From Thermaerobacter sp. FW80 (GTDB taxonomy: Bacteria; Bacillota; Sulfobacillia; Thermaerobacterales; Thermaerobacteraceae), in NCBI RefSeq assembly GCF_004634385.1, contig NZ_CP037895.1:1029245-1093244 (forward strand): a stretch of DNA of 64,000 bases, given 5' to 3'. Of this stretch, positions 1 through 64,000 are shown one piece after another; within the stretch, counting starts at the first letter, position 1; each line of letters starts with the position of its first letter. The notes beneath the pieces were generated by a model, which was not told where the DNA came from, did not search any database, and was given only the letters and a program-made list of their open reading frames with translations. Position numbers and translations under genes: made by a program.

Positions 1-273
1 AACGCCATCAGTGCCATCGATAATGCTATTAACACGGTATCGGTCCAGAGGGCCCGGCTCGGCGCGGTCCAGAATCGCCTCGAGCACACTATTGCCAACC
101 TCGGCGTTGCCGTCGAAAACCTGCAGGCTGCGGAATCCCGCATCCGCGACGTCGACATGGCCTTAGAGATGGCTAACTTCACGCGGAACCAGATCCTGCT
201 GCAGTCCGGCACGGCCATGCTGGCCCAGGCCAACGCCATGCCGCAAGCAGTGCTGCAGCTCCTGGGCAGCTGA
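1..273 (+). CDS. hag: flagellin, C-terminal part
   Basis: The frame is open from the first base and ends at TGA 271-273, giving the last 90 residues of flagellin, the extracellular filament subunit. The C-terminal D0/D1 coiled coil is clear: a segment with [16 protein letters not shown], then [14 protein letters not shown] and [20 protein letters not shown], the usual flagellin ending. The 5' part lies outside the window, so start, length and promoter cannot be judged. A strong terminator hairpin follows at 391-425, so it is probably the last gene of its transcript. The flaG-fliD-fliS cap and chaperone genes follow on the same strand, as in Bacillus. Confidence 0.95.
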
Positions 274-390
274 TCTCCGGGACCGAGTACAGGGTCTCCG
301 CTTGAGTAACCCACTTCCCCCACGGGTGCGCTACCCCAAACCGCAGGTCCAGGGTGCTCTCCCCCTCACCGGACCGGCCGGAAAGCCCGC

Positions 391-425
391 GGCGGGCCGG
401 CTGTCACGACGACAGCCGGCCCGCC
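391..425 (+). terminator. flagellin terminator hairpin
   Basis: Perfect 15-bp inverted repeat (391-405 and 411-425) with the 5-nt loop ACGAC, 118 bases after the flagellin stop. No T-run follows, so it may act as a strong stop or as an mRNA-stabilising 3' hairpin. The rest of 274-769 shows no credible gene, only the sigma-D-like site near 575-601. Confidence 0.6.
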
Positions 426-574
426 CATGCTTTGCGTGCTTGATCACCGAGGTTTCCCATCGACACCCGGTGCCGCTGACGGCAGCCGAACCGCCTGTGC
501 AGCACTGGGCCTGCGTCGTTGTCCAGGTTGCCGAAACCACCAACCGACCCGGGCAGTTGGGACCCGGGTCCGGT

Positions 575-601
575 TAACGACGCCCGGTCCTCATCCGATA
601 T
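575..601 (+). promoter_or_regulatory. sigma-D (sigma-28) type promoter for flaG-fliD-fliS
   Basis: TAAC (575-578), a 15-base spacer and TCCGATAT (594-601) match the Firmicute flagellar consensus TAAA-N15-GCCGATAT at 3/4 and 7/8 positions. It lies about 170 bases upstream of flaG, the first gene of the late flagellar cluster, and flgM (anti-sigma-28) is in the same window. The match is by eye; no start site is known. Confidence 0.5.
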
Positions 602-769
602 GACGGACAGAGTGCTCCACCGGCGACGAGGCGGGGCGACCGCGACGGGGGAGCGACGACTCCGTGCGGTGCGGGCCCTGGCCAGGGCCAGCACACGGAG
701 GGATCCCTGCGCCGGTGCGCCGCGAGACATCCCCGACCAACAACGAACCAGAACGAATGGGCGGGAGAC

Positions 770-1180
770 GTGAGCACCTTGACCATCCGACCCCAGGATC
801 CGGTGACCGGAGGCGGTCTCCCGGGCTCGGGCCCGGGGCTCATGGCAACGATACCGGGAAATGCGTTGCGGCTGCCGGGGGGAGCCGGTGGGGGCAACCG
901 GGCCAGTGGGAGCGGTGGAGCCCCCGCCGAGCTGGGCCCCACCCCGGCGGCCCGGCCAGCCGGGATCGACCCCTGGATGCCGCCCCTGCAGGACCTGCCC
1001 AGTCAAGCCTTCGCCTACCGCCTGGAATTCCACGTGGACGACGCCACCGGCCGCCTGGTGGCGCAGGTGGTGGACCGGGAGACGGGCGAGACGGTGCGGC
1101 AGGTTCCTCCGGAACACGTGCTGCGGATCGCCATGTACCTAGAGTGCCTGATGGGTAGGCTGTTGGATCACCGGTGGTGA
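770..1180 (+). CDS. flaG: FlaG family flagellar protein
   Basis: Predicted 136-residue FlaG-family protein, linked to filament length control. The family core is the C-terminal half: FAYRLEFHVDDATGRLVAQV, then VDRETGETVRQVPPEHVLR and a short hydrophobic helix. The first about 70 residues are Gly/Pro-rich and unlike the family. The GTG start at 770 has only a weak GGCGGGAG close to it; ATG 842 would also keep the whole conserved part. It sits between flagellin and fliD, as in Bacillus (yvyC). Confidence 0.82.
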   Translation: MSTLTIRPQDPVTGGGLPGSGPGLMATIPGNALRLPGGAGGGNRASGSGGAPAELGPTPAARPAGIDPWMPPLQDLPSQAFAYRLEFHVDDATGRLVAQVVDRETGETVRQVPPEHVLRIAMYLECLMGRLLDHRW

Positions 1181-1290
1181 CCCTGGCCGCAGTCGCTCGG
1201 CAGACCGCGGCTCAGACCGCGGCTCGGCGACGTCCCCCGAGCGCAGGTGCAACGCCAGGGGTGGCGGAACCCGGCGGAGGAGGCGACCCC

Positions 1291-2706
1291 ATGCGCATCA
1301 GCGGCCTGGCCAGCAACCTGGACTGGGAGCAGCTCGTCGACCAGCTGATGCAGATCGAGCGGCGGCCGCTGCTCCTGCTCGAGCGCCGCAAGCTGGAGAT
1401 CGAGACCGAGAAGAACGCCTGGAGTGACATCCGCACGCGGGTCAGCAACCTGCGGGATCGCATCGCCGCGGTCCTGGCTGCGGATCTCTTCCAGAGGGTC
1501 GAGGCCACCAGCAGCGACGCCGCCCGGGTCACCGCCCAGGCGGGCAGCGCCGCGGTCCCCGGCACCTACTCGGTCGAGGTTCAGCAGCTGGCCACCGCTC
1601 ACGCCATCGCGACCTACGTCGAGGTTGATCCATCGGTTGCTCGAAACGTGGACGGCGACCTCACCCTGGCCGTCACGACGGTGGACGGGCATACCATGGC
1701 ATCCTTCCATGTCATGATCGACCCCGCCGACTCGCTCTACGCCATCCGTGACAAGATCAACGCCGCCGTCGACGCAGCCGTCGCCGCCGACCCGAATCTG
1801 AAGCCCTACGCCGTGCGCGCGGAGATCATCGGGGGACACCTCGTGATCAGCCGCACCGAGACGGGGGCGAGCACCATTGAGGTCTCAGGGTCGGCAGCCG
1901 GGGCACTGCAGTTGCTCAACCAAAACGGCGCCGAGCGAATTGTTACCGAGGGGAAGGATGCGGCGTTCAAGGTCAACGGTGTGGGGTTCACCCGTTCGTC
2001 CAACACGGTGAGCGACGTGATCCAGGGCGTCACCCTGGAGCTCCACCAGGCCGGCCCCGGCCAAACCGTCACCATCACCGTCGGCTGGGATGACGACGCC
2101 GTGGTCGATGCCGTCAAGAAGTTCGTCGAGCAGTACAACAGCACCCTCTCCTTCATGAACCAGCAGCAGGACTACCAGGCCGCAGGGGGAGGGAAGCTGG
2201 GCGGCGACGTCCTGCTCACGATGCTGCGCGGCGAGCTGCGCCGCCTGGTGGCGGATCCCGTGGAGGCGCTGTCGGGCTCCGACCTGGACCGGCTGGCGGC
2301 GGTGGGCATCACCACCCAGGACAAGTCCGGCACCCTCCAGCTGGACGAGGCCAAGCTCAGGGAGGCGCTGGCGGCCGACCGGGCCGCGGTCCAGCGCCTG
2401 CTGGCCGGCGATCCCGACGCCGCCGGCTCCAGCGACGACGGCGTGTTCGTCCGCCTGCGCAAGGCCGTCGACCGGTGGCTCGAGACCAACACCGGGCTCC
2501 TGGACCGGCGCATCGACGCCCTGGACGACCGCGTGCGCGACTACGCCGAGCAGATGGAGCGGATGGAGTACCGCCTCCAGCTCCGCGAGCAGAACCTGAT
2601 GCGCCAGTTCGAGGCGCTGGAGAGCCTCATCGCCACGCTGCAGTCCCAGGAGCAGTGGTTGATCCAGCAGATCAACCAGCTCACGTCGTTGCGACCCAGG
2701 AAGTGA
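1291..2706 (+). CDS. fliD: flagellar filament cap protein FliD
   Basis: 471-residue hook-associated protein 2, the cap that folds flagellin subunits at the filament tip. The N-terminus (MRISGLASNLDWEQLVDQLM) is the typical FliD_N domain with a heptad-rich segment after it. The middle holds the variable domains, and the C-terminal FliD_C domain has a long coiled coil ending in QSQEQWLIQQINQLTS. ATG 1291 was chosen because GGAGGAGGCG lies 8 bases before it and the family N-terminus starts there; an in-frame GTG at 1174 would add 39 low-complexity residues. The next gene, fliS, starts 45 bases downstream. Confidence 0.95.
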   Translation: MRISGLASNLDWEQLVDQLMQIERRPLLLLERRKLEIETEKNAWSDIRTRVSNLRDRIAAVLAADLFQRVEATSSDAARVTAQAGSAAVPGTYSVEVQQLATAHAIATYVEVDPSVARNVDGDLTLAVTTVDGHTMASFHVMIDPADSLYAIRDKINAAVDAAVAADPNLKPYAVRAEIIGGHLVISRTETGASTIEVSGSAAGALQLLNQNGAERIVTEGKDAAFKVNGVGFTRSSNTVSDVIQGVTLELHQAGPGQTVTITVGWDDDAVVDAVKKFVEQYNSTLSFMNQQQDYQAAGGGKLGGDVLLTMLRGELRRLVADPVEALSGSDLDRLAAVGITTQDKSGTLQLDEAKLREALAADRAAVQRLLAGDPDAAGSSDDGVFVRLRKAVDRWLETNTGLLDRRIDALDDRVRDYAEQMERMEYRLQLREQNLMRQFEALESLIATLQSQEQWLIQQINQLTSLRPRK

Positions 2707-2751
2707 CGGCAGTGACGACCTCGCTGCCACCGAGGAGGGCGGGAGAGCCCC

Positions 2752-3840
2752 ATGCGACCCGATGAAGACCACCAGAACCCGAAGACGCGGCCGAACGGGA
2801 GGACGGCGGGACCCGCGGGGGCGGCGTCGACCGCGGGGACCGAGCCGGTGCGGACACCCAACCTCTCCTCCCATCCACGGCCATCCGGCACCGGGCCGGT
2901 CGACGGCGCGACCGTCCGCCCCGGGCGGCTGGCGGCGTCGCCGGCCGTCGCGGGGGCTGCCGTCCCGGGTCCGTCGGCTGCCCTGGCTCCCCGCTCCCAG
3001 CCGTTGGGCATGCCACGGCGGGCGGTGGCGCACCCCGCCCGCTCCTACGTGGCGACCCGGGTCCTGACCGCGCCGCCCCAGGTGCTGGTCTTGATGCTCA
3101 TGGACGGGGTGCTGCGGGAGGTGGCGCGGGCGCTCCAGGTGGACGTCAAGGCGCGGGGCGGTCGCGAACGCCTCCACCGGGCCCTGACCCGCGCCCAGGA
3201 CTTCCTGCGGGAGCTCATGCTGGCCCTCGACCACGAGCGCGGCGGCGAGCTGGCCGCCCGGTTGAGCGCCCTCTACCTGTTCTGTCAGGAGCGGCTCATC
3301 GAGGCCAACGTCAAGGGCGATGCCCGCCTGGCGGCTGACGCCGTGCGGGTGCTGGTCCCCATCCGCGAGGCCTGGGCGGCCCTCTGCTCCGGACGAACCG
3401 GCTCCCGTGAGCCCGCAGGTGGCCCGGATCGGGCCGCTCCCGCGTCCGCCCTGAACGACCGCAACGACCGCGGCGTCGCGCCGACCGGCCGCAGCCGGTC
3501 GACGACCCCGGATCCCACGGAGCCCCTGCAGCCCCTGCAGGCGCCGCCCCCGTCGCCAGGCCGACATGCCGGCGTACCGGCTCCGACACGGCCCACGACA
3601 CCGCCCATGACCTCGCCCACGACGCCGCCCGCGACACCGCCCCCGAAGGAGGCGGAGGCCCTCGGCGCGCCGGCGGGCATCACCGCGCCCGCAGCATCCG
3701 CAGCGCCCGCAGCGCACGCGCCGCCCGCGGCGCCCGCGCCGTCGCCCTCGCCGGCACCCGAACCCGAGCCCCCGCGACCGCCCCGGCGGTCGCCCGCCCA
3801 CGGCGGCATCGCCGATGCCCGCTGGGGGGTCCGGCCGTGA
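2752..3840 (+). CDS. fliS: flagellin chaperone FliS with long disordered tail
   Basis: Predicted export chaperone that keeps flagellin unpolymerised in the cytoplasm. The FliS fold covers roughly residues 90-220: SYVATRVLTAPPQVLVLMLM, then RALTRAQDFLRELMLALD, then LSALYLFCQERLIEANVKGD. At 362 residues it is nearly three times the usual about 125, with about 90 Pro/Gly-rich residues in front and about 140 Pro/Ala/Thr-rich residues behind. The tail is encoded by short repeats (CCCCTGCAG twice; many ACGCCGCCC-like units) and contains one exact copy of the iterated 12-mer (3391). The stop overlaps the next start (GTGA), indicating translational coupling. Confidence 0.88.
   Translation: MRPDEDHQNPKTRPNGRTAGPAGAASTAGTEPVRTPNLSSHPRPSGTGPVDGATVRPGRLAASPAVAGAAVPGPSAALAPRSQPLGMPRRAVAHPARSYVATRVLTAPPQVLVLMLMDGVLREVARALQVDVKARGGRERLHRALTRAQDFLRELMLALDHERGGELAARLSALYLFCQERLIEANVKGDARLAADAVRVLVPIREAWAALCSGRTGSREPAGGPDRAAPASALNDRNDRGVAPTGRSRSTTPDPTEPLQPLQAPPPSPGRHAGVPAPTRPTTPPMTSPTTPPATPPPKEAEALGAPAGITAPAASAAPAAHAPPAAPAPSPSPAPEPEPPRPPRRSPAHGGIADARWGVRP
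3391..3402 (+). repeat. iterated 12-mer GGACGAACCGGC
   Basis: Exact copy in the fliS low-complexity tail. Confidence 0.85.
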
Positions 3841-4280
3841 GCGAGTCCGACCTCTGGGAGCTGATCCTCGAGACCCGCAAGGACCTGGACCGGTGGATCG
3901 AACGCGGCCGGCGGGCCCAGGCGGCCGCCGGCCGCGGCGACTGGGACGCCGCCCGCGCGGAACTGGAGGCGCGCCGGTTCCTCCAGGAACAGGTCAGCGC
4001 TCGGCTTCAGCGGTTGCAGGCCGGGGTCGGAGCGGAGGGGCACAGGCTGCCCGGCAGCCCCGCCGCGCGGCAGTGGCTGGCCCAGCTCGAGGAGCACCTC
4101 CGCCAGGCCCTTGAGGCCGATCGGCAGCTTCGCCTGGCCCTGGCCGTCCGTCACGAGGCCCTGGGGGAGCGGGCCCGCTTCCTCGAACAGGCGCGCCGCG
4201 CCGTGGCCGCCTACGCGCGACACGTACCCCCGCCATCCACGGACCCTCGTCCATCCCGCATCCCGCGCGACGCCAATTGA
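3837..4280 (+). CDS. FliT-like flagellar chaperone candidate
   Basis: 147-residue, almost wholly helical, charged protein (SESDLWELILETRKDLDRWI at the N-terminus, then Arg/Glu/Gln-rich coiled-coil segments). There is no decisive motif, but its position directly after fliS, with a 4-base GTGA overlap, is where fliT lies in Bacillus, so a FliT-type chaperone is the best inference. FliT proteins are poorly conserved and about 110-120 residues long. The TGA stop (4278-4280) lies inside the -35 element of the metK promoter. Confidence 0.6.
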   Translation: MSESDLWELILETRKDLDRWIERGRRAQAAAGRGDWDAARAELEARRFLQEQVSARLQRLQAGVGAEGHRLPGSPAARQWLAQLEEHLRQALEADRQLRLALAVRHEALGERARFLEQARRAVAAYARHVPPPSTDPRPSRIPRDAN

Positions 4281-4306
4281 CACCGCCGTTCGGCGGTTGC
4301 TAGACT
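4277..4306 (+). promoter_or_regulatory. sigma-A promoter of metK
   Basis: Perfect TTGACA (4277-4282), 18-base spacer, TAGACT (4301-4306; 4/6 to TATAAT). It overlaps the end of the FliT-like gene and would start transcription near 4313, leaving a leader of about 330 bases. The 10-bp palindrome AACCTAGGTT (4308-4317) lies at the predicted start point. Confidence 0.7.
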
Positions 4307-4312
4307 AACCTA

Positions 4313-4640
4313 GGTTTGCACAGGGTTCACGTTCCCGCCGGTTTTCCGGGTCGGTTCGCCGGTCGGCGGATGCGGCGGACGTCCGACCGGTGACAACGGA
4401 GGGTCGAACCGTCGCGGTCCGTGTCGGGTTGATCCCAGGATGGCCCCGCCGCCGGTCGACGCCCGCCCGGGAGCGCCGGCGGTGGCTTGCCCGGCGCGGG
4501 CCGGTTCGTCCGGGTGGAAGAACCGGCGGGCCGGCGGGTCCGCCCGCCGCGGCTCCGCCGGGGCCGCAGCCGCAGGGATGGAGGCTCCTTCACCGCGGGA
4601 GAAGGGGTTCTTTGTATCTCGCGGAAAGGGGGAACCCCGC
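4313..4640 (+). promoter_or_regulatory. long structured metK leader
   Basis: A leader of about 330 bases without a credible gene. Just before the start, GGGGTTC (4604-4610) can pair with GAACCCC (4632-4638), placing the ribosome-binding site GGAAAGGGG in the loop; CCGCGGGAGA (4593-4602) can alternatively pair with TCTCGCGG just downstream. Mutually exclusive hairpins over a ribosome-binding site suggest regulation of translation. The SAM-I riboswitch core was not recognised. An exact 13-mer of the iterated repeat lies at 4499-4511. Confidence 0.35.
4499..4511 (-). repeat. iterated 13-mer GGACGAACCGGCC
   Basis: Exact copy in the metK leader. Confidence 0.85.
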
Positions 4641-5888
4641 GTGACGCGAGCCAAGGGCCGCCACCTGTTCACCTCCGAGTCGGTGACGGAGGGGCATCCC
4701 GACAAGATCGCGGACCAGATCTCCGACGCGGTGCTGGACGCCATCCTGGAGCAGGACCCCCAGGCCCGGGTCGCCTGCGAGACGGCGGTGACCACGGGCA
4801 TGGTGCTGGTGATGGGCGAGATCTCCACGACGTGCTACGTCCACATCCCCGCCCTGGTCCGCGACGTGCTGCGGGAGATCGGCTACACCCGGGCCAAGTA
4901 CGGCTTCGACGCCGACACCTGCTCGGTGCTGACCGCCATCGACGAGCAGTCGCCCGACATCGCCCAGGGCGTGCTGGACGCCTGGGAGGTCCGCCACGGA
5001 CAGGCGCCGTCCGACGAGTTCAGCCGCATCGGGGCGGGCGACCAGGGCATGATGTTCGGCTTCGCCTGCCGGGAGACCCGGGAGCTGATGCCGCTGCCCA
5101 TCACCCTGGCCCACCGGTTGACGCGGCGGCTGGCGGAGGTGCGCAAGTCGGGTCTGCTGCCCTACCTGCGCCCCGACGGCAAGGCCCAGGTGACCATCGA
5201 ATACGAGGGGACGCGGCCGGTTCGGGTCGACGCCCTGGTCGTCTCGACCCAGCACCGGGAGGACGTCAGCCGCGCCCAGCTGGAAGAGGACATCCGGCGC
5301 CACGTCATCGAAGCCGTCGTCCCCTCCCCCATGCTGGACGAGCGGACGCGGATCTTCATCAACCCGACGGGGCGGTTCGTGATCGGCGGGCCGCAGGGCG
5401 ACGCGGGGCTGACCGGGCGGAAGGTCATCGTCGACACCTACGGGGGCTACGCCCGGCACGGCGGCGGCGCCTTCTCCGGGAAGGACCCCACCAAGGTCGA
5501 CCGCTCGGGCGCCTACGCCGCCCGCTGGGTGGCGAAGAACATCGTCGCGGCGGGCCTGGCGGAGCGATGCGAGATCCAGGTCGCCTACGCCATCGGCGTG
5601 GCCCAGCCGGTGTCGATCCGCGTGGACACCTTCGGCACCGGCGTGATCCCCGACGAGGAGATCGAGGAGCTGGTGCGGCGGCACTTCGACCTCCGACCGG
5701 GGGCCATCATCCACACGCTGGACCTGCGCCGGCCCATCTACCGGCAGGTGGCGGCCTACGGCCACTTCGGGCGGCCCGAGCTGGACCTGCCGTGGGAGCG
5801 GATCGACCGCGCCGCCGAGTTGCGGGAGGCGGCGGGGCTTGGCCCGATGCCCGCCGCCCCGCTGGCGGAGGTGGCGGTGACGCTCTAG
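4641..5888 (+). CDS. metK: S-adenosylmethionine synthetase
   Basis: 415-residue cytoplasmic enzyme making SAM from methionine and ATP. All three domains are intact: [20 protein letters not shown] at the N-terminus, [12 protein letters not shown] in the ATP-binding part, and [19 protein letters not shown] further on. GTG 4641 was chosen because the strong site GGAAAGGGG precedes it and the family sequence starts four residues later; the frame runs upstream to 4440 but only with low-complexity residues. It has its own promoter (4277) and a hairpin terminator (5920-5946), so it appears monocistronic, although it sits between flagellar genes. Confidence 0.97.
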
Positions 5889-5919
5889 CCCGGCGGGACC
5901 GTCTGGGAGATCGACCACG

Positions 5920-5946
5920 GCCCGGGTGGGACGAACCCGCCCGGGC
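5920..5946 (+). terminator. metK terminator hairpin
   Basis: An 11-bp stem (5920-5930 with 5936-5946, one G-U pair) and loop ACGAA, 31 bases after the metK stop. The loop and right arm contain a one-mismatch copy (GGACGAACCCGCC, 5929-5941) of the iterated 13-mer. No T-run follows. Confidence 0.5.
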
Positions 5947-6029
5947 GCTCGCTTTCGTGGGGGTTCGAAGCCCTGCGGGGCGGCCGGGGGCGGCGCACCG
6001 ACGGGGACCGCGGGCGACGGCTCGTGGCC

Positions 6030-6110
6030 GCGCTGGTGGCGGCGGGCGACGACCGGCGGCCGCGGGTGACGACCGGTGGCGGCGGGCGACGACCGGTGAC
6101 CGCGGGCGCG
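6030..6110 (+). repeat. GC-rich short direct repeats
   Basis: The stretch between metK and the next gene contains repeated GGCGGGCGACGACCGG-like units (about 6039-6060 and 6077-6100) separated by a GGTGACGACC variant. Otherwise 5889-6190 shows only the metK terminator. Confidence 0.5.
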
Positions 6111-6190
6111 GATGCCGCATACCGATGGAAAGCGCGGGTGGGGCGTAGGAAGCGCGGGTTGCGCGGGGTTCGGCTCCCGCCTCCGCGGGG

Positions 6191-6703
6191 GTGTCGAGGC
6201 CCATGGGGGACGGGGCGGTCTGGTGGTTGCTGGCGCTGGGGCTGGCGGCGGGGCTCGCCGGGGTCGTCGGCGGGGTCCGGCCCGGGCGTGCACCCTGGAG
6301 CCGGCGCCCGCAGCGCCCGTCGGGCGACGGGGAGGGCGAGCCCTGGCCGCTGGTGGTCCTCGTGCGCGACGCCGCTGCCTTCATCGAGGGGATCGTCGAC
6401 GAGCTGGCGGCCCTGGCGCCGGGTTCGCCCATCGTGGTGGTCGACTGCGGCTCCACCGACGAGACGCCGTGCATCGTGCAGCGCATGCGCCAGCGCGTGC
6501 CGACGCTGCAGGTGCTGTGCTGGCCCGCCGACCGCGGCGGGGGGCCCAGCCCGCTGGAGGCGGCGCTGTTCGTGACGGGCGCGCCGCTGGCCGTGACCCT
6601 GGACCTGACGAATCCCGGCCTCTTCCGGTGGCAGGATTTGCGATCCCCCCTCCTCCGGCTGCTGGACGCGGCGGCATCCGGCAGGAAAAGCATGACAGGC
6701 TGA
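6191..6703 (+). CDS. small membrane-anchored glycosyltransferase-like protein
   Basis: 170 residues: one N-terminal membrane segment (about residues 9-28, Ala/Leu/Gly/Val) and a domain resembling the start of a family-2 glycosyltransferase: PLVVLVRDAAAFIEGIVDEL, then VVVDCGSTDETPCIVQRM, where VVDxGSTDxT is the family nucleotide-binding motif. The acceptor half of a GT-A fold is absent, and 170 residues is too short for a whole enzyme, so catalytic activity is doubtful. Similar short proteins occur in Firmicutes without known role. Start uncertain: GTG 6191 or ATG 6203. It is followed directly by the GGDEF gene. Confidence 0.65.
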   Translation: MSRPMGDGAVWWLLALGLAAGLAGVVGGVRPGRAPWSRRPQRPSGDGEGEPWPLVVLVRDAAAFIEGIVDELAALAPGSPIVVVDCGSTDETPCIVQRMRQRVPTLQVLCWPADRGGGPSPLEAALFVTGAPLAVTLDLTNPGLFRWQDLRSPLLRLLDAAASGRKSMTG

Positions 6704-6747
6704 GAATCATACAGCGACGCGATACGGGGTGGGGGGCGCGATGGCCC

Positions 6748-8418
6748 GTGAGGTCGTGGTGTAACCCGCAGCGCCTGTACATCCTCCTCGTCGGCGTGAG
6801 CGGGATGGTGGCGCTGGTCCTGGCGCTGCGACGGTGGGAGCCGGTTCCCGCCCTTCCGCTCTTGATGATGCTCGGGGCCGCGATCCTCATGGACGCCTTC
6901 CCCCTCCCCATGCCCGGCGGCGGTGCCATGTCCCTGACCTTCGGCGTGACCCTGACCGCCCAGCTCCTCTACGGGACGCTACCCGCCGTCGTCGTCAACG
7001 TCCTCGGCAACCTCATCGGCTACGGCCTGCTCAACCGGCGGCCGTGGGAGCGCACCCTGTTCAACGCCGGCCAGTTCGCCCTGGCGATCCTGACGGCCGG
7101 CGCCGTGGCCACGGCGCTGGGCCTCCATCCCTGGCCCGCACCCACCGGCATCACCGTCCCGCCGCTCCACCTGGTGTTCGTCTTCGTGGCGGTCTACTGG
7201 GTGATCAACAACGCCCTGGTGGGGATGGCCCTCTACTACCACCAGGCCCATCCGCCGCGGGAGTTCCTGCGGCTCTTCTTGCGCTGGCTTCCCGTCGACG
7301 CGCTGAGCACGGCCATCGCGGTGGCCGCCCACACGGTGGTGATGATCGCCTATCAGGTCTACGGCGTGATGGGCATGGCCGTCGGGCTGACCCTGTTCCT
7401 GATGGTCAACTACCTGCTGCGGTTGCACATGCGCCTGGTCGAGGCCCACCACGACCTGCAGTCCCTGTACGAGATCACCAAGGGGCTGGCGGGGGTGCTG
7501 GAGCTGGACGATGCCTACTGCTGGATCGCCCGGGCGGTCGGGCAGCTGGCGCCCTCCGATGCCTTCGCGGTGTACCTGGCGGAGGACGACGAGGTCCTGC
7601 GCCTCCAGCACGCCAGCCACCCCGACGCGGCCGCCATCCTGGGCCGGGTGGCCGGCGATGGCGCGGTGCGCCGGGCGGCCGCCACCCGCCAGGTGGTCGA
7701 AGAAGAGGGCGAGCCCACCCTGCACACCGCCGGGTTTCGACCCACCCGCGTCCTGGCCGTGCCCCTGGCCACGGACGAACGGCTGATGGGGTGCCTTTGC
7801 CTGGCCCGGCGGGATCGCGCCTTCGGCGACCGCGAGCGGCGCCTGCTGTCGATCCTGGCCTCGCCCATGGCGCTGGCCATCCAGAACGGCCTGGTCTACG
7901 GCCGCACCCAGACCCTGGCCCACACCGATCCGATGACCGGCCTCTACAACTACCGCTACTTCAGCATGCGCCTGCGGGAGGCGCTGCGCCGGGCCGGCGC
8001 CGCCGGCCAGCCGCTGTCGCTGTTGCTCATCGACCTGGACAACTTCTCGGAGATCAACAACCAGTTCGGCCACCCGACCGGCGACGAGGTCCTGCGCCAG
8101 TTCGCCGCGGTGCTGCGCAGCGCCGTTCGGCAGCAGGATCTGGTGGCGCGGTACGCCGGCGACGAGTTCGTCGCCATCCTCCCCGGCGCCGGGCGGGAGG
8201 AGGCCGAGGCGGTGGCGGCCCGCATCCGCGAGGCCGTCCTGCGGCACCCCTTCACCGGTGTCACCGGCCAGATCGTCTTCACCCTGCGCTTCAGCCTGGG
8301 CTTGGCGGTCTACCCCTTCGACGGCCCCTCGGAGCACGACCTGATCGCCGCCGCGGATCGCAACATGTACCGCGAGAAGCGGCACCACCGGGAGCGGGAC
8401 CGTCGGGAGCACGCCTGA
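6748..8418 (+). CDS. membrane sensor GAF-GGDEF diguanylate cyclase
   Basis: About 556 residues, predicted to make c-di-GMP. Order: six or more membrane helices (residues about 8-225) forming a sensor with the pattern DAFPLPMPGGGAMSLTFGVT; a GAF domain (about 245-385); a GGDEF domain (about 390-550). The active site reads AGDEF (about residue 470), a variant usually tolerated, and RQQD nine residues earlier matches the product-inhibition I-site RxxD at the right spacing. The start is GTG 6748 after GGGGTGGGGGG; the frame is open far upstream with no family sequence. The sensor resembles that of the interrupted HD-GYP gene at 18150, so the two may sense the same signal with opposite outputs. 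Confidence 0.88.
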   Translation: MRSWCNPQRLYILLVGVSGMVALVLALRRWEPVPALPLLMMLGAAILMDAFPLPMPGGGAMSLTFGVTLTAQLLYGTLPAVVVNVLGNLIGYGLLNRRPWERTLFNAGQFALAILTAGAVATALGLHPWPAPTGITVPPLHLVFVFVAVYWVINNALVGMALYYHQAHPPREFLRLFLRWLPVDALSTAIAVAAHTVVMIAYQVYGVMGMAVGLTLFLMVNYLLRLHMRLVEAHHDLQSLYEITKGLAGVLELDDAYCWIARAVGQLAPSDAFAVYLAEDDEVLRLQHASHPDAAAILGRVAGDGAVRRAAATRQVVEEEGEPTLHTAGFRPTRVLAVPLATDERLMGCLCLARRDRAFGDRERRLLSILASPMALAIQNGLVYGRTQTLAHTDPMTGLYNYRYFSMRLREALRRAGAAGQPLSLLLIDLDNFSEINNQFGHPTGDEVLRQFAAVLRSAVRQQDLVARYAGDEFVAILPGAGREEAEAVAARIREAVLRHPFTGVTGQIVFTLRFSLGLAVYPFDGPSEHDLIAAADRNMYREKRHHRERDRREHA

Positions 8419-8464
8419 CGAGGGGGCGGCGGGCGTGCGGTTGCCCGCGGGGGCCCGTGGGCCC

Positions 8465-8785
8465 GGTGACGGCTGCTGGACGGGGGCCGGCCGCTCGGGG
8501 CGGACTCGCGGTCCCCTTCGTCGTTGCCGGGCCGGTTGTGGGCGGGGGCGGCTGCCCGCGAGGGCGTGGGCTGCCCTTCGGCGTCCGGTGACGGCTGGCG
8601 GGCGGGGGCGGGGGGTGGCCGGCCGCGGGGGCGTCTAGCGCCCTGCGGTTTTGCGGCGCCCGTTGCCGGGCGTGGGCTCCCCGCGGCTGTCCGCAGGTGG
8701 GGTGGGCTGCCCTTCGACGTTCCGGTGACCGCTGCTGGGCGGGGGCGGGCCGCTCGGGGCGGGCCTGCGGTCCCCTTCGTCGTTG
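8465..8785 (+). repeat. degenerate about 130-bp repeats before comF
   Basis: A 62-base block at 8465-8526 recurs at 8724-8785 with only a few differences, and a shorter related copy begins near 8588. GGGCTGCCCTTCG occurs at about 8568 and 8703. The spacing suggests a decayed tandem array with a unit near 130 bases. No gene is seen in 8419-9020. Confidence 0.6.
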
Positions 8786-8849
8786 ACCACACCGGCTGCT
8801 GGGCGGGGAACTCCCGGCGGCTGCTGGCCGTACTTATGATCCAATATCT

Positions 8850-8877
8850 GGATTTCGAGCGCCGGCGAGTGTATAAT
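8850..8877 (+). promoter_or_regulatory. promoter of comF
   Basis: Perfect TATAAT at 8872-8877 in a locally AT-rich stretch (8831-8885) that stands out from the GC-rich repeats around it. The -35 region is poor (TGGATT-like near 8849). Transcription would start near 8884, about 137 bases before comF. Confidence 0.5.
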
Positions 8878-9020
8878 GTTGGAAACAGGTGACGGCGACG
8901 GGCAGCGCCGTTGCCGGTGGTTGGAGCGTTCCGGTTCGCGTCGACGGCTGAGGGAGGTGGACGGCCGCGGGTGCGGCGGGACGTGTCCGCACCCGCCGAC
9001 GGGTGGAGGAGGCGAGACCG

Positions 9021-9836
9021 GTGGGGGGCGGGCTCTGGCAACCGGCCGCTGCCGCGGGGTGGCGAGGGGCTCACCGGCTCTGGGCGTTCCTTCGCGAGGA
9101 GCTCCTGACCTGGCTCTTCCCTTGGCCGCCCTACTGCCTAGGCTGTGGCGTCGCCCTGCCCCATGGGCTGCGGGACGAACCGGCCCTCTGCGACGCCTGC
9201 GGCGTCCGGCTCGCCCACGGACCCGGAGGCCGGTGCCCGACCTGCGACCGTCCCGCCTGGCTGGCCGATGCCGAGGGGCCGTGCAGCCAGTGTCGCAACC
9301 TGGGGCCGCCGTGGGTGGCGGTCCGGGCGGTGGCGACCTACGAGGGTCTGATGCGGCGATTGATCCTGCGCATGAAGTACGGGGACGAGCCCTACGTCGC
9401 CGAGCTGCTGGGCCGGAGGATGGCGGCGCGGGCGGACGATTGGCCCCGGGACCTGGTGGTCGTGCCCGTGCCCATGCACCCGGAGCGGCTGCGGCAGAGG
9501 GGGTACAACCAGGCCGCGCTGCTCGCCCGCGCGGTGGCGCGGGCGAGCAGCCGGCCGCTGGCAGAGGGGCTGCTGGTGCGGGCCGAGGCCGGCGGCGCCC
9601 AGGCGGCCCTGGGCGCCGCCGGCCGGCGGGCCAACGTGGCCGGCGCCTTCGCCCCGGCCCGCGGCGCCCGCCGCCGGGGGCTGGCGGGCCGCCCCGTGCT
9701 CGTGGTCGACGACGTGCTGACCACCGGCCGAACCCTGGCTGCGGTCTGCGCCGCCCTGCGGGCGGCGGGGGCCGGGCCCGTATACGGGTTGACGGCGGCG
9801 GTGACGCCCCTCGCGCCGGGCCGGCACCACTCCTGA
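9021..9836 (+). CDS. comF: ComF family phosphoribosyltransferase-like protein
   Basis: 271-residue ComFC-type protein, needed for DNA uptake in competent Bacillus and related bacteria. Two Cys pairs form an N-terminal zinc-binding part (CLGCG, CDACG, CPTC, CSQC), followed by a type I phosphoribosyltransferase domain with the PRPP motif VLVVDDVLTTGRTL and PVPMHPERLRQRGYNQA. The start GTG 9021 is set by GGAGGAGGCG seven bases before it. An exact 13-mer of the iterated repeat lies inside the gene (9173). As in Bacillus, comF precedes flgM-flgN-flgK-flgL. No other competence genes are in the window. Confidence 0.9.
   Translation: MGGGLWQPAAAAGWRGAHRLWAFLREELLTWLFPWPPYCLGCGVALPHGLRDEPALCDACGVRLAHGPGGRCPTCDRPAWLADAEGPCSQCRNLGPPWVAVRAVATYEGLMRRLILRMKYGDEPYVAELLGRRMAARADDWPRDLVVVPVPMHPERLRQRGYNQAALLARAVARASSRPLAEGLLVRAEAGGAQAALGAAGRRANVAGAFAPARGARRRGLAGRPVLVVDDVLTTGRTLAAVCAALRAAGAGPVYGLTAAVTPLAPGRHHS
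9173..9185 (+). repeat. iterated 13-mer GGACGAACCGGCC
   Basis: Exact copy in comF, between the first two zinc Cys pairs. Confidence 0.85.
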
Positions 9837-10055
9837 TGCGCGTCATCCGCTATGAATGGCATCGGGGGTTTGCCCGAAAACACGGGTGTACCCCTCGCGA
9901 CGCAGGCCCGCCCGGCTTCGGGAGCGCGGGTACCCGGCTCCCGGGTGCGAGGAGGGCGCAGCCCGCCAGACGGTGCGGCTCGGGGTGCGGACCGACCGGA
10001 CGACGCTGCGCCGTGGATGGCCTGCGGCGGGCCTGAGGTGGAGGAGGGCGGGGCG

Positions 10056-10577
10056 ATGATCATCTCGCGGCAACAGGTGCTGAGCGCGCTGAAGGCGTAC
10101 GCGATGCAGCCACCGGCCACGCCCGGGGCGGGTGGCCCTGCTCCCGTGGCGCCCAACGGCAGCGTCCGACCCCCGGCGGCGGGCGGGCCGAACGCCGAGG
10201 CGCCGGTGCGGGGCGTTGGCGGCAGCGAAGGCGGCGGGAAGGACGAGTCGTCGGTTTCGTCGCTCCGCCGCAGGGACGCGTCCGCGGGGGCGCCGACGCC
10301 TTCCGTCCACGGCCCCGCCGGGTCGTCCGGCGCGGCGGCCGTCGGCGGCTCCCAGGGGCCGGGTCGGCCGCCACGGGATCGCGTCGATCTCTCGCCCGCC
10401 GCCGCCACGGTCCAGCGGCTGGTGGCCGAGGCCCGGGCGTTGCCCGACGTGCGCCAGGAGCGGGTCGAGGCGTTGCGCCAGCGGATCGCCCGGGGTGCGT
10501 ACCAGGTGCCGCCGGAGCAGGTGGCCGAGCGCATGTTGCGCCGGCTGCTGGTGGACCGCGCCCAGGAGGGGCGGTAG
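10056..10577 (+). CDS. flgM: anti-sigma-28 factor FlgM
   Basis: 173 residues. The C-terminal FlgM domain is clear: DRVDLSPAAATVQRLVAEAR, then RVEALRQRIARGAYQVPPEQ and ERMLRRLL, the helices that bind sigma-28. The N-terminus (MIISRQQVLSALKAYAM) also fits, but about 80 low-complexity Pro/Ala/Gly residues separate the two, making it almost twice the usual length. ATG 10056 is preceded by GGAGGAGGGCGG. It heads the flgM-flgN-flgK-flgL cluster; the stop and flgN start are two bases apart. No clear promoter was seen in 9837-10055. Confidence 0.88.
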   Translation: MIISRQQVLSALKAYAMQPPATPGAGGPAPVAPNGSVRPPAAGGPNAEAPVRGVGGSEGGGKDESSVSSLRRRDASAGAPTPSVHGPAGSSGAAAVGGSQGPGRPPRDRVDLSPAAATVQRLVAEARALPDVRQERVEALRQRIARGAYQVPPEQVAERMLRRLLVDRAQEGR

Positions 10578-10579
10578 TC

Positions 10580-11293
10580 GTGGCCGCCGAGGGGCGCAGC
10601 GCCTTGCCCGCGGCCCGCGGGGCCAGCCCCGCGTCGTCCCCGGCGGAGCCCGGTGGGTCGACGACCGGGTCTTCGCGGGATCCAGCCGCCGTGTCGCGGC
10701 CCGTCATGGCGGGGGGACCCCGATCGCCTTCGGCGGGGGAGGCGTCGGGGACCACCGGGGCGGAGGCCATGGACGGGCGCGAGCCGATGCTGTCGCGGGC
10801 GGACGCGCTGTGCCGGGAGCTGGTCGCCCGGACGGCGGCACAGCTGGAGCCCTGGTCACGCCTCCTGGAGGCGGCCCGGTCCCTGGGCGAGGCGCTGGTG
10901 GCCGGCGACCCGGCGGCCATCGAGGCGGCCGTGGTCGAGCAGGAGCGTTGGCTGGGGGTGATCGACCGGCTGGAGCGACGGCGCTACCGGCTCCAGGAGG
11001 AACTGGCCTCGGCCTGGGGCCTGGCCCCCTCCGCCCTGACGTGGGAGGCGCTGGCCCGGCGCCGTCCGGAACTCGGGGCGGAGCTTCGGCGGGTGCGGGA
11101 TGCCCTGCGGGCGCGAATCGAAGGGGTCGAGGCGGAGAACCGCCGGAACCGCGCCCTGGCCCAGCAGGGCTTGGCGTGGAGCCGGTTCGTCCTGCAAGGC
11201 GTGGCCGGGGCGTCGGCCCACACCGCCCCGGCCTACGGCCGGGACGGACAGCGCCCGTGGCGCCCGCCGGCGCTGATCGACCGCGCCTACTGA
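10580..11293 (+). CDS. flgN: FlgN-type chaperone for hook-associated proteins
   Basis: 237 residues; roughly residues 70-215 form the helical FlgN-like part (MLSRADALCRELVARTAAQL, ARIEGVEAENRRNRALAQQG) expected to bind FlgK and FlgL before export. The N-terminal about 65 residues are low complexity. Identification rests on the helical pattern, the NRRNRALAQQG-like ending typical of the family and the position between flgM and flgK. A GTG start at 10580 lies two bases after the flgM stop. One exact 12-mer repeat (11181) encodes SRFVLQ in the conserved helix. Confidence 0.8.
   Translation: MAAEGRSALPAARGASPASSPAEPGGSTTGSSRDPAAVSRPVMAGGPRSPSAGEASGTTGAEAMDGREPMLSRADALCRELVARTAAQLEPWSRLLEAARSLGEALVAGDPAAIEAAVVEQERWLGVIDRLERRRYRLQEELASAWGLAPSALTWEALARRRPELGAELRRVRDALRARIEGVEAENRRNRALAQQGLAWSRFVLQGVAGASAHTAPAYGRDGQRPWRPPALIDRAY
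11181..11192 (-). repeat. iterated 12-mer GGACGAACCGGC
   Basis: Exact copy in flgN. Confidence 0.85.
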
Positions 11294-11427
11294 CGCTGCC
11301 GGCCGGCTCCGGCCCCCGCGCGATCCATCGCGCAAGCCGCCCCGTCGAAGAAAGCAGGCGATGAACCGGCACGCCGCGGGCTCCCGGGGCCGGGCCCGGG
11401 CCGCGGCCCGCCGCGATCCAGCGAGGG

Positions 11428-12927
11428 ATGGCGATCATGCGGAGCACGTTCTTCGGCCTCGAACTCGCCCGGCTGGGCATGTGGGCGCAGCAGCGGGCCC
11501 TGGATGTCACCGGGCACAACATCGCCAACGCCAACACGCCGGGGTACTCGCGACAGGTGGCCCGCCTGACGCCCACCCCGCCCTACCCGCCGCCGTCGCG
11601 GACCCTGCCGGTGGAAACCGGGCAGGTGGGGACCGGCGTGCAGGTGGAGGCGATCGTGCGGGTGCGCGACCTCTTCCTGGACCGGCAGGTGCGCGACCTC
11701 CAGGGGCAGTTGGGGCGGTGGTCGGTGCGGTCGCGGACGCTGGCCGAGCTGGAGACCATCGTCGGCGAGCCCTCGGACGCGGGGCTGGCCCGGGGCCTGG
11801 GCGACTTCTGGGAGGCGCTGGCCGTCGTGGCCAACCGGCCCGACAGCCTGCCGGCCCGCACGGCGGCCGTCCAGCAGGCGCACACGCTGCTGGAGCGCTT
11901 CCAGACCGCGGATCGGCAGCTGGCCGACTTGCAGGCCAACCTGGATGCGAGCCTTGTGGCCCGAACCGACCGGGTCAACCAGATCCTCGCCCAGCTGGCC
12001 GACCTGAACCACGGGATCCGGGTAGCCACGGGCGCGGGGCAGCAGCCCAACGACCTGCTGGACGAGCGCGACCGGCTGGTGGAGGAACTGGCCGGCCTGC
12101 TCCCGGTGGCCGTCACCGAGCGGGCGGACGGCAGCGTGCGGGTCGACGTCGCGGGGCTCGTCCTGGTGGACGGCCCGGTGGCCCACCGGCTGGTCGCGGA
12201 GGAAGAACCGGCCGGCAACGGCACGGCGGTGCGCCTGTACTGGGAGCCGGCGCCCGGGAGCGGCGGCTCGGGCGGTGGGGCGCAGGATCCCACGACGCGC
12301 CAGCCCCTCGACGCGACCCTGCTGGAGGGCGGCGAGATCGACGGGCTGCTGGAGGCGCGGGACGGGCTGGTGGCCGGCCTGCGGGAGGATCTCAAGGCCC
12401 TGTTCTTCGGCCTGGCCGAGGCCGTCAACGCCATCCACCGGCAGGGCTACGGGCTGAACGACTCGGCGGGAGCCGGTGGCGGAGCGGGCCGGGACGTGTT
12501 CCTCCTCGGGGCCGGCGACGACCTGCACGCGGTGGTGGTGAACCCCGCGCTGGACGATCCGGCCAACTTCGCGGCGGCGGCCGAGCCGGGCGCCCCCGGC
12601 GACGGGCGGATCGCGCTGCAGCTCGCCCAGCTGCGGAACCAGCCCCTCGCGCAGCTGGGCAACGCCACGGCCCAGGACTACCTGGAGAGCGTGGTGGCCG
12701 AGCTGGGCATCGCCGGTCGGCAGGCGCAGGAGGGCCAGCGCACCACCGAGCTGCTGCTCGACCAGGTGACGGTGCAGCGGGAGAGCGTCCGCGGCGTCTC
12801 CCTGGACGAGGAGATGACGCAGCTCATCCGGTACCAGCACGCCTACGCGGCCGCGGCCCGTCTGGTCACGGCGGTCGACGCCATGCTCGGCATCCTGATC
12901 GAGCGCACGGGCGTGGTCGGCCGCTAG
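11428..12927 (+). CDS. flgK: hook-filament junction protein FlgK
   Basis: 499-residue hook-associated protein 1. The rod/hook N-terminal signature is intact (GHNIANANTPGYSRQVAR), the coiled-coil D1 region follows, and the C-terminus reads VSLDEEMTQLIRYQHAYAAA, the canonical ending that packs in D0. The middle variable domain (residues about 230-380) contains Gly-rich stretches. ATG 11428 follows GCGAGGG; ATG 11437 (MRSTFFGLELA) is an equally acceptable start. flgL starts 50 bases after the stop. Confidence 0.95.
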   Translation: MAIMRSTFFGLELARLGMWAQQRALDVTGHNIANANTPGYSRQVARLTPTPPYPPPSRTLPVETGQVGTGVQVEAIVRVRDLFLDRQVRDLQGQLGRWSVRSRTLAELETIVGEPSDAGLARGLGDFWEALAVVANRPDSLPARTAAVQQAHTLLERFQTADRQLADLQANLDASLVARTDRVNQILAQLADLNHGIRVATGAGQQPNDLLDERDRLVEELAGLLPVAVTERADGSVRVDVAGLVLVDGPVAHRLVAEEEPAGNGTAVRLYWEPAPGSGGSGGGAQDPTTRQPLDATLLEGGEIDGLLEARDGLVAGLREDLKALFFGLAEAVNAIHRQGYGLNDSAGAGGGAGRDVFLLGAGDDLHAVVVNPALDDPANFAAAAEPGAPGDGRIALQLAQLRNQPLAQLGNATAQDYLESVVAELGIAGRQAQEGQRTTELLLDQVTVQRESVRGVSLDEEMTQLIRYQHAYAAAARLVTAVDAMLGILIERTGVVGR

Positions 12928-12977
12928 GGGATCCCGCCAACGAGCGACAACGAGCGAGGGACGGGGAGGCGAACCCG

Positions 12978-13865
12978 GTGCGCATCACCGGCGGCATGAT
13001 GATCACCACCCTGCTGGCCGACCTGCGCCGGGCCCAGCAGCGGCTGAGCACGTACCAGAACCGGCTGGCCTCGGGCAAGCGGGTGCAGCGTCCCTCCGAC
13101 GACCCCGTCGCCACGGTGGACAGCCTGCGGCTTCGCGCTCGCCTGGCGGAGGTGGAGCGGCTGCGGGCCAACGCCCAGGACGCCCGGGACTGGCTGGAGA
13201 TGACGGACGGCGCCCTGGACCGGGCGGGCCAGATCGTGCAGCGGGCGCGGGAGCTGGCGATCCGGGCGGCATCGGGCACGCTGCCCGACAGCTCCCTCGA
13301 CGCCATCGCCGCCGAGGTCCAGCAGCTGCGCGACCACTTGCTGGAGGTGGCGAACAGCACCCTGGGCGGCGTCTATCTCTTCGGCGGCTACCGGACGAAC
13401 CAGCCCCCCTATGCCGTGGACCCCGCAAGCCCGACCGGGGTGGCCTACAACGGCGATGGCGGCGCCATCGAGCGGGAGATCGCCCCGGGGGTGACGTTGG
13501 CGGTCAACGTCCCCGGCGATGCGGCCTTCGACCCGGCCTTCGCGGCCCTTGCCCAGCTGGCGACGGCCCTGGCGGCCCGCGACCTGGACACGGTGGGGGG
13601 CGCGGCCGTCGCTGCCCTCGACGATGCCCTCGACGGCCTGCTGCGCTGGCGGGCCGCGGTGGGGGCCAAGGCGAACCGCATCGAGCTGGGGTTGAACCGG
13701 CTCGACGAGGTGCGCATCGACACCGAGCGGCTCCTGAGCGACGTGGAGGACGCGGACATCGCCGAGACCGCCATGCGCCTGGCGGTGTCGGAGGCCGCCT
13801 ACCGGGCCGCCCTGATGGCCGGCGCCCGCATCGTCCAGCCCACCCTGATGGACTTCCTCCGCTGA
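12978..13865 (+). CDS. flgL: hook-filament junction protein FlgL
   Basis: 295-residue hook-associated protein 3, flagellin-like. N-terminus RITGGMMITTLLADLRRAQQ and QNRLASGKRVQRPSDDPVAT are typical; the C-terminus (DVEDADIAETAMRLAVSEAA) is the flagellin-type D0 helix. GTG 12978 is preceded by GGGGAGGCG. It contains a one-mismatch copy of the iterated 13-mer (GGACGAACCAGCC, 13393). Unlike Bacillus, no fliW or csrA follows; a 7-bp hairpin comes directly after the stop. Confidence 0.94.
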   Translation: MRITGGMMITTLLADLRRAQQRLSTYQNRLASGKRVQRPSDDPVATVDSLRLRARLAEVERLRANAQDARDWLEMTDGALDRAGQIVQRARELAIRAASGTLPDSSLDAIAAEVQQLRDHLLEVANSTLGGVYLFGGYRTNQPPYAVDPASPTGVAYNGDGGAIEREIAPGVTLAVNVPGDAAFDPAFAALAQLATALAARDLDTVGGAAVAALDDALDGLLRWRAAVGAKANRIELGLNRLDEVRIDTERLLSDVEDADIAETAMRLAVSEAAYRAALMAGARIVQPTLMDFLR

Positions 13866-13867
13866 CA

Positions 13868-13888
13868 GCCGGCCAACGGACGGCCGGC
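13868..13888 (+). terminator. hairpin after flgL
   Basis: GCCGGCC (13868-13874), loop of 7, GGCCGGC (13882-13888), three bases after the flgL stop. There is no T-run; a possible end of the flgMNKL transcript. Confidence 0.4.
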
Positions 13889-14042
13889 CTACGGCGCGGC
13901 GGCTCGCTGCGGAGGGCGGCCGCCCGCTCCGTGCCCCGGCCCCGGTCCGACGCGCGGCCGGCTCAGGGCCCGGCGGCTCGCCGCCTCGGCCGGGGAGGAA
14001 CCCCCGCGCCGGTTGCGAAGGTTCCACCGAGGTGAGCGCCGG

Positions 14043-15497
14043 GTGAGCGACGTGTCGATCCGCTTCGGGACCGACGGCTGGCGAGCCGTCATCGCGGAGG
14101 ACTTCACCTTTGCCAACGTGCGTCGGGTGGCCTGGGCGCTGGCCGAGCACCTCCAGGCCAGCGGCCGGGCCCGACAGGGCGTCGCCGTCGGCTACGACTG
14201 CCGGTTCCTCTCCGACCGGTTCGCCGCCGCCGTGGCCTCGGTGCTAGCCGCGGCGGACATCCCCGTGATCCTCTCTCCCACGGCCTGCCCGACCCCGGCG
14301 CTGAGCTGGGCGGTGGTCTCGCGGCGCCTGGGGGCGGGCGTGATGATCACCGCCAGCCACAATCCCCCGGAATACAACGGCTTCAAGCTCAAGGGATGGT
14401 TCGGCGGCCCCGCCCTGCCGGAGGAGACGCAGCAGCTGGAGAGCATTCTCGCCCGCCAGGAGGCGGCCCGCCGACCGGGTCAGGAGCCCCCGCGGGGGAT
14501 GGACCTCGACGAGGCCCGCCGCCTCGGCCGCGTCGAAGAGGCCGACCTGATCGGACCCTATGTGGAACAGCTGCGCCGCTTGGTGGACTGGGAGCGGTTG
14601 CGCTCCGCCCGCCTGCGGGTGGTGGTGGACCCGATGCACGGGGCCGCCCGCGGCATCCTGGCGCAGCTGTTGCGGGAGGCCGGCCTCGAGGTCACCGAGA
14701 TCCGCGGCGAGTGGAACCCGGGCTTCGGGGGGCTGGCGCCCGAGCCCATCGCCCGCAACCTGGGACCGGCCATCGAGGCGGTGCAACGCCTTCAAGCCCA
14801 GGCCGTGCTGGTCACCGACGGCGACGGGGACCGCGTGGGGGCGGTGGATGCCACGGGCGAGGTCGTCGACGCCCAGCGGATCTTCGCCCTGCTGCTCCAG
14901 CACCTGGTGGAGGTGCGAGGCTGGCGCGGGGCGGTGATCAAGACCTTCGCCGGCACCCGCATGGTCGACAAGCTGGCTGCTCGCTACGGCCTCCCCTTCC
15001 GCGAGACGCCCATCGGCTTCAAGCACGTCTGCGAGCACGCCCTCAAGGAAGACGTGCTCATCGGCGGCGAGGAGAGCGGCGGCATCGGCATCAAGAACCA
15101 CATGCCGGAGCGGGATGGGTTGCTCTGCAACCTGCTGTTGGCGGAGATCATGGCCACCCGCGGCCGGACCCTGGCCGAACAGGTGCGCGCCCTGATGGCC
15201 GAGATCGGACCGCACCACTTCCAGCGCAGGGACCTGCGCCTGTCGGCGGAGGGGAAGGACCGGCTGCTCCGGCGCCTCGCGGAAGACCCGCCGTCTCGCC
15301 TGGCAGGGTGGCCGGTGGAGCGGGTGGACCCGTTGGACGGCTACAAGTTGATCTTCGGACCCAGCCGCTGGATCCTCTTCCGCGCATCGGGCACCGAGCC
15401 GGTGGTGCGGGTCTACGCCGAGGCGGAGTCGCCGGAGGCCGTGGAAGCCCTGCTGGCCGACGGCCTTCGCTTCGTCGACGCCGTCGCGGGGGCGTGA
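14043..15497 (+). CDS. phosphoglucomutase/phosphomannomutase family enzyme
   Basis: 484-residue alpha-D-phosphohexomutase. The four domains show their motifs in order: catalytic phosphoserine loop TASHNPPEYNG (about residue 105), metal loop DGDGDR (about 260), sugar-binding GGEESGGIG (about 345) and phosphate-binding FRASGTEPVVRVYAEAE near the C-terminus. It interconverts hexose 1- and 6-phosphates; whether glucose, mannose or glucosamine is the substrate cannot be read from the motifs alone. GTG 14043 follows GAGGTGAG. It stands alone between the flagellar genes and a 715-base intergenic region. Confidence 0.92.
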   Translation: MSDVSIRFGTDGWRAVIAEDFTFANVRRVAWALAEHLQASGRARQGVAVGYDCRFLSDRFAAAVASVLAAADIPVILSPTACPTPALSWAVVSRRLGAGVMITASHNPPEYNGFKLKGWFGGPALPEETQQLESILARQEAARRPGQEPPRGMDLDEARRLGRVEEADLIGPYVEQLRRLVDWERLRSARLRVVVDPMHGAARGILAQLLREAGLEVTEIRGEWNPGFGGLAPEPIARNLGPAIEAVQRLQAQAVLVTDGDGDRVGAVDATGEVVDAQRIFALLLQHLVEVRGWRGAVIKTFAGTRMVDKLAARYGLPFRETPIGFKHVCEHALKEDVLIGGEESGGIGIKNHMPERDGLLCNLLLAEIMATRGRTLAEQVRALMAEIGPHHFQRRDLRLSAEGKDRLLRRLAEDPPSRLAGWPVERVDPLDGYKLIFGPSRWILFRASGTEPVVRVYAEAESPEAVEALLADGLRFVDAVAGA

Positions 15498-15711
15498 GCC
15501 GACCTGGCCACCGGCGCCGCGCCCACCGCGTCGGACCTGCGGGGTGGAGCCCCCGCGTCGGGCCTCCGCGGCCCCGCGGCACCGCGGGGAGCCTGCGGCC
15601 TCGAGCCCCGTGCCGGACGGCGTCCGGCCGCGGCGGCAGGCAGGCGGCGGGGGCACGGAGGCACGGTGCCGGCGGCACACCCCTCCATCGACAGCCGGCG
15701 CGGGGCGGGGA

Positions 15712-15723
15712 GCCGGTTCGTCC
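15712..15723 (-). repeat. iterated 12-mer GGACGAACCGGC
   Basis: Exact intergenic copy next to the 14-bp tandem repeat, upstream of the DnaA-box cluster. Confidence 0.85.
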
Positions 15724-15726
15724 GAC

Positions 15727-15754
15727 CAGGTTCGATTCGACAGGTTCGATTCGA
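15727..15754 (+). repeat. 14-bp perfect tandem repeat
   Basis: CAGGTTCGATTCGA occurs twice back to back (15727-15740 and 15741-15754), four bases after an exact iterated 12-mer (15712). The region 15498-16212 holds no credible gene; its other feature is the DnaA-box cluster. Confidence 0.8.
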
Positions 15755-15889
15755 GGGGGCCCGGTCACGCGGGACCCCCTCGCCGTCTCGTGGTGCTCGA
15801 ATGTTCTCGGCACCCATGGCGCCCGGCGCCCTGGCGATCGCGAAGGTTGGATGGGAGCGGCGACGGGATGGAAGGGGCAGGATGATTGG

Positions 15890-16010
15890 TTATCCCCAAC
15901 CCTATGAACACTGCGAGAGTCCACCACGGGCCGTCATGGCGCAGGAGAAGGCGCGGTTATCAACAGGTCATCCACATTGTCCACATGCCGTGACGGGTAC
16001 ACTATCCACA
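15890..16010 (+). promoter_or_regulatory. cluster of five DnaA-box-like sites
   Basis: Five 9-mers, all in the same orientation and each one mismatch from TTATCCACA: TTATCCCCA (15890), TTATCAACA (15957), TCATCCACA (15968), TTGTCCACA (15977, abutting the previous one) and CTATCCACA (16002). By hand estimate about 0.002 such matches are expected on one strand of 121 bases at this base composition. They lie in a locally AT-richer gap upstream of hpf. No dnaA, dnaN or unwinding element is near, so this looks like a DnaA-titrating or regulatory cluster rather than the origin. Confidence 0.6.
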
Positions 16011-16212
16011 CCGGCGCAGGTCCCTTCCTGCGATCGCTTCCATCCCCTGGACGACGTCGTCGCAGCCGTCGTGGTGCAACGGGCCCTGCGCGGCGAGCCG
16101 GCGCCCGGCCGGCGGGCCGGGAGGCGGCGGCGACCCACGGGCAGGCAACGGTAGGAAGAGACCGATCCCACGCGGAACTCTTCTATACGTTCAGGGGAAG
16201 GAGTGAGGGCCG

Positions 16213-16776
16213 TTGAACATTGCCATCTATGGCAAGAACCTCGACGTCACCGACGCCCTCAAGGAGTACGCCCGCAGGAAGGTCGGCAAGGTGGCCCGGT
16301 ACTTCAACGATACCCCCCTGCAGGCGCAGGTCACCCTGAGCATCGAGCGCGACCGCCACATCGTCGAAGTGACCATCCCTCTCCCCAACAACGGCCTCCT
16401 CATCCGCGCGGAGGAAGACTCCGAGGACATGTACGCCTCCATCGACCTGGTGGTGGACAAACTGGAACGCCAGATCCGCAAGTTGAAGACCCGCCTCAAT
16501 CGCAAGGCCCGTCGGCTGGACGCGACCACGGGCCAAGCCCTGCCCGAATCCGAGACCTCGCTGGACGAACCGGCCCCGGCCGACGCCGAGGAGGAGGGAC
16601 GGGTCGTCCGGACCAAGCGGTTCCCCCTCAAGCCCATGACCGTCGACGAGGCGATCCTGCAGATGGATCTGCTGGGACACGACTTCTTCGTGTTCGCGAA
16701 TGCGGCCACGGGCGATGTCAACGTGGTCTACCGGCGTCGCGACGGGCAGTACGGCCTGATCGAGCCGGAAGCCTAG
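16213..16776 (+). CDS. hpf: long-form ribosome hibernation promoting factor
   Basis: 187-residue long HPF that dimerises 70S ribosomes into 100S. Residues 1-100 are the S30AE domain (MNIAIYGKNLDVTDALKEYA; SIDLVVDKLERQIRKLKTRL); a linker (about 105-130) follows; residues 130-187 are the C-terminal dimerisation domain (KRFPLKPMTVDEAILQMDLL, HDFFVFANA). The start is TTG 16213 after GGGGAAGGAGTGAGG. The linker contains an exact iterated 13-mer (16563), read as LDEPAP. A sigma-H-like GTAGGAAGA (16151) lies upstream but is weak. hpf precedes secA here as in Bacillus, though several kb away. Confidence 0.95.
   Translation: MNIAIYGKNLDVTDALKEYARRKVGKVARYFNDTPLQAQVTLSIERDRHIVEVTIPLPNNGLLIRAEEDSEDMYASIDLVVDKLERQIRKLKTRLNRKARRLDATTGQALPESETSLDEPAPADAEEEGRVVRTKRFPLKPMTVDEAILQMDLLGHDFFVFANAATGDVNVVYRRRDGQYGLIEPEA
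16563..16575 (+). repeat. iterated 13-mer GGACGAACCGGCC
   Basis: Exact copy in the hpf inter-domain linker. Confidence 0.85.
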
Positions 16777-16807
16777 CGGGGCCCTGGCGGCGTCATCGCC
16801 CTGCGGT

Positions 16808-16837
16808 CGGCGGGCCGGTCCGAGGACCGGCCCGCCG
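16808..16837 (+). terminator. hpf terminator hairpin
   Basis: Perfect 14-bp stem (16808-16821 with 16824-16837, 2-base spacer) 31 bases after the hpf stop. No T-run follows. Confidence 0.55.
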
Positions 16838-17028
16838 TCGGGACAAGCCCCCTCCAGCGACCCTGGGATCCCTTGCCCAGCCGACCCCCGCCATCCCGTG
16901 TCGAACGGTGTCGGGCCGCAAGGCCGCGAACGGACGAGGGCGACGCCACTCGGCCATGGAAAATGGGACTGGGCCGTTGGCGCAGGAGCAGGTTAAGGTG
17001 AGGAAAGGAAGAACCGACTTTTCCTGAC

Positions 17029-17757
17029 ATGCGGGCCGTCCTTGCGGCCAACGGGAGGATGTTGCAGGTGTCGCAGCCCTCGTCGTGGTTCGACAACACC
17101 GCCAAGGCCATGGAGTCGGCGCTGCTGGGGCTACCCGGCGTCCTCTCGTCCCACGTGGAGGTCGACGCCGAGGGCCGCGTGCAAGCGATCCACCTGTTGG
17201 CGGGACCGGGTCGCGCCGAGCACCAGCTGCTTCGCGACGTCCAGTCGCTCATGGCCATCAGCTTTGGCCAGGAGGTGGAGCGCGGGATCGTCCAGGTCAC
17301 GCGGGTGGGCGGCGGCGACGAATACGGGCAATCGCGCCTGCGGCTGCTGCGTCACCGGCTGGAGTCCGAGGGGACGCAGGTCGGCGTGGTGGTCGAACTC
17401 GGCAACGGGGACCAGGTCTTCCGGGGGGAGGCCCGCGGGAACCGGTCGCCCACGGCCTTGCTGCGGATGGCGGCGGTGGCGACCGCCCGGGCGGTGGTGG
17501 CCGCCCTCTACCGCATGGTGGAGGTCGAGGTCTTCTCGGTGCAGCGGGTGCGTCTGGGGCACCGGAGCGTCGCGCTGGTCGGCATCACCGCCGGCGGGGG
17601 CATCCTGTCGCCGCAGGAGTACGTAGGCGCGGTGCTGATCAAGCTCGATGAGACGGAGGCCACCTGCCGGGCGGTGCTGGATGGGGTCAACCGGTTCTTC
17701 GCCCTGGCAGGCCAGATGGCACCAGAAGGAACTGGCGGACAGAGCACGAATGTCTAG
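17029..17757 (+). CDS. conserved-looking protein of unknown function
   Basis: 242 residues, not assigned to a named family. Two alpha/beta modules are visible: residues about 20-95 (ALLGLPGVLSSHVEVDAEGR, then IHLLAGPGRAEHQLLRDVQS) resemble a small ferredoxin-like sensor fold seen in Clostridia, and residues about 100-225 have LRLLRHRLESEGTQVGVVVE plus a second beta-rich part. No membrane segment or catalytic motif. ATG 17029 lies 17 bases after GAGGAAAGGAAG; AGGAAA (17001) can pair with TTTCCT (17020), which would hide that site; ATG 17059 with GGGAGG is an alternative. It lies between hpf and the small peptide/HD-GYP region. Confidence 0.65.
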   Translation: MRAVLAANGRMLQVSQPSSWFDNTAKAMESALLGLPGVLSSHVEVDAEGRVQAIHLLAGPGRAEHQLLRDVQSLMAISFGQEVERGIVQVTRVGGGDEYGQSRLRLLRHRLESEGTQVGVVVELGNGDQVFRGEARGNRSPTALLRMAAVATARAVVAALYRMVEVEVFSVQRVRLGHRSVALVGITAGGGILSPQEYVGAVLIKLDETEATCRAVLDGVNRFFALAGQMAPEGTGGQSTNV

Positions 17758-17911
17758 AAAGCACGCAATTGGCATGGATTGCCGGGTCGGTGAACCCTTC
17801 ACAAAGGGATGGGCGTCGAGGCACGGTCCGTTCGGGCTTCGGGCTCCGACCCCAGCCGCGACCCCTCCGCGGACGGTGGTGACGGCCAACAAAAGGGTTC
17901 TCAAAGGTTTC

Positions 17912-17926
17912 GGTTACTGTGACCGG
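17912..17926 (+). promoter_or_regulatory. operator-like palindrome, copy 1
   Basis: GGTTACTGTGACCGG, whose first 13 bases form an imperfect palindrome GGTnAC-n-GTnACC. Its exact reverse complement recurs at 18102-18116. Position upstream of the 26-residue ORF fits a regulator site. Confidence 0.45.
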
Positions 17927-18012
17927 GATCCAAGCAGCGTGGCCATGAGCGGAGGCTGCCACCGGGCGATCGAGCGATCGCCGCGGGGCAGATTCGGTGG
18001 AGCGATCTGATC

Positions 18013-18093
18013 ATGGCCCGTGCGATCAAGGTTCTGCTGCTGTTGGCGACCCTGGTTCTGGCGGCTGGGTCGAACTACCAGGTCAGCTTCTGA
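18013..18093 (+). CDS. 26-residue hydrophobic peptide ORF
   Basis: ATG to TGA encodes MARAIKVLLLLATLVLAAGS followed by NYQVSF: a short basic start, one membrane or signal-like helix and a six-residue polar/aromatic end after GS. GGTGGAG lies 10 bases before the ATG. The two operator-like palindromes (17912, 18102) flank it and the HD-GYP gene begins 56 bases later. The design resembles secreted peptides or small membrane proteins; no family was recognised and translation is unproven. Confidence 0.45.
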   Translation: MARAIKVLLLLATLVLAAGSNYQVSF

Positions 18094-18101
18094 CCGCCTC
18101 A

Positions 18102-18116
18102 CCGGTCACAGTAACC
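18102..18116 (+). promoter_or_regulatory. operator-like palindrome, copy 2 (inverted)
   Basis: CCGGTCACAGTAACC, the exact reverse complement of 17912-17926. Together they could be paired operators or a 15-bp long-range stem around the small ORF. It sits 33 bases before the HD-GYP start. Confidence 0.45.
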
Positions 18117-18149
18117 TCCTTTCTTTGCTCGGTGAAGCGAGGTCAGACG

Positions 18150-18623
18150 ATGGTCGTTCCGCAGCTGCGGTGGCGTCCGGGCTATTTCGCATACATCGTC
18201 ATCACGGCCGCCATTGTGGTGGCTCTGGAACGGGCGATCGCGCCTGCGGACCTGTCTGATGTATTGTCCTTTTACTTCTTTGCGGTAGCCGCCGAAGCAT
18301 TCCCCATTCCGGTTCCGCCGCTCAAGGGATCCATATCGCTCGGTTTCGTCGCCATATTTGCTGCGATCTTGTCCGAAGGGCCGTTATGGGGAACGCTGAT
18401 CGCAGCATTGGGCACCATCCGCCCAATCGATTTTGATGGCCGCATTCCACTCCGTGGCATCCTATATAACCGATTCCAGTTGGGCCTATCCGCTTTCATT
18501 GCTGGTCACGTGTACCATGCGCTTGCAAATGGAGCCGACATAACAAGCCGGCAATCCATTGCTGGTTTCCTTCTGGCGGCTCTGGTCTACTTCATTGTAA
18601 ACGTCGGAATGTTTAGCGCATAT
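18150..18623 (+). pseudogene. HD-GYP phosphodiesterase, 5' part (IS-interrupted)
   Basis: ATG 18150 (GCGAGGT seven bases upstream) opens a membrane sensor of four to five helices with FPIPVPPLKGSISLGFVAIF, similar to the sensor of the GGDEF protein at 6748. The frame runs into the inserted element after ...NVGMFSAY and then meets a stop. Joining 18623 to 20252 with one copy of the ATAT duplication restores an unbroken frame into the HD-GYP half at 20252-21166. This 5' part is clearly lower in G+C (roughly half) than its neighbours and than its own 3' half. Confidence 0.85.
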
Positions 18624-20247
18624 GAGCCTGTTTCACGGACACTGACTTGATCGGGACGGGCTGGAAGGTACTGAGCCTATACAGCAACATCGCATGGGTT
18701 GGCGGTCAGCATCGCGTCGGTGAGGGGGCCCCGGTCGCTGCCCTTCTACGCCGGCGCCGCAGCAGTGCAACGAAAGGGTAAGGACGCGGATCTCTCCGTC
18801 ACCCTTCGCCAGAGCTTCAGCAAGTTGTGGGTCAAGCAGAGCAGCTTCCACTCGCTGTCACACGCCGCCAGACCGCGACGCAGGAACCGGTCGGCGCCTC
18901 GCACGGCCTTGATCTGCCCAAACACCGGCTCCACGGTCTGGCTGCGCTTGGCGTAGATCGCCTGCCCTCGCCGGGTCCGCAGCTTGCGTTCCATCCGCTC
19001 CCGCAGGCTCAGCCCCTTGGGGATCCGGCCCCGCGGAGGGGGTGCATCCTTCACCGCCTGACGATGCTTCCACTCCTTGCTCGTCGCCAGGAACAGCTCC
19101 GGCCCTTCGGCCGGCGCCTGCTTCACGTTCGCCTCGCTCCAGTACCCCGCATCGGCCACCACGGCCCGGATGGGCTCGTCCACGCCCGCGGCCCGGAGGT
19201 TGGCTTGCGCCTGCTGGAGCATCGGGTGCAGTTGGCCCACGTCGTTGGCGTCCTGCGTCACCGCCGCGGCCACGATGAGTTGGTCTTCGCTCACCACCGC
19301 CTGGGCGTTGTACCCTTGCACAAAGCCCTGCCGGGTCTTCAGGATCCGGCTGTCCGGATCCGTGATGTTGGCCTTGGCTGCCGGATCCACCGAGGGATCC
19401 GGCGCCTTCGGCTTCCGCCCCCGCCGCTTCTTGCCGGTCGCCTGCTCCTGGGCCTTCCGTTCGTCGATGCGGGCCTGCTGCCGGGCGGCTTCCCGGGCCG
19501 CCTCGTCCTCCAGCCGCCGCTTGCATGCCTTTAGCCGCTCCAGCCGGCTCGCACGGTGGCGCAGCTCCTCCGGCAACTCGTCCCCACGACGCCCGGGGCC
19601 GTACCGCTCATCTTCTTCTCGGTCCGTGGCCTCCGCTTCCCGGAGCATCTTCTCCACTTCCTGGCGAATCGCATCGTAGGTTCGGTTGGCCGCCAGCGAG
19701 GCGTTGGCCTTCATCTTCGTCCCGTCAAGGGCGACCACGCCCACCTTCCCGAGCCCCGCCTCGCGGCACAGCCGCAGCACCTGCGTGAACAGCTCGGCCA
19801 GTTCCCGCGCATGGCGCTGGCGGAAGCGGGCGATGGTCACGTGATCCGGCTTCTGGTTGGCGGTGATCACCCGGAAGGCCACGTCCTCGAGGCACAACCG
19901 CTCGATCCGCCGGCTCGACCGCTCGCCGACGCAGTAGGCGTACAGCAGCAGCGTCACCATCATGGTCGGGTCGTAACTCTCTCCACCCCAGCCGTCGGCG
20001 CGGTACTTCTCGTAAAAGGCCCGCAGGTCCATCTGCTCCACCGCATCGATCAGGAACCAGGCCAGATGGTCCTCAGGCAGCCAGTCGCGAAGGCTCGGTG
20101 GAAGCAGGTACAGTTGGTCACGGTTCACCGGGCGGAAGTTGTAGGCCATAGGGACACCTCGGGCGACGGAGAATTCCAATCCATGGCCTCACTTAAACCC
20201 ACGTGGGTGCAATCCTGCGGAAATACCTGGGTTCGTGAAACAGGCTC
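18624..20247. mobile_element. IS1182-type insertion sequence
   Basis: A 1624-bp element with perfect 14-bp terminal inverted repeats GAGCCTGTTTCACG (18624-18637) and its complement (20234-20247), flanked by a 4-bp target duplication ATAT (18620-18623 and 20248-20251). It holds one intact transposase gene on the minus strand. Preserved ends, duplication and transposase suggest a recent insertion. It interrupts an HD-GYP gene. Confidence 0.92.
18746..20149 (-). CDS. IS1182 family transposase
   Basis: 467-residue DDE transposase. The N-terminal domain has LYLLPPSLRDWLPEDHLAWF; the catalytic part has VVALDGTKMKANASLAANRT (first Asp), NITDPDSRIL and DAGYWSEAN (second Asp), with a coiled, charged insertion around residues 180-260; the end has KRSQTVEPVFGQIKAVRG (Glu region). 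All expected motifs are present, so it should be active. ATG 20149 was chosen because GAGGTG lies five bases before it; an upstream in-frame start would add ten residues. Confidence 0.92.
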   Translation of the reverse strand: MAYNFRPVNRDQLYLLPPSLRDWLPEDHLAWFLIDAVEQMDLRAFYEKYRADGWGGESYDPTMMVTLLLYAYCVGERSSRRIERLCLEDVAFRVITANQKPDHVTIARFRQRHARELAELFTQVLRLCREAGLGKVGVVALDGTKMKANASLAANRTYDAIRQEVEKMLREAEATDREEDERYGPGRRGDELPEELRHRASRLERLKACKRRLEDEAAREAARQQARIDERKAQEQATGKKRRGRKPKAPDPSVDPAAKANITDPDSRILKTRQGFVQGYNAQAVVSEDQLIVAAAVTQDANDVGQLHPMLQQAQANLRAAGVDEPIRAVVADAGYWSEANVKQAPAEGPELFLATSKEWKHRQAVKDAPPPRGRIPKGLSLRERMERKLRTRRGQAIYAKRSQTVEPVFGQIKAVRGADRFLRRGLAACDSEWKLLCLTHNLLKLWRRVTERSASLPFRCTAAAPA

Positions 20248-20251
20248 ATAT

Positions 20252-21166
20252 GTATGTCGATTCAAAGGGGTTCGTCTCGCCGGCGTCGTCCATCATTTGA
20301 AGACCATGGGTATGGTCAACTATGTAGCCCTCATGCCCTTGGCCTACCTCATCTCGGCGATCCATCGCTGGGTCGGCCCCATCGGGATGGTCCTCTTCCT
20401 GCTCCCCCTTGTCGTGGCTCGCTTCTCCTTCAAGCGGTATCTCGACGTGCGTCACATGTTCCTGGGGACGATCCGCGCCCTGGCCCTGGCCCTGGAGGCT
20501 CGGGATCGCTACACGTATGGTCACGCCGATCGGGTGGCGAGGCTTTCGGTCGAGATCGGCAAGGCCCTGAACCTCAGTGACGACGAGCTGGAGCAGCTGG
20601 AGTACGCGGGGATCCTGCACGACATCGGGAAGATCGGCGTCCGGGACGAGATCCTCAACAAACCGGGGCGGTATACGCCGGATGAATACGAGGAGATGAA
20701 GCGGCACCCCGTCATCGGGGCGCGCATCGTCAGCGGCATCGAGTCGCTGGACGTGGTCTCGCTCTGGATCCGGCACCATCACGAGCGCTTCGATGGCACG
20801 GGCTATCCCGACGGACTGCGGGGAGAGGACATCCCCCTGGGTTCGAGGATCCTCGCCGTGGCCGACGCCTTCGACGCGATGCTCTACGACCGGCCGTACA
20901 AGGCCGGGCGGCCGCTGCCCGAGGTGATCGAAGAGCTCAAGCGGTGTTCGGGGACCCATTTCGATCCGCGGATCGTCCGGGTGGTCCTGGACCTGATGTC
21001 CAGTCCCCAGCGGGTGGCGGAGCTGACGCGGCCTCCAGAAGTCCGGTTCGTGGAGCGGCTCGCGTCGCTCTACGGACTGAGGCCCCCCGTCCCGGGCTGG
21101 CGGGAGCGGCCGCTGGTGGTCGAGGAGGTTGCGGGCGCGGAGGAACCGGTGGATCCGCCGGGGTAG
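20252..21166 (+). pseudogene. HD-GYP phosphodiesterase, 3' part (IS-interrupted)
   Basis: Second half of the gene begun at 18150. It carries the end of the sensor (two helices, about 20320-20430) and a complete HD-GYP domain: YTYGHADRVARLSVEIGKAL, HDIGKIG, the HHH-type segment RHHHERFDGTGYPDGLRGED and ADAFDAML. The domain hydrolyses c-di-GMP. Without its start and most of the sensor it is probably silent, although ATG 20308 or transcription out of the element could yield a soluble or short-anchored fragment. Confidence 0.88.
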
Positions 21167-21233
21167 TCTAGTTGGGGAGCCCCCTCGATGGGCGGCGTCC
21201 CGGAGCGAGGGCGTCGGGCGGAGGCGTTGGAGG

Positions 21234-21845
21234 GTGTTCCTGGCGAGTCTCTTGCTGGCCGTGGCCATCGGGTGGATCCGGGGCGGTTCGGTGAAGCGGA
21301 TCGGGCGGCTGCCCCTGCGGTGGGTGGGCCTCCTGCCGGTCCCGCTCGTCCTGCGTTCGATGTTGCAACACCCATCGTCCGTTCACCTCCCGTGGGTGGT
21401 GCAAGGGGCCGAGATCCTCCAGTTCGTCGCCTATGCCTTGCTCGTCGTGTTGGCGATGGTGAACCGCCACCTACCGGGCTCCGGCTATCTCATCGGCGGC
21501 AGCCTCGCCAACGCGCTGGTCATCACCGCCAACGGCGGGCGCATGCCGGTCAGCGAATGGGCGATCCACGTGGCGGCCCACGACCTCGAGCGGGCCGCCG
21601 CCGTCGCCAGGCTGGCCGGGGGCGACAGCCTGACCCATGAACTGCTGGGGCCGGAGACGCGGCTGCCGTGGCTCGCGGACATCATCCCCCTGCCCCGGCC
21701 GTTTCCCTTCCCCTCGGTGGCCAGTGTCGGGGACGTGCTCATCGCCGTGGGACTGATGTGGCTCGTGATCGCGGCGATGGGGACGAGGCACCCGGCGGGG
21801 CAACCCGTGGCGCCTGTCGGCGGGACCGGCAGGGGCAGGCGGTGA
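21234..21845 (+). CDS. DUF5317-like membrane protein
   Basis: About 203 residues with four or five hydrophobic helices and conserved-looking GGSLANALVITANGGRMPVS in the middle, matching my memory of the DUF5317 family often found next to HD-GYP genes in Clostridia; function unknown. GTG 21234 with GGAGG seven to ten bases upstream was chosen over longer starts that would overlap the HD-GYP end. The gap to secA (21846-22372) has no credible gene. Confidence 0.7.
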   Translation: MFLASLLLAVAIGWIRGGSVKRIGRLPLRWVGLLPVPLVLRSMLQHPSSVHLPWVVQGAEILQFVAYALLVVLAMVNRHLPGSGYLIGGSLANALVITANGGRMPVSEWAIHVAAHDLERAAAVARLAGGDSLTHELLGPETRLPWLADIIPLPRPFPFPSVASVGDVLIAVGLMWLVIAAMGTRHPAGQPVAPVGGTGRGRR

Positions 21846-22151
21846 TGCCAGGGATGCCGTCCATCCCCGTTCCGTCGCGCAGGCAGCCGCTGCGCAGGGA
21901 GCCCGCCCCCGTCCGGCTGCGCGGGCGGAAGGGGCCGCAGGGCGGCGGAGCGCGCGCCGGATGGACGGGGACAGCGAGGAGCGAGCGGCGGGAAGCGGGA
22001 AGCGGTCCAGCGGTCCGACCGGGTCGTGCGGCGGGAAGGGGCCCGGGCGGCCCGCGGCGGACGGGGTGATGGATGCCCGCGGCGTCTGGGGTGATGGGTG
22101 TCCGACGCGACGCGCCGACGTCGCCGCCCGGGTGGGCCGATGTCGCCGCCT

Positions 22152-22188
22152 GCGTGGAATGCCCCCCTGCCCGCGTGGAATGCCCCCC
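22152..22188 (+). repeat. 16-bp direct repeats before the secA promoter
   Basis: GCGTGGAATGCCCCCC at 22152-22167 and again at 22173-22188, 21 bases apart (two helical turns), reaching into the -35 region of the secA promoter. Such phasing fits a dimeric or tandem regulator site. Confidence 0.6.
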
Positions 22189-22195
22189 ATGACCA

Positions 22196-22204
22196 TGCTA
22201 GAAT
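22196..22204 (+). promoter_or_regulatory. extended -10 promoter of secA
   Basis: TGCTAGAAT: an extended -10 TGn followed by TAGAAT (5/6). The -35 (TGGAAT, 22176-22181, 17 bases upstream) is weak. Transcription would start near 22211, giving a leader of about 160 bases. Confidence 0.55.
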
Positions 22205-22327
22205 AAGGAGGACGCGCGGCCGGTCGGTCGCTGGCCGATCGGCCGTGCCCGTGTTCCCATGCCCGGACGCGGTCGACCCGGGGCGTCTCCCGGCGCCCCG
22301 GTGGCGGGCCCAGGTGCCGAGCATTCC

Positions 22328-22354
22328 CCGGCGCGAGCGCGACGCCGGTTTTTT
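22328..22354 (+). terminator. intrinsic terminator (attenuator) in the secA leader
   Basis: CCGGCG (22328-22333), loop of 9, CGCCGG (22343-22348), then TTTTTT (22349-22354): a textbook intrinsic terminator ending 18 bases before the secA start. GGCGTC at 22282-22287 can pair with GACGCC at 22341-22346, which would break the terminator, so an antiterminator is possible. Confidence 0.6.
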
Positions 22355-22372
22355 CTTCAGGAGATGAGAGCG

Positions 22373-25201
<2,829 letters not shown>

Positions 25202-25280
25202 GCGCCCGGAGGGCCGCGGCCCGTCCAGGGCCCGCGGGGCCGCCGGCCCTGGCAGGAAGCGGGAGGAGGGACGCATCGGC

Positions 25281-26589
25281 ATGTGGGACGAACTGCTGCG
25301 CCGCATTCGCGCCCTGCGTCCGCGGCTGGAAGAATTGAGGGATGATCTTTGACCTCGCCGGCAAGCGGCGGGAGATCCAGCGCATCGAGACCGCGATGAC
25401 GGATCCCTCGTTCTGGGACGATCCGGCCCGTGCCCAGCAGCAGGTGCGCCAGCTGAAGCTGCTCAAGGGGCCGGTGGAGCGCTACGAGGAGCTGGAGCGC
25501 CAGCTGGACGACCTGCAGGTGCTGGCCGAGCTCGCCGCCGAGGAGGCGGACATGTCGGTCGTCCCGGAGATCGAGGAGGGCATCGCCAAGGCCGAAGCGG
25601 GGCTCCGCCAGCTGGAGCTGGACCTGTTGCTCACCGGGCCCTATGACGGCTACGACGCCATCGTCTCCCTCCACCCTGGCGCCGGGGGGACGGAGTCCCA
25701 GGACTGGGCCCAGATGCTCTGGCGCATGTACACCCGCTGGGCGGAGGACCACGGCTACCAGGTCGAGGTGCTGGACCTGCTGGAGGGCGAGGAGGCGGGC
25801 ATCAAGAGCGTCACCTTCGCCGTCCGTGGGCCCAACGCCTACGGCTACCTGCGCAGCGAGCACGGCGTCCACCGGCTGGTCCGCATCTCGCCCTTCGACG
25901 CCGCCGGCCGGCGCCACACGTCCTTCGCCTCGGTGGACGTGCTGCCGGACCTGGGCGACAGCCCGGAGATCGAGATCCGGCCGGAGGACCTGCGCATCGA
26001 CGTCTTCCGGGCCGGTGGCCACGGCGGCCAGCACGTCAACAAGACGGAGTCGGCGGTGCGGATCGTGCACCTGCCCACGGGCATCGTCGCCACCTGCCAG
26101 AACGAGCGGTCCCAGCACGCCAATCGGGAGACGGCGATGAAGATCTTGAAGGCGCGCCTGGCCCGCTACTACGAGGAGCAGCGGCTGAAGGAGATCGCCG
26201 CCCTGCGCGGCGAGGTGGGCGAGATCGCCTGGGGCAACCAGATCCGCTCCTACGTCTTCCAACCCTACACCCTGGTCAAGGACCACCGGACCGGGGTCGA
26301 GGTGGGCAACGTGCAGGCCGTCATGGACGGCCACCTGGACCCCTTCATCAACGCCTACCTCCGCTGGGAGGCCGCCCGCACGGGCAAGCTGGGCCGCGGC
26401 GGCAGCGCCGGCGACGGCCGCGACAAGGGGGTCGCCGCGGGTGACCAGGCCGCCGGGGCGATCCCGCCGTCCCCAGGGGCGGGCGCTGCCGGGGACGGCG
26501 CCGCCGACGGCGGGCGCGACGGGCGGGCCGGCGTCGCAGGCAAGGCGCGGGCCGGTTCGTCCGAGGGAGCGGGCCGGAGCGGGCGCTGA
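25281..26589 (+). CDS. prfB: peptide chain release factor 2 with programmed +1 frameshift
   Basis: RF2 reads UGA and UAA. The first frame (ATG 25281, after GGGAGGAGGG) ends at TGA 25350-25352 within CTTTGAC; ribosomes slip +1 on CTT so that translation continues GAC from 25351. An internal Shine-Dalgarno-like AGGG (25338-25341) precedes the slip site. The joined protein is about 435 residues, with the RF2-specific SPF motif (RISPFDAAGRRHTS) and the catalytic GGQ in AGGHGGQHVNKTES. The last about 70 residues are a Gly/Ala-rich tail outside the family and contain an exact iterated 13-mer (26550). Confidence 0.97.
26550..26562 (-). repeat. iterated 13-mer GGACGAACCGGCC
   Basis: Exact copy in the prfB C-terminal extension. 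Confidence 0.85.
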
Positions 26590-26830
26590 GGGCCGGCCGG
26601 GCCCGCTCCCCCGCGGCCGCCTGGTGCGGCGCCTGCCGACGGGGTCCGGCGTCGGAAGGGCTTGCCGGTCAACTCCCGAACCGTCCCATCGATCACTGTA
26701 CGGGAGGTGCCGTCCGGCCTCCCCTCGCCGTGCCCCCGCCTGGAGCCATTTCCACCGCACGGGGGCAGGGTTTGTCCCCGGGCCGTCGAAGTACGCCGGG
26801 CGCGGGAATTGTCGAGAGGTGGCACCCCCC

Positions 26831-27517
26831 GTGATCGAGTTCATCAACGTGAGCAAGGTCTACCCCAACGGGGTTACGGCGCTGGAAGACGTCAGTCTGC
26901 ACGTGGAGCGCGGCGAGTTCGTCTTCCTGGTGGGGCCGTCCGGGGCGGGCAAGTCCACGCTGGTGCGGCTGATCTACCGCGAGGAGACGCCCACACAGGG
27001 CGTCGTCATGGTGGACGGGCTCAACGTCGGGCGCCTGCGGCGACGGGACGTGCCCTTCCTGCGCCGCCAGATGGGCGTCGTGTTCCAGGACTTCAAGCTG
27101 CTGCCCAACCGCACGGCGTACGAGAACGTCGCCTTCGCCATGTTCGTCACCGGGCACACGCCGCGCCAGATCCGCCGGCGCGTGCCCGAGGTGCTGGAGC
27201 TGGTGGGCCTCCGGGACAAGGCCGGCGCGCTGCCCTCGGAGCTCTCCGGGGGGGAGCAGCAGCGGGTGGCGGTGGCCCGGGCCGTGGTCAACCACCCGAA
27301 GATCCTGCTGGCCGACGAGCCCACCGGCAACCTGGATCCCGAGACGGCCTGGGGCATCATGGAGCTGCTGGTGGAGATCAACCGCCGGGGGACCACCGTG
27401 CTGGTGGCGACCCATGCCCAGACCATCGTGAACGCCCTCAAGCGCCGCGTGGTCCGGCTCGAAGGGGGCCGGATCGCCGCCGACCACGCCCAGGGGGTGT
27501 ACGAGCGTGCGATTTGA
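26831..27517 (+). CDS. ftsE: cell division ATP-binding protein FtsE
   Basis: 228-residue ABC ATPase of the FtsEX complex, which controls wall hydrolases at the division site. Walker A GPSGAGKSTL, Q-loop VFQDFKLLPNRTAYENV (the FtsE-typical form), signature LSGGEQQRVAVARA and Walker B ILLADEPTGNLD are all present. GTG 26831 lies after GAGAGGTGG. It overlaps ftsX by 11 bases, so the two are translationally coupled. No clear promoter was found in the 241 bases after prfB. Confidence 0.96.
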   Translation: MIEFINVSKVYPNGVTALEDVSLHVERGEFVFLVGPSGAGKSTLVRLIYREETPTQGVVMVDGLNVGRLRRRDVPFLRRQMGVVFQDFKLLPNRTAYENVAFAMFVTGHTPRQIRRRVPEVLELVGLRDKAGALPSELSGGEQQRVAVARAVVNHPKILLADEPTGNLDPETAWGIMELLVEINRRGTTVLVATHAQTIVNALKRRVVRLEGGRIAADHAQGVYERAI

Positions 27518-28394
27518 TACGCTCGGCTACTTCCTGCGCGAGGCGATCACGGGGATCCGGCGCAACGGGTTCATGAGCTTCGCCTCGGCGTCCACCGTGT
27601 TCGTGTCCCTGGTGGTGCTCAGTCTGCTGCTGGTGGTGGCGGCCAACATCCGGCACCTGGCGGGCTATGTGGAGTCGCAGGTGGCGGTGGTGGCCTTCCT
27701 GTCGCCGGACGCCTCCCGCGAGGAGGGCCGGGCGTTGGAACGGCGGATCGCCGCCATGGACGGCGTGGCCGAGACCCGGTTCGTCACCAAGGAAGAGGCC
27801 CTGCGTGACCTCAAGGCGTTGCTCGGCGATCGGGCCGATCTGCTCGAGGGGGTCGAGAAGGAGAACCCCCTGCGCGACGCCATCGAGGTCCGGCTGGCGG
27901 ATCCGCGCTACGGCGAGCAGGTGGTGACCGCCCTGCGCCAGGGGCCGGGCGTCGAAGACGTCAAGTTCCGGCGGGATCTGGCGGACCGGATCCGCCGCAT
28001 CGGGGATGCGATCCGGCTCGGTTCGGCGGTGTTGGTCGGCCTGCTGGCGGTGGCCACCCTGTTCCTCATCTCGAACACGATCCGGCTGACAGTGTACGCG
28101 CGGCGGCGCGAGATCCAGATCATGAAGCTGGTGGGCGCCACCGACTGGTTCATCCGCTGGCCGCTGATCATCGAGGGCATCCTGCTCGGCCTGGTGGGGG
28201 CGGGCGCCGCGGCGGCCCTGGCCTGGTGGGGGTATGACCGGCTGATGCTGGAGGTCACCGAGGCCATCCCCTTCGTGCCGCTGGTGCCCAAGGAGCCGCT
28301 GCTGGGCGAGGTCGCCCAGGCGCTGCTGGTGGGGGGGACCCTGCTGGGCGCCTTGGGCAGCTCCATGTCGGTGCGTCGTCACCTGCGGGTGTGA
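27507..28394 (+). CDS. ftsX: cell division membrane protein FtsX
   Basis: 295 residues: an N-terminal membrane helix (about residues 22-44), an extracellular domain (about 50-165) that binds wall-hydrolase activators, and three C-terminal helices with FLISNTIRLTVYARRREIQI and KLVGATDWFIRWPLIIEGIL, the conserved FtsX permease part. GTG 27507 lies inside the ftsE end. The M23 peptidase gene that follows is its likely partner. Confidence 0.95.
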   Translation: MRFDTLGYFLREAITGIRRNGFMSFASASTVFVSLVVLSLLLVVAANIRHLAGYVESQVAVVAFLSPDASREEGRALERRIAAMDGVAETRFVTKEEALRDLKALLGDRADLLEGVEKENPLRDAIEVRLADPRYGEQVVTALRQGPGVEDVKFRRDLADRIRRIGDAIRLGSAVLVGLLAVATLFLISNTIRLTVYARRREIQIMKLVGATDWFIRWPLIIEGILLGLVGAGAAAALAWWGYDRLMLEVTEAIPFVPLVPKEPLLGEVAQALLVGGTLLGALGSSMSVRRHLRV

Positions 28395-28416
28395 AGGGTT
28401 GAAGGCGGTTGCCAAG

Positions 28417-28429
28417 GGACGAACCGGCC
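28417..28429 (+). repeat. iterated 13-mer GGACGAACCGGCC
   Basis: Exact copy between ftsX and the M23 peptidase gene. Confidence 0.85.
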
Positions 28430-28577
28430 GTCGCGCGCGCCGGGGCGGGGTGGGCACCCGGGCCGGCGCGCGGGGTTCCGCGGCGGTCGGGAGGCATCCC
28501 AGGCCGGCGGCATGGCCGTCTATGGGAGCGCGACATGCCACAGGACGGAAGGACGATGCCGGGGAGGGCGTCTTGGT

Positions 28578-30101
28578 ATGGCATGGCGTGATGCGGGGGG
28601 GCCGGGGTGGGACGAGCCCCGGTCCGCCGGGGAGGGTTCCGATCAGGCGGCGCAGACCCCTTCGACCGCGGATGGCCGAGGTGATGGGTCGGACGACGGC
28701 GTCGGCGGGCGTGTGCCACGGGACGCAGGCGGCGCCGGGCCTTCGCCGGGCGCCGGCAGCCGGCCCCGGTGGCGCGGGTATCGGCGGGCGGCGGCCGCGG
28801 CGGCCGGGTTCGTCCTGGTCGCCGGCCTGGTGGCGGGCGCGGTGGGGCCGTTGCCGGCGCCCGCGCGGGCGGCCAGCTCGATCGGTGAGTTGCGTCAGCA
28901 GATCGACGATGCCAACGCGACCTTGCGCCAGCTGGAGCAGGAGCAGGCCGAGGCGCAGCGGCGGCTGCAGGCGCTCAAGCAGGACGAGGCGGCCATCGCC
29001 GAGCGGGTCCGCATCCGGGAGGAGCAGATCCGCGCCACGCGGGTCCGCCTGGCCGAGCTGACGGAACAGGTGCGGGAGGCCGAGGCCCGCGTCGAGGCCA
29101 AGCAGAGGGAGATCGACGAGGCGACGCGCCGGCTGGAGCAACGCGAAGACTACGTGGCCCGCCGGCTGCGTGCCATCCACGAGAACGGGACCGTCGGGGT
29201 GTTGGAGGTCCTGTTCGAGGCGAACAGCTTCGCCGACTTCCTGACGCGATTGGACCTTCTCAGCCGGATCCTGCGCCATGACGTGGAGGTCATGGCCGAG
29301 GTCAAGGCCGAGCGGGAGCGCCTGCTGGCCGAGAAGCGCCAGCTCGAGGCCGAACGGCGCCGTCTCGCGGCCCTCAAGGCCGAGGTGGAGCGCCAGCATC
29401 AGCGCCTGAACGCCACCGTGGCCAGCCACCGCGACGAGCTGGCGAAGCTGGCCGAGCAGCGCCGCCAGATCCAGCGGCACCTGGCGGCGCTCGAGGCGGA
29501 CTCCCAGGCGGTCGAGCGCATGCTCAAGAACCTGCAGGCGGACTTGAAGCGGCGCCTCGAGGCGCTGCAGCGCAACCGCAGCCGCGGGCCGCGGCAGGGC
29601 GGGGGCGGCCCCGTGGCCGGAGGCGGCGGCGGTGGCGGCGGAGGGGGTGGCCGCTTCGCCTGGCCGGTGCCTGGTGAGTACTACATCTCCTCGGGATTCG
29701 GCTATCGCAATCACCCGATCTACGGCTCCGTGCGGATGCACACCGGGGTGGACATCGACGCCGAGGGGCCGTTCGAAGATCCGCAGTGGCCATGCGGCTC
29801 GTCGGCGGGCAGGGATGATCCGCCATCGACGTGGGACAATGTGGTGGCCGTTGCTGATGGCATCGTCATCGCGTCCCGGTGCATGGCAGGATACGGCAAC
29901 GCCATCGTCATCGCCCATGACGACACATTGTCAACCTTGTACGGCCACTTGAGCCGCCGCTACGTCAATGAGGGTGACGTGGTGCGGCGCGGGCAGGTCA
30001 TTGGCCTCGTGGGGTCGACGGGTGCGTCGACCGGAACCCATTTACACTTTGAGGTACGGGTCAACGGTCAGCCGGTGGACCCGATGCCGTATCTGCGGTA
30101 G
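28578..30101 (+). CDS. coiled-coil M23 peptidase, EnvC/PcsB-like FtsEX partner
   Basis: About 507 residues. A long low-complexity N-terminus leads into a signal-type helix near residues 70-95 ending APARAAS; then a coiled coil of about 240 residues (LRQQIDDANATLRQLEQEQA onward), a Gly-rich hinge and a LytM domain. The zinc ligands HTGVD and HLHFEV are intact, so unlike EnvC it may be an active endopeptidase. Between them is an unusual Cys-containing insert (WPCGSS to SRCMAG). Start uncertain: ATG 28578 has GGGGAGG ten bases upstream; ATG 28512 is the longer choice. A 13-mer copy lies in the gap after ftsX (28417). Confidence 0.88.
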   Translation: MAWRDAGGPGWDEPRSAGEGSDQAAQTPSTADGRGDGSDDGVGGRVPRDAGGAGPSPGAGSRPRWRGYRRAAAAAAGFVLVAGLVAGAVGPLPAPARAASSIGELRQQIDDANATLRQLEQEQAEAQRRLQALKQDEAAIAERVRIREEQIRATRVRLAELTEQVREAEARVEAKQREIDEATRRLEQREDYVARRLRAIHENGTVGVLEVLFEANSFADFLTRLDLLSRILRHDVEVMAEVKAERERLLAEKRQLEAERRRLAALKAEVERQHQRLNATVASHRDELAKLAEQRRQIQRHLAALEADSQAVERMLKNLQADLKRRLEALQRNRSRGPRQGGGGPVAGGGGGGGGGGGRFAWPVPGEYYISSGFGYRNHPIYGSVRMHTGVDIDAEGPFEDPQWPCGSSAGRDDPPSTWDNVVAVADGIVIASRCMAGYGNAIVIAHDDTLSTLYGHLSRRYVNEGDVVRRGQVIGLVGSTGASTGTHLHFEVRVNGQPVDPMPYLR

Positions 30102-30118
30102 GCCTCGCTGGTCGGCCT

Positions 30119-30156
30119 CGCGGCGCCCGGCCCGTCTCGACGGGCCGGGCGCCGCG
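30119..30156 (+). terminator. strong hairpin after the M23 gene
   Basis: Perfect 18-bp inverted repeat (30119-30136 with 30139-30156; 2-base spacer) starting 18 bases after the stop. All but a few pairs are G-C; no T-run. Confidence 0.6.
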
Positions 30157-30173
30157 TCGCCTCCGCCTCGCCC

Positions 30174-30221
30174 CACTGAACGCGGGCCGGGCCCTGCCCA
30201 GGGCCCGGCCCGCGTTCAGTG
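30174..30221. repeat. perfect 23-bp inverted repeat
   Basis: Arms 30174-30196 and 30199-30221 are exact reverse complements with a 2-base spacer, 17 bases after the previous hairpin. Two perfect palindromes in tandem are more than one terminator needs. Confidence 0.85.
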
Positions 30222-30228
30222 GCACAGC

Positions 30229-30430
30229 CGGCGCGCCCGGCGCACCCGGCGCACCCGGCGCACCCGGCGCGCCCGAAGGGCACCCGGAGCGTATCGGGCG
30301 TGTCCGAAGGGCACCCGGCACGCCCGAAGCGCACCCGGAGCGGACCGGGCGTGCCCGAAGCGCACCGGGTGCACCCGGAGCACACCCGGAGCGCACCGGG
30401 CGCCCGGGGCGCACCGGGGCGCTCGGGACG
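30229..30430 (+). repeat. GC-rich tandem array
   Basis: About 200 bases of degenerate 9-base units of the type GCGCACCCG (variants GCGCCCGAA, AGCGCACCG, GGCACCCGG). It has no start or ribosome site and no protein-like frame. With the palindromes it fills the 611-base gap before ctpA. Confidence 0.75.
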
Positions 30431-30433
30431 TTG

Positions 30434-30442
30434 TGCTATCCT
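30434..30442 (+). promoter_or_regulatory. possible extended -10 promoter of ctpA
   Basis: TGCTATCCT: TGn before TATCCT (4/6), the only AT-rich spot between the repeat array and ctpA. No good -35. Confidence 0.3.
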
Positions 30443-30712
30443 GAATGGAGATCCCACGACGCGCGGTCATCGGCCCGCGCGGCGGCGGACCCGCGCGGTC
30501 GCAAGTCTACGCCGCCGTCGCCCGTGGTGGTCGTCCCATCGGGAGGGACCCGTCGGCGGCGCTGGAGGACCCGGCGGCGGCGCGCACCCTGTCCGCCGCC
30601 GCCCGCGCCGCGCCCGCCCCGCCCGCGCCGTCCCTCGGTTCGGCTCCCGGGACCGGGGGCATAGGCTGGTGGGGGCTTCGGCCTCGCTCCGGCTGGGAGG
30701 ATCGAGATCACC

Positions 30713-32086
30713 ATGACGACCTTCGGACCCTCGTTCCCCTCGGGGCCAGCCGGGCGGGAGGGTGACCGCCCGGTCTTGACATTGCGCCAGGCCGTCGCCG
30801 GGGCACTGGTGCTGATCCTGCTGACGGCCGTCGCGACCCTGGCCGTCGCCGACCGGGTGGAAGGCCTCTGGCTGCGCCTGTTTCCCCGCAGCGTGGCGCT
30901 GAGCGACGCCGAGAAGCAGCAATTGCTGGACGAGCTGGTGCGATCCCCCGAGTTCGACCGGTTCCTCCGCGTGATCCAGCTGGTGCGCACCCAGTACGTG
31001 GATCCGCTGCCCCTGGATCAGCTGCTCGAAGGGGCGGCCCGGGGCGTGGTGGCGGCGACCGGAGACCCGTTCTCGGCCTACTTCGACCCCGAGGAGTTCC
31101 GCGAGTTCCGCATGGACGTCTCCGGCCACTACACGGGCATCGGCGTCACCGTGTCCCAGGCGGAGGACGGGGGCGTGGTGGTCCAGTCGCTGTTCGAGGG
31201 CTCGCCCGGTGCCACCACGCCCTTCGAGGGGGCCAAGCCCGGCGATCCCGTGGGCCTGCGGCCCGGGGACGTGATCGTCGCCGTCGACGGCAAGGACGTG
31301 ACGGGCGAGTCGGTGGAGGCGGTGGCGCGCATGATCCGCGGCCCCGAGGGCACCCAGGTGACGGTGGAGGTCATGCGCCGCGGGCACGACCGGCCGCTGC
31401 GGTTCGTGTTGACCCGGCGTCAGATCGACGTGCCCTCGGTGCAGGCCCACATGCTGGAGGGCGGCATCGGCTACATCCACCTGACCCAGTTCCTCCCCGA
31501 CACGCCCCGCGACTTCGAGGCGGCGCTGGAGGAGCTGCGGTCCCAGGGGATGCGCGGCCTGATCCTGGACCTGCGCAACAACCCCGGCGGCGAGCTGCAG
31601 GCGGTGGTCCAGGTGGCCGACCGCTTGCTGCCGCGGGGACCCATCGTCCACATCGAATACCGCAACCGGGGCCGGGAGACCCACTCGTCCGACGCCCAGG
31701 CGCTGGGGTTGCCCCTGGTGGTGCTGATCAACCAGGGCAGTGCCAGCGCCTCGGAGATCCTGGCCGGCGCGATCCAGGACTACGGCGTCGGCGTGCTGGT
31801 GGGCGAGCACACCTTCGGCAAGGGCACGGTGCAGACTGTCTGGCCCCTGGAGGGCCGGAGCTGGAGGAGCCTGGGCGGCGAAGCGGCGGGGGCCGGCGTG
31901 AAGCTCACCGTCGCCCGCTACTTGACGCCGAAGGAGCGCCCCATCGTCATGGGCAAGGGCATCGAACCCGACGTCAAGGTACCCTTCGAGCTCGAGGATC
32001 TCAGCGCGATGGGGGACCTGGGCCGCGATCCCCAGCTCCAGGCGGGCTACGAGCGCGTGCGGCAGATGGTGGCGGGACGGACATGA
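30713..32086 (+). CDS. ctpA: carboxyl-terminal processing protease (S41, PDZ)
   Basis: 457-residue secreted or membrane-anchored protease. One N-terminal membrane helix (about residues 23-46), an S41 N-terminal part (LIQLVRTQYVDPLPLDQLL-like), a PDZ domain (about 110-205) and the catalytic domain with NQGSASASEILAGA (Ser near 345) and TFGKGTVQ (Lys near 370), the Ser/Lys dyad. ATG 30713 follows GGGAGGATCGAG. The stop overlaps the next ATG (ATGA). In Bacillus the orthologous region (ftsEX, ctpB, minJ) has the same order. Confidence 0.95.
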   Translation: MTTFGPSFPSGPAGREGDRPVLTLRQAVAGALVLILLTAVATLAVADRVEGLWLRLFPRSVALSDAEKQQLLDELVRSPEFDRFLRVIQLVRTQYVDPLPLDQLLEGAARGVVAATGDPFSAYFDPEEFREFRMDVSGHYTGIGVTVSQAEDGGVVVQSLFEGSPGATTPFEGAKPGDPVGLRPGDVIVAVDGKDVTGESVEAVARMIRGPEGTQVTVEVMRRGHDRPLRFVLTRRQIDVPSVQAHMLEGGIGYIHLTQFLPDTPRDFEAALEELRSQGMRGLILDLRNNPGGELQAVVQVADRLLPRGPIVHIEYRNRGRETHSSDAQALGLPLVVLINQGSASASEILAGAIQDYGVGVLVGEHTFGKGTVQTVWPLEGRSWRSLGGEAAGAGVKLTVARYLTPKERPIVMGKGIEPDVKVPFELEDLSAMGDLGRDPQLQAGYERVRQMVAGRT

Positions 32087-33327
32087 GCGGACCGTGGGGG
32101 CTTCCCTTGCTCGAGCTGGCGCGCCAGTGGCTCCAGGACACGCTGCCGGCGGCCGTGATCTACCCGTCCTACACGCCCCTGTTCCTCCTGGTGCTCGGGT
32201 TGGTGGCGCTGCAGTACGCCCGCATCGCGCGAATGGAGGCCGGGCTCTACGGGCAGCCGCTGGTGCCCACCTGGCACCGGGTGCTGACGGCGCTGGCCGC
32301 GGGGCTGGTGGGCGGGTTCGTCGGCGCGATGGTGATGATGGCGACCGGGGTGGTGCTGGAGCCCCGCGATGCGCTCCCGCTGTGGCCGGTGGCCCTGGCC
32401 CTGGCCTTCATCCGCCCCCGCTTCATGTGCTTCGCGTACGCCACCGGGGTGATCGGCGTCAGCGCGCTCCTCGTGGGATGGCCCGACGTCCACGTGCCCG
32501 GGCTGGTGGCGTTGGTCGGCGCGCTGCACCTGGCCGAGGCGATCCTGGTGTACATCGACGGCGCCGAGGGCGCGACGCCGGTGCTGGCCCGGAACGGGCG
32601 GGGCGAGGTGGTCGGGGGCTACCTGATGCAGCGCTTCTGGCCGGTTCCCGCCGCCATCCTGGTGCTGCTCCACATGCCGGCACCCGGTCAGGGCATCGCG
32701 ATGCCCGACTGGTGGCCCCTGGTGCGGCCGGCGCCGCTGCAGGCGGCGGACCCCGCGGCGGTGGCGGTGGCGGCCCTGCCCCTGCTGGCCGCCCTCGGGT
32801 ACACCGACGTCGCCCTGACGGCGCCCCCCGGCGTCCGCTCCCGCCGCATGGCCCTGGGGCTGGTGGGCTACGGGGCGGCCCTGATGGCCATGGCGGTGCT
32901 GGCGGAGCGGCACGCCCTCTGGGCTTGGCCCGCCGTCCTGGCCTCTCCCCTGCTCCACGAGGCGATGATCTTCGCCGGTCTGGCCCGGGAGCGGTGGGGA
33001 CGTCCCGCCTTCGGGCCGGCCGCCGACGGCCTGCGGGTGCTCTGGGTCGGGCCCCGCTCCCAGGCCGCCCGGCTGGGCCTGGAGCCCGGCGACGTGATCC
33101 TCACGGTCAACGGGCAGCCGGTGCGGCGGCCGGCTGACCTGCGCGACGCCAGCGGTCCGTATGCCCACTACCTCCGCTTGGAGGTGCGCAGAGGTTCGCG
33201 GTCCCTGACCCTGGAGACCAACCGGTTCGACCCCGCGGCGCCGCTGGGCCTGCTGCTGGTGCCCCCGCCGGACGAACCGGCCCAGCCGGTGATCGACCTG
33301 GGCGGCAAACGCTTGTTTGGGACTTGA
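32083..33327 (+). CDS. polytopic PDZ membrane protein, MinJ-like
   Basis: 414 residues: about seven or eight membrane helices (residues about 20-305) and a C-terminal PDZ domain (LRVLWVGPRSQAARLGLEPG, DVILTVNGQPVRRPADL). This architecture and the place after ftsEX-ctp and before uvrBA match Bacillus MinJ (swrAB region), which links DivIVA to the Min system; orthology is inference. ATG overlaps the ctpA stop by four bases. The end contains an exact iterated 13-mer (33270), and the uvrB LexA-like box lies within its last codons. Confidence 0.8.
   Translation: MSGPWGLPLLELARQWLQDTLPAAVIYPSYTPLFLLVLGLVALQYARIARMEAGLYGQPLVPTWHRVLTALAAGLVGGFVGAMVMMATGVVLEPRDALPLWPVALALAFIRPRFMCFAYATGVIGVSALLVGWPDVHVPGLVALVGALHLAEAILVYIDGAEGATPVLARNGRGEVVGGYLMQRFWPVPAAILVLLHMPAPGQGIAMPDWWPLVRPAPLQAADPAAVAVAALPLLAALGYTDVALTAPPGVRSRRMALGLVGYGAALMAMAVLAERHALWAWPAVLASPLLHEAMIFAGLARERWGRPAFGPAADGLRVLWVGPRSQAARLGLEPGDVILTVNGQPVRRPADLRDASGPYAHYLRLEVRRGSRSLTLETNRFDPAAPLGLLLVPPPDEPAQPVIDLGGKRLFGT
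33270..33282 (+). repeat. iterated 13-mer GGACGAACCGGCC
   Basis: Exact copy near the 3' end of the PDZ protein gene. Confidence 0.85.
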
Positions 33328-33342
33328 CGCCCGCAGTACACT
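33306..33342 (+). promoter_or_regulatory. uvrBA promoter with LexA-like box
   Basis: CAAACGCTTGTTTG (33306-33319) matches 12 of 14 positions of the Firmicute LexA/DinR consensus CGAACRNRYGTTYG and is itself a perfect CAAAC-N4-GTTTG palindrome. It overlaps the -35 TTGTTT (33313-33318) of a promoter with TACACT (33337-33342) 18 bases on. That is the expected layout for SOS repression of uvrB. Confidence 0.6.
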
Positions 33343-33372
33343 GGAGGCGCGCGGGACCGGGAGGTGGGGCGC

Positions 33373-35451
33373 GTGCCTGCGTTCAAGGTGGTCTCGGAGT
33401 TCGAGCCCAAGGGCGACCAACCGAAGGCCATCGCGGAGATCACCCGGGCCTTCCGCGAGGGCGCCCGGGTGGTGACCTTGTTGGGCGCCACGGGCACGGG
33501 GAAGACGGCCACCATGGCGTGGGTCATCGAACAGCTGCAGCTGCCCACCCTGGTCATCGCCCACAACAAGACCCTGGCAGGCCAGCTGGCCGCGGAGTTC
33601 AAGGAGTTCTTCCCCCACAACGCGGTGGAGTACTTCGTCAGCTACTACGACTACTACCAGCCGGAGGCCTACGTGCCGCAGACCGACACCTACATCGAGA
33701 AGGACGCGCTGATCAACGACGAGATCGACAAGCTGCGCCACTCGGCGACCAGCAGCCTCTTCGAGCGCAAGGACGTCATCGTCGTCGCCAGCGTGTCCTG
33801 CATCTACGGCCTGGGCGCGCCCGAGGACTACCGCGACCTGGTGCTGTCGCTGCGGGTGGGCAACGAGATGCCGCGGGAGCAGATCCTGCGCAAGCTGGTG
33901 GACATCCAGTACACCCGCAACGACGTGGACTTCCAGCGCGGCTGCTTCCGGGTCCGGGGCGACGTGATCGAGATCTTCCCCGCCTCCATGGCCGAGCGGG
34001 CCATCCGGGTGGAGCTGTTCGGCGACGAGATCGACCGGCTGACGGAGATCGACGCGCTGACCGGCGAGGTGCTGGCGTATCGCGATCACGTGGCCATCTA
34101 CCCGGCCAGCCACTACGTCACCCACGAGTGGAAGCTGAAGCGGGCCATCGAGTCCATCGAGCGCGAGCTGGAGGAGCGGCTGGCCGAGCTGCGGGCCCAG
34201 GGCAAGCTCCTGGAGGCGCAGCGGCTGGAGCAGCGGACGCGGTACGACCTGGAGATGCTGCGGGAGGTCGGGTACTGCAGCGGCATCGAGAACTACTCGC
34301 GGCATCTGACGGGGCGGGCGCCGGGCGAGCCGCCCTACACGCTGCTGGACTACTTCCCGCGGCCGTTCCTCTGCATCATCGACGAGTCCCACGTGACGAT
34401 CCCCCAGCTCCGGGCGATGTACGAGGGGGAGATGTCGCGCAAGGACTCGCTGATCGAGTACGGCTTCCGCCTGCCGTCGGCCCGGGACAACCGGCCGCTG
34501 AAGTTCGAGGAGTTCTGGGAGAGGGTCGGGCAGGTGCTGTTCGTCTCCGCGACGCCGGGTCCCTTCGAGCGGGAGGTCTCCGACGTCATCGTCGAGCAGA
34601 TCGTCCGGCCCACGGGGCTCCTGGATCCGGAGATCGAGGTGCGGCCCACCCGCGGGCAGATCGAGGACCTGCTGGGGGAGATCCGCCAGCGGGTCGCACG
34701 CGGCCACCGCGTGCTGGTCACCACGCTGACCAAGCGCATGGCCGAGGACCTGACGGACTACCTGCGGGAGATGGGCATCAAGGTCCGCTACCTGCACTCC
34801 GAGATCGACACGCTGGAGCGCATGGAGATCGTCCGCGACCTGCGGCTCGGCGTCTTCGACGTGCTGGTCGGGATCAACCTGTTGCGCGAGGGCCTGGACA
34901 TCCCCGAGGTCTCGCTGGTGGCCATCCTGGATGCGGACAAGGAGGGCTACCTGCGGTCGTCCACGGCGCTGATCCAGACCATCGGCCGGGCGGCCCGCAA
35001 CGCGGAAGGCAAGGTGATCATGTACGCCGACACCATCACCGACTCCATGCGCCAGGCCATCGAGGAGACGTACCGCCGGCGCAAGATCCAGGAAGAATAC
35101 AACCGGCGCCACGGCATCACCCCGCAGACGGTGCGCAAGGCGGTGCGGGACGTGATCGAGGCGACCCATGCCGCCGAGCGGCCGCCCGAGTACCTGGCCG
35201 GGAAGCGGCTCTCGGATCTGCCGCGGCACCAGATCCCGGACATCGTCAAGCGGCTCCGCAAGGAGATGGAGCAGGCGGCCCGGGATCTGGAGTTCGAGCG
35301 GGCGGCGCTGCTCCGGGACATGATCCTGGAGCTCGAGGCCCGGCGCCTGGGCCAGCCCGTCGGCCGCGAGGAGCTGCGGGCCGCGGCGACGGCAGCCCGC
35401 GACGGAGCCGGCACCCGGCGCCGGGAGCGGTCCCGCCGGGCCGGCAGGTGA
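33373..35451 (+). CDS. uvrB: excinuclease ABC subunit B
   Basis: 692-residue DNA-damage verification helicase of nucleotide excision repair. Walker [15 protein letters not shown], the beta-hairpin region [20 protein letters not shown], helicase motifs ([35 protein letters not shown]) and a C-terminal UVR motif binding UvrC are present. GTG 33373 was chosen: GGGAGGTGG lies seven bases before it, whereas GTG 33364 lies inside that site. uvrA starts four bases after the stop. Confidence 0.98.
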
Positions 35452-35455
35452 CGCG

Positions 35456-38326
35456 ATGGGACAGGATCGGATCGTCATCCGCGGGGCGCGGCAGCACAAC
35501 CTGAAGAACATCGACCTGGAGCTGCCCCGGGACAAGCTGATCGTGATCACGGGCCTCAGCGGCAGCGGCAAGAGCTCGCTGGCCTTCGACACGCTGTACG
35601 CCGAGGGCCAGCGGCGCTACGTGGAGTCGCTGTCGGCGTACGCCCGCCAGTTCCTGGGGCAGATGGACAAGCCGGACGTCGACCTGATCGAGGGGCTGTC
35701 GCCGGCCATCTCCATCGACCAGAAGACCACGACCCGCAACCCGCGGTCGACCGTGGGCACGGTGACGGAGATCTACGACTACCTGCGCCTGCTCTTCGCC
35801 CGCGTCGGCCATCCCCACTGCCCCGACTGCGGCCGGCCCATCAGCCAGCAGACGGTGGAGCAGATGGTCGACCGGGTGCTGGAGCTGCCCGAGGGGACGC
35901 GGGTGCAGGTGCTGGCGCCGCTGGTGCGGGGCCGCAAGGGCGAGCACGAGAAGGTCATCGAGGAGGCCCGGCGGGCCGGGTTCGTCCGGATCCGGATCGA
36001 CGGCCAGGTGCGCGAGCTGGCGGAGCTGCCACCGGGCTTCAAGCTGGAGAAGAACAAGAAGCACACCATCGAGGTGGTGGTCGACCGCATCGTGGTGCGC
36101 CCCAGCGCCCGGGGTCGGCTGGCCGACTCCATCGAGACGGCCCTGGGCCTGGCGGACGGCCTGGTGCTGATCGACGTGCTGGACGGGGAGCCGATGCTCT
36201 TCAGCCAGCGCTTCGCCTGCCCCGAGTGCGGGACCAGCCTGGAAGAGCTGAGCCCGCGCATGTTCTCCTTCAACAGCCCCTACGGGGCCTGCCCCGTCTG
36301 TTCGGGTCTGGGCAGCCGACTGGAGATCGACCCCGAGCTGGTGATCCCGGACCGGCGCAAGTCCCTGGCGGACGGGGCGGTGGTGCCGTGGAGCCGCGGC
36401 TCCTCGAACTACTACCCGCAGCTCCTGATGGCGGTGGCGCGCCACTTCGGGGTCGACTGGGAGGCGCCCCTGGAGGAGGCGGGGGAGGAGTTCATCCGGG
36501 TGTTGCTCTACGGCACGCCGGAGCCCATCCGCTTCCGCTACGAGAACCGGTACGGGCGGGTCCGGGAGCGGTACGTGACCTTCGAGGGCGTGGTGGCCAA
36601 CCTGCAGCGCCGCTACCGGGAGGCGACCACCGACGCCCAGCGGGAAGAGATCGAGCAGTACATGAGCGCCCACCCCTGCCCCGCCTGCCGGGGCGCCCGG
36701 CTGCGGCCGGAGTCCCTGGCGGTCACCGTGGGTGGCAAGAACATCGCCGAGATCACCGCCATGTCCGTGCGTCAGCTCCTGGGCTTCCTGGACGATCTGG
36801 AGCTGACGGAGCGCGAGGCCACCATCGCCCGCGAGGTGATCAAGGAGATCCGCGCGCGGCTGCGCTTCCTGGCGGACGTGGGCCTCGACTACCTGACGCT
36901 GGACCGGCCGGCGGGGACGCTCTCGGGGGGCGAGGCGCAGCGGATCCGGCTCGCCACCCAGATCGGCTCGGGCCTGGTGGGCGTGCTCTACATCCTGGAC
37001 GAACCCAGCATCGGCCTCCACCAGCGGGACAACGCGCGGCTGATCGCCACCCTGCAGCGACTGCGCGACCTGGGCAACACGCTGGTGGTGGTCGAGCACG
37101 ACCAGGACATGATCGAGGCGGCCGACTTCATCGTCGACATCGGGCCCGGGGCGGGCGAGCACGGCGGCCGGGTCGTGGTGGCCGGGACGCTGGACGACGT
37201 GGTGAACTGCCCGGAGTCTGTCACCGGCCAGTACCTCTCCGGCCGGCGGGAGATCCCGGTGCCCGAGCGGCGGCGGCAGCCCAACGGCCGCTGGCTGGTG
37301 GTGCGAGGGGCGCGGGAGCACAACCTCAAGGACATCGACGTGCGCTTCCCCCTCAACCTCCTGGTGTGCGTGACCGGCGTGTCGGGCAGCGGCAAGTCGA
37401 CCCTGGTCAACGACATCCTCTACCGGCGGCTGGCCCAGCACGTCTACGGCACGAAGACGCGGCCGGGGGCGCACGACGGCATCGAGGGCCTGGAGTACGT
37501 GCGCAAGGTGGTCAACGTCGACCAGTCGCCCATCGGCCGTACGCCGCGCTCCAACCCGGCCACCTACACCGGCGTGTTCGACTTCATCCGCGAGCTCTTC
37601 GCCGCGACGCCCGAGGCGCGGATGCGCGGCTACACCAAGGGCCGGTTCAGCTTCAACGTGCGCGGCGGGCGCTGCGAGGCCTGCAAGGGCGACGGGATCA
37701 TCAAGATCGAGATGCACTTCCTGCCCGACGTGTACGTGCCCTGCGAGGTGTGCAAGGGCAAGCGGTACAACCGGGAGACGCTGGAGATCAAGTACAAGGG
37801 CAAGTCCATCGCCGACGTGCTGGACATGACGGTGGAAGAGGCCCTGGAGTTCTTCGCGGCGGTGCCGCGCATCCAGCGCAAGCTCCAGACCCTCTATGAC
37901 GTCGGGTTGGGGTACATCCGCCTGGGGCAGCCTGCCACCGAGCTCTCGGGCGGCGAGGCCCAGCGGGTGAAGCTGGCCACCGAGCTCTCGCGCCGGTCCG
38001 ACGGCGGCACGGTGTACATCCTGGACGAGCCCACCACCGGCCTGCACTTCGCCGACATCCACCGCCTGGTGGACGTGCTGCAGCGGCTGGTGGACGCCGG
38101 CGACACGGTGATCGTCATCGAGCACAACCTGGACGTGGTCAAGGTGGCGGACTGGGTCATCGACCTGGGTCCGGAGGGCGGCGACGAGGGCGGGCGGGTG
38201 GTGGCCGAGGGCCCGCCGGAGGCCATCATGGAGGAACCGGCCTCCTACACCGGCCGGTTCCTGCGCCAGCACCTGGAGCGCCAGCGCTCGCGGGTCCGCT
38301 CCCACCTCAAGCCGGCCGCCGTGTGA
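35456..38326 (+). CDS. uvrA: excinuclease ABC subunit A
   Basis: 956-residue damage-recognition ATPase with two ABC modules: Walker [20 protein letters not shown] near residue 35 and [19 protein letters not shown] near 645; zinc motifs ([35 protein letters not shown]); signatures [19 protein letters not shown] and [15 protein letters not shown]. It is co-transcribed with uvrB. Its 3' end overlaps the converging AI-2E transporter gene by 20 bases. Confidence 0.98.
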
Positions 38327-39929
38327 TGGTGATCCGCGGCCCGCGGTGCGGGCGACCGCCGCCGCCCGCACCGCGGGCCGCGCCGTCGCCGTGGGCGGCG
38401 GGGCCGCGGCCGCCGGCAGGGTCGCCGGCATCGCCGGCGGCGACGCCACAGGCAGCGGCCCCGCCCTGCGCGGGGTTGGCGCCGGCGGAGGTCTGGCTGT
38501 CGGCGGAGGCGGTGCCCCCGGCGGGGCCGGTGCCGCCCGCGGGGTCGAGGCCGGTGGTGCGGGCCGGCGGTCCGGCGGGGGGATCGCCGCCAGGGCGAGC
38601 CTGCGGCGGGGCGGCGGGCGCAGCCGGAGCCGCCGGCGGCGACTCCGGCTGCGCGGTGGGCTGCGCCTGGCCGGCCGAAGGCGCGGGCCGGGCCGAAGGC
38701 CCGGGCCGGGAGCCGTCGCCCCCCGTGGAGGGCTGGTCGGGCCCCGGCCGGCGCCGGCGGCCCGGTGGGCCGCCGGCGCCGGGGGCGTCGGGGTCCGGCG
38801 GGCTGAACTCGCGCAGCAGCGCCTGGGCTACCGCCGCCACGGGGACGGCCAGGATCGCGCCCACGATGCCCGCCACCTCATAGCCCGCCATCAGCGCCAG
38901 CAGGGTCGCCAGGGGGTGCATGCCCACCGCCTGGCCGGTGATGCGCGGCACCAGGAGGTTGCCTTCCAGCTGCTGGACCACGACGAAGAACAGGGTGACG
39001 TAGAGCACCGTGGGCCAGGGCTGGAACAGGGCGACCAGGATGGCCGGGATCGCGCCCAGCACCGCGCCGATGATGGGCAGCAGCTCCATGACGCCGGCGA
39101 TGACGCCCAGCAGGGCCGGGTACGGCATGCCCAGGACGCTCATGCCGATGCCCACGGCGAGGCCGATGATCAGGCCGAGCAGCAACTGGCCCCGCACGTA
39201 CCCGCCGAAGACCCGCAGGGCGACGGCCTGTGCCCGGCGCACCGGGGCGCGGTAGCGCCGGGGCAGGTAGCCCAGCATCTGGCGGTTGAGGCCCGACCCG
39301 TCGACCACCAGGTAGATCGAGATCACCAGGACCAGCAGCGCGTTGGCCAGCGTGGTGCCGACCCCGGTGATCAGCGCGGTGACGCCGGCGAGGATCCGGT
39401 TCGTGTTGCCTGCCACCCGCTCCAGGAACTGGCCGGCCAGCTCGTGGGGTTCCAGGCTGACACCGTAGCGGGCCAGGTACTCCCGCAACGCGGCCAGGTA
39501 GGACTGCAGCAGCGGCACCGCCTGTTCGACCTGCTCGCGATACCGCGGCACCGCCCAGAAGAGCTCCTGGGCCTGTTCCTTGATGGGACCCGCCAGGTAG
39601 ACCACGCCCAGGGCCACCAGGGCGACGAAGGCCAGGTACAGGACCAGGGCCGCCAGGGCGCGGCTCCGCATGCCCCGCTCCAGGAAGCTGACCGCCGGTT
39701 CCAGGAGGAAGGCCAGGATCCCCGCCAGGCCCAGGAGGGTCAAGGTGCGGGCGAAGTGGGAGAGGACCCACCAGACGAGCCATGCCACCCCGGCGGCGGC
39801 CAGCACGGTCGCCAGCGACACCAGGGCCGACCAGGTCGGGGCCGGGGCGGGCGGGGGCGCCGGGCCACCGGGGCCACCCCGCGCCTCGCTCGGCGGCTGC
39901 GTCGATGGCGGCGACGGATCGGTGGTCAC
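38307..39929 (-). CDS. AI-2E family transporter with long disordered tail
   Basis: About 540 residues. Residues about 35-385 carry the eight-helix AI-2E/YtvI-type permease ([60 protein letters not shown]). Members export AI-2 or act as ion exchangers; the substrate cannot be told. The last about 150 residues are Pro/Ala/Gly-rich, outside the family. GTG 39929 follows GGAGGGATC on the minus strand; upstream in-frame residues are not family-like. Confidence 0.9.
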
Positions 39930-40369
39930 ATCGATCCCTCCAGGGGGGACGCCGGTCCCCAGGCACGGCGGGCGGCATCGGGCCGCATCGGCCGGCAGGC
40001 CGGGCCTCCAGGCCATCGGGCCATCTTCGACGGCGGGCCGGTCCGTTCCCTCCTGGCGAGCCGCCCCTGCCTCCAGGGCCGTGCCGCGGGGCCAGGGGCC
40101 AGGCGACCGCCGTCATGCCTGGCCCGGGGCGCCGCCTGCGGTCGGCCGAGCGCCGCGGGCTCCCCGGTGGGGCCCCGACGGCTCCGGGGCCCAGTCCGGC
40201 GGGTCCGACGGGACCCGCGGTCGGCGGCGACCGATCCTTGCGGTCCGGATCGACGGAGACCGGCTCGACCCGGCCCCCGGCCCGACCCGGTCTCGACCCC
40301 TAAGACGGTATGGTCGCCGCACGCTGCCGATATGACGGCCGACGGGACATGACGGGGAACGGGCCGGAA
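39930..40369. other. non-coding gap between transporter and IS607-type element
   Basis: Nothing gene-like was seen. It should contain the promoter of the AI-2E gene, but no convincing -35/-10 pair was found on the minus strand. Confidence 0.5.
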
Positions 40370-40560
40370 CCGTTACCTGAAACATCGTCATCTGTTTCAG
40401 GCAGCTGATCCTTGCGGATCAGCGGTGCCGGTCTTACCCGGCGATGCGCCGGTGCCGGCTTCCCGCTTCCTCCGGGACCGCCTGCCTTGCGGCAGGTCTT
40501 CCATCCCGTCCACGGGCGTTTTCCGTCTCCGGGCCACTCCCGGCGACGGCGGCCACAAGG
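40370..40560 (-). ncRNA. candidate omega (guide) RNA at tnpB 3' end
   Basis: TnpB nucleases use an RNA from the 3' part of tnpB and the element's right end. Here two perfect hairpins follow the tnpB stop: GCTGATCC/GGATCAGC with a 4-base loop (40404-40423) and CCTGAAACA/TGTTTCAGG with an 8-base loop (40376-40401). The 5' boundary is a guess; the guide would be the flanking bases below 40370. Confidence 0.35.
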
Positions 40561-41702
40561 GCCGCGAGATTCCGGGCCGCGTTTTCGTCCCGGTCAAGCA
40601 CGAGCCCGCATTCCTCACAGCGGAAAACGCGCTGCGAAAGCGGCAGCGACGGCTTGACCGCGCCGCACCGTGAGCAGCGCTTACTGCTGGGATAGAAGGG
40701 CGGCGCTTCGACCAGGACCGCGCCGTGCCAGGGACACTTGTAGCGGAGCTGGCGGCGGATCTCCGCCAGGGCCGCATCGGCCAGCACCCGGGCCAGCCGC
40801 CGGTTCTTCATCATGCCCGCCACGTGCAGCTGCTCAACCACCACCACACCGTAGGTGCTCGCGAGGTGGTGTGTGAGCTTGTGAAGGGCATCCTGGCGGA
40901 GGTTCCGGACCCGCGCATGGAGCCGGGCCAGCCGGCGGCGGGCCTTGTGCCACCCCCGGCTGCCCCTCTGGCGCCGGGCCAGGGCGCGGCTGGACCGGGC
41001 GATCTTCCGGAGCACTTTTTCAAGGGACCGGGGGTTCGGCCACTTCTCACCCGTCGAAAGGACCGCCAGGTGCTTCACCCCCGCGTCCACGCCCACCACC
41101 CGCCCGGGGAACCGGGGCTGGCCCGTCTGCCGCTCCACCTCGCAGGTGAAGCTGACGAACCACCGGCCCCCTTCCCGTGACACCGTGGCGGACAGGATGC
41201 GGGCTGTCCCCGCTTCGATGCGTCGGAGCAGGGCCGTGGTCGGCTCGTGGGTCTTCACCCGCCCGATCCGGGGCAGGACGACGTGGCTCTTGTCGTCCAC
41301 CCGGATCGCGCCGGTGGTGAACCGCACCGACTCCCGCCCGCGGCCCTTCTTCCGGAACCGGGGGAACCCCACCCGGCGTCCCTTACGTTCACCTTTGCGG
41401 CTTTTGGACCAGTTCTGTAGGGCCCGGGCCAGCCCGTCCAGCCCGGAGGCGTAGGCGTCCTTCGAGTTCTCCCGCCACCAGGGGGCGACGCGGTGCTTTT
41501 GCCGGTTCCACTCCCGCCGCAGGGCGGGAAGGGTCCATGGCACCTCCACGTCCTCGCCCCGGGCACGGGCTTCCAGGCGCTCCTTCACCAGCGCCAAGCC
41601 CCAGTTGAAGGCGAAGCGGCGGGCGCCCACGTGGGAGGCCAGCGCCCGTTCCTGGCGGGGTGTGGGGTCCAGGGCGAAGCGGTACGCTTGAAGAACCTTC
41701 AT
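40434..41702 (-). CDS. tnpB: TnpB RNA-guided nuclease
   Basis: 422 residues. The N-terminal OrfB helix-turn-helix part (YRFALDPTPRQERALASHVG) is followed by the RuvC-type nuclease with all three acidic residues: Asp206 (GVDAGVKHL), Glu290 (VVVEQL) and Asp372 (LDRDENAARNL). Zinc-ribbon cysteines are at about 343, 346, 362 and 365 (CSRCG, CEECG). The protein looks intact. Its start overlaps the tnpA stop by four bases. TnpB cuts DNA at the donor joint and helps element retention. Confidence 0.93.
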   Translation of the reverse strand: MKVLQAYRFALDPTPRQERALASHVGARRFAFNWGLALVKERLEARARGEDVEVPWTLPALRREWNRQKHRVAPWWRENSKDAYASGLDGLARALQNWSKSRKGERKGRRVGFPRFRKKGRGRESVRFTTGAIRVDDKSHVVLPRIGRVKTHEPTTALLRRIEAGTARILSATVSREGGRWFVSFTCEVERQTGQPRFPGRVVGVDAGVKHLAVLSTGEKWPNPRSLEKVLRKIARSSRALARRQRGSRGWHKARRRLARLHARVRNLRQDALHKLTHHLASTYGVVVVEQLHVAGMMKNRRLARVLADAALAEIRRQLRYKCPWHGAVLVEAPPFYPSSKRCSRCGAVKPSLPLSQRVFRCEECGLVLDRDENAARNLAALVAAVAGSGPETENARGRDGRPAARQAVPEEAGSRHRRIAG

Positions 41703-42271
41703 TCGGCATCGCCCCGGCGGGCTGCAGCCAGGGCCCGCAGGGCCCGATTCCGCGCTCCCCGTCGGCCATCCAGCCGAGCGCAGAAGGAGGTCAGCACTTC
41801 AATCATGTCGCGCACAAGGTCCTCTGTTGATTCGCTCGGATCCACGACGACGATGCGCCGCCCCTGGGCCGCGAGAGCGGCTTCCAGGTACTCCACCCCA
41901 AAGCGGGCCAACCGATCGCGGTGTTCCACCACAATGGTGGCAACCGATGCGTCGGCCAGAAGCCGGCGAAACTTCGCCCGTTTCCCATTCAGCCCGGACC
42001 CGATTTCCGTCACCACTTGGTCCACAGGAAACCCGTGTTCCGTTGCCCATGCCGTGACCCGGGCAACTTGGCGGTCGAGATCGTTCTTCTGGTCGTGCGA
42101 GGAAACGCAAGCGCAGACCACCGTCTCCCCTTTCGCCGGAGCCGGAAGGTCCACGAGAATGGTCCCGGATGGGGCCTGCCGGGCGGGAACGGGCAACCGC
42201 CCCGCCTTCCACCAACGCCAGGCGGTGATGGAACTGATTCCTTCACGCTTGGCCCACTCGGAGAGCTTCAT
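41699..42271 (-). CDS. tnpA: IS607 family serine recombinase, active-site arginine changed
   Basis: 190 residues: a MerR-like HTH (MKLSEWAKREGISSITAWRW) then a resolvase catalytic domain with VSSHDQKNDLDRQV and VEHRDRLARFGVEYLEAAL. The family motif YARVSS is CACVSS here: the Ser remains (57/58), but the conserved Tyr and the catalytic Arg are both Cys, each one transition away. If real, the recombinase is probably inactive and the element immobile without help. AT-rich leader upstream. Confidence 0.9.
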   Translation of the reverse strand: MKLSEWAKREGISSITAWRWWKAGRLPVPARQAPSGTILVDLPAPAKGETVVCACVSSHDQKNDLDRQVARVTAWATEHGFPVDQVVTEIGSGLNGKRAKFRRLLADASVATIVVEHRDRLARFGVEYLEAALAAQGRRIVVVDPSESTEDLVRDMIEVLTSFCARLDGRRGARNRALRALAAARRGDAE

Positions 42272-42403
42272 CTTGGAAATGTAGCACAGATGTTTGCCTA
42301 TGTCTGACTATATTTCGGCAAGCTGTTAACGGCCCCCAACCGCGGTGCGCGGCCCCGGGCCGCGGCCGGGGGACCGGGGTCCCGGGGCCCCGGTCCCCCG
42401 GCG

Positions 42404-43546
42404 CTATGCGCCGGGGAGGGGCAGCGCCAGCTGCTGGCTGTCCGGCACCGCTCCCCGGCGACGGCCCCGCCGCTGGGGGGCCGCCCCATCGCGGCCCGGG
42501 GCATCGCCCACCGGGAGGCCGGCGGTCCGTCCGCCCTCCGGGGCCGGCGGCCCGGCGGCGGGCCGGTTCGTCCACCGGTCGACCTGGGAAGGGGCGGGCG
42601 CCGTGGGGCCCATGCTCGCCGCAGCCGTCGACGGGCCCGCGCCGCCACGCGCCGCCGCGGCCGGGCGGGCGGGCTGGGGCCGATCCGGAGCCTGGCGCGG
42701 CAATCCCCACTGGACCTTCAACGCCTCGACGCGGCGGAGGACGCTCTCGCGGTAGAACGGGGCGGCGTCCCGGCCGCGGTAGAGGGCGCGGTACATCGGC
42801 ATGAGATCGGGGCGGATGCGGGCCAGGGCGGGGAACACCCACTCGCGGACGCCGGGACCCAGGTGGAGCACGCCGGGCCAGAGGAACGCCGCGCCGTGCC
42901 GGGCCGCCTCGCGCACCACGGCCTCGAGGTGGTCGCGATCGTCCGTGATGCCCGGGAGGATCGGGGCCAGGAACACGCCGGCCCGGATCCCGGCCTCGCG
43001 CAGCCGCCGCAGGGCCCGCAGCCGCTGGCGGGGATGGGGGGTGCCGGGCTCGAGCCGTCGCCACAGGATCGGGTCGACGGTGGGGATGGAGAGGTTGACC
43101 GTGCACCCGGCGCGCCGCGTCGCCTCGATCAGCAGGTCCAGGTCCCGCAGGACCAGGGTGCTCTTGGTGGTGATGGAGAAGGGGGTGTCGGCGTCGATCA
43201 AGGCGCGCAGAATGCCCCGCATCAACCGGTACTTGCCCTCGATGGGCTGATACGGATCGGTGGCGGTGCCGATGGCGACCAGCTCCCGCGCCCAGCTGCG
43301 CCGCGCTAGATCGCGGCGCAGCGCCTCGACGGCGCCGGCCTTGACGAAGATCACCGACTCGAAGTCGACGCCGCCATCCAGGCCCAGGTACGGGTGGGTG
43401 GCCCGGGCATAGCAGTAGACGCAGCCGTGGGTGCAACCGCGGTAGGGGTTGATGCTCCAGCGGAAGGGCATGCCCTCCGGAACCCGATTGATCAGGGACT
43501 TGCAGGGCAACCAGCGGTACTGGATGCGCCGGGCGCGGGGACGCAC
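42404..43546 (-). CDS. radical SAM protein, Rv2578c/SPL-like family
   Basis: 380 residues. The start region RIQYRWLPCKSLINRVPEG and the cluster motif CTHGCVYCYAR (CxxxCxxC) match the Rv2578c-type branch related to spore photoproduct lyase; then TATDPYQPIEGKYRLMRGIL and SITTKSTLVLRDLDLL complete the radical SAM barrel. The substrate is unknown; a DNA-repair role is suggested by the family relation and by the LexA-like box at its promoter. GTG 43546 was chosen after GGGGGGTGAG. The C-terminal about 100 residues are low complexity and hold an exact iterated 13-mer (42561). Confidence 0.82.
   Translation of the reverse strand: MRPRARRIQYRWLPCKSLINRVPEGMPFRWSINPYRGCTHGCVYCYARATHPYLGLDGGVDFESVIFVKAGAVEALRRDLARRSWARELVAIGTATDPYQPIEGKYRLMRGILRALIDADTPFSITTKSTLVLRDLDLLIEATRRAGCTVNLSIPTVDPILWRRLEPGTPHPRQRLRALRRLREAGIRAGVFLAPILPGITDDRDHLEAVVREAARHGAAFLWPGVLHLGPGVREWVFPALARIRPDLMPMYRALYRGRDAAPFYRESVLRRVEALKVQWGLPRQAPDRPQPARPAAAARGGAGPSTAAASMGPTAPAPSQVDRWTNRPAAGPPAPEGGRTAGLPVGDAPGRDGAAPQRRGRRRGAVPDSQQLALPLPGA
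42561..42573 (-). repeat. iterated 13-mer GGACGAACCGGCC
   Basis: Exact copy in the low-complexity tail of the radical SAM gene. Confidence 0.85.
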
Positions 43547-43564
43547 GGGCTCACCCCCCGGTAT

Positions 43565-43578
43565 CGAACACGTGTTCC
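43565..43578. promoter_or_regulatory. LexA (SOS) box between radical SAM gene and uvrC
   Basis: CGAACACGTGTTCC matches 13 of 14 positions of CGAACRNRYGTTYG, with a perfect 12-bp palindrome core. It lies just downstream of the minus-strand promoter for the radical SAM gene, where binding would block transcription, and 54 bases upstream of the uvrC -10. Confidence 0.7.
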
Positions 43579-43586
43579 CTACCGGG

Positions 43587-43615
43587 ATTGTAGGGGGGAA
43601 TGGCCGTTCGGTCAA
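43587..43615 (-). promoter_or_regulatory. sigma-A promoter of the radical SAM gene
   Basis: On the minus strand TTGACC (43615-43610), a 17-base spacer, TACAAT (43592-43587): 5/6 in both elements. The LexA-like box follows directly. Confidence 0.65.
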
Positions 43616-43629
43616 GCCGTTGGCCGGCG

Positions 43630-43638
43630 TGCTATGAT
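43630..43638 (+). promoter_or_regulatory. extended -10 promoter of uvrC
   Basis: TGCTATGAT: TGn plus TATGAT (5/6), divergent from the radical SAM promoter. The -35 region is poor. Start near 43645, about 110 bases before uvrC. Confidence 0.55.
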
Positions 43639-43755
43639 CGATGCGGGTTGCGGGACCGCACGGGGTCGGGGGCCGCGGGCCGCGGCCCCCGACCCCGGTC
43701 CCTGGCACTCGCGTGCGGCGGTCCCGGAGGGACGGGACGGAGGGAGGCGACGGCG

Positions 43756-46296
43756 GTGACCACCGGCGAGCGATCCCAGGGCGCGGGCGAAGCCATCCAG
43801 ACGTCCCGCCCGGGCCAGGACCGGGCGACGTCCGGCGGGGACCGTGCCGTCCCTGCCCGCCAGGGGCGGGGCGCCGCCCCTGGACCGGGGGACAGCACGC
43901 GCCCGCGCGCCAGCGGCCGGCAGGCGGATCGCCACCCCGACAGCGGCTCCCCGGTGGAGGCCGTCGCCGGGCGGTCCCGGAGGGCGCCCTCCCTTCCGGA
44001 CCGCCGTCCCGGCCCGGCCTCCGCGGACGTCCCCGGCGCCGCGGCGGTGGCCGCTGCCCCGCCCCGTCCCGGCCGGGCCGGTGACGCGGAGCGGACCGCC
44101 GTGCGGGTGCACGCTGGCACACCCGGGGCCCCGGGCGCCGAGGCCGAGACGCCTGACGCCGGCTCCCCGGCGCAGGAGGCGACGGCAGCGGCCGGGCCTA
44201 CGGACGAACCGGCCGAACCGGCCGCCGCCGGCCTCCGGCAGAAGGCGGCGGAGTTGCCCGAGCAACCCGGCGTCTACCTGTTCAAGGATCGCGAGGGCCA
44301 GGTGCTCTACGTCGGCAAGGCGCGGTCCTTGCGGCAGCGGGTGCGGTCCTACTTCCAGGCGGCCCGCCACCTGCCCGCCCGGATCCAGCGCATGGTCCAG
44401 CGGGCGGCGGACCTGGAGTTCATCGTCACCCGCAACGAGGTGGAGGCCCTGGTCCTCGAGAACACGCTGATCAAGCGCTACCGGCCGCGGTACAACGTGC
44501 GGCTGCGGGACGACAAGACCTACCCGTACCTCAAGGTGCACGTCCACGAGGACTGGCCGCGGGTCAGCATCGTGCGCCAGGTCCAGGACGACGGCGCCCG
44601 CTACTTCGGGCCGTACACCTTCTCCGCCTCCCTGCAGGAGGCGTTGCGCCTGATCCGGCGGGTCTTCCCGTACCGCAGCTGCTCCGACCACCGTCTGCGT
44701 CGGGGCGGGCGGCCGTGCCTGCATCACTACATCGGGCGCTGCCTGGCGCCCTGCGCCGGCCTCTGCGATCGCGAGCAGTACGACGCCATGATCCGCGACC
44801 TGATCGCGTTCCTCGAGGGCCGGTCGCGGGCGGTGCTGGAGCGCGTGGAGGCGGAGATGCAGGCGGCGGCGGAGCGGTGGGAGTTCGAACGGGCCGCGGA
44901 GTTGCGGGACCAGCTGCGGGCGCTCCACCAGGTCCTCGAGCAGCAACAGGTGGCCAGCCCGCGGCGCGGCGAGGAGGACGCCATCGGCATCGCCCGGGAG
45001 GGCGACCGGGCCCACGCCCAGGTGTTCTTCGTCCGCGAGGGCCGCGTCATCGGCCGCGAGCAGCTGGCCATGACGGGCGTCGAGGGCCTGGAGGACGGCG
45101 AGCTGCTGGCCGCGTTCCTCACGCAGTACTACGGGCGGGCGACCTTCGTGCCCCGGGAGATCCTGCTCCCCGTGGAGCTTCCGCCCGGCGAGGCCGAGGT
45201 GATCGCCCGCTGGCTCAGCCAGCGGCGGGGCGTCCAGGTGCGGCTCCACCGGCCCCAGCGGGGCACCAAGCGCCGTTGGGTCGAACTGGCCCAGCACAAC
45301 GCCCGGCTGCTGCTGGCCCAGGCCACCACCGACCAGCGGGTGCGCCAGGACCGGGCCCGCCGGGCCTTGGAGGAACTGGCCCGCTACCTGGAGCTGGACG
45401 AGCCGCCCCGGCGCATCGAGTGCTACGACATCTCCAACCTCCAGGGCGCCCAGCCCGTCGGCTCGATGGTGGTGATGATCGACGGCGAACCCGCCAAGGC
45501 GGAGTACCGCCGCTTCCGCATCCGCACGGTGGAGGCGCCCAACGACTTCGCCAGCATGCAGGAGGTCCTCTACCGGCGGCTGCGCCGGGGCCTCGAGGCG
45601 CAGGGGATCCCGGTGGAGGAGGGTCCGCGTGCCCGGGCCGCCGGTACCGGGGCGGCCCAACTCGGCGAGCCGCTGGGCGGGACGCGGCCGGCGGCCGCCC
45701 CCGCGCCCCAGGTGGCCCTGGGAGGCGGTGCGTCCCCGGCTGAGGCGGCGGATGGGGCCGGCTCCGCCGACGACGGCGGCGGGGTGGTGCCGGAAGGCGA
45801 CGGGGAGGGGGGGCGCGAAGCCCTGCGCGGCTTCGGCGACCTGCCGGATCTGATCCTGATCGACGGCGGCAAGGGTCAGCTCTCGGCGGCCCAGGAGGTG
45901 CTGGACCGACTGGGGCTGGTGGACATCCCGGTGTTCGCCCTGGCCAAGCGGTTCGAGCTGGTCTTCGCCCCCGACCGGCCGGACCCCATCGTCATCCCCC
46001 GGGACTCCCCGGCCCTGCACCTCCTCCAGCGCATCCGGGACGAGGCGCATCGCTTCGCGCTGGCCTACCACCGCCAGCTGCGGCAGCGCGCCGGCCTGCA
46101 CTCGGTGCTGGAGGAGATCCCGGGCATCGGTCCGCGCCGGCGCAAGGCGCTGCTGGAGGCCTTCGGCTCGCTGGAGGCCATCGCCCGGGCCAGCGAGGAC
46201 GAGCTGGCCGCGGTGCCGGGGATGAACCGCGCCGCGGCGCAGGCCGTCTACCGGGCGTTCCACCGGCTGCCGGCGACGGAGGGGCGCGACGACTGA
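43756..46296 (+). CDS. uvrC: excinuclease ABC subunit C, extended
   Basis: 846 residues against about 600 usual. Residues 1-155 are a low-complexity Pro/Ala/Arg extension with an exact iterated 13-mer (44202). Then the GIY-YIG nuclease (PGVYLFKDREGQVLYVGKA) for the 3' cut, a UVR motif (about 370-400), the RNase-H-like nuclease for the 5' cut (YDISNLQGAQPVGSMVVM; LILIDGGKGQLSAAQEVL) and C-terminal helix-hairpin-helix motifs (EEIPGIGPRRRKALLEAFG). A second Gly/Ala-rich insert splits the RNase-H part (about 615-690). GTG 43756 follows GGAGGGAGGCG. Separate from uvrBA but under a likely LexA site. Confidence 0.95.
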   Translation: MTTGERSQGAGEAIQTSRPGQDRATSGGDRAVPARQGRGAAPGPGDSTRPRASGRQADRHPDSGSPVEAVAGRSRRAPSLPDRRPGPASADVPGAAAVAAAPPRPGRAGDAERTAVRVHAGTPGAPGAEAETPDAGSPAQEATAAAGPTDEPAEPAAAGLRQKAAELPEQPGVYLFKDREGQVLYVGKARSLRQRVRSYFQAARHLPARIQRMVQRAADLEFIVTRNEVEALVLENTLIKRYRPRYNVRLRDDKTYPYLKVHVHEDWPRVSIVRQVQDDGARYFGPYTFSASLQEALRLIRRVFPYRSCSDHRLRRGGRPCLHHYIGRCLAPCAGLCDREQYDAMIRDLIAFLEGRSRAVLERVEAEMQAAAERWEFERAAELRDQLRALHQVLEQQQVASPRRGEEDAIGIAREGDRAHAQVFFVREGRVIGREQLAMTGVEGLEDGELLAAFLTQYYGRATFVPREILLPVELPPGEAEVIARWLSQRRGVQVRLHRPQRGTKRRWVELAQHNARLLLAQATTDQRVRQDRARRALEELARYLELDEPPRRIECYDISNLQGAQPVGSMVVMIDGEPAKAEYRRFRIRTVEAPNDFASMQEVLYRRLRRGLEAQGIPVEEGPRARAAGTGAAQLGEPLGGTRPAAAPAPQVALGGGASPAEAADGAGSADDGGGVVPEGDGEGGREALRGFGDLPDLILIDGGKGQLSAAQEVLDRLGLVDIPVFALAKRFELVFAPDRPDPIVIPRDSPALHLLQRIRDEAHRFALAYHRQLRQRAGLHSVLEEIPGIGPRRRKALLEAFGSLEAIARASEDELAAVPGMNRAAAQAVYRAFHRLPATEGRDD
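44202..44214 (+). repeat. iterated 13-mer GGACGAACCGGCC
   Basis: Exact copy in the uvrC N-terminal extension. Confidence 0.85.
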
Positions 46297-46584
46297 CCTC
46301 CGGCGCCGACGGCAGCCCGGTGGGAACGGCAAGGCGCCGTCGGGGCGCCGTCGGGGCTCGCCGCCACCCCGGCCCCCTGCTGCGGCCGGCGGGACGGCCC
46401 GCCGCCCACGGCAGGGAGGCGGGCCGCGGCCGGAGCGGCGGCCGGCACGGGCGCCGGTGCCGGTTCCGGCGGGCCACGGCGGGGGTCCGGCGGGGCGGGA
46501 GCCCGCCGGGAGGACGGCGCGGATGACGGCGCGCGGTGCCGAGGTGCCGAGGTCGAGGTCAAGGAGGGAAGCATCGGGAAGGCG

Positions 46585-48144
46585 ATGGCCATGGAACGTT
46601 CCTGGCAGCGCGCGACGGCGTCGCTGGTGAGCCGCTACCGCCCCGCGGTGGTGTTGGCCGCCGGTGCGCCCCTGCCCGCGGCCCAGGCCGCGGCCGCGGC
46701 CGACGGGGCGGCGCGGGCGACGGGGCGCCCCGCGGTGCTGGTGGCGGGCTCCGGGGCCGAACTCAACGCGATGCTGCCCGTGCTGGTGATGGCGGACGCC
46801 GATTCGGTACCCATCGTCGTGCTGGTCCGGGGCGGGACCGCCGCGGACCTGGAGGCCGGGCGCGAGCGCGCCGGGTCCCTGCCCGACGCCCTGCGCCTGA
46901 CCGAGCCCTTCACCGGCTGGAACACCCGCGTCGATCGCCCCGAGGACGTCGAGCTCGTGCTGGAGGCGGCCTTCACCGACCTGGCGCGGCGGCGGCCGCG
47001 GCCGCTGCTGATCGAGCTGGCCGACGAGGCCCTGCCGGCCGTGCCGGGACGTGCCACGGCCAACGGCCGGGTGATCCCCTTCCCCGGCTCGACGGTCGAC
47101 GCCGGCCGGTCCGAGGAGGCTGCCATCGACCGCCGCTGGCTGGACCAGGTGGCCGCGGCCCTGGTGCGTTGCCGCCAGCCCGCCATCGTCGCCGGCGGCG
47201 GCGCGGCGGGCGCCGGCGAGAGCCTGCGCCGGCTGGCCGAGGACCTGGGCGCCCCGGTGTTCCTGACCCTGGCCGGCCGTGGGCTCTTGCCCGCCGACCA
47301 CCCCCTGGCCATCAACGGCCTGGCGGCCGCTCCGGCCCGCCGCTGGCTGGAGGAGGCCGACGTGGTCCTGGTGGTCGGCACCACCCTCTCGCCCGCCGAG
47401 CACGGCGACCTGGACCTCAAGGGCCGGGTGATCCAGGTGGACCGGGATGTGGAGCGCCTCGGCCGCAACGTCCCCGTCTGGATGGCGCTGCCCGCGGACG
47501 CGGCGCCGGCCCTGGCGGCCCTGGTCCGCCGCGTCGAGGCGGAGATGGCCCGGCCGGCGGGGCCCGAGGTCTACCTGGGGGCCACCGGCCCCGAGCAGCG
47601 GCGCAAGGCGGTGGCCCGCCTCCAGGAGGAGCTGGCCGAGGAGCGGGCCGGCGCCGAGGCGATGGACGGACCGGCGGCGGAGGGGCACCGGTGGCTGTCC
47701 GCCCTGGAGCCGCGGCTGACCGCCGCCGAGCCCGAGGCGCTGAGCGTCGCCGAGGCCGCCGCCCTGCCCGTCGCCGGCGCTCGCTCGCTGCTGTTGCCGG
47801 TGCGGCTGGGGATCGCCGGCTATGCGATCCCGGCGGCATGGGGGGCGGCGCGGGCGACGGGTCGGCCCGCCCGGGCGGTGACCACGCCCGCGGGCCTGTG
47901 GGGTGCCGGTGCCGTCCTGCCCTGGATCGCGCCCCTGGGGCTCGACCTGGAGATCCTGGTCCGCCTCGACCGCGACGGGGCATCGGCGGGGCCCGGGAAC
48001 GGTGCCCTCGGCGCCGCTCCCGCGGCCGACGTGGCCGAGTTCTTCCGGCGTGCGGCGCCGGCCCTGCGGCTCCAGTGGGACGAGCCGGGCTGGGGCGGCG
48101 GGGTGCCGGCGGCCCGCCTGCGCCCCGTCGCGGTGCCGCGCTGA
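46585..48144 (+). CDS. degenerate thiamine-diphosphate enzyme-like protein
   Basis: 519 residues with the three-domain plan of acetolactate synthase-type enzymes. The N-terminal domain has ADGAARATGRPAVLVAGSG and the central domain VRCRQPAIVAGGGAAGAGES, but the catalytic Glu that activates the cofactor is absent, and in the C-terminal domain (GIAGYAIPAAWGAARATGRP) the GDG...N cofactor motif is replaced by TPAGLW. It therefore should not bind or use ThDP as usual. A regulatory or scaffolding role is possible. ATG 46585 or 46591. No operon partner is obvious; neighbours are uvrC and a spermidine-synthase-like gene. Confidence 0.72.
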   Translation: MAMERSWQRATASLVSRYRPAVVLAAGAPLPAAQAAAAADGAARATGRPAVLVAGSGAELNAMLPVLVMADADSVPIVVLVRGGTAADLEAGRERAGSLPDALRLTEPFTGWNTRVDRPEDVELVLEAAFTDLARRRPRPLLIELADEALPAVPGRATANGRVIPFPGSTVDAGRSEEAAIDRRWLDQVAAALVRCRQPAIVAGGGAAGAGESLRRLAEDLGAPVFLTLAGRGLLPADHPLAINGLAAAPARRWLEEADVVLVVGTTLSPAEHGDLDLKGRVIQVDRDVERLGRNVPVWMALPADAAPALAALVRRVEAEMARPAGPEVYLGATGPEQRRKAVARLQEELAEERAGAEAMDGPAAEGHRWLSALEPRLTAAEPEALSVAEAAALPVAGARSLLLPVRLGIAGYAIPAAWGAARATGRPARAVTTPAGLWGAGAVLPWIAPLGLDLEILVRLDRDGASAGPGNGALGAAPAADVAEFFRRAAPALRLQWDEPGWGGGVPAARLRPVAVPR

Positions 48145-48267
48145 CCTCCCCCGGCCGTCCCGGCGTCGGGGAGCCTCCCCCAAGGGGGGGTCGCCCACCC
48201 CCGTGGCGAAGACTCCCGTATCCCGGGACCCCGCCGGCGGGACGGCGGGACGGAGGACGGACCGACC

Positions 48268-49815
48268 ATGGTGGCCCTGACCGCCTTCTTCGCCGGTGCC
48301 GTGCTGATGGCCCTGGAGCTGCTGGGCAGTCGCATCCTGGCGCCCACCCTGGGCAGCTCGATCTTCGTGTGGGGGAGCTTGATCGGCGTGGTCCTCGCCG
48401 CCCTGAGCGCCGGCTACGCCCTGGGCGGCGCGGCGGCCGACCGCTGGCCGTCCCGGGCGGGGCCGGCGCTGGTGCTGGTCGGGGCGGCGGCGTGGATCCT
48501 GGTGCTGGCGGCCCGGGGCGAGGCGTGGGTGGCGGCCCTGGCGGAGCGGGTCCCGGGACCCCGGCTCGCCCCCCTGGCGGCGGCCGCGGCCTTGTTCCTG
48601 CTGCCCGGGCTGCTGTTGGGCGGCATCTCGCCCTGGCTGGTGCGGCTTTCGGCGCCCTCCGCCCAGCGCGTGGGGCGGGTGGCCGGCCGCCTCTACGCCG
48701 TCTCCACCGCCGGCAGCATCGTCGGCACCCTGGCCACCGCCTTCTGGCTCATCCCCTGGCTGGCCACGGGCACCATCCTCAAGGCGCTGGCCGCCGTCCT
48801 GGCCGCGACGGGGCTGCTGTTGGCCGGCCGGCGCCACCTGGCGGTCGCCCTGCCGGCGGCGGCGCTGCTGGGGCTGGCCGTGGTGCCGCCGCCCGCGCCC
48901 GCCGCGGTGACGCCCGACGGGGCGCGGGTCGTCTTCCAGCGCAACACCCTCTACCACCACCTGCGGGTGGAAGACCGCGGCGACAGCCGGTTCCTCCGCT
49001 TCGACGACTCCTGGCAGAGCGGGATGTACCTGGACGACCCCGTCCGGGCCCGCTTCGCGTACACCGACGTCATGCACGTGGGCTGGGCGCTGAACCCCGG
49101 GGCGCGGCGGGTGCTGCTGGTGGGGCTGGGCGGCGGGTCCATCCCGAAGCGCATCCTCGCCTCCTATCCGGACGTGACGGTGGACGTGGTGGAGCTCGAC
49201 CCCGTGGTGGTCGACGTGGCCCGCCGCTACTTCGCCCTGCCCTCCGACCCGCGGCTGCGGGTATACGTCGAGGACGGGCGCCGGTTCGTCCGGCGGGCAC
49301 CCGGCCGCTACGACCTGGTGCTGCTCGATGCCTACTACGCCGACGAGATCCCCTTCCACCTGACGACCCGGGAATTCCTCGAGGAGGTCCGGGCTCGCCT
49401 GGAACCCGGCGGCGTGGTGGTCGCCAACGTCATCGGCGCCCTGGAGGGGCCGCGCAGCGCGCTGCTGCGGGCGTTCTACCGCACCTACCGGGAGGTGTTC
49501 GGCGAGGTCTACCTGCTGCCGGTCCTCCCCGAAGGACCGGAGGCCCTGCAGAACGTGATCCTGGTCGCCCGCGACGACCGGGACGCCCCGGGTCCCCTGT
49601 CGGCGGCGGAGCTGGCCCGCGCCATCACGACATGGACGGGACGGCACCCGGAGCTGGAGGCCCTGCGGGCGGCGGCCGCCTGGATCTACGACCGGCCCGT
49701 GCGGGTGGACGACGTGCCGGTCTTGCGGGACGCCTACGCGCCCGTGGACGCCCTCTTGCACCTGGAGGGCGACGACCCCCTGCCCGGGGCGGTCCCACCG
49801 CGGACGGGGGAGTGA
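48268..49815 (+). CDS. membrane-fused spermidine synthase-like protein
   Basis: 515 residues. Residues 1-215 contain about seven membrane helices (MALELLGSRILAPTLGSSIF is typical of this fused family); residues about 225-480 are a SAM-fold aminopropyltransferase-like domain with LLVGLGGGSIPKRIL, DVVELDPVVVDVARRYF and LLDAYYADEIPFHLTTREFL. Related proteins are annotated as spermidine synthases, but the substrate of membrane-fused forms is not established. A 12-mer repeat copy (49280) encodes RRFVRR inside the catalytic fold. ATG 48268. A YvlD-like gene follows 55 bases later. Confidence 0.85.
   Translation: MVALTAFFAGAVLMALELLGSRILAPTLGSSIFVWGSLIGVVLAALSAGYALGGAAADRWPSRAGPALVLVGAAAWILVLAARGEAWVAALAERVPGPRLAPLAAAAALFLLPGLLLGGISPWLVRLSAPSAQRVGRVAGRLYAVSTAGSIVGTLATAFWLIPWLATGTILKALAAVLAATGLLLAGRRHLAVALPAAALLGLAVVPPPAPAAVTPDGARVVFQRNTLYHHLRVEDRGDSRFLRFDDSWQSGMYLDDPVRARFAYTDVMHVGWALNPGARRVLLVGLGGGSIPKRILASYPDVTVDVVELDPVVVDVARRYFALPSDPRLRVYVEDGRRFVRRAPGRYDLVLLDAYYADEIPFHLTTREFLEEVRARLEPGGVVVANVIGALEGPRSALLRAFYRTYREVFGEVYLLPVLPEGPEALQNVILVARDDRDAPGPLSAAELARAITTWTGRHPELEALRAAAAWIYDRPVRVDDVPVLRDAYAPVDALLHLEGDDPLPGAVPPRTGE
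49280..49291 (-). repeat. iterated 12-mer GGACGAACCGGC
   Basis: Exact copy in the spermidine-synthase-like domain, one of the few in a folded catalytic region. Confidence 0.85.
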
Positions 49816-49870
49816 CGATGCCGCGGGTCCCGGCGGCGGGAGCCAGGGGGCGCATGAGGGAGGGCGATGG

Positions 49871-50221
49871 ATGAGCCTGCTGATCCGCTGGTTGATCAAC
49901 GCCGGGGCGATCCTGCTGGTGGCATGGCTCCTGGAGGGCATCGACGTCCGCGGGCCGGGGACGGCCCTGGTGGCCGCGCTGGCCCTGGGGCTCGTCAACG
50001 CCGTGATCCGCCCCGTGGTGCTGTTCCTGACCATGCCCCTGGGGTGCCTCACCCTGGGGCTCTTCACCTTCGTGGTCAACGCCCTGATGTTCTGGCTGGC
50101 GGCGGCGGTGGTGCCGGGATTCGACGTCGACGGATTCGTGTCCGCCCTGCTGGGCTCGCTGCTGGTCAGCGCGGTCAGCACGGTGGCCTCGCGCCTTTGG
50201 GTCGACCGGGGGGAGCGCTGA
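49871..50221 (+). CDS. YvlD / phage holin family 4 membrane protein
   Basis: 116 residues, four hydrophobic helices: LLIRWLINAGAILLVAWLLE, then LGLVNAVIRPVVLFLTMPLG, TLGLFTFVVNALMFWLAAAV and a last helix. NAxIRPxxxxLTLPxxxLTLGLF is the family signature; the proteins are common in bacteria, are not phage holins in most cases and have no known biochemical role. ATG 49871 follows GAGGGCG. The last + gene before the convergent aro operon; nothing was seen in 50222-50419. Confidence 0.85.
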   Translation: MSLLIRWLINAGAILLVAWLLEGIDVRGPGTALVAALALGLVNAVIRPVVLFLTMPLGCLTLGLFTFVVNALMFWLAAAVVPGFDVDGFVSALLGSLLVSAVSTVASRLWVDRGER

Positions 50222-50419
50222 GGGAGTCCGGCCCCGCCGCGGCGCGAGGCGGCGCGGGGGCGGGGGATGGCGAAGCGGCCGCCACGGCGACGGACGCCGG
50301 GGCGGCCCCGGGGACGGGTTGGCGGCGGGATCGCCGGAGGCGCCTCGCGGGACGGGGTCGCGGCGACGGGACCGCCGGAGGCGCGCCGCGGTTCTGCCGG
50401 CCACCTCGGTCCTGCGCCG

Positions 50420-50956
50420 TCACGACGCCGGCGCCGCGGCCTCCGCGGGGAGGCCGCCGGGCCCGTCGGCTGCGAGCAGGGCCTCCAGCGCCAGCAGGTA
50501 GCTCCAGACCCCCAGGCCGCTGATCACGCCGCGGCAGGCGCCCGCCGTCAACAGGCGGTGACGGAAGGGCTCGCGGGCGTGGACGTTGCTCAGGTGGACC
50601 TCGATGACGGGGACGCCGAGCCCGACCACGGCCGCCACGGCGTCCCGCAGGGCGACGCTGGTGTGGGCGTAGCCGCCGGGGTTGAGGATCACGCCGCGGT
50701 AGCGGCCCGGGGCCTCGTGCAGCCGGTCGATCAGCGCGCCCTCGTGGTTGCTCTGGAAGGTGTCGACCTCTACGCCGGACGTCGCGGCCCGCCGGCGCAG
50801 GGCGGCGTCGATGGCCGCCAGCGAGGTGGTGCCGTACACCTCGGGTTCGCGCCGGCCCAGGAGGTTCAGGTTCGGACCGTGAAGGACCAGGATGCGGGGC
50901 GGGCGGGGGCCCGCGCCGGCCGAGGCCCCCGATGCCCCAGATGCTGCCGATGCCAT
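50420..50956 (-). CDS. aroQ: 3-dehydroquinate dehydratase type II
   Basis: 178 residues; third step of the shikimate pathway. LVLHGPNLNLLGRREPEVYG, FQSNHEGALIDRLHEA, NPGGYAHTSVALRDA and VIEVHLSNVHAREPFRH are the type II motifs (Tyr of REPEVYG and the His of EVHLSN act in catalysis). About 18 extra residues at the N-terminus. ATG 50956 follows AAGGAGGAGG. Last gene of the aromatic cluster, 172 bases after aroKB, so it may be co-transcribed. Confidence 0.96.
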   Translation of the reverse strand: MASAASGASGASAGAGPRPPRILVLHGPNLNLLGRREPEVYGTTSLAAIDAALRRRAATSGVEVDTFQSNHEGALIDRLHEAPGRYRGVILNPGGYAHTSVALRDAVAAVVGLGVPVIEVHLSNVHAREPFRHRLLTAGACRGVISGLGVWSYLLALEALLAADGPGGLPAEAAAPAS

Positions 50957-51128
50957 GGCACCCTCCTCCTTGCTGCCGGGTCCCGGGCGTCAGCCGGACC
51001 CTGACGTCGTGGCCCGGTGGCCTGCGCGCCCTGCTGGCCGTCGGCGCCGGCGTCGCCCGCCGCCGCCCCGCCACCCGGCGCCGCGCCCCGGGCGTGGGCG
51101 GCGGGCCGCACCCGGGGCGCGGGCGCGA

Positions 51129-53252
51129 TCAGACCCGCGATGCGCCGGCCAGGGAACGCCGCACCAGCTCCTCAACCAGGGCGGCGGGCACGTCGTCGCG
51201 CAGCGTCACCTCGCCCGGGCCGGCCAGCAGGGCGAACCGTACGCGTCCGCGCCGGTTCTTCTTGTCGTACCGCAGGCGGGCCAGGACGGCCTCGGGGTCG
51301 GGCGGCGGCACCTCCCAGGCCCGGCAGGCCTCGGCCAGGGTGAGGGGCAGGTCCAGCCGGCCCAGCAGGCTCCGCACCCGGTCGGCCAGGGCGGGCGGCG
51401 CCATGCCCAGCCGGCTGGCCAGCTCCAGTTCCACGGCGAGGCCGGCGGCCACGGCGTCGCCGTGGGGGACCCGATAGCCCGCCGCCGCCTCCAGGGCGTG
51501 GGCCACGGTGTGGCCCAGATTGAGGACGGCGCGGGGGCCGCGTTCCTCCGGGTCGCGGGCGACGACCCGCGCCTTCACGGCGACGGAGCGCGCGATCAGC
51601 GGCGCCAGCTGCTGGGGATCCCGGTCCAGCAGCTGCGGCACCGCCGCCTCCAGCGCGGCCAGGTGCGGGTCGCCGTCCAGCAGCGCGTGCTTGACCATCT
51701 CGGCCAGCCCGCCCCGGTAGGCGGGCCACGGCTGGGTCGCCAGGGTGGCCGGGTCCGCCACCACCAGGCGCGGCTGGTGGAAGGCGCCGATCAGGTTCTT
51801 GGCGCGCGGGTGGTTGACCGCCACCTTGCCGCCGGCGCTGGCGTCCACCTGGGCCAGCAGCGTGGTGGGCAGTTGGGCGAAGGCGATCCCGCGCATGTAG
51901 GTGGCCGCGACGAACCCGGCCAGGTCGCCCACCACGCCGCCGCCCAGGGCGAAGACCCATGCGTCGCGCCCAGCGCCGGCCTCCACCAGCCGGTCGTAGA
52001 GGGCGGAAGCCCAGGCCAGCGACTTGGCCTCCTCGCCGGCGGGCACCACCGCCCGGGCCACGCGGAAGCCCACCGCCTCGAGGGCGGCGGCGACGCCGTG
52101 GCCGTACAGGGATGCCACCACGGGGTCGCTGACCAGCAGGGCGACGGGCGGGCGCTCCGCCGACCCGGGTCGCGGCTCCGGGTCCGCGCGGCAGGCGACT
52201 AGGGGCGCCGCGTCCTGCGGTGGGCGGCTTCCGGCCCGCCCCGGGCGGGCAGCCGCACCGGGGACGGCGGCGACCGGCGGATCGGACGAACCGGCCAATC
52301 CCGGCGACGCATCCCGGCTCCCGTCGGACCCCGTCCCGGCGACGGCGGCCACCAGCGGCACCAGGTCGGCGGCACCTCCCGGTCCCACGGTCCCGGGCCG
52401 CACCCAGACGGGGTAGCGGGCCGCACCGGCCTCGACCACCAGGTCCGGTGCCGCGGGGGTCACCGACGGCGTCGGGCGGTGCCGAGGGGCGCCGGGCGAC
52501 CGGGGGACGGCGGGCAACCGCCGGTGGATCGCGCAGGCCACCGCCTCCGGCGCCCAGCCGGCGGTCGGCACGCGATGGCGGGCCACGGCGGCGTACAGCG
52601 GTGCCCGCTGGCCGAGGAGGGCGGCCAGCCGGGCGGCCAGGTCGTCGGTCGGCGACCCCCGCGGCCCGCGGGGGGACGAGGCCGCCGGGGCCGGGCTTGC
52701 GGCGGCGCCCGCCGGCATCGGGTCGCCGCCCTCGGCCCGCGCGGCGCCCGCCGACCCCGCGTCGCCGCCCGCCGGCCCCGCGTCGGCGCTCTCACCCCGC
52801 GCGGCACCGTCCGCCGGGCCCACGGCGCCGCGCTCGCCCCGCACGGCACCGCCCTCCCGCGGCGCGGCGGCCAGGAGCGGCCGCCGCGCCGCGCCTGCAC
52901 CCCGCAGCCGCCGGGCGAGCTCCTCCGGCGGCGCCTCGAGCCAGAACACCCAGGGTTCGCGGGCCAGGCGATCCCGGTTCCGTGGCGACAGGACCACGCC
53001 GCCGCCGGCGGCGATCACCACCCGCTCCAGGGAGAGGGCCGTGGCCAGGGCCCGTTCCTCCCGGGCGCGGAAGCCCGGCTCGCCCTCCCGGGCGAAGAGC
53101 GCCGCCACCGTCTCCCCGGTCTCCTGTTCGATCAGGTCGTCCAGGTCCAGGAAGGCCCAACCCATCCGGGCCGCCAGGGCGCGGCCGACCGTGGTCTTCC
53201 CGGCGCCCATCATGCCGACCAGGACGACGCGCAGGGCAGGGGGGGCGGTCAC
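51129..53252 (-). CDS. aroKB: fused shikimate kinase / 3-dehydroquinate synthase
   Basis: 707 residues in one unbroken frame. Residues about 1-245 are shikimate kinase ([34 protein letters not shown]) with a low-complexity insert near 130-190 inside the lid region. Residues about 265-707 are dehydroquinate synthase ([52 protein letters not shown]), also with an insert (about 310-355) holding an exact iterated 13-mer (52284). The fusion joins steps 5 and 2 of the shikimate pathway. GTG 53252 follows GGGAGGGGG and overlaps the aroC stop by four bases. Confidence 0.95.
52284..52296 (+). repeat. iterated 13-mer GGACGAACCGGCC
   Basis: Exact copy in the low-complexity insert of the aroB half of aroKB. 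Confidence 0.85.
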
Positions 53253-54835
53253 GCGGACCCCCTCCCTGGGCCGCCGTGTCCTGGCGCATCCGGGGTGGGG
53301 ACCCCGTCCCGGGGGCGCGCCCAGTTGGCCAGGCGCCGGCAGTAGGCGGCGTAGTTGCGCTGGACGTCCTCGATGCTGTCGCCGCCGAACTTCTCCAGCC
53401 AAGCGGCGGCCAGCTCCAGGGCCACCAGCGCCTCCGCCACCACCGCGGCCGCGGGGACCGCGCAGACGTCGGAGCGCTCGTGGTGGGCCGCGAAGGGCGC
53501 GCCCGTCAGGAGGTCGGCCGAGGGCAGGCGGCGGCGCAGGGTGGCGATGGGCTTCATCGCCGCCCGCAGCACCAGGGGCTCGCCGTTGCTGATGCCGCCC
53601 TCGATCCCGCCTGCCCCGTTGCGATGGCGGAAGAACCCGGCCGTCGGGCCGCGCCATCCATCGGCCCCCGCCTGCGCGGCCTCGGCGGGGATGCCCGGAG
53701 GCGGCGGGGCCGCGTCCGGCGGGCGATAGCCGATGGGGTCGTGCACCTGGGATCCGGGTAGGGCGGCGGCGGCGAAGCCCAGACCGACCTCGACGCCCTT
53801 GATGGCGTTCAGGGCCATCAGGGCGCCGGCCAGGCGGCCTTCGAGCCGCCGGTCGCCGGTGACGTGGCTGCCGAGCCCCACCGGGACGCCGGTGACCAGC
53901 ACCTCGAAGACGCCACCCAGGGTGTCGCCCGCCTGGCCGGCGGCGCGGATGGCCTCCACCATGCGCCGGGAGGCGTCGGGGTCGGGGCAGCGCACGGGCG
54001 AGGCCTCGGTGGCCGCCGCCAGCCGGTCGGGGTCCACGGGCGGCCGGCCCCCCTCGCCGTAGGTCAGGACGGGCGAGGGGATCGCCACCTCGCCGATGCG
54101 CAGGACGTAACTCTGGATCCGCACGCCGAAGAGGCCGAGGAACTTGCGGGCCACCGCGCCGGCCGCCACCCGCGCCGCCGTCTCCCGGGCGCTGGCCCGC
54201 TCGAGGATGTCGCGGATGTCCCGCGCCCCGTACTTGAGGGCTCCGGCCAGGTCGGCGTGGCCGGGACGGGGCCGGGTGACGGGCTCGAGTCGCCCGTCCG
54301 CGGGCGGACGAGGGCGGCCAGGTTGGCCCCCCGCACGGCCGGGCTCCAGGGACCCGCCGTCCGCCGCCGAGGGATCCGGCGCGGCGCCGGTCGGGGCGCC
54401 GGCGCCGGTGGGTGGCCACGGGCCGCCGGGCGGGCCTTCCGGCCGGTCGCGGGGGTCGCCGGCCTCGGGCAGGGGGGCGCCGGTGGCTGCGCCGGGCTCG
54501 GGCGGCAGCGGGGGGAGGTCCGCCGCGGCGAGGTCGACGAGGGCCGCCTGCGGCGGGTCGACGGCCATCGCCAGGCGCCAGTTCTCCCAGTCCCGGTTGG
54601 GGATCCACAGGGCGATGGGGCTACCCAGCGTCCGACCGTGGCGCACCCCGCCGAGGATCCGCACCCGGTCGCGCTCGATCTTCATCCGGCCGCCGCGGCC
54701 GTAGCCGCGCTGGCGTCGGGCCAGGTCGCGGTCGATGTCGGCCGCGGTCAGGGGCAGGCCGTAGGGGATGCCCTCCAGCACCGCCACCAGACCGGGGCCG
54801 TGGGACTCGCCGGCGGTGAGCAACCGCAGGGCCAA
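53249..54835 (-). CDS. aroC: chorismate synthase with insert
   Basis: 528 residues (usual about 360-390). [20 protein letters not shown] starts the protein; [54 protein letters not shown] and [20 protein letters not shown] are the family motifs binding FMN and EPSP. An insert of about 80 Pro/Gly/Ala residues (about 105-185) sits before [11 protein letters not shown] 54835 is the likely start after GAGGAGCGTG. It overlaps aroKB; aroE ends 71 bases upstream of it. Confidence 0.95.
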
Positions 54836-54906
54836 GGGCGTTCACGCTCCTCGCGGGTCGGTGCCTCCGTGGCACGGGCCCCGCGGCGACGGGGCGCCGA
54901 CGGGGT

Positions 54907-56004
54907 TCAGGCGCTGGCGGAGCCGGCCGGGGCCGGCCCGGCCGGCTCCGCCAGGGCCGCCCGCAGCGCGGCGCGCATGGCTTCCAGGGGCGCGGGCCGG
55001 TTCGTCCACCGCTCGAAGGCGGCGGCTCCCTGGTGGAGCAACATGCCGATGCCGCCGATGGCCCGGGCGCCGGCGGCGGCTGCCCGGGCCAGGAAGGGCG
55101 TCACCGCGGGCCGGTACACCAGGTCGTAGAACACCTGACCGGGCCGGGGCGCGCAGGCGGGGGGCAGGGGATCGACGTCCGCCTGGGGAGGCATCCCCGC
55201 GCTGGTGGCATTCACCACCAGCAGGCACCCGGCCGCCAGGTCCGGCAGGCTCGGGTCGTCCAGGGCCACGGCCCGGAGGGCGGGGCTCGGGCCGCGGTCC
55301 CCATCCCCGGCCCCGGCCCTCGCCCCGGTGCCCGACGCCGCCGCGCCGGAGCCGTCCGGCCGGTGCCCGGCGTCGTCGCCCGGGGCCGCGGTGGGTTCGC
55401 CCGCGCCGTCGCCGGCGGCGAGGTCTTCGACCAGCTGCAGCGCCCGGCCCAGGGTCCGGTTGGCGACGATCACCGCCATGCCCGCCGTGAGCAGGGCGGA
55501 GGCCACCGCGCGGGCGGCGCCGCCGGCGCCCAGCACCAGGGCGCGGCGGCCCGCCAGGCGGTCGGCCGGCAGGCCGTGTTCCTCCAGATCGCGCAGGAAG
55601 CCGATGCCGTCGGTGTTGTACCCGACCAGCACGCCGCCGTCCTCCCGCACCACGGTGTTGACGGCCCCCACCCGCCGGGCCGCCGGGTCGACCCGGTCCA
55701 GCAGCGGGAGGGCCGCCTCCTTGTGGGGGATGGTGAGGTTGACCCCGACCCAGCGGGGGTCGGCCCGCAGCGCGTCCAGGGCGGCCGGCAGCCCGCCCGG
55801 TGGCACGTCCCACGGCTCGTAGGACCAGGGCAGGCCCACCGCCCGGAAGGCCGCGGCGTGCATCACCGGCGACAGGCTGTGACCCACGGGATGGCCGATC
55901 ACGGCCACCCGGCGGCGAAGGGTGCCGGCCGGGGCGGCCGGGGCGGGTCCGCCGTCTGCCTCCGCAGCGGGGAGGGCGACGGTCGGCTTGCGGTCGGCGG
56001 TCAT
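54907..56004 (-). CDS. aroE: shikimate dehydrogenase
   Basis: 365 residues. AVIGHPVGHSLSPVMHAAAF, VNLTIPHKEAALPLLDRV, GYNTDGIGFLRDLE and LVLGAGGAARAVASALL (NADP-binding) are intact. A low-complexity insert of about 50 residues (about 205-255) separates the NADP domain strands; family length is about 280. ATG 56004 follows GGAGGGGAGCG and overlaps the aroA stop (ATGA). The C-terminal part holds an exact iterated 13-mer (54995), read as RWTNRP. Confidence 0.94.
   Translation of the reverse strand: MTADRKPTVALPAAEADGGPAPAAPAGTLRRRVAVIGHPVGHSLSPVMHAAAFRAVGLPWSYEPWDVPPGGLPAALDALRADPRWVGVNLTIPHKEAALPLLDRVDPAARRVGAVNTVVREDGGVLVGYNTDGIGFLRDLEEHGLPADRLAGRRALVLGAGGAARAVASALLTAGMAVIVANRTLGRALQLVEDLAAGDGAGEPTAAPGDDAGHRPDGSGAAASGTGARAGAGDGDRGPSPALRAVALDDPSLPDLAAGCLLVVNATSAGMPPQADVDPLPPACAPRPGQVFYDLVYRPAVTPFLARAAAAGARAIGGIGMLLHQGAAAFERWTNRPAPLEAMRAALRAALAEPAGPAPAGSASA
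54995..55007 (-). repeat. iterated 13-mer GGACGAACCGGCC
   Basis: Exact copy near the 3' end of aroE. Confidence 0.85.
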
Positions 56005-57488
56005 GGCGATGCGCTCCCCTCCGGCTGGATGGCGCCGTCGGCCGCGGTCCCCGTGGCCCGGACGGCGTCCGCCGCGGCGTCGTCGGGCCCGTCCACCGCG
56101 GCGCCGAGGCGGCGCAGGTTGACGAAGAAGTCCGGGTCGGAGACGGCGGCGCACGCCGCGCCGACGATCGCCGTCTCCCCGTCCGCCGCCAGCCCCGCCA
56201 CGGCCAGCGCCATGGCCATGCGATGGTCGCCGCGGGCGTCGCAGGCGGCGCCCCGCAGGGGGGTGGGGCCGTGGACGTCCAAGCCGTCCGGGTGCTCGTC
56301 CACCCGCGCCCCCAGGCGGCGCAGCTCCTCCGCCAGGGCCCGCAGGCGGTCGGTCTCCTTGACCCGCAGCTCGGCGGCGTCGCGGATGCGGGTGGTGCCG
56401 CGGGCCTGGGTGGCCAGGACGGCCAGGATGGGGATCTCGTCGATCAGGCGCGGGATCAGCTCGCCGCCCACGGCCACGGCCCGCAGGTCCGACGCCTCGG
56501 CGATCAGGTCGGCCACCGGCTCGCCCACCGGTCCGGTGGGGCCGTCGCCCGCGGGCGACGCCGCTTCATCGCGGATGCGCATCCGGATCCGGGCGCCCAT
56601 GGCCTCGAGGACCTCCAGGAATCCGATCCGCGTGGGATTGACGCCGACCCCCGGCACCACCACCCGGCTGCCCGGGCAGAGGACCGCCGCCGCCAGGTAG
56701 AAGGCCGCCGCCGAGGGGTCGCCGGGGATCGACACCCGGGCCGGGGCACGGAGCGGGCGGCCGCCCTCCACCGCGACCGTCAGGTCGTCGCGCCGGACGG
56801 GCACGCCGAACAGGGGCAGCATGCGCTCGGTGTGGTCGCGGGACAGGGCGGGCTCCCGCACGCTGGTTCGTCCCTCGGCGAACAGCCCGGCCAGCAGCAG
56901 GGCGCTCTTGACCTGGGCGCTGGCCACCGGGCTGTCGTGGTGGATCCCGCGCAGGGCGCCGCCCCGGACGCGCAGCGGCGCCCGCCGGCCGCCGTCGCGC
57001 CCTTCGATCTGCGCCCCCATGCGGCGCAAGGGCTCCACCACCCGGCCCATGGGGCGACGGCAGAGGGACGCGTCGCCCGTCAGGGTGGCGGCGAAGGGGC
57101 GGGTGGCGAGCAGCCCCAGGAGGAGGCGCATGGTGGTGCCGGAGTTGCCGGCGTCCAGGGGTGCCGCCGGGGCCTGCCAGCCGTCGATGCCGGGTCCCTC
57201 GACCACCACCCGGTCCGCCGCGGGCCGCGTGACGGCGACGCCCAGGGCGGCCAGGCACGCCAGGGTGGACGCGGCATCCCGCCCCGGCGCGTAGCCCTCC
57301 AGGGTCACCCGGCCCCCCGCGGCCGCCGCCAGCATGGCCGCCCGATGGGAGATGGACTTGTCGCCCGGCACCCGCACGGTGCCCGCCAGGTCGCGGGCCG
57401 GCCGCACCCGGGCGACGCCGCCGGGGCCGGCGACGCCGCCGGGGCCGCTCGCCCTGGTGGGCAGGGACGACGAGATGGGCTCCGACAT
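56001..57488 (-). CDS. aroA: 5-enolpyruvylshikimate-3-phosphate synthase
   Basis: 495 residues. VPGDKSISHRAAMLAAAAGG, LDAGNSGTTMRLLLGLLATR, GDASLCRRPMGRVVEPL, SAQVKSALLLAGLFAEG and LRVKETDRLRALAEEL are the substrate-binding motifs. GDKSISHR with NSGTTMR (no Ala for the Gly of the PEP site at NAGTAMR position; here NSGTTMR) places it with class II-like or Bacillus-type enzymes. Slightly long at both ends. ATG 57488; tyrA ends five bases upstream. Confidence 0.95.
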   Translation of the reverse strand: MSEPISSSLPTRASGPGGVAGPGGVARVRPARDLAGTVRVPGDKSISHRAAMLAAAAGGRVTLEGYAPGRDAASTLACLAALGVAVTRPAADRVVVEGPGIDGWQAPAAPLDAGNSGTTMRLLLGLLATRPFAATLTGDASLCRRPMGRVVEPLRRMGAQIEGRDGGRRAPLRVRGGALRGIHHDSPVASAQVKSALLLAGLFAEGRTSVREPALSRDHTERMLPLFGVPVRRDDLTVAVEGGRPLRAPARVSIPGDPSAAAFYLAAAVLCPGSRVVVPGVGVNPTRIGFLEVLEAMGARIRMRIRDEAASPAGDGPTGPVGEPVADLIAEASDLRAVAVGGELIPRLIDEIPILAVLATQARGTTRIRDAAELRVKETDRLRALAEELRRLGARVDEHPDGLDVHGPTPLRGAACDARGDHRMAMALAVAGLAADGETAIVGAACAAVSDPDFFVNLRRLGAAVDGPDDAAADAVRATGTAADGAIQPEGSASP

Positions 57489-58219
57489 CGATCTCACCGA
57501 CCGCTGGAACCGGTCCGGGATGGATCGGCGAGCACCGCCGCCCGGAAGCGGCGGGCGTCGTCCAGGTAGCGGTAGAGGGCCGCGTCGTCCCCGCGGGCGG
57601 CGGCATCGGCCAGGCGGTCCAGCTCGTCCCGCAGGGCGGCCAGCCACGGCGCCACCTGATCCCAGTTGGCGCGGAGCATGTCGCGCCCCACCTCCGGGTT
57701 GCCGGCGGCGACCCGGGTGGTGTCCCGGAAGCCGCCGGCCACCAGCCGGCGGAGGTGGGGGAGGTCGCCGGCGCCGCGGCGGGCCGTGGCGGCCAGGGCG
57801 GCGGCCACCACCAGCGGCAGGTGGCTGGTCAGGGCCACGTGCCGGTCGTGCTCGCGGGGATCCATGCAGAGCACCCGGGCCCCCGCCGCCTCCAGCAGCG
57901 GCACCCACGCCGCGGCGGCCGCCGGACCCCAGGGGGGCGCCGGCGTCAGCACCCAGGTGTGGCCGCGGAAGAGGTCGGCGTCGGTGGCGGCGGGGCCCCA
58001 CCGCTCCGTCCCCGCCATGGGGTGCCCGCCGACGAAGGGGACGTCGGGCGGCACCAGGCGCTGCGCCGCGCGCATCACCGGCGCCTTGACGCTGCCGGTG
58101 TCGGTCAGCAGCACGCCCGGCCGCAGGTGCGGCCGGGCGGCGGCCAGGACGTCCGGGATGGCGCCGACGGGGACGGCGATCACCACGGCGTCGGCCTCGG
58201 CCACCGGCCCGAGGTCGCC

Positions 58220-58231
58220 GGACGAACCGGC
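58220..58231 (+). repeat. iterated 12-mer GGACGAACCGGC
   Basis: Exact copy in tyrA. Confidence 0.85.
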
Positions 58232-58508
58232 GTCGATGTGGCCGGCCCGCAGGGCGTGCTCCACGGCCGCCGGGTCCCGGTCGATGCCGATCACCCGCCG
58301 CACCCGCGACCGCACGGCCGCCACCAGCGAGCCGCCGATCTGCCCCAGGCCGACCACCGCCAGGGTCCGCCGGCGCCAGGCGGCGAGACCGCCGGGCTCC
58401 CCGTCGCCGCCTGCGCCCCGCGCACCCGGTCCCCCGGGCGCGGCGTGGACCGGCGGGCTGCCACCGGCGGGGTCCGTCGCCGCCGCGGGGTCGCCGGCCG
58501 CCACCGCC

Positions 58509-59665
<1,157 letters not shown>

Positions 59666-59669
<4 letters not shown>

Positions 59670-60088
59670 CCTCGGCTCCCTCCCGCCAGCGCCTGGGCGA
59701 CGGCCATGCCCGCCGCGGTGCCCGCGGGCTCCCGGCCCGCCAGGTCGGGACGCAGGCAGCGGGCCGCTCCCAGGTACACGTGCCGGATCTCCGCCGGCGA
59801 CCGGTCGGTGTTGACCAGCACCAGGGCGCGGATGCACCGAGGCAGGTCATCCGCCACCGGCGGCGCCATGGCATCCAGCAGCGGGACGTGGGTCCAGCCC
59901 AGCTCGCGCACGGCCGACGCCGGGAAGGCCCGATCCAGGTCGCTGGTCACCGTGAAGAACACGGCAACAATATCATCGACTGACGCTTCATTCAGTTCAA
60001 CCATGGCCTGCAACAGCTCCCGGGTCGCCCGGCGGATCGCCTCCGGACTGTTGTCCTCGGCGACGACGGCACCCCGGATCCCGCGCAC
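59666..60088 (-). CDS. aroH: chorismate mutase, AroH type
   Basis: 140 residues, trimeric Bacillus-type mutase turning chorismate into prephenate. [58 protein letters not shown] and [11 protein letters not shown] match the family including the active-site Arg near residues 5 and 90. GTG 60088 follows AAGGAGGG. First gene of the aro operon, directly downstream of the structured leader. Confidence 0.95.
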
Positions 60089-60112
60089 CTCGGTTCCCTC
60101 CTTGCCGGCCCC

Positions 60113-60185
60113 CTGCGTAGAAAGGAAAACGCCACCGGCCGGTGGCGGGAGGAATCCGCCCCTACCGTCCTACCGTTCTACGCAG
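60113..60185 (-). promoter_or_regulatory. aro operon leader: terminator hairpin with UAG triplets
   Basis: Read on the minus strand: CTGCGTAGAA (60185-60176) can pair with TTCTACGCAG (60122-60113), enclosing a perfect hairpin GCCACCGG/CCGGTGGC (60146-60131) that is followed by GTTTTCCTTTCT, a terminator-like T-rich tail overlapping the outer 3' arm. UAG triplets at 60180, 60172 and 60164 repeat every 8 bases (TAG-AACGG-TAG-GACGG-TAG). A second, similar pair CAG-GACGG-TAG lies at 60286-60276. The arrangement suggests attenuation by an RNA-binding protein; the gene upstream is HutP-family. Confidence 0.5.
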
Positions 60186-60380
60186 CGGATGCCGATGGTT
60201 TTCGCGTGGCTTCCAGGCAGGCCCCGTGACGCGGACCGCCACGCCGGTCCCCTCGTCCCGTCCGGCCGCCGCCACCTACCGTCCTGCCGTCCGTCCGGCG
60301 GCGTGCCGCCCGGCTGGGCACCGGCCCCCGGCCCGCCGGAGGGCCGACCCGGCCTGGCCACGTGCGGGTTGTTATTCGCG

Positions 60381-60409
60381 AATATACAATGCGACCGGCG
60401 CAGCGGCAA
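60381..60409 (-). promoter_or_regulatory. promoter of the aro operon
   Basis: On the minus strand TTGCCG (60409-60404), 17-base spacer, TATATT (60386-60381). Transcription would begin near 60373, giving a leader of about 285 bases before aroH. The palindrome ATTCGCGAAT (60375-60384) overlaps the -10. Confidence 0.6.
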
Positions 60410-60422
60410 GCCGTTCCTGAAA

Positions 60423-60447
60423 CATTCCGCAAGACCATTCCGCAAGA
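60423..60447. repeat. 13-bp tandem repeat upstream of the aro promoter
   Basis: CATTCCGCAAGA at 60423-60434 and 60436-60447, ending 14 bases upstream of the -35 of the minus-strand promoter; a possible activator or repressor site. Confidence 0.55.
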
Positions 60448-60539
60448 TATGGGCGTCGGTCAGCCGCTGCGCGCCCTTCCGCGGGGCGATGGGCGCGGAC
60501 CCGCGGGGACCCGCGGCGCCCATCGGGCCCGCGCGGCGC

Positions 60540-61007
60540 TCAGCCGCGGGCCGGCGCGGAGTCGCCGCCCGCCCCGTCCACGTCGGGCACCGCCCGGTGG
60601 GCGAGCCCGACGGCCACGTCGTCCAGGTGGACCAGGCCGACGCCGACGAAGACGGCGCAGGCGAGATGCTCTCCGAACCGGGCGATGGCCACCTTGCCCC
60701 CCACGTTGAAGCCCAGCGCCCGCCCGGCCAGCTGGGCCAGGGCCTCCCGGGCCGCTCCCGCTACCGCCCCTTCGTGGGGGTGGATGGGGGCGATCACCCC
60801 TTCCCGTCGTGCGGCCACGATGGCCCGCTGCACCATGCTGCCGATGGACTCGGTGTAGGGACCGCCGAAGTCCACGGCCACGCCGCGGATCCCCTTGCGC
60901 AAGAGGTCCTCCTTGATCCGGGCCTCGTCCCCCCGGCTGGCCGAGGTCGCCAGGCGCAGGGCAGCCCGGGCCACCGCCAGGTTGGGTGCCTCCGTATCGT
61001 GGGTCAC
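60540..61007 (-). CDS. HutP family RNA-binding regulator
   Basis: 155 residues. VARAALRLATSASRGDEARI, IRGVAVDFGGPYTESIGSMV, GFNVGGKVAIARFGEHLACA and GVGLVHLDDVAVGLAHRAVP match the HutP family of Clostridia. In Bacillus, HutP with L-histidine and Mg2+ binds UAG/NAG triplets and prevents termination in the hut leader. Two of the known metal-binding His positions seem to be Gly here (aligned from memory), so the ligand may differ. No hut genes are near; the aro operon leader with UAG triplets begins about 170 bases downstream. GTG 61007 overlaps the upstream gene by four bases. Confidence 0.78.
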   Translation of the reverse strand: MTHDTEAPNLAVARAALRLATSASRGDEARIKEDLLRKGIRGVAVDFGGPYTESIGSMVQRAIVAARREGVIAPIHPHEGAVAGAAREALAQLAGRALGFNVGGKVAIARFGEHLACAVFVGVGLVHLDDVAVGLAHRAVPDVDGAGGDSAPARG

Positions 61008-62395
61008 GTCCTCCCCGCCTTTCCGTGCCGTGGATCCGTCGCCCGGTCGCCTCCCTCGCCCCCGCCGTCGTCCCCCGGCACCACCGGCGAGAGCCGCAGC
61101 CGCGCCCCGGTGCGGACCGGGACGAGGCGGCACACGCCCCACCCCGCGCGGGTCAGCCCGGCGACGAGCGCCTCGAGACGGGGACTGCTCGCCGCCGGGG
61201 CCTCCGGCAGCCCCAGGGCCCACACCGCCGCGGCCAAGTGCCACGCCGGCCAGACCAGGGGTCCCCCTGGACGGCCCGGCTCCCAACCCAGGCGGCCCAA
61301 GATCGCCTCCAATTGGTGGCCGTGCTGTGCCACCGCGGGGGGCACCAGCGGCGAGTCGCGGAGGGACCGGGCCAGGGCGGCCGATTCGCCGAGGAGGCGT
61401 ACCCACGCCGTCGACGTCGACCCCTCGTCCCCCGGCGCGCCGGCTGCAGTCTGCGGCCGGCGAGGATCGACGGGGAGGGCCGCCGGCAACCGTCGCCGCC
61501 ACCCGGCGAGCCACTGCGACTCCCGGGCGAGGACCGCGGCCAAGGTCCCGGAGGCTTCGGCCTCACCGGCTTCGGGCCTCGTCGCGGCGGTGGGCACCAC
61601 CCCGCTGCGGGATTCCATCCAGAGCGCGGCCCAGCGCCACTCCGCCACCGGTACCCCGTCCCCCGTCCCCGGGCCCGCCGGGCCCCCGTCGGCGATGGGC
61701 CAGACCAAGAGCAGCCGCCGCCCCAGCGGCCGCACCCGATCCCACGGCACGGCGGCCAGGGCCGCGGCCCGCCAGGCGCTCTGGGGCGTCGGCCATCCGC
61801 CTTCGCGCAGCGCGGCGTCACCGGGCATGCCCTCCCCCCCATCCACGGGCGACCCGCGGGGCGCCGCGGCGGGGGCGTCCGCCAGGGGAGGACCAGCCCA
61901 GCGCAGGCCGCCGAGGGCCATGGCCACCGCCCGCGGCCAGGCGCCCCACGCCAGGGCGGCGGCTTGGGCGGCGGCCAGCGGGGGGATGGGCCGCCCCGTG
62001 GCCGCGGCGGCCTCCAGGGAGCGGGCGATGTGGAGCCGCAAGGGATCGCGGGGCGGGGTCGCCCATCGCCCTCGCCCCAGCGGGCGGAGGGCCACGGCCA
62101 GGGCCATCCCCAGGGGCGCCCCGGCGGTACCGCCCACCGGCGTCGAAGGCGACGGCCCGCCCCCCCTCTCCCGCGACGCGACCGCGCCGGCGACCCCTGG
62201 GCCGGGACGCGGGCTGACCGTCGCCTCCGTCGGCCGGTTGGCCTGCCGGGCCATCCAGAGGGGCAGGGCGCCCGCCACGTACCCGCCCAGCAGGATGGCG
62301 CTGGGCACCCTCGCCTCCAGGGCCCACCCTGCGGGGTCCCGGCGGCCTTCGGGCTGGTTCGTCCCGCCGTCGGCGACCGGTGCCAAGGTTCCCAC
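61004..62395 (-). CDS. unknown protein coupled to the HutP gene
   Basis: 463 residues, not recognised. One likely membrane or membrane-associated helix near residues 33-48 (AILLGGYVAGALPLW), then a long Ala/Arg/Pro-rich region that is mostly helical, with conserved-looking WKRLLLVWPI-type strands (RPLGRRLLLVWPIADGG) and an ordered end (LVAGLTRAGWGVCRLVPVRT). The four-base overlap with hutP (GTGA) supports it being a real gene. GTG 62395 has only a weak ribosome site. A one-mismatch 13-mer (62352) lies near the start. Confidence 0.6.
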   Translation of the reverse strand: MGTLAPVADGGTNQPEGRRDPAGWALEARVPSAILLGGYVAGALPLWMARQANRPTEATVSPRPGPGVAGAVASRERGGGPSPSTPVGGTAGAPLGMALAVALRPLGRGRWATPPRDPLRLHIARSLEAAAATGRPIPPLAAAQAAALAWGAWPRAVAMALGGLRWAGPPLADAPAAAPRGSPVDGGEGMPGDAALREGGWPTPQSAWRAAALAAVPWDRVRPLGRRLLLVWPIADGGPAGPGTGDGVPVAEWRWAALWMESRSGVVPTAATRPEAGEAEASGTLAAVLARESQWLAGWRRRLPAALPVDPRRPQTAAGAPGDEGSTSTAWVRLLGESAALARSLRDSPLVPPAVAQHGHQLEAILGRLGWEPGRPGGPLVWPAWHLAAAVWALGLPEAPAASSPRLEALVAGLTRAGWGVCRLVPVRTGARLRLSPVVPGDDGGGEGGDRATDPRHGKAGRT

Positions 62396-62503
62396 CCCGT
62401 CGGGGTCGCTCCGCCGCCGGGGCCCGCCTGCCGGGGGGTCCTGCGCATCGGGCGCCGCGGCGGCGGTGGCGGATCGGCTCAGAAGGGGCGGTTGCAGCCC
62501 GGC

Positions 62504-63853
62504 TCAGGGCAGGTGCAACATCACCCGCGCCACGGTGAAGTACAGGAACAGGCCCGTGCCGTCCACCAGGGTGCTGATGAAGGGACCGGACACCACCGCC
62601 GGGTCGACCCGCAAGCGGTGCAGGAGCAGGGGCAGGATGGCCGCGACCATGGACGCCCAGACGACGATGAACAGGGCCGTGACCGCCACCACCGGGCCCA
62701 GCTGGGGGCCGACCCCCAGGGTGAGGGCGCGGATGTAGGCGGCCACGGCCATGGCGGCCCCCAGCAGGGCGCCCGTCGCCACCTCGCGAGCGAGCACGCG
62801 CCCGAGATCGCGGAAGGCGACCTCGCCCACCGCCAGGGCGCGGACCAGGGTCGAGACGGTCTGGCTGCCCGTGTTGCCCCCCGTGCCGATCAGCAGCGGG
62901 ATGAAGAAGGTCAGGCCCACCACCCGGGACAGCAGGTCCTCGAAGTGACGGAGCACCGTGCTGGTGTAGGCGCCGGCCACGAACAGCGTCAGCAGCCAGC
63001 CCACGCGCTTGCGGAAGAGCACCGGCACCGGCGTCTTGAAGTACGACTCCGCCAGGGGCACGCTGCCGCCCAGGCGCTGGATGTCCTCCGTCGCCTCGCG
63101 GTGGATCACGTCGATGATGTCGTCGACGGTGATGATGCCCAGGAGCCGGTTCTGGTCGTCCACCACGGGCAGGGCGACGAAGTCGTACCGGGTGAGCAGC
63201 CGTGCCGCCTCCTCGCGCGCCGCGGTGGCGCGCACGGCGATGACGTCCGCCCGGCCCACGTCGGCCAGCGGTGCCCGCGGGTCGGCCAGGATCAGCTCGC
63301 GCAAGGACGCCACGCGCACCAGCCGGCCCCGGGCGTCGACCACGTACACGTAGGAGACCACCTCGGCGTCGTGGCCGACCTTGCGCACGTGGTCCAGGGC
63401 CTGCTGGACCATCCACCCCTCCCGGGCGGCGATGTACTCGATGGTGGCCAGGCTGCCGGCGGTGTCCTCCGGGAACGTCATCAGCGTGTCGATCCGCTCC
63501 CGGTACGCCGGCGGCAGCCACGCCTTGAGGCGCGCCGCCTGCAGGGGGTGCAGGGCCAGCAGCAGGTCGACCACCGTGTCGCTGGACATCGCCTGGAGGA
63601 GCGCCGCCGCCAGGGGCTCGTCCAGGTGGTCGAGAATGCGATATTGCAGCTCGGGCTCGAGGTACTCCAGGGTCTCGGCGGCGAGGGGGGTCGGCATGGC
63701 GCGGACCAGGCGCAGGCGCTCCGCGGGTTCGAGGCGCGCCAGCACCTCCGCCCGGTCGAAGGGCTGCAGCCGGACCAGCCGTTGGAGGGCCGCCCGTTCG
63801 CCCTCGCCCTGGAGGATGGTCGCGATGTCGCGGGCCTGCTCGGCGGCCTGCAC
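62504..63853 (-). CDS. mgtE: magnesium transporter MgtE
   Basis: 449 residues. MgtE N domain (about 1-130), two CBS domains (about 135-260, e.g. YVVDARGRLVRVASLREL; FVALPVVDDQNRLLGIITVD) and five membrane helices (about 285-449) with the pore signature GTGGNTGSQTVSTLVRAL. Mg2+ binding to the cytoplasmic domains gates the channel. GTG 63853 follows GGGGGGATCC. A perfect -10 lies upstream. It probably heads a transcript reaching hutP, which is notable because HutP proteins need Mg2+. Confidence 0.95.
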   Translation of the reverse strand: MQAAEQARDIATILQGEGERAALQRLVRLQPFDRAEVLARLEPAERLRLVRAMPTPLAAETLEYLEPELQYRILDHLDEPLAAALLQAMSSDTVVDLLLALHPLQAARLKAWLPPAYRERIDTLMTFPEDTAGSLATIEYIAAREGWMVQQALDHVRKVGHDAEVVSYVYVVDARGRLVRVASLRELILADPRAPLADVGRADVIAVRATAAREEAARLLTRYDFVALPVVDDQNRLLGIITVDDIIDVIHREATEDIQRLGGSVPLAESYFKTPVPVLFRKRVGWLLTLFVAGAYTSTVLRHFEDLLSRVVGLTFFIPLLIGTGGNTGSQTVSTLVRALAVGEVAFRDLGRVLAREVATGALLGAAMAVAAYIRALTLGVGPQLGPVVAVTALFIVVWASMVAAILPLLLHRLRVDPAVVSGPFISTLVDGTGLFLYFTVARVMLHLP

Positions 63854-63957
63854 GGCTGGATCCCCCCTCGCTGCGGTGCGGTGACGGGGTTGCCGCGTTC
63901 GTCCCGATGGGCCAGCGCGGCGGTGGTCGGATCGGCATCCGGCTCGACGCCTTGCCC

Positions 63958-63963
63958 ATTATA
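63958..63963 (-). promoter_or_regulatory. -10 element of mgtE promoter
   Basis: TATAAT on the minus strand (63963-63958), about 105 bases before mgtE; the -35 (TTCCAC) is weak. The leader is too short for a full M-box riboswitch and none was recognised. Confidence 0.45.
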
Positions 63964-64000
63964 GCCGCGGCCCGCGGGGGGTGGAAGGCGGGGTGGGCAC

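Follow-up and report, generated by a model that had tools for sequence, protein, structure and literature searches.

The window analysed here, 64,000 nt of the genome of Thermaerobacter sp. FW80, contains a phosphohexomutase gene (14013..15497, + strand; PF02878/79/80/00408) followed on the same strand by hpf (16213..16776, TTG start; PF02482 + PF16321), the gene for the long-form ribosome hibernation promoting factor. Both assignments, proposed originally in a sequence-only reading of this DNA, were borne out by the Pfam domains; the phosphohexomutase gene is a lineage-specific upstream neighbour. Between the two genes, at 15890-16010, we found all five of the DnaA-box-like sites that this reading had pointed out, all on the + strand, two of them abutting, each one mismatch away from TTATCCACA. 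Box A (TTATCCCCA, 15890..15898) is the upstream box, located here 67 bp before a conserved core; beside it lies ATGAACA (15904..15910, + strand), a possible degenerate box that is invariant in the alignment of the genus. The core starts with box B (TTATCAACA, 15957..15965) and continues with box C (TCATCCACA, 15968..15976), placed 11 bp after B here and 12 bp after it in most other genomes, and with box D (TTGTCCACA, 15977..15985), which abuts C with a 9 bp period. Box E (CTATCCACA, 16002..16010) follows. Comparison with Rfam showed no RNA element close to threshold near the cluster, and a simple scan of the intergenic region found neither a sigma-70 promoter nor a terminator.

A short way downstream of hpf there is a transposase-like ORF of 477 aa (18746-20179, − strand), flanked by an ORF for a MASE9-domain membrane protein (17997-18650) and an ORF with an HD-GYP-like domain at its end (19556-21166). 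This transposase-like ORF is probably an insertion that has split one signalling gene.

The window has six box matches vs 1.35 expected, and six were reached in 0 of 100 shuffles. The whole genome (3.04 Mb in three contigs) contains 97 sites with at most one mismatch to TTATCCACA; at this density 0.004 boxes are expected per 121 bp and the probability of finding five or more is 7e-15, or ∼2e-8 when multiplied by the genome length. The five-box cluster is not due to chance. A genome scan for other clusters identified it as the densest of the genome; the second-densest stretch is located upstream of dnaA, where four sites with at most one mismatch (TTATTCACA, CTATCCACA in two copies and TTATCCACA) fall within 311 bp.

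Two further arrangements were seen on contig 1 of the same genome. At 2483129-2483233 (locus L040, 1130-1234) six DnaA-box-like 9-mers, two with one mismatch and four with two, are located on the same strand with spacings of 22, 21, 22, 20 and 11 bp, adjoining an apparent pyruvoyl-type arginine decarboxylase gene and a HAD-like gene; this array is possibly a second extra-origin cluster. At 925383-925414 (locus L039, 1384-1415) an inverted pair, TTGTCCACA and a perfect TTATCCACA, directly precedes a small HTH-like gene, with a yabQ-like gene upstream and a divIC-like gene downstream.

The sites upstream of hpf proved to be deeply conserved: the cluster is kept in the genus, the class and the phylum. 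In three congeners the region upstream of hpf has the same five boxes with their order unchanged; the surrounding intergenic DNA has diverged and changed in length. Across the four congeneric genomes, 44 of 45 box columns are identical vs 144 of 385 columns in the rest of the intergenic region (Fisher P = 2e-16). Two of the congeners match TTATCCACA perfectly at box D.

For the class, the core upstream of hpf can be written as TTATCAACAG - 12 bp - TTATCCMCA - 9 bp - TTRTCCMCA, often with an upstream box, TATCCCCA, 31-32 bp before it. A scan with this DNA motif only matched the core array in 91 of 154 class genomes, and the reversed pattern used as a control gave 0 matches; the pattern was derived from hpf-upstream sequences of ∼13 class members, so that the linkage to hpf in those members is not independent evidence. 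The array is present in 24 of 48 class families, counting the window's own, for which the search needs the 11 bp spacing. Nearly every genome of the class that carries the array has it in one copy (one genome has two identical matches). With hpf genes located independently of the array scan, 86 of 96 class arrays were on the same contig as hpf. Each of these 86 is upstream of the hpf start, by 125-4011 bp (71 of them by at most 1 kb). Around 83 hpf-type arrays only six minus-strand boxes were found.

In many class members (e.g. loci L011, L013 and L031) the array and hpf are separated by a cold-shock gene of csp type, which is preceded by a sigma-A-like promoter of its own; this gene is absent from that position in the genus of the window. 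Class genome G141 also carries a separate three-box array, TTATCCACAAGTTATCCACACTATCCACA (contig 194, 23855-23883; locus L045), on another contig than its hpf array.

When up to two mismatches were allowed, the array was detected in 120 of 299 sampled Bacillota genomes, among them Syntrophomonas, Thermincola, Desulfofundulus, Paenibacillus, Sulfobacillus and Lutispora. Among 146 tabulated phylum arrays, at least 45 are upstream of hpf and at least 51 are at the 3′ end of tsaD; at least 13 genomes have arrays at both places. Six of 20 examined arrays, drawn from the 50 that initially had neither assignment, proved to be adjacent to hpf. Most tsaD-type arrays follow the 3′ end of tsaD at a distance of 16-310 bp, lie on the opposite strand, and share their core with the hpf-type arrays. 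The near-fixed internal geometry, found at two recurrent addresses across the phylum, says that the sites are under long-term selection.

Among the papers searched, none links DnaA boxes with hpf (yvyD) or describes a cluster at the hpf address. The new elements are the depth of conservation and the second address at tsaD; the kind of cluster, an extra-origin DnaA-box cluster (DBC), is known. The sequence-only reading had compared the sites both with the Bacillus DBCs and with datA and DARS, and the former likeness holds. In B. subtilis the strong, experimentally mapped DnaA region located downstream of gcp and downstream of ydiF has 10 sites and a Kd of 0.15 uM for ATP-DnaA (PMC4447404). This gcp (tsaD) region matches the tsaD-type arrays by position: it is intergenic, has multiple boxes, and lies away from oriC and past the tsaD 3′ end. 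The cluster of the window occupies the other address, upstream of hpf, a place where none of the strong DnaA regions listed for B. subtilis is found. The DBCs at B. subtilis promoters (sda, ywlC, ywcI/vpr, yydA and trmE) are likewise extra-origin box clusters, some of them 5′ of genes; their genes, however, are described as directly regulated by DnaA, whereas here the linked gene changes by lineage and the array stays.

We consider it reasonably probable, by analogy with B. subtilis, that the array is a conserved extra-origin cluster of the DBC type which sequesters DnaA. The boxes are well above background at the locus, the cluster is situated outside oriC, and the boxes appear to suit the cell's own DnaA. 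DnaA molecules would line up head to tail along the three core boxes B, C and D and along the flanking boxes A and E, and the array would keep a share of the cell's DnaA from oriC; with DnaA held in this way, initiation would be damped or timed, and an effect on a neighbouring promoter, if any, would be secondary. We infer binding, loading, titration and the effect on initiation alike. The cluster would have been inherited from an early ancestor in a position beside hpf or csp-hpf, with a sister cluster at the tsaD 3′ end in other Bacillota. The distance between dnaA and the array, in genomes with large contigs, ranges from ∼124 kb to 1 Mb, and this variability gives no indication of a fixed gene-dosage or timing position. 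Single DnaA-box clusters of B. subtilis have weak effects and seem to be dispensable. Deletion of six clusters in that species caused early initiation, and re-insertion of one brought partial relief (PMC5295017, PMC13220808).

The arrangement that fits sequestration less well is the side on which the array lies, almost always 5′ of csp or hpf and never 3′, which would fit promoter control as well. DnaA on the array could activate or repress csp, hpf or both, tying cold-shock and hibernation genes to the replication state; we regard this as rather unlikely to be the principal role. Its case consists of the 5′ position of every one of the 86 class arrays on an hpf contig and of at least 45 phylum arrays, the joint inversion of array and csp in 17 class arrays of two families (f7 and f41), and the placement of the array in family f7, where 17-20 bp separate its end from the csp −35 element. 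Also, most strong DnaA regions of B. subtilis are found at promoters, and direct regulation by DnaA has been described for eight gene sets (PMC4447404, PMC8203912).

Yet the array is kept when its neighbours are not. The gene that follows it differs by lineage: hpf, csp, an MFS transporter gene, a glutamine-type ABC operon (glnH-like), an oligopeptide ABC gene or uvrA, as named by reading translated ORFs. The MFS gene or the glnHPQ-like genes place csp-hpf 1.5-3 kb away; in the order tatC-array-uvrA, hpf has been replaced while the opposite flank still has tatC, like that of hpf-linked relatives; elsewhere the array follows flgN and has an ABC transporter gene downstream. Moreover, hpf has a candidate promoter of its own, of sigma-H type (GTAGGAAGA-12-GCGGAACTC, 16151..16180, + strand), conserved in the genus with three mismatches from the consensus and located ∼140 bp after box E. 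Similar sigma-H-like promoters with at most one mismatch occur at −60 to −90 of hpf in 12 of 29 class loci, with 0.01 expected in shuffles, which suggests an early origin for the control of hibernation by sigma-H that B. subtilis is known to have. Transcription of hpf in B. subtilis is accounted for by sigma-H and sigma-B (PMC12421865). Since the array persists after csp, hpf or both have been separated or lost, and since hpf has its own sigma-H-like promoter, control of hpf, which the sequence-only reading had put forward, is not supported as the main function.

The proximity of the array to promoters differs accordingly among lineages: it is near the csp −35 in one family, ∼140 bp from the candidate hpf promoter in the window, and separated from csp-hpf by genes in others. 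The distance from the array to the csp −35 varies between 17 and 209 bp, whereas the internal 12/9 bp spacing hardly varies; this difference speaks for a function that resides in the array itself. Helical phasing between the array and the csp promoter seemed present at first (R 0.50), a value that came from close relatives; when these were collapsed the phasing was not significant (P ∼0.2), and we rejected it. Promoter control of csp is possible in the family where the array ends ∼18 bp before the −35. Taken together, these observations suggest that the array is an ancient regulatory site whose probable role is to keep DnaA from the origin, not to switch hpf on or off.

Titration requires less strict geometry than is observed here: the internal spacings of 12 and 9 bp are nearly invariant over the phylum, and the array is essentially single copy per class genome. 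Both features would suit a functional counterpart of datA, acting through ATP hydrolysis, or of DARS, acting through nucleotide exchange, in which the rigid abutting arrangement outweighs the number of DnaA molecules held. The E. coli datA site likewise has about five boxes in a non-origin intergenic region, but it promotes IHF-dependent hydrolysis of DnaA-ATP, and the cluster of the window has another gene context and same-strand abutting boxes. DARS1 and DARS2 of E. coli are likewise short DnaA-box modules outside oriC. Their cores contain oppositely oriented DnaA boxes. In the window all five boxes are on the + strand, which does not agree with the DARS core orientation, and the membership in the datA/DARS class considered in the sequence-only reading was not upheld. 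B. subtilis, furthermore, has no known Hda, IHF or DARS machinery (PMC13220808). A counterpart of datA or DARS in this strict sense seems improbable to us, and sequestration remains the reading we prefer.

Sequestration presumes that DnaA is the protein that reads the repeats. GGRDHTTV, the canonical recognition motif, is retained in the DnaA of this genome, and box variants found upstream of dnaA recur in the cluster upstream of hpf; for these two reasons the canonical box should apply to the host, and no conflict is apparent between the sites and the consensus expected for the species' own DnaA. Given that DnaA binding to the array in this class is deduced from such matches, another regulator recognising TTATCCACA-like repeats could be imagined in its place. 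We think this very improbable in view of the agreement of the repeats with the DnaA-box consensus, their recurrence as the same variants upstream of the cell's own dnaA, the canonical recognition motif, and the presence of the array's core next to tsaD as well, a place bound tightly by DnaA in B. subtilis.

That the cluster is a second or former replication origin, as same-strand boxes clustered in an intergenic region might suggest, is the least credible reading of all and was rejected: dnaA (855 kb) and the cluster (1045 kb) are 190 kb apart on contig 1, the GC skew, computed from 20 sampled 20-kb stretches, stays below zero as far as 854 kb and is above zero from 857.5 kb to beyond the cluster, thus changing sign at dnaA, no AT-rich unwinding stretch adjoins the boxes (AT content ∼0.4, with values of 0.12-0.46 around the cluster), and 0 of the classified arrays adjoin dnaA. 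The array is independent of the origin.

The unusually fixed geometry of the array leaves room, beyond sequestration, for a more specific function in DnaA activity. As a tentative and rather unlikely extension, the rigid 12/9 bp array found across Bacillota, ancestrally fixed at csp-hpf and at the tsaD 3′ end, might work as a specific nucleoprotein device for adjusting DnaA activity; it would then be the counterpart of datA and DARS that has been missing from Gram-positive bacteria. To our knowledge, DnaA-box clusters have been described in detail only from B. subtilis. The array bears on the question of how initiation of replication is kept in check in Gram-positive bacteria in the absence of the E. 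coli systems, and it names two exact loci, hpf and tsaD, that are present in culturable species, the tsaD locus being common to B. subtilis.
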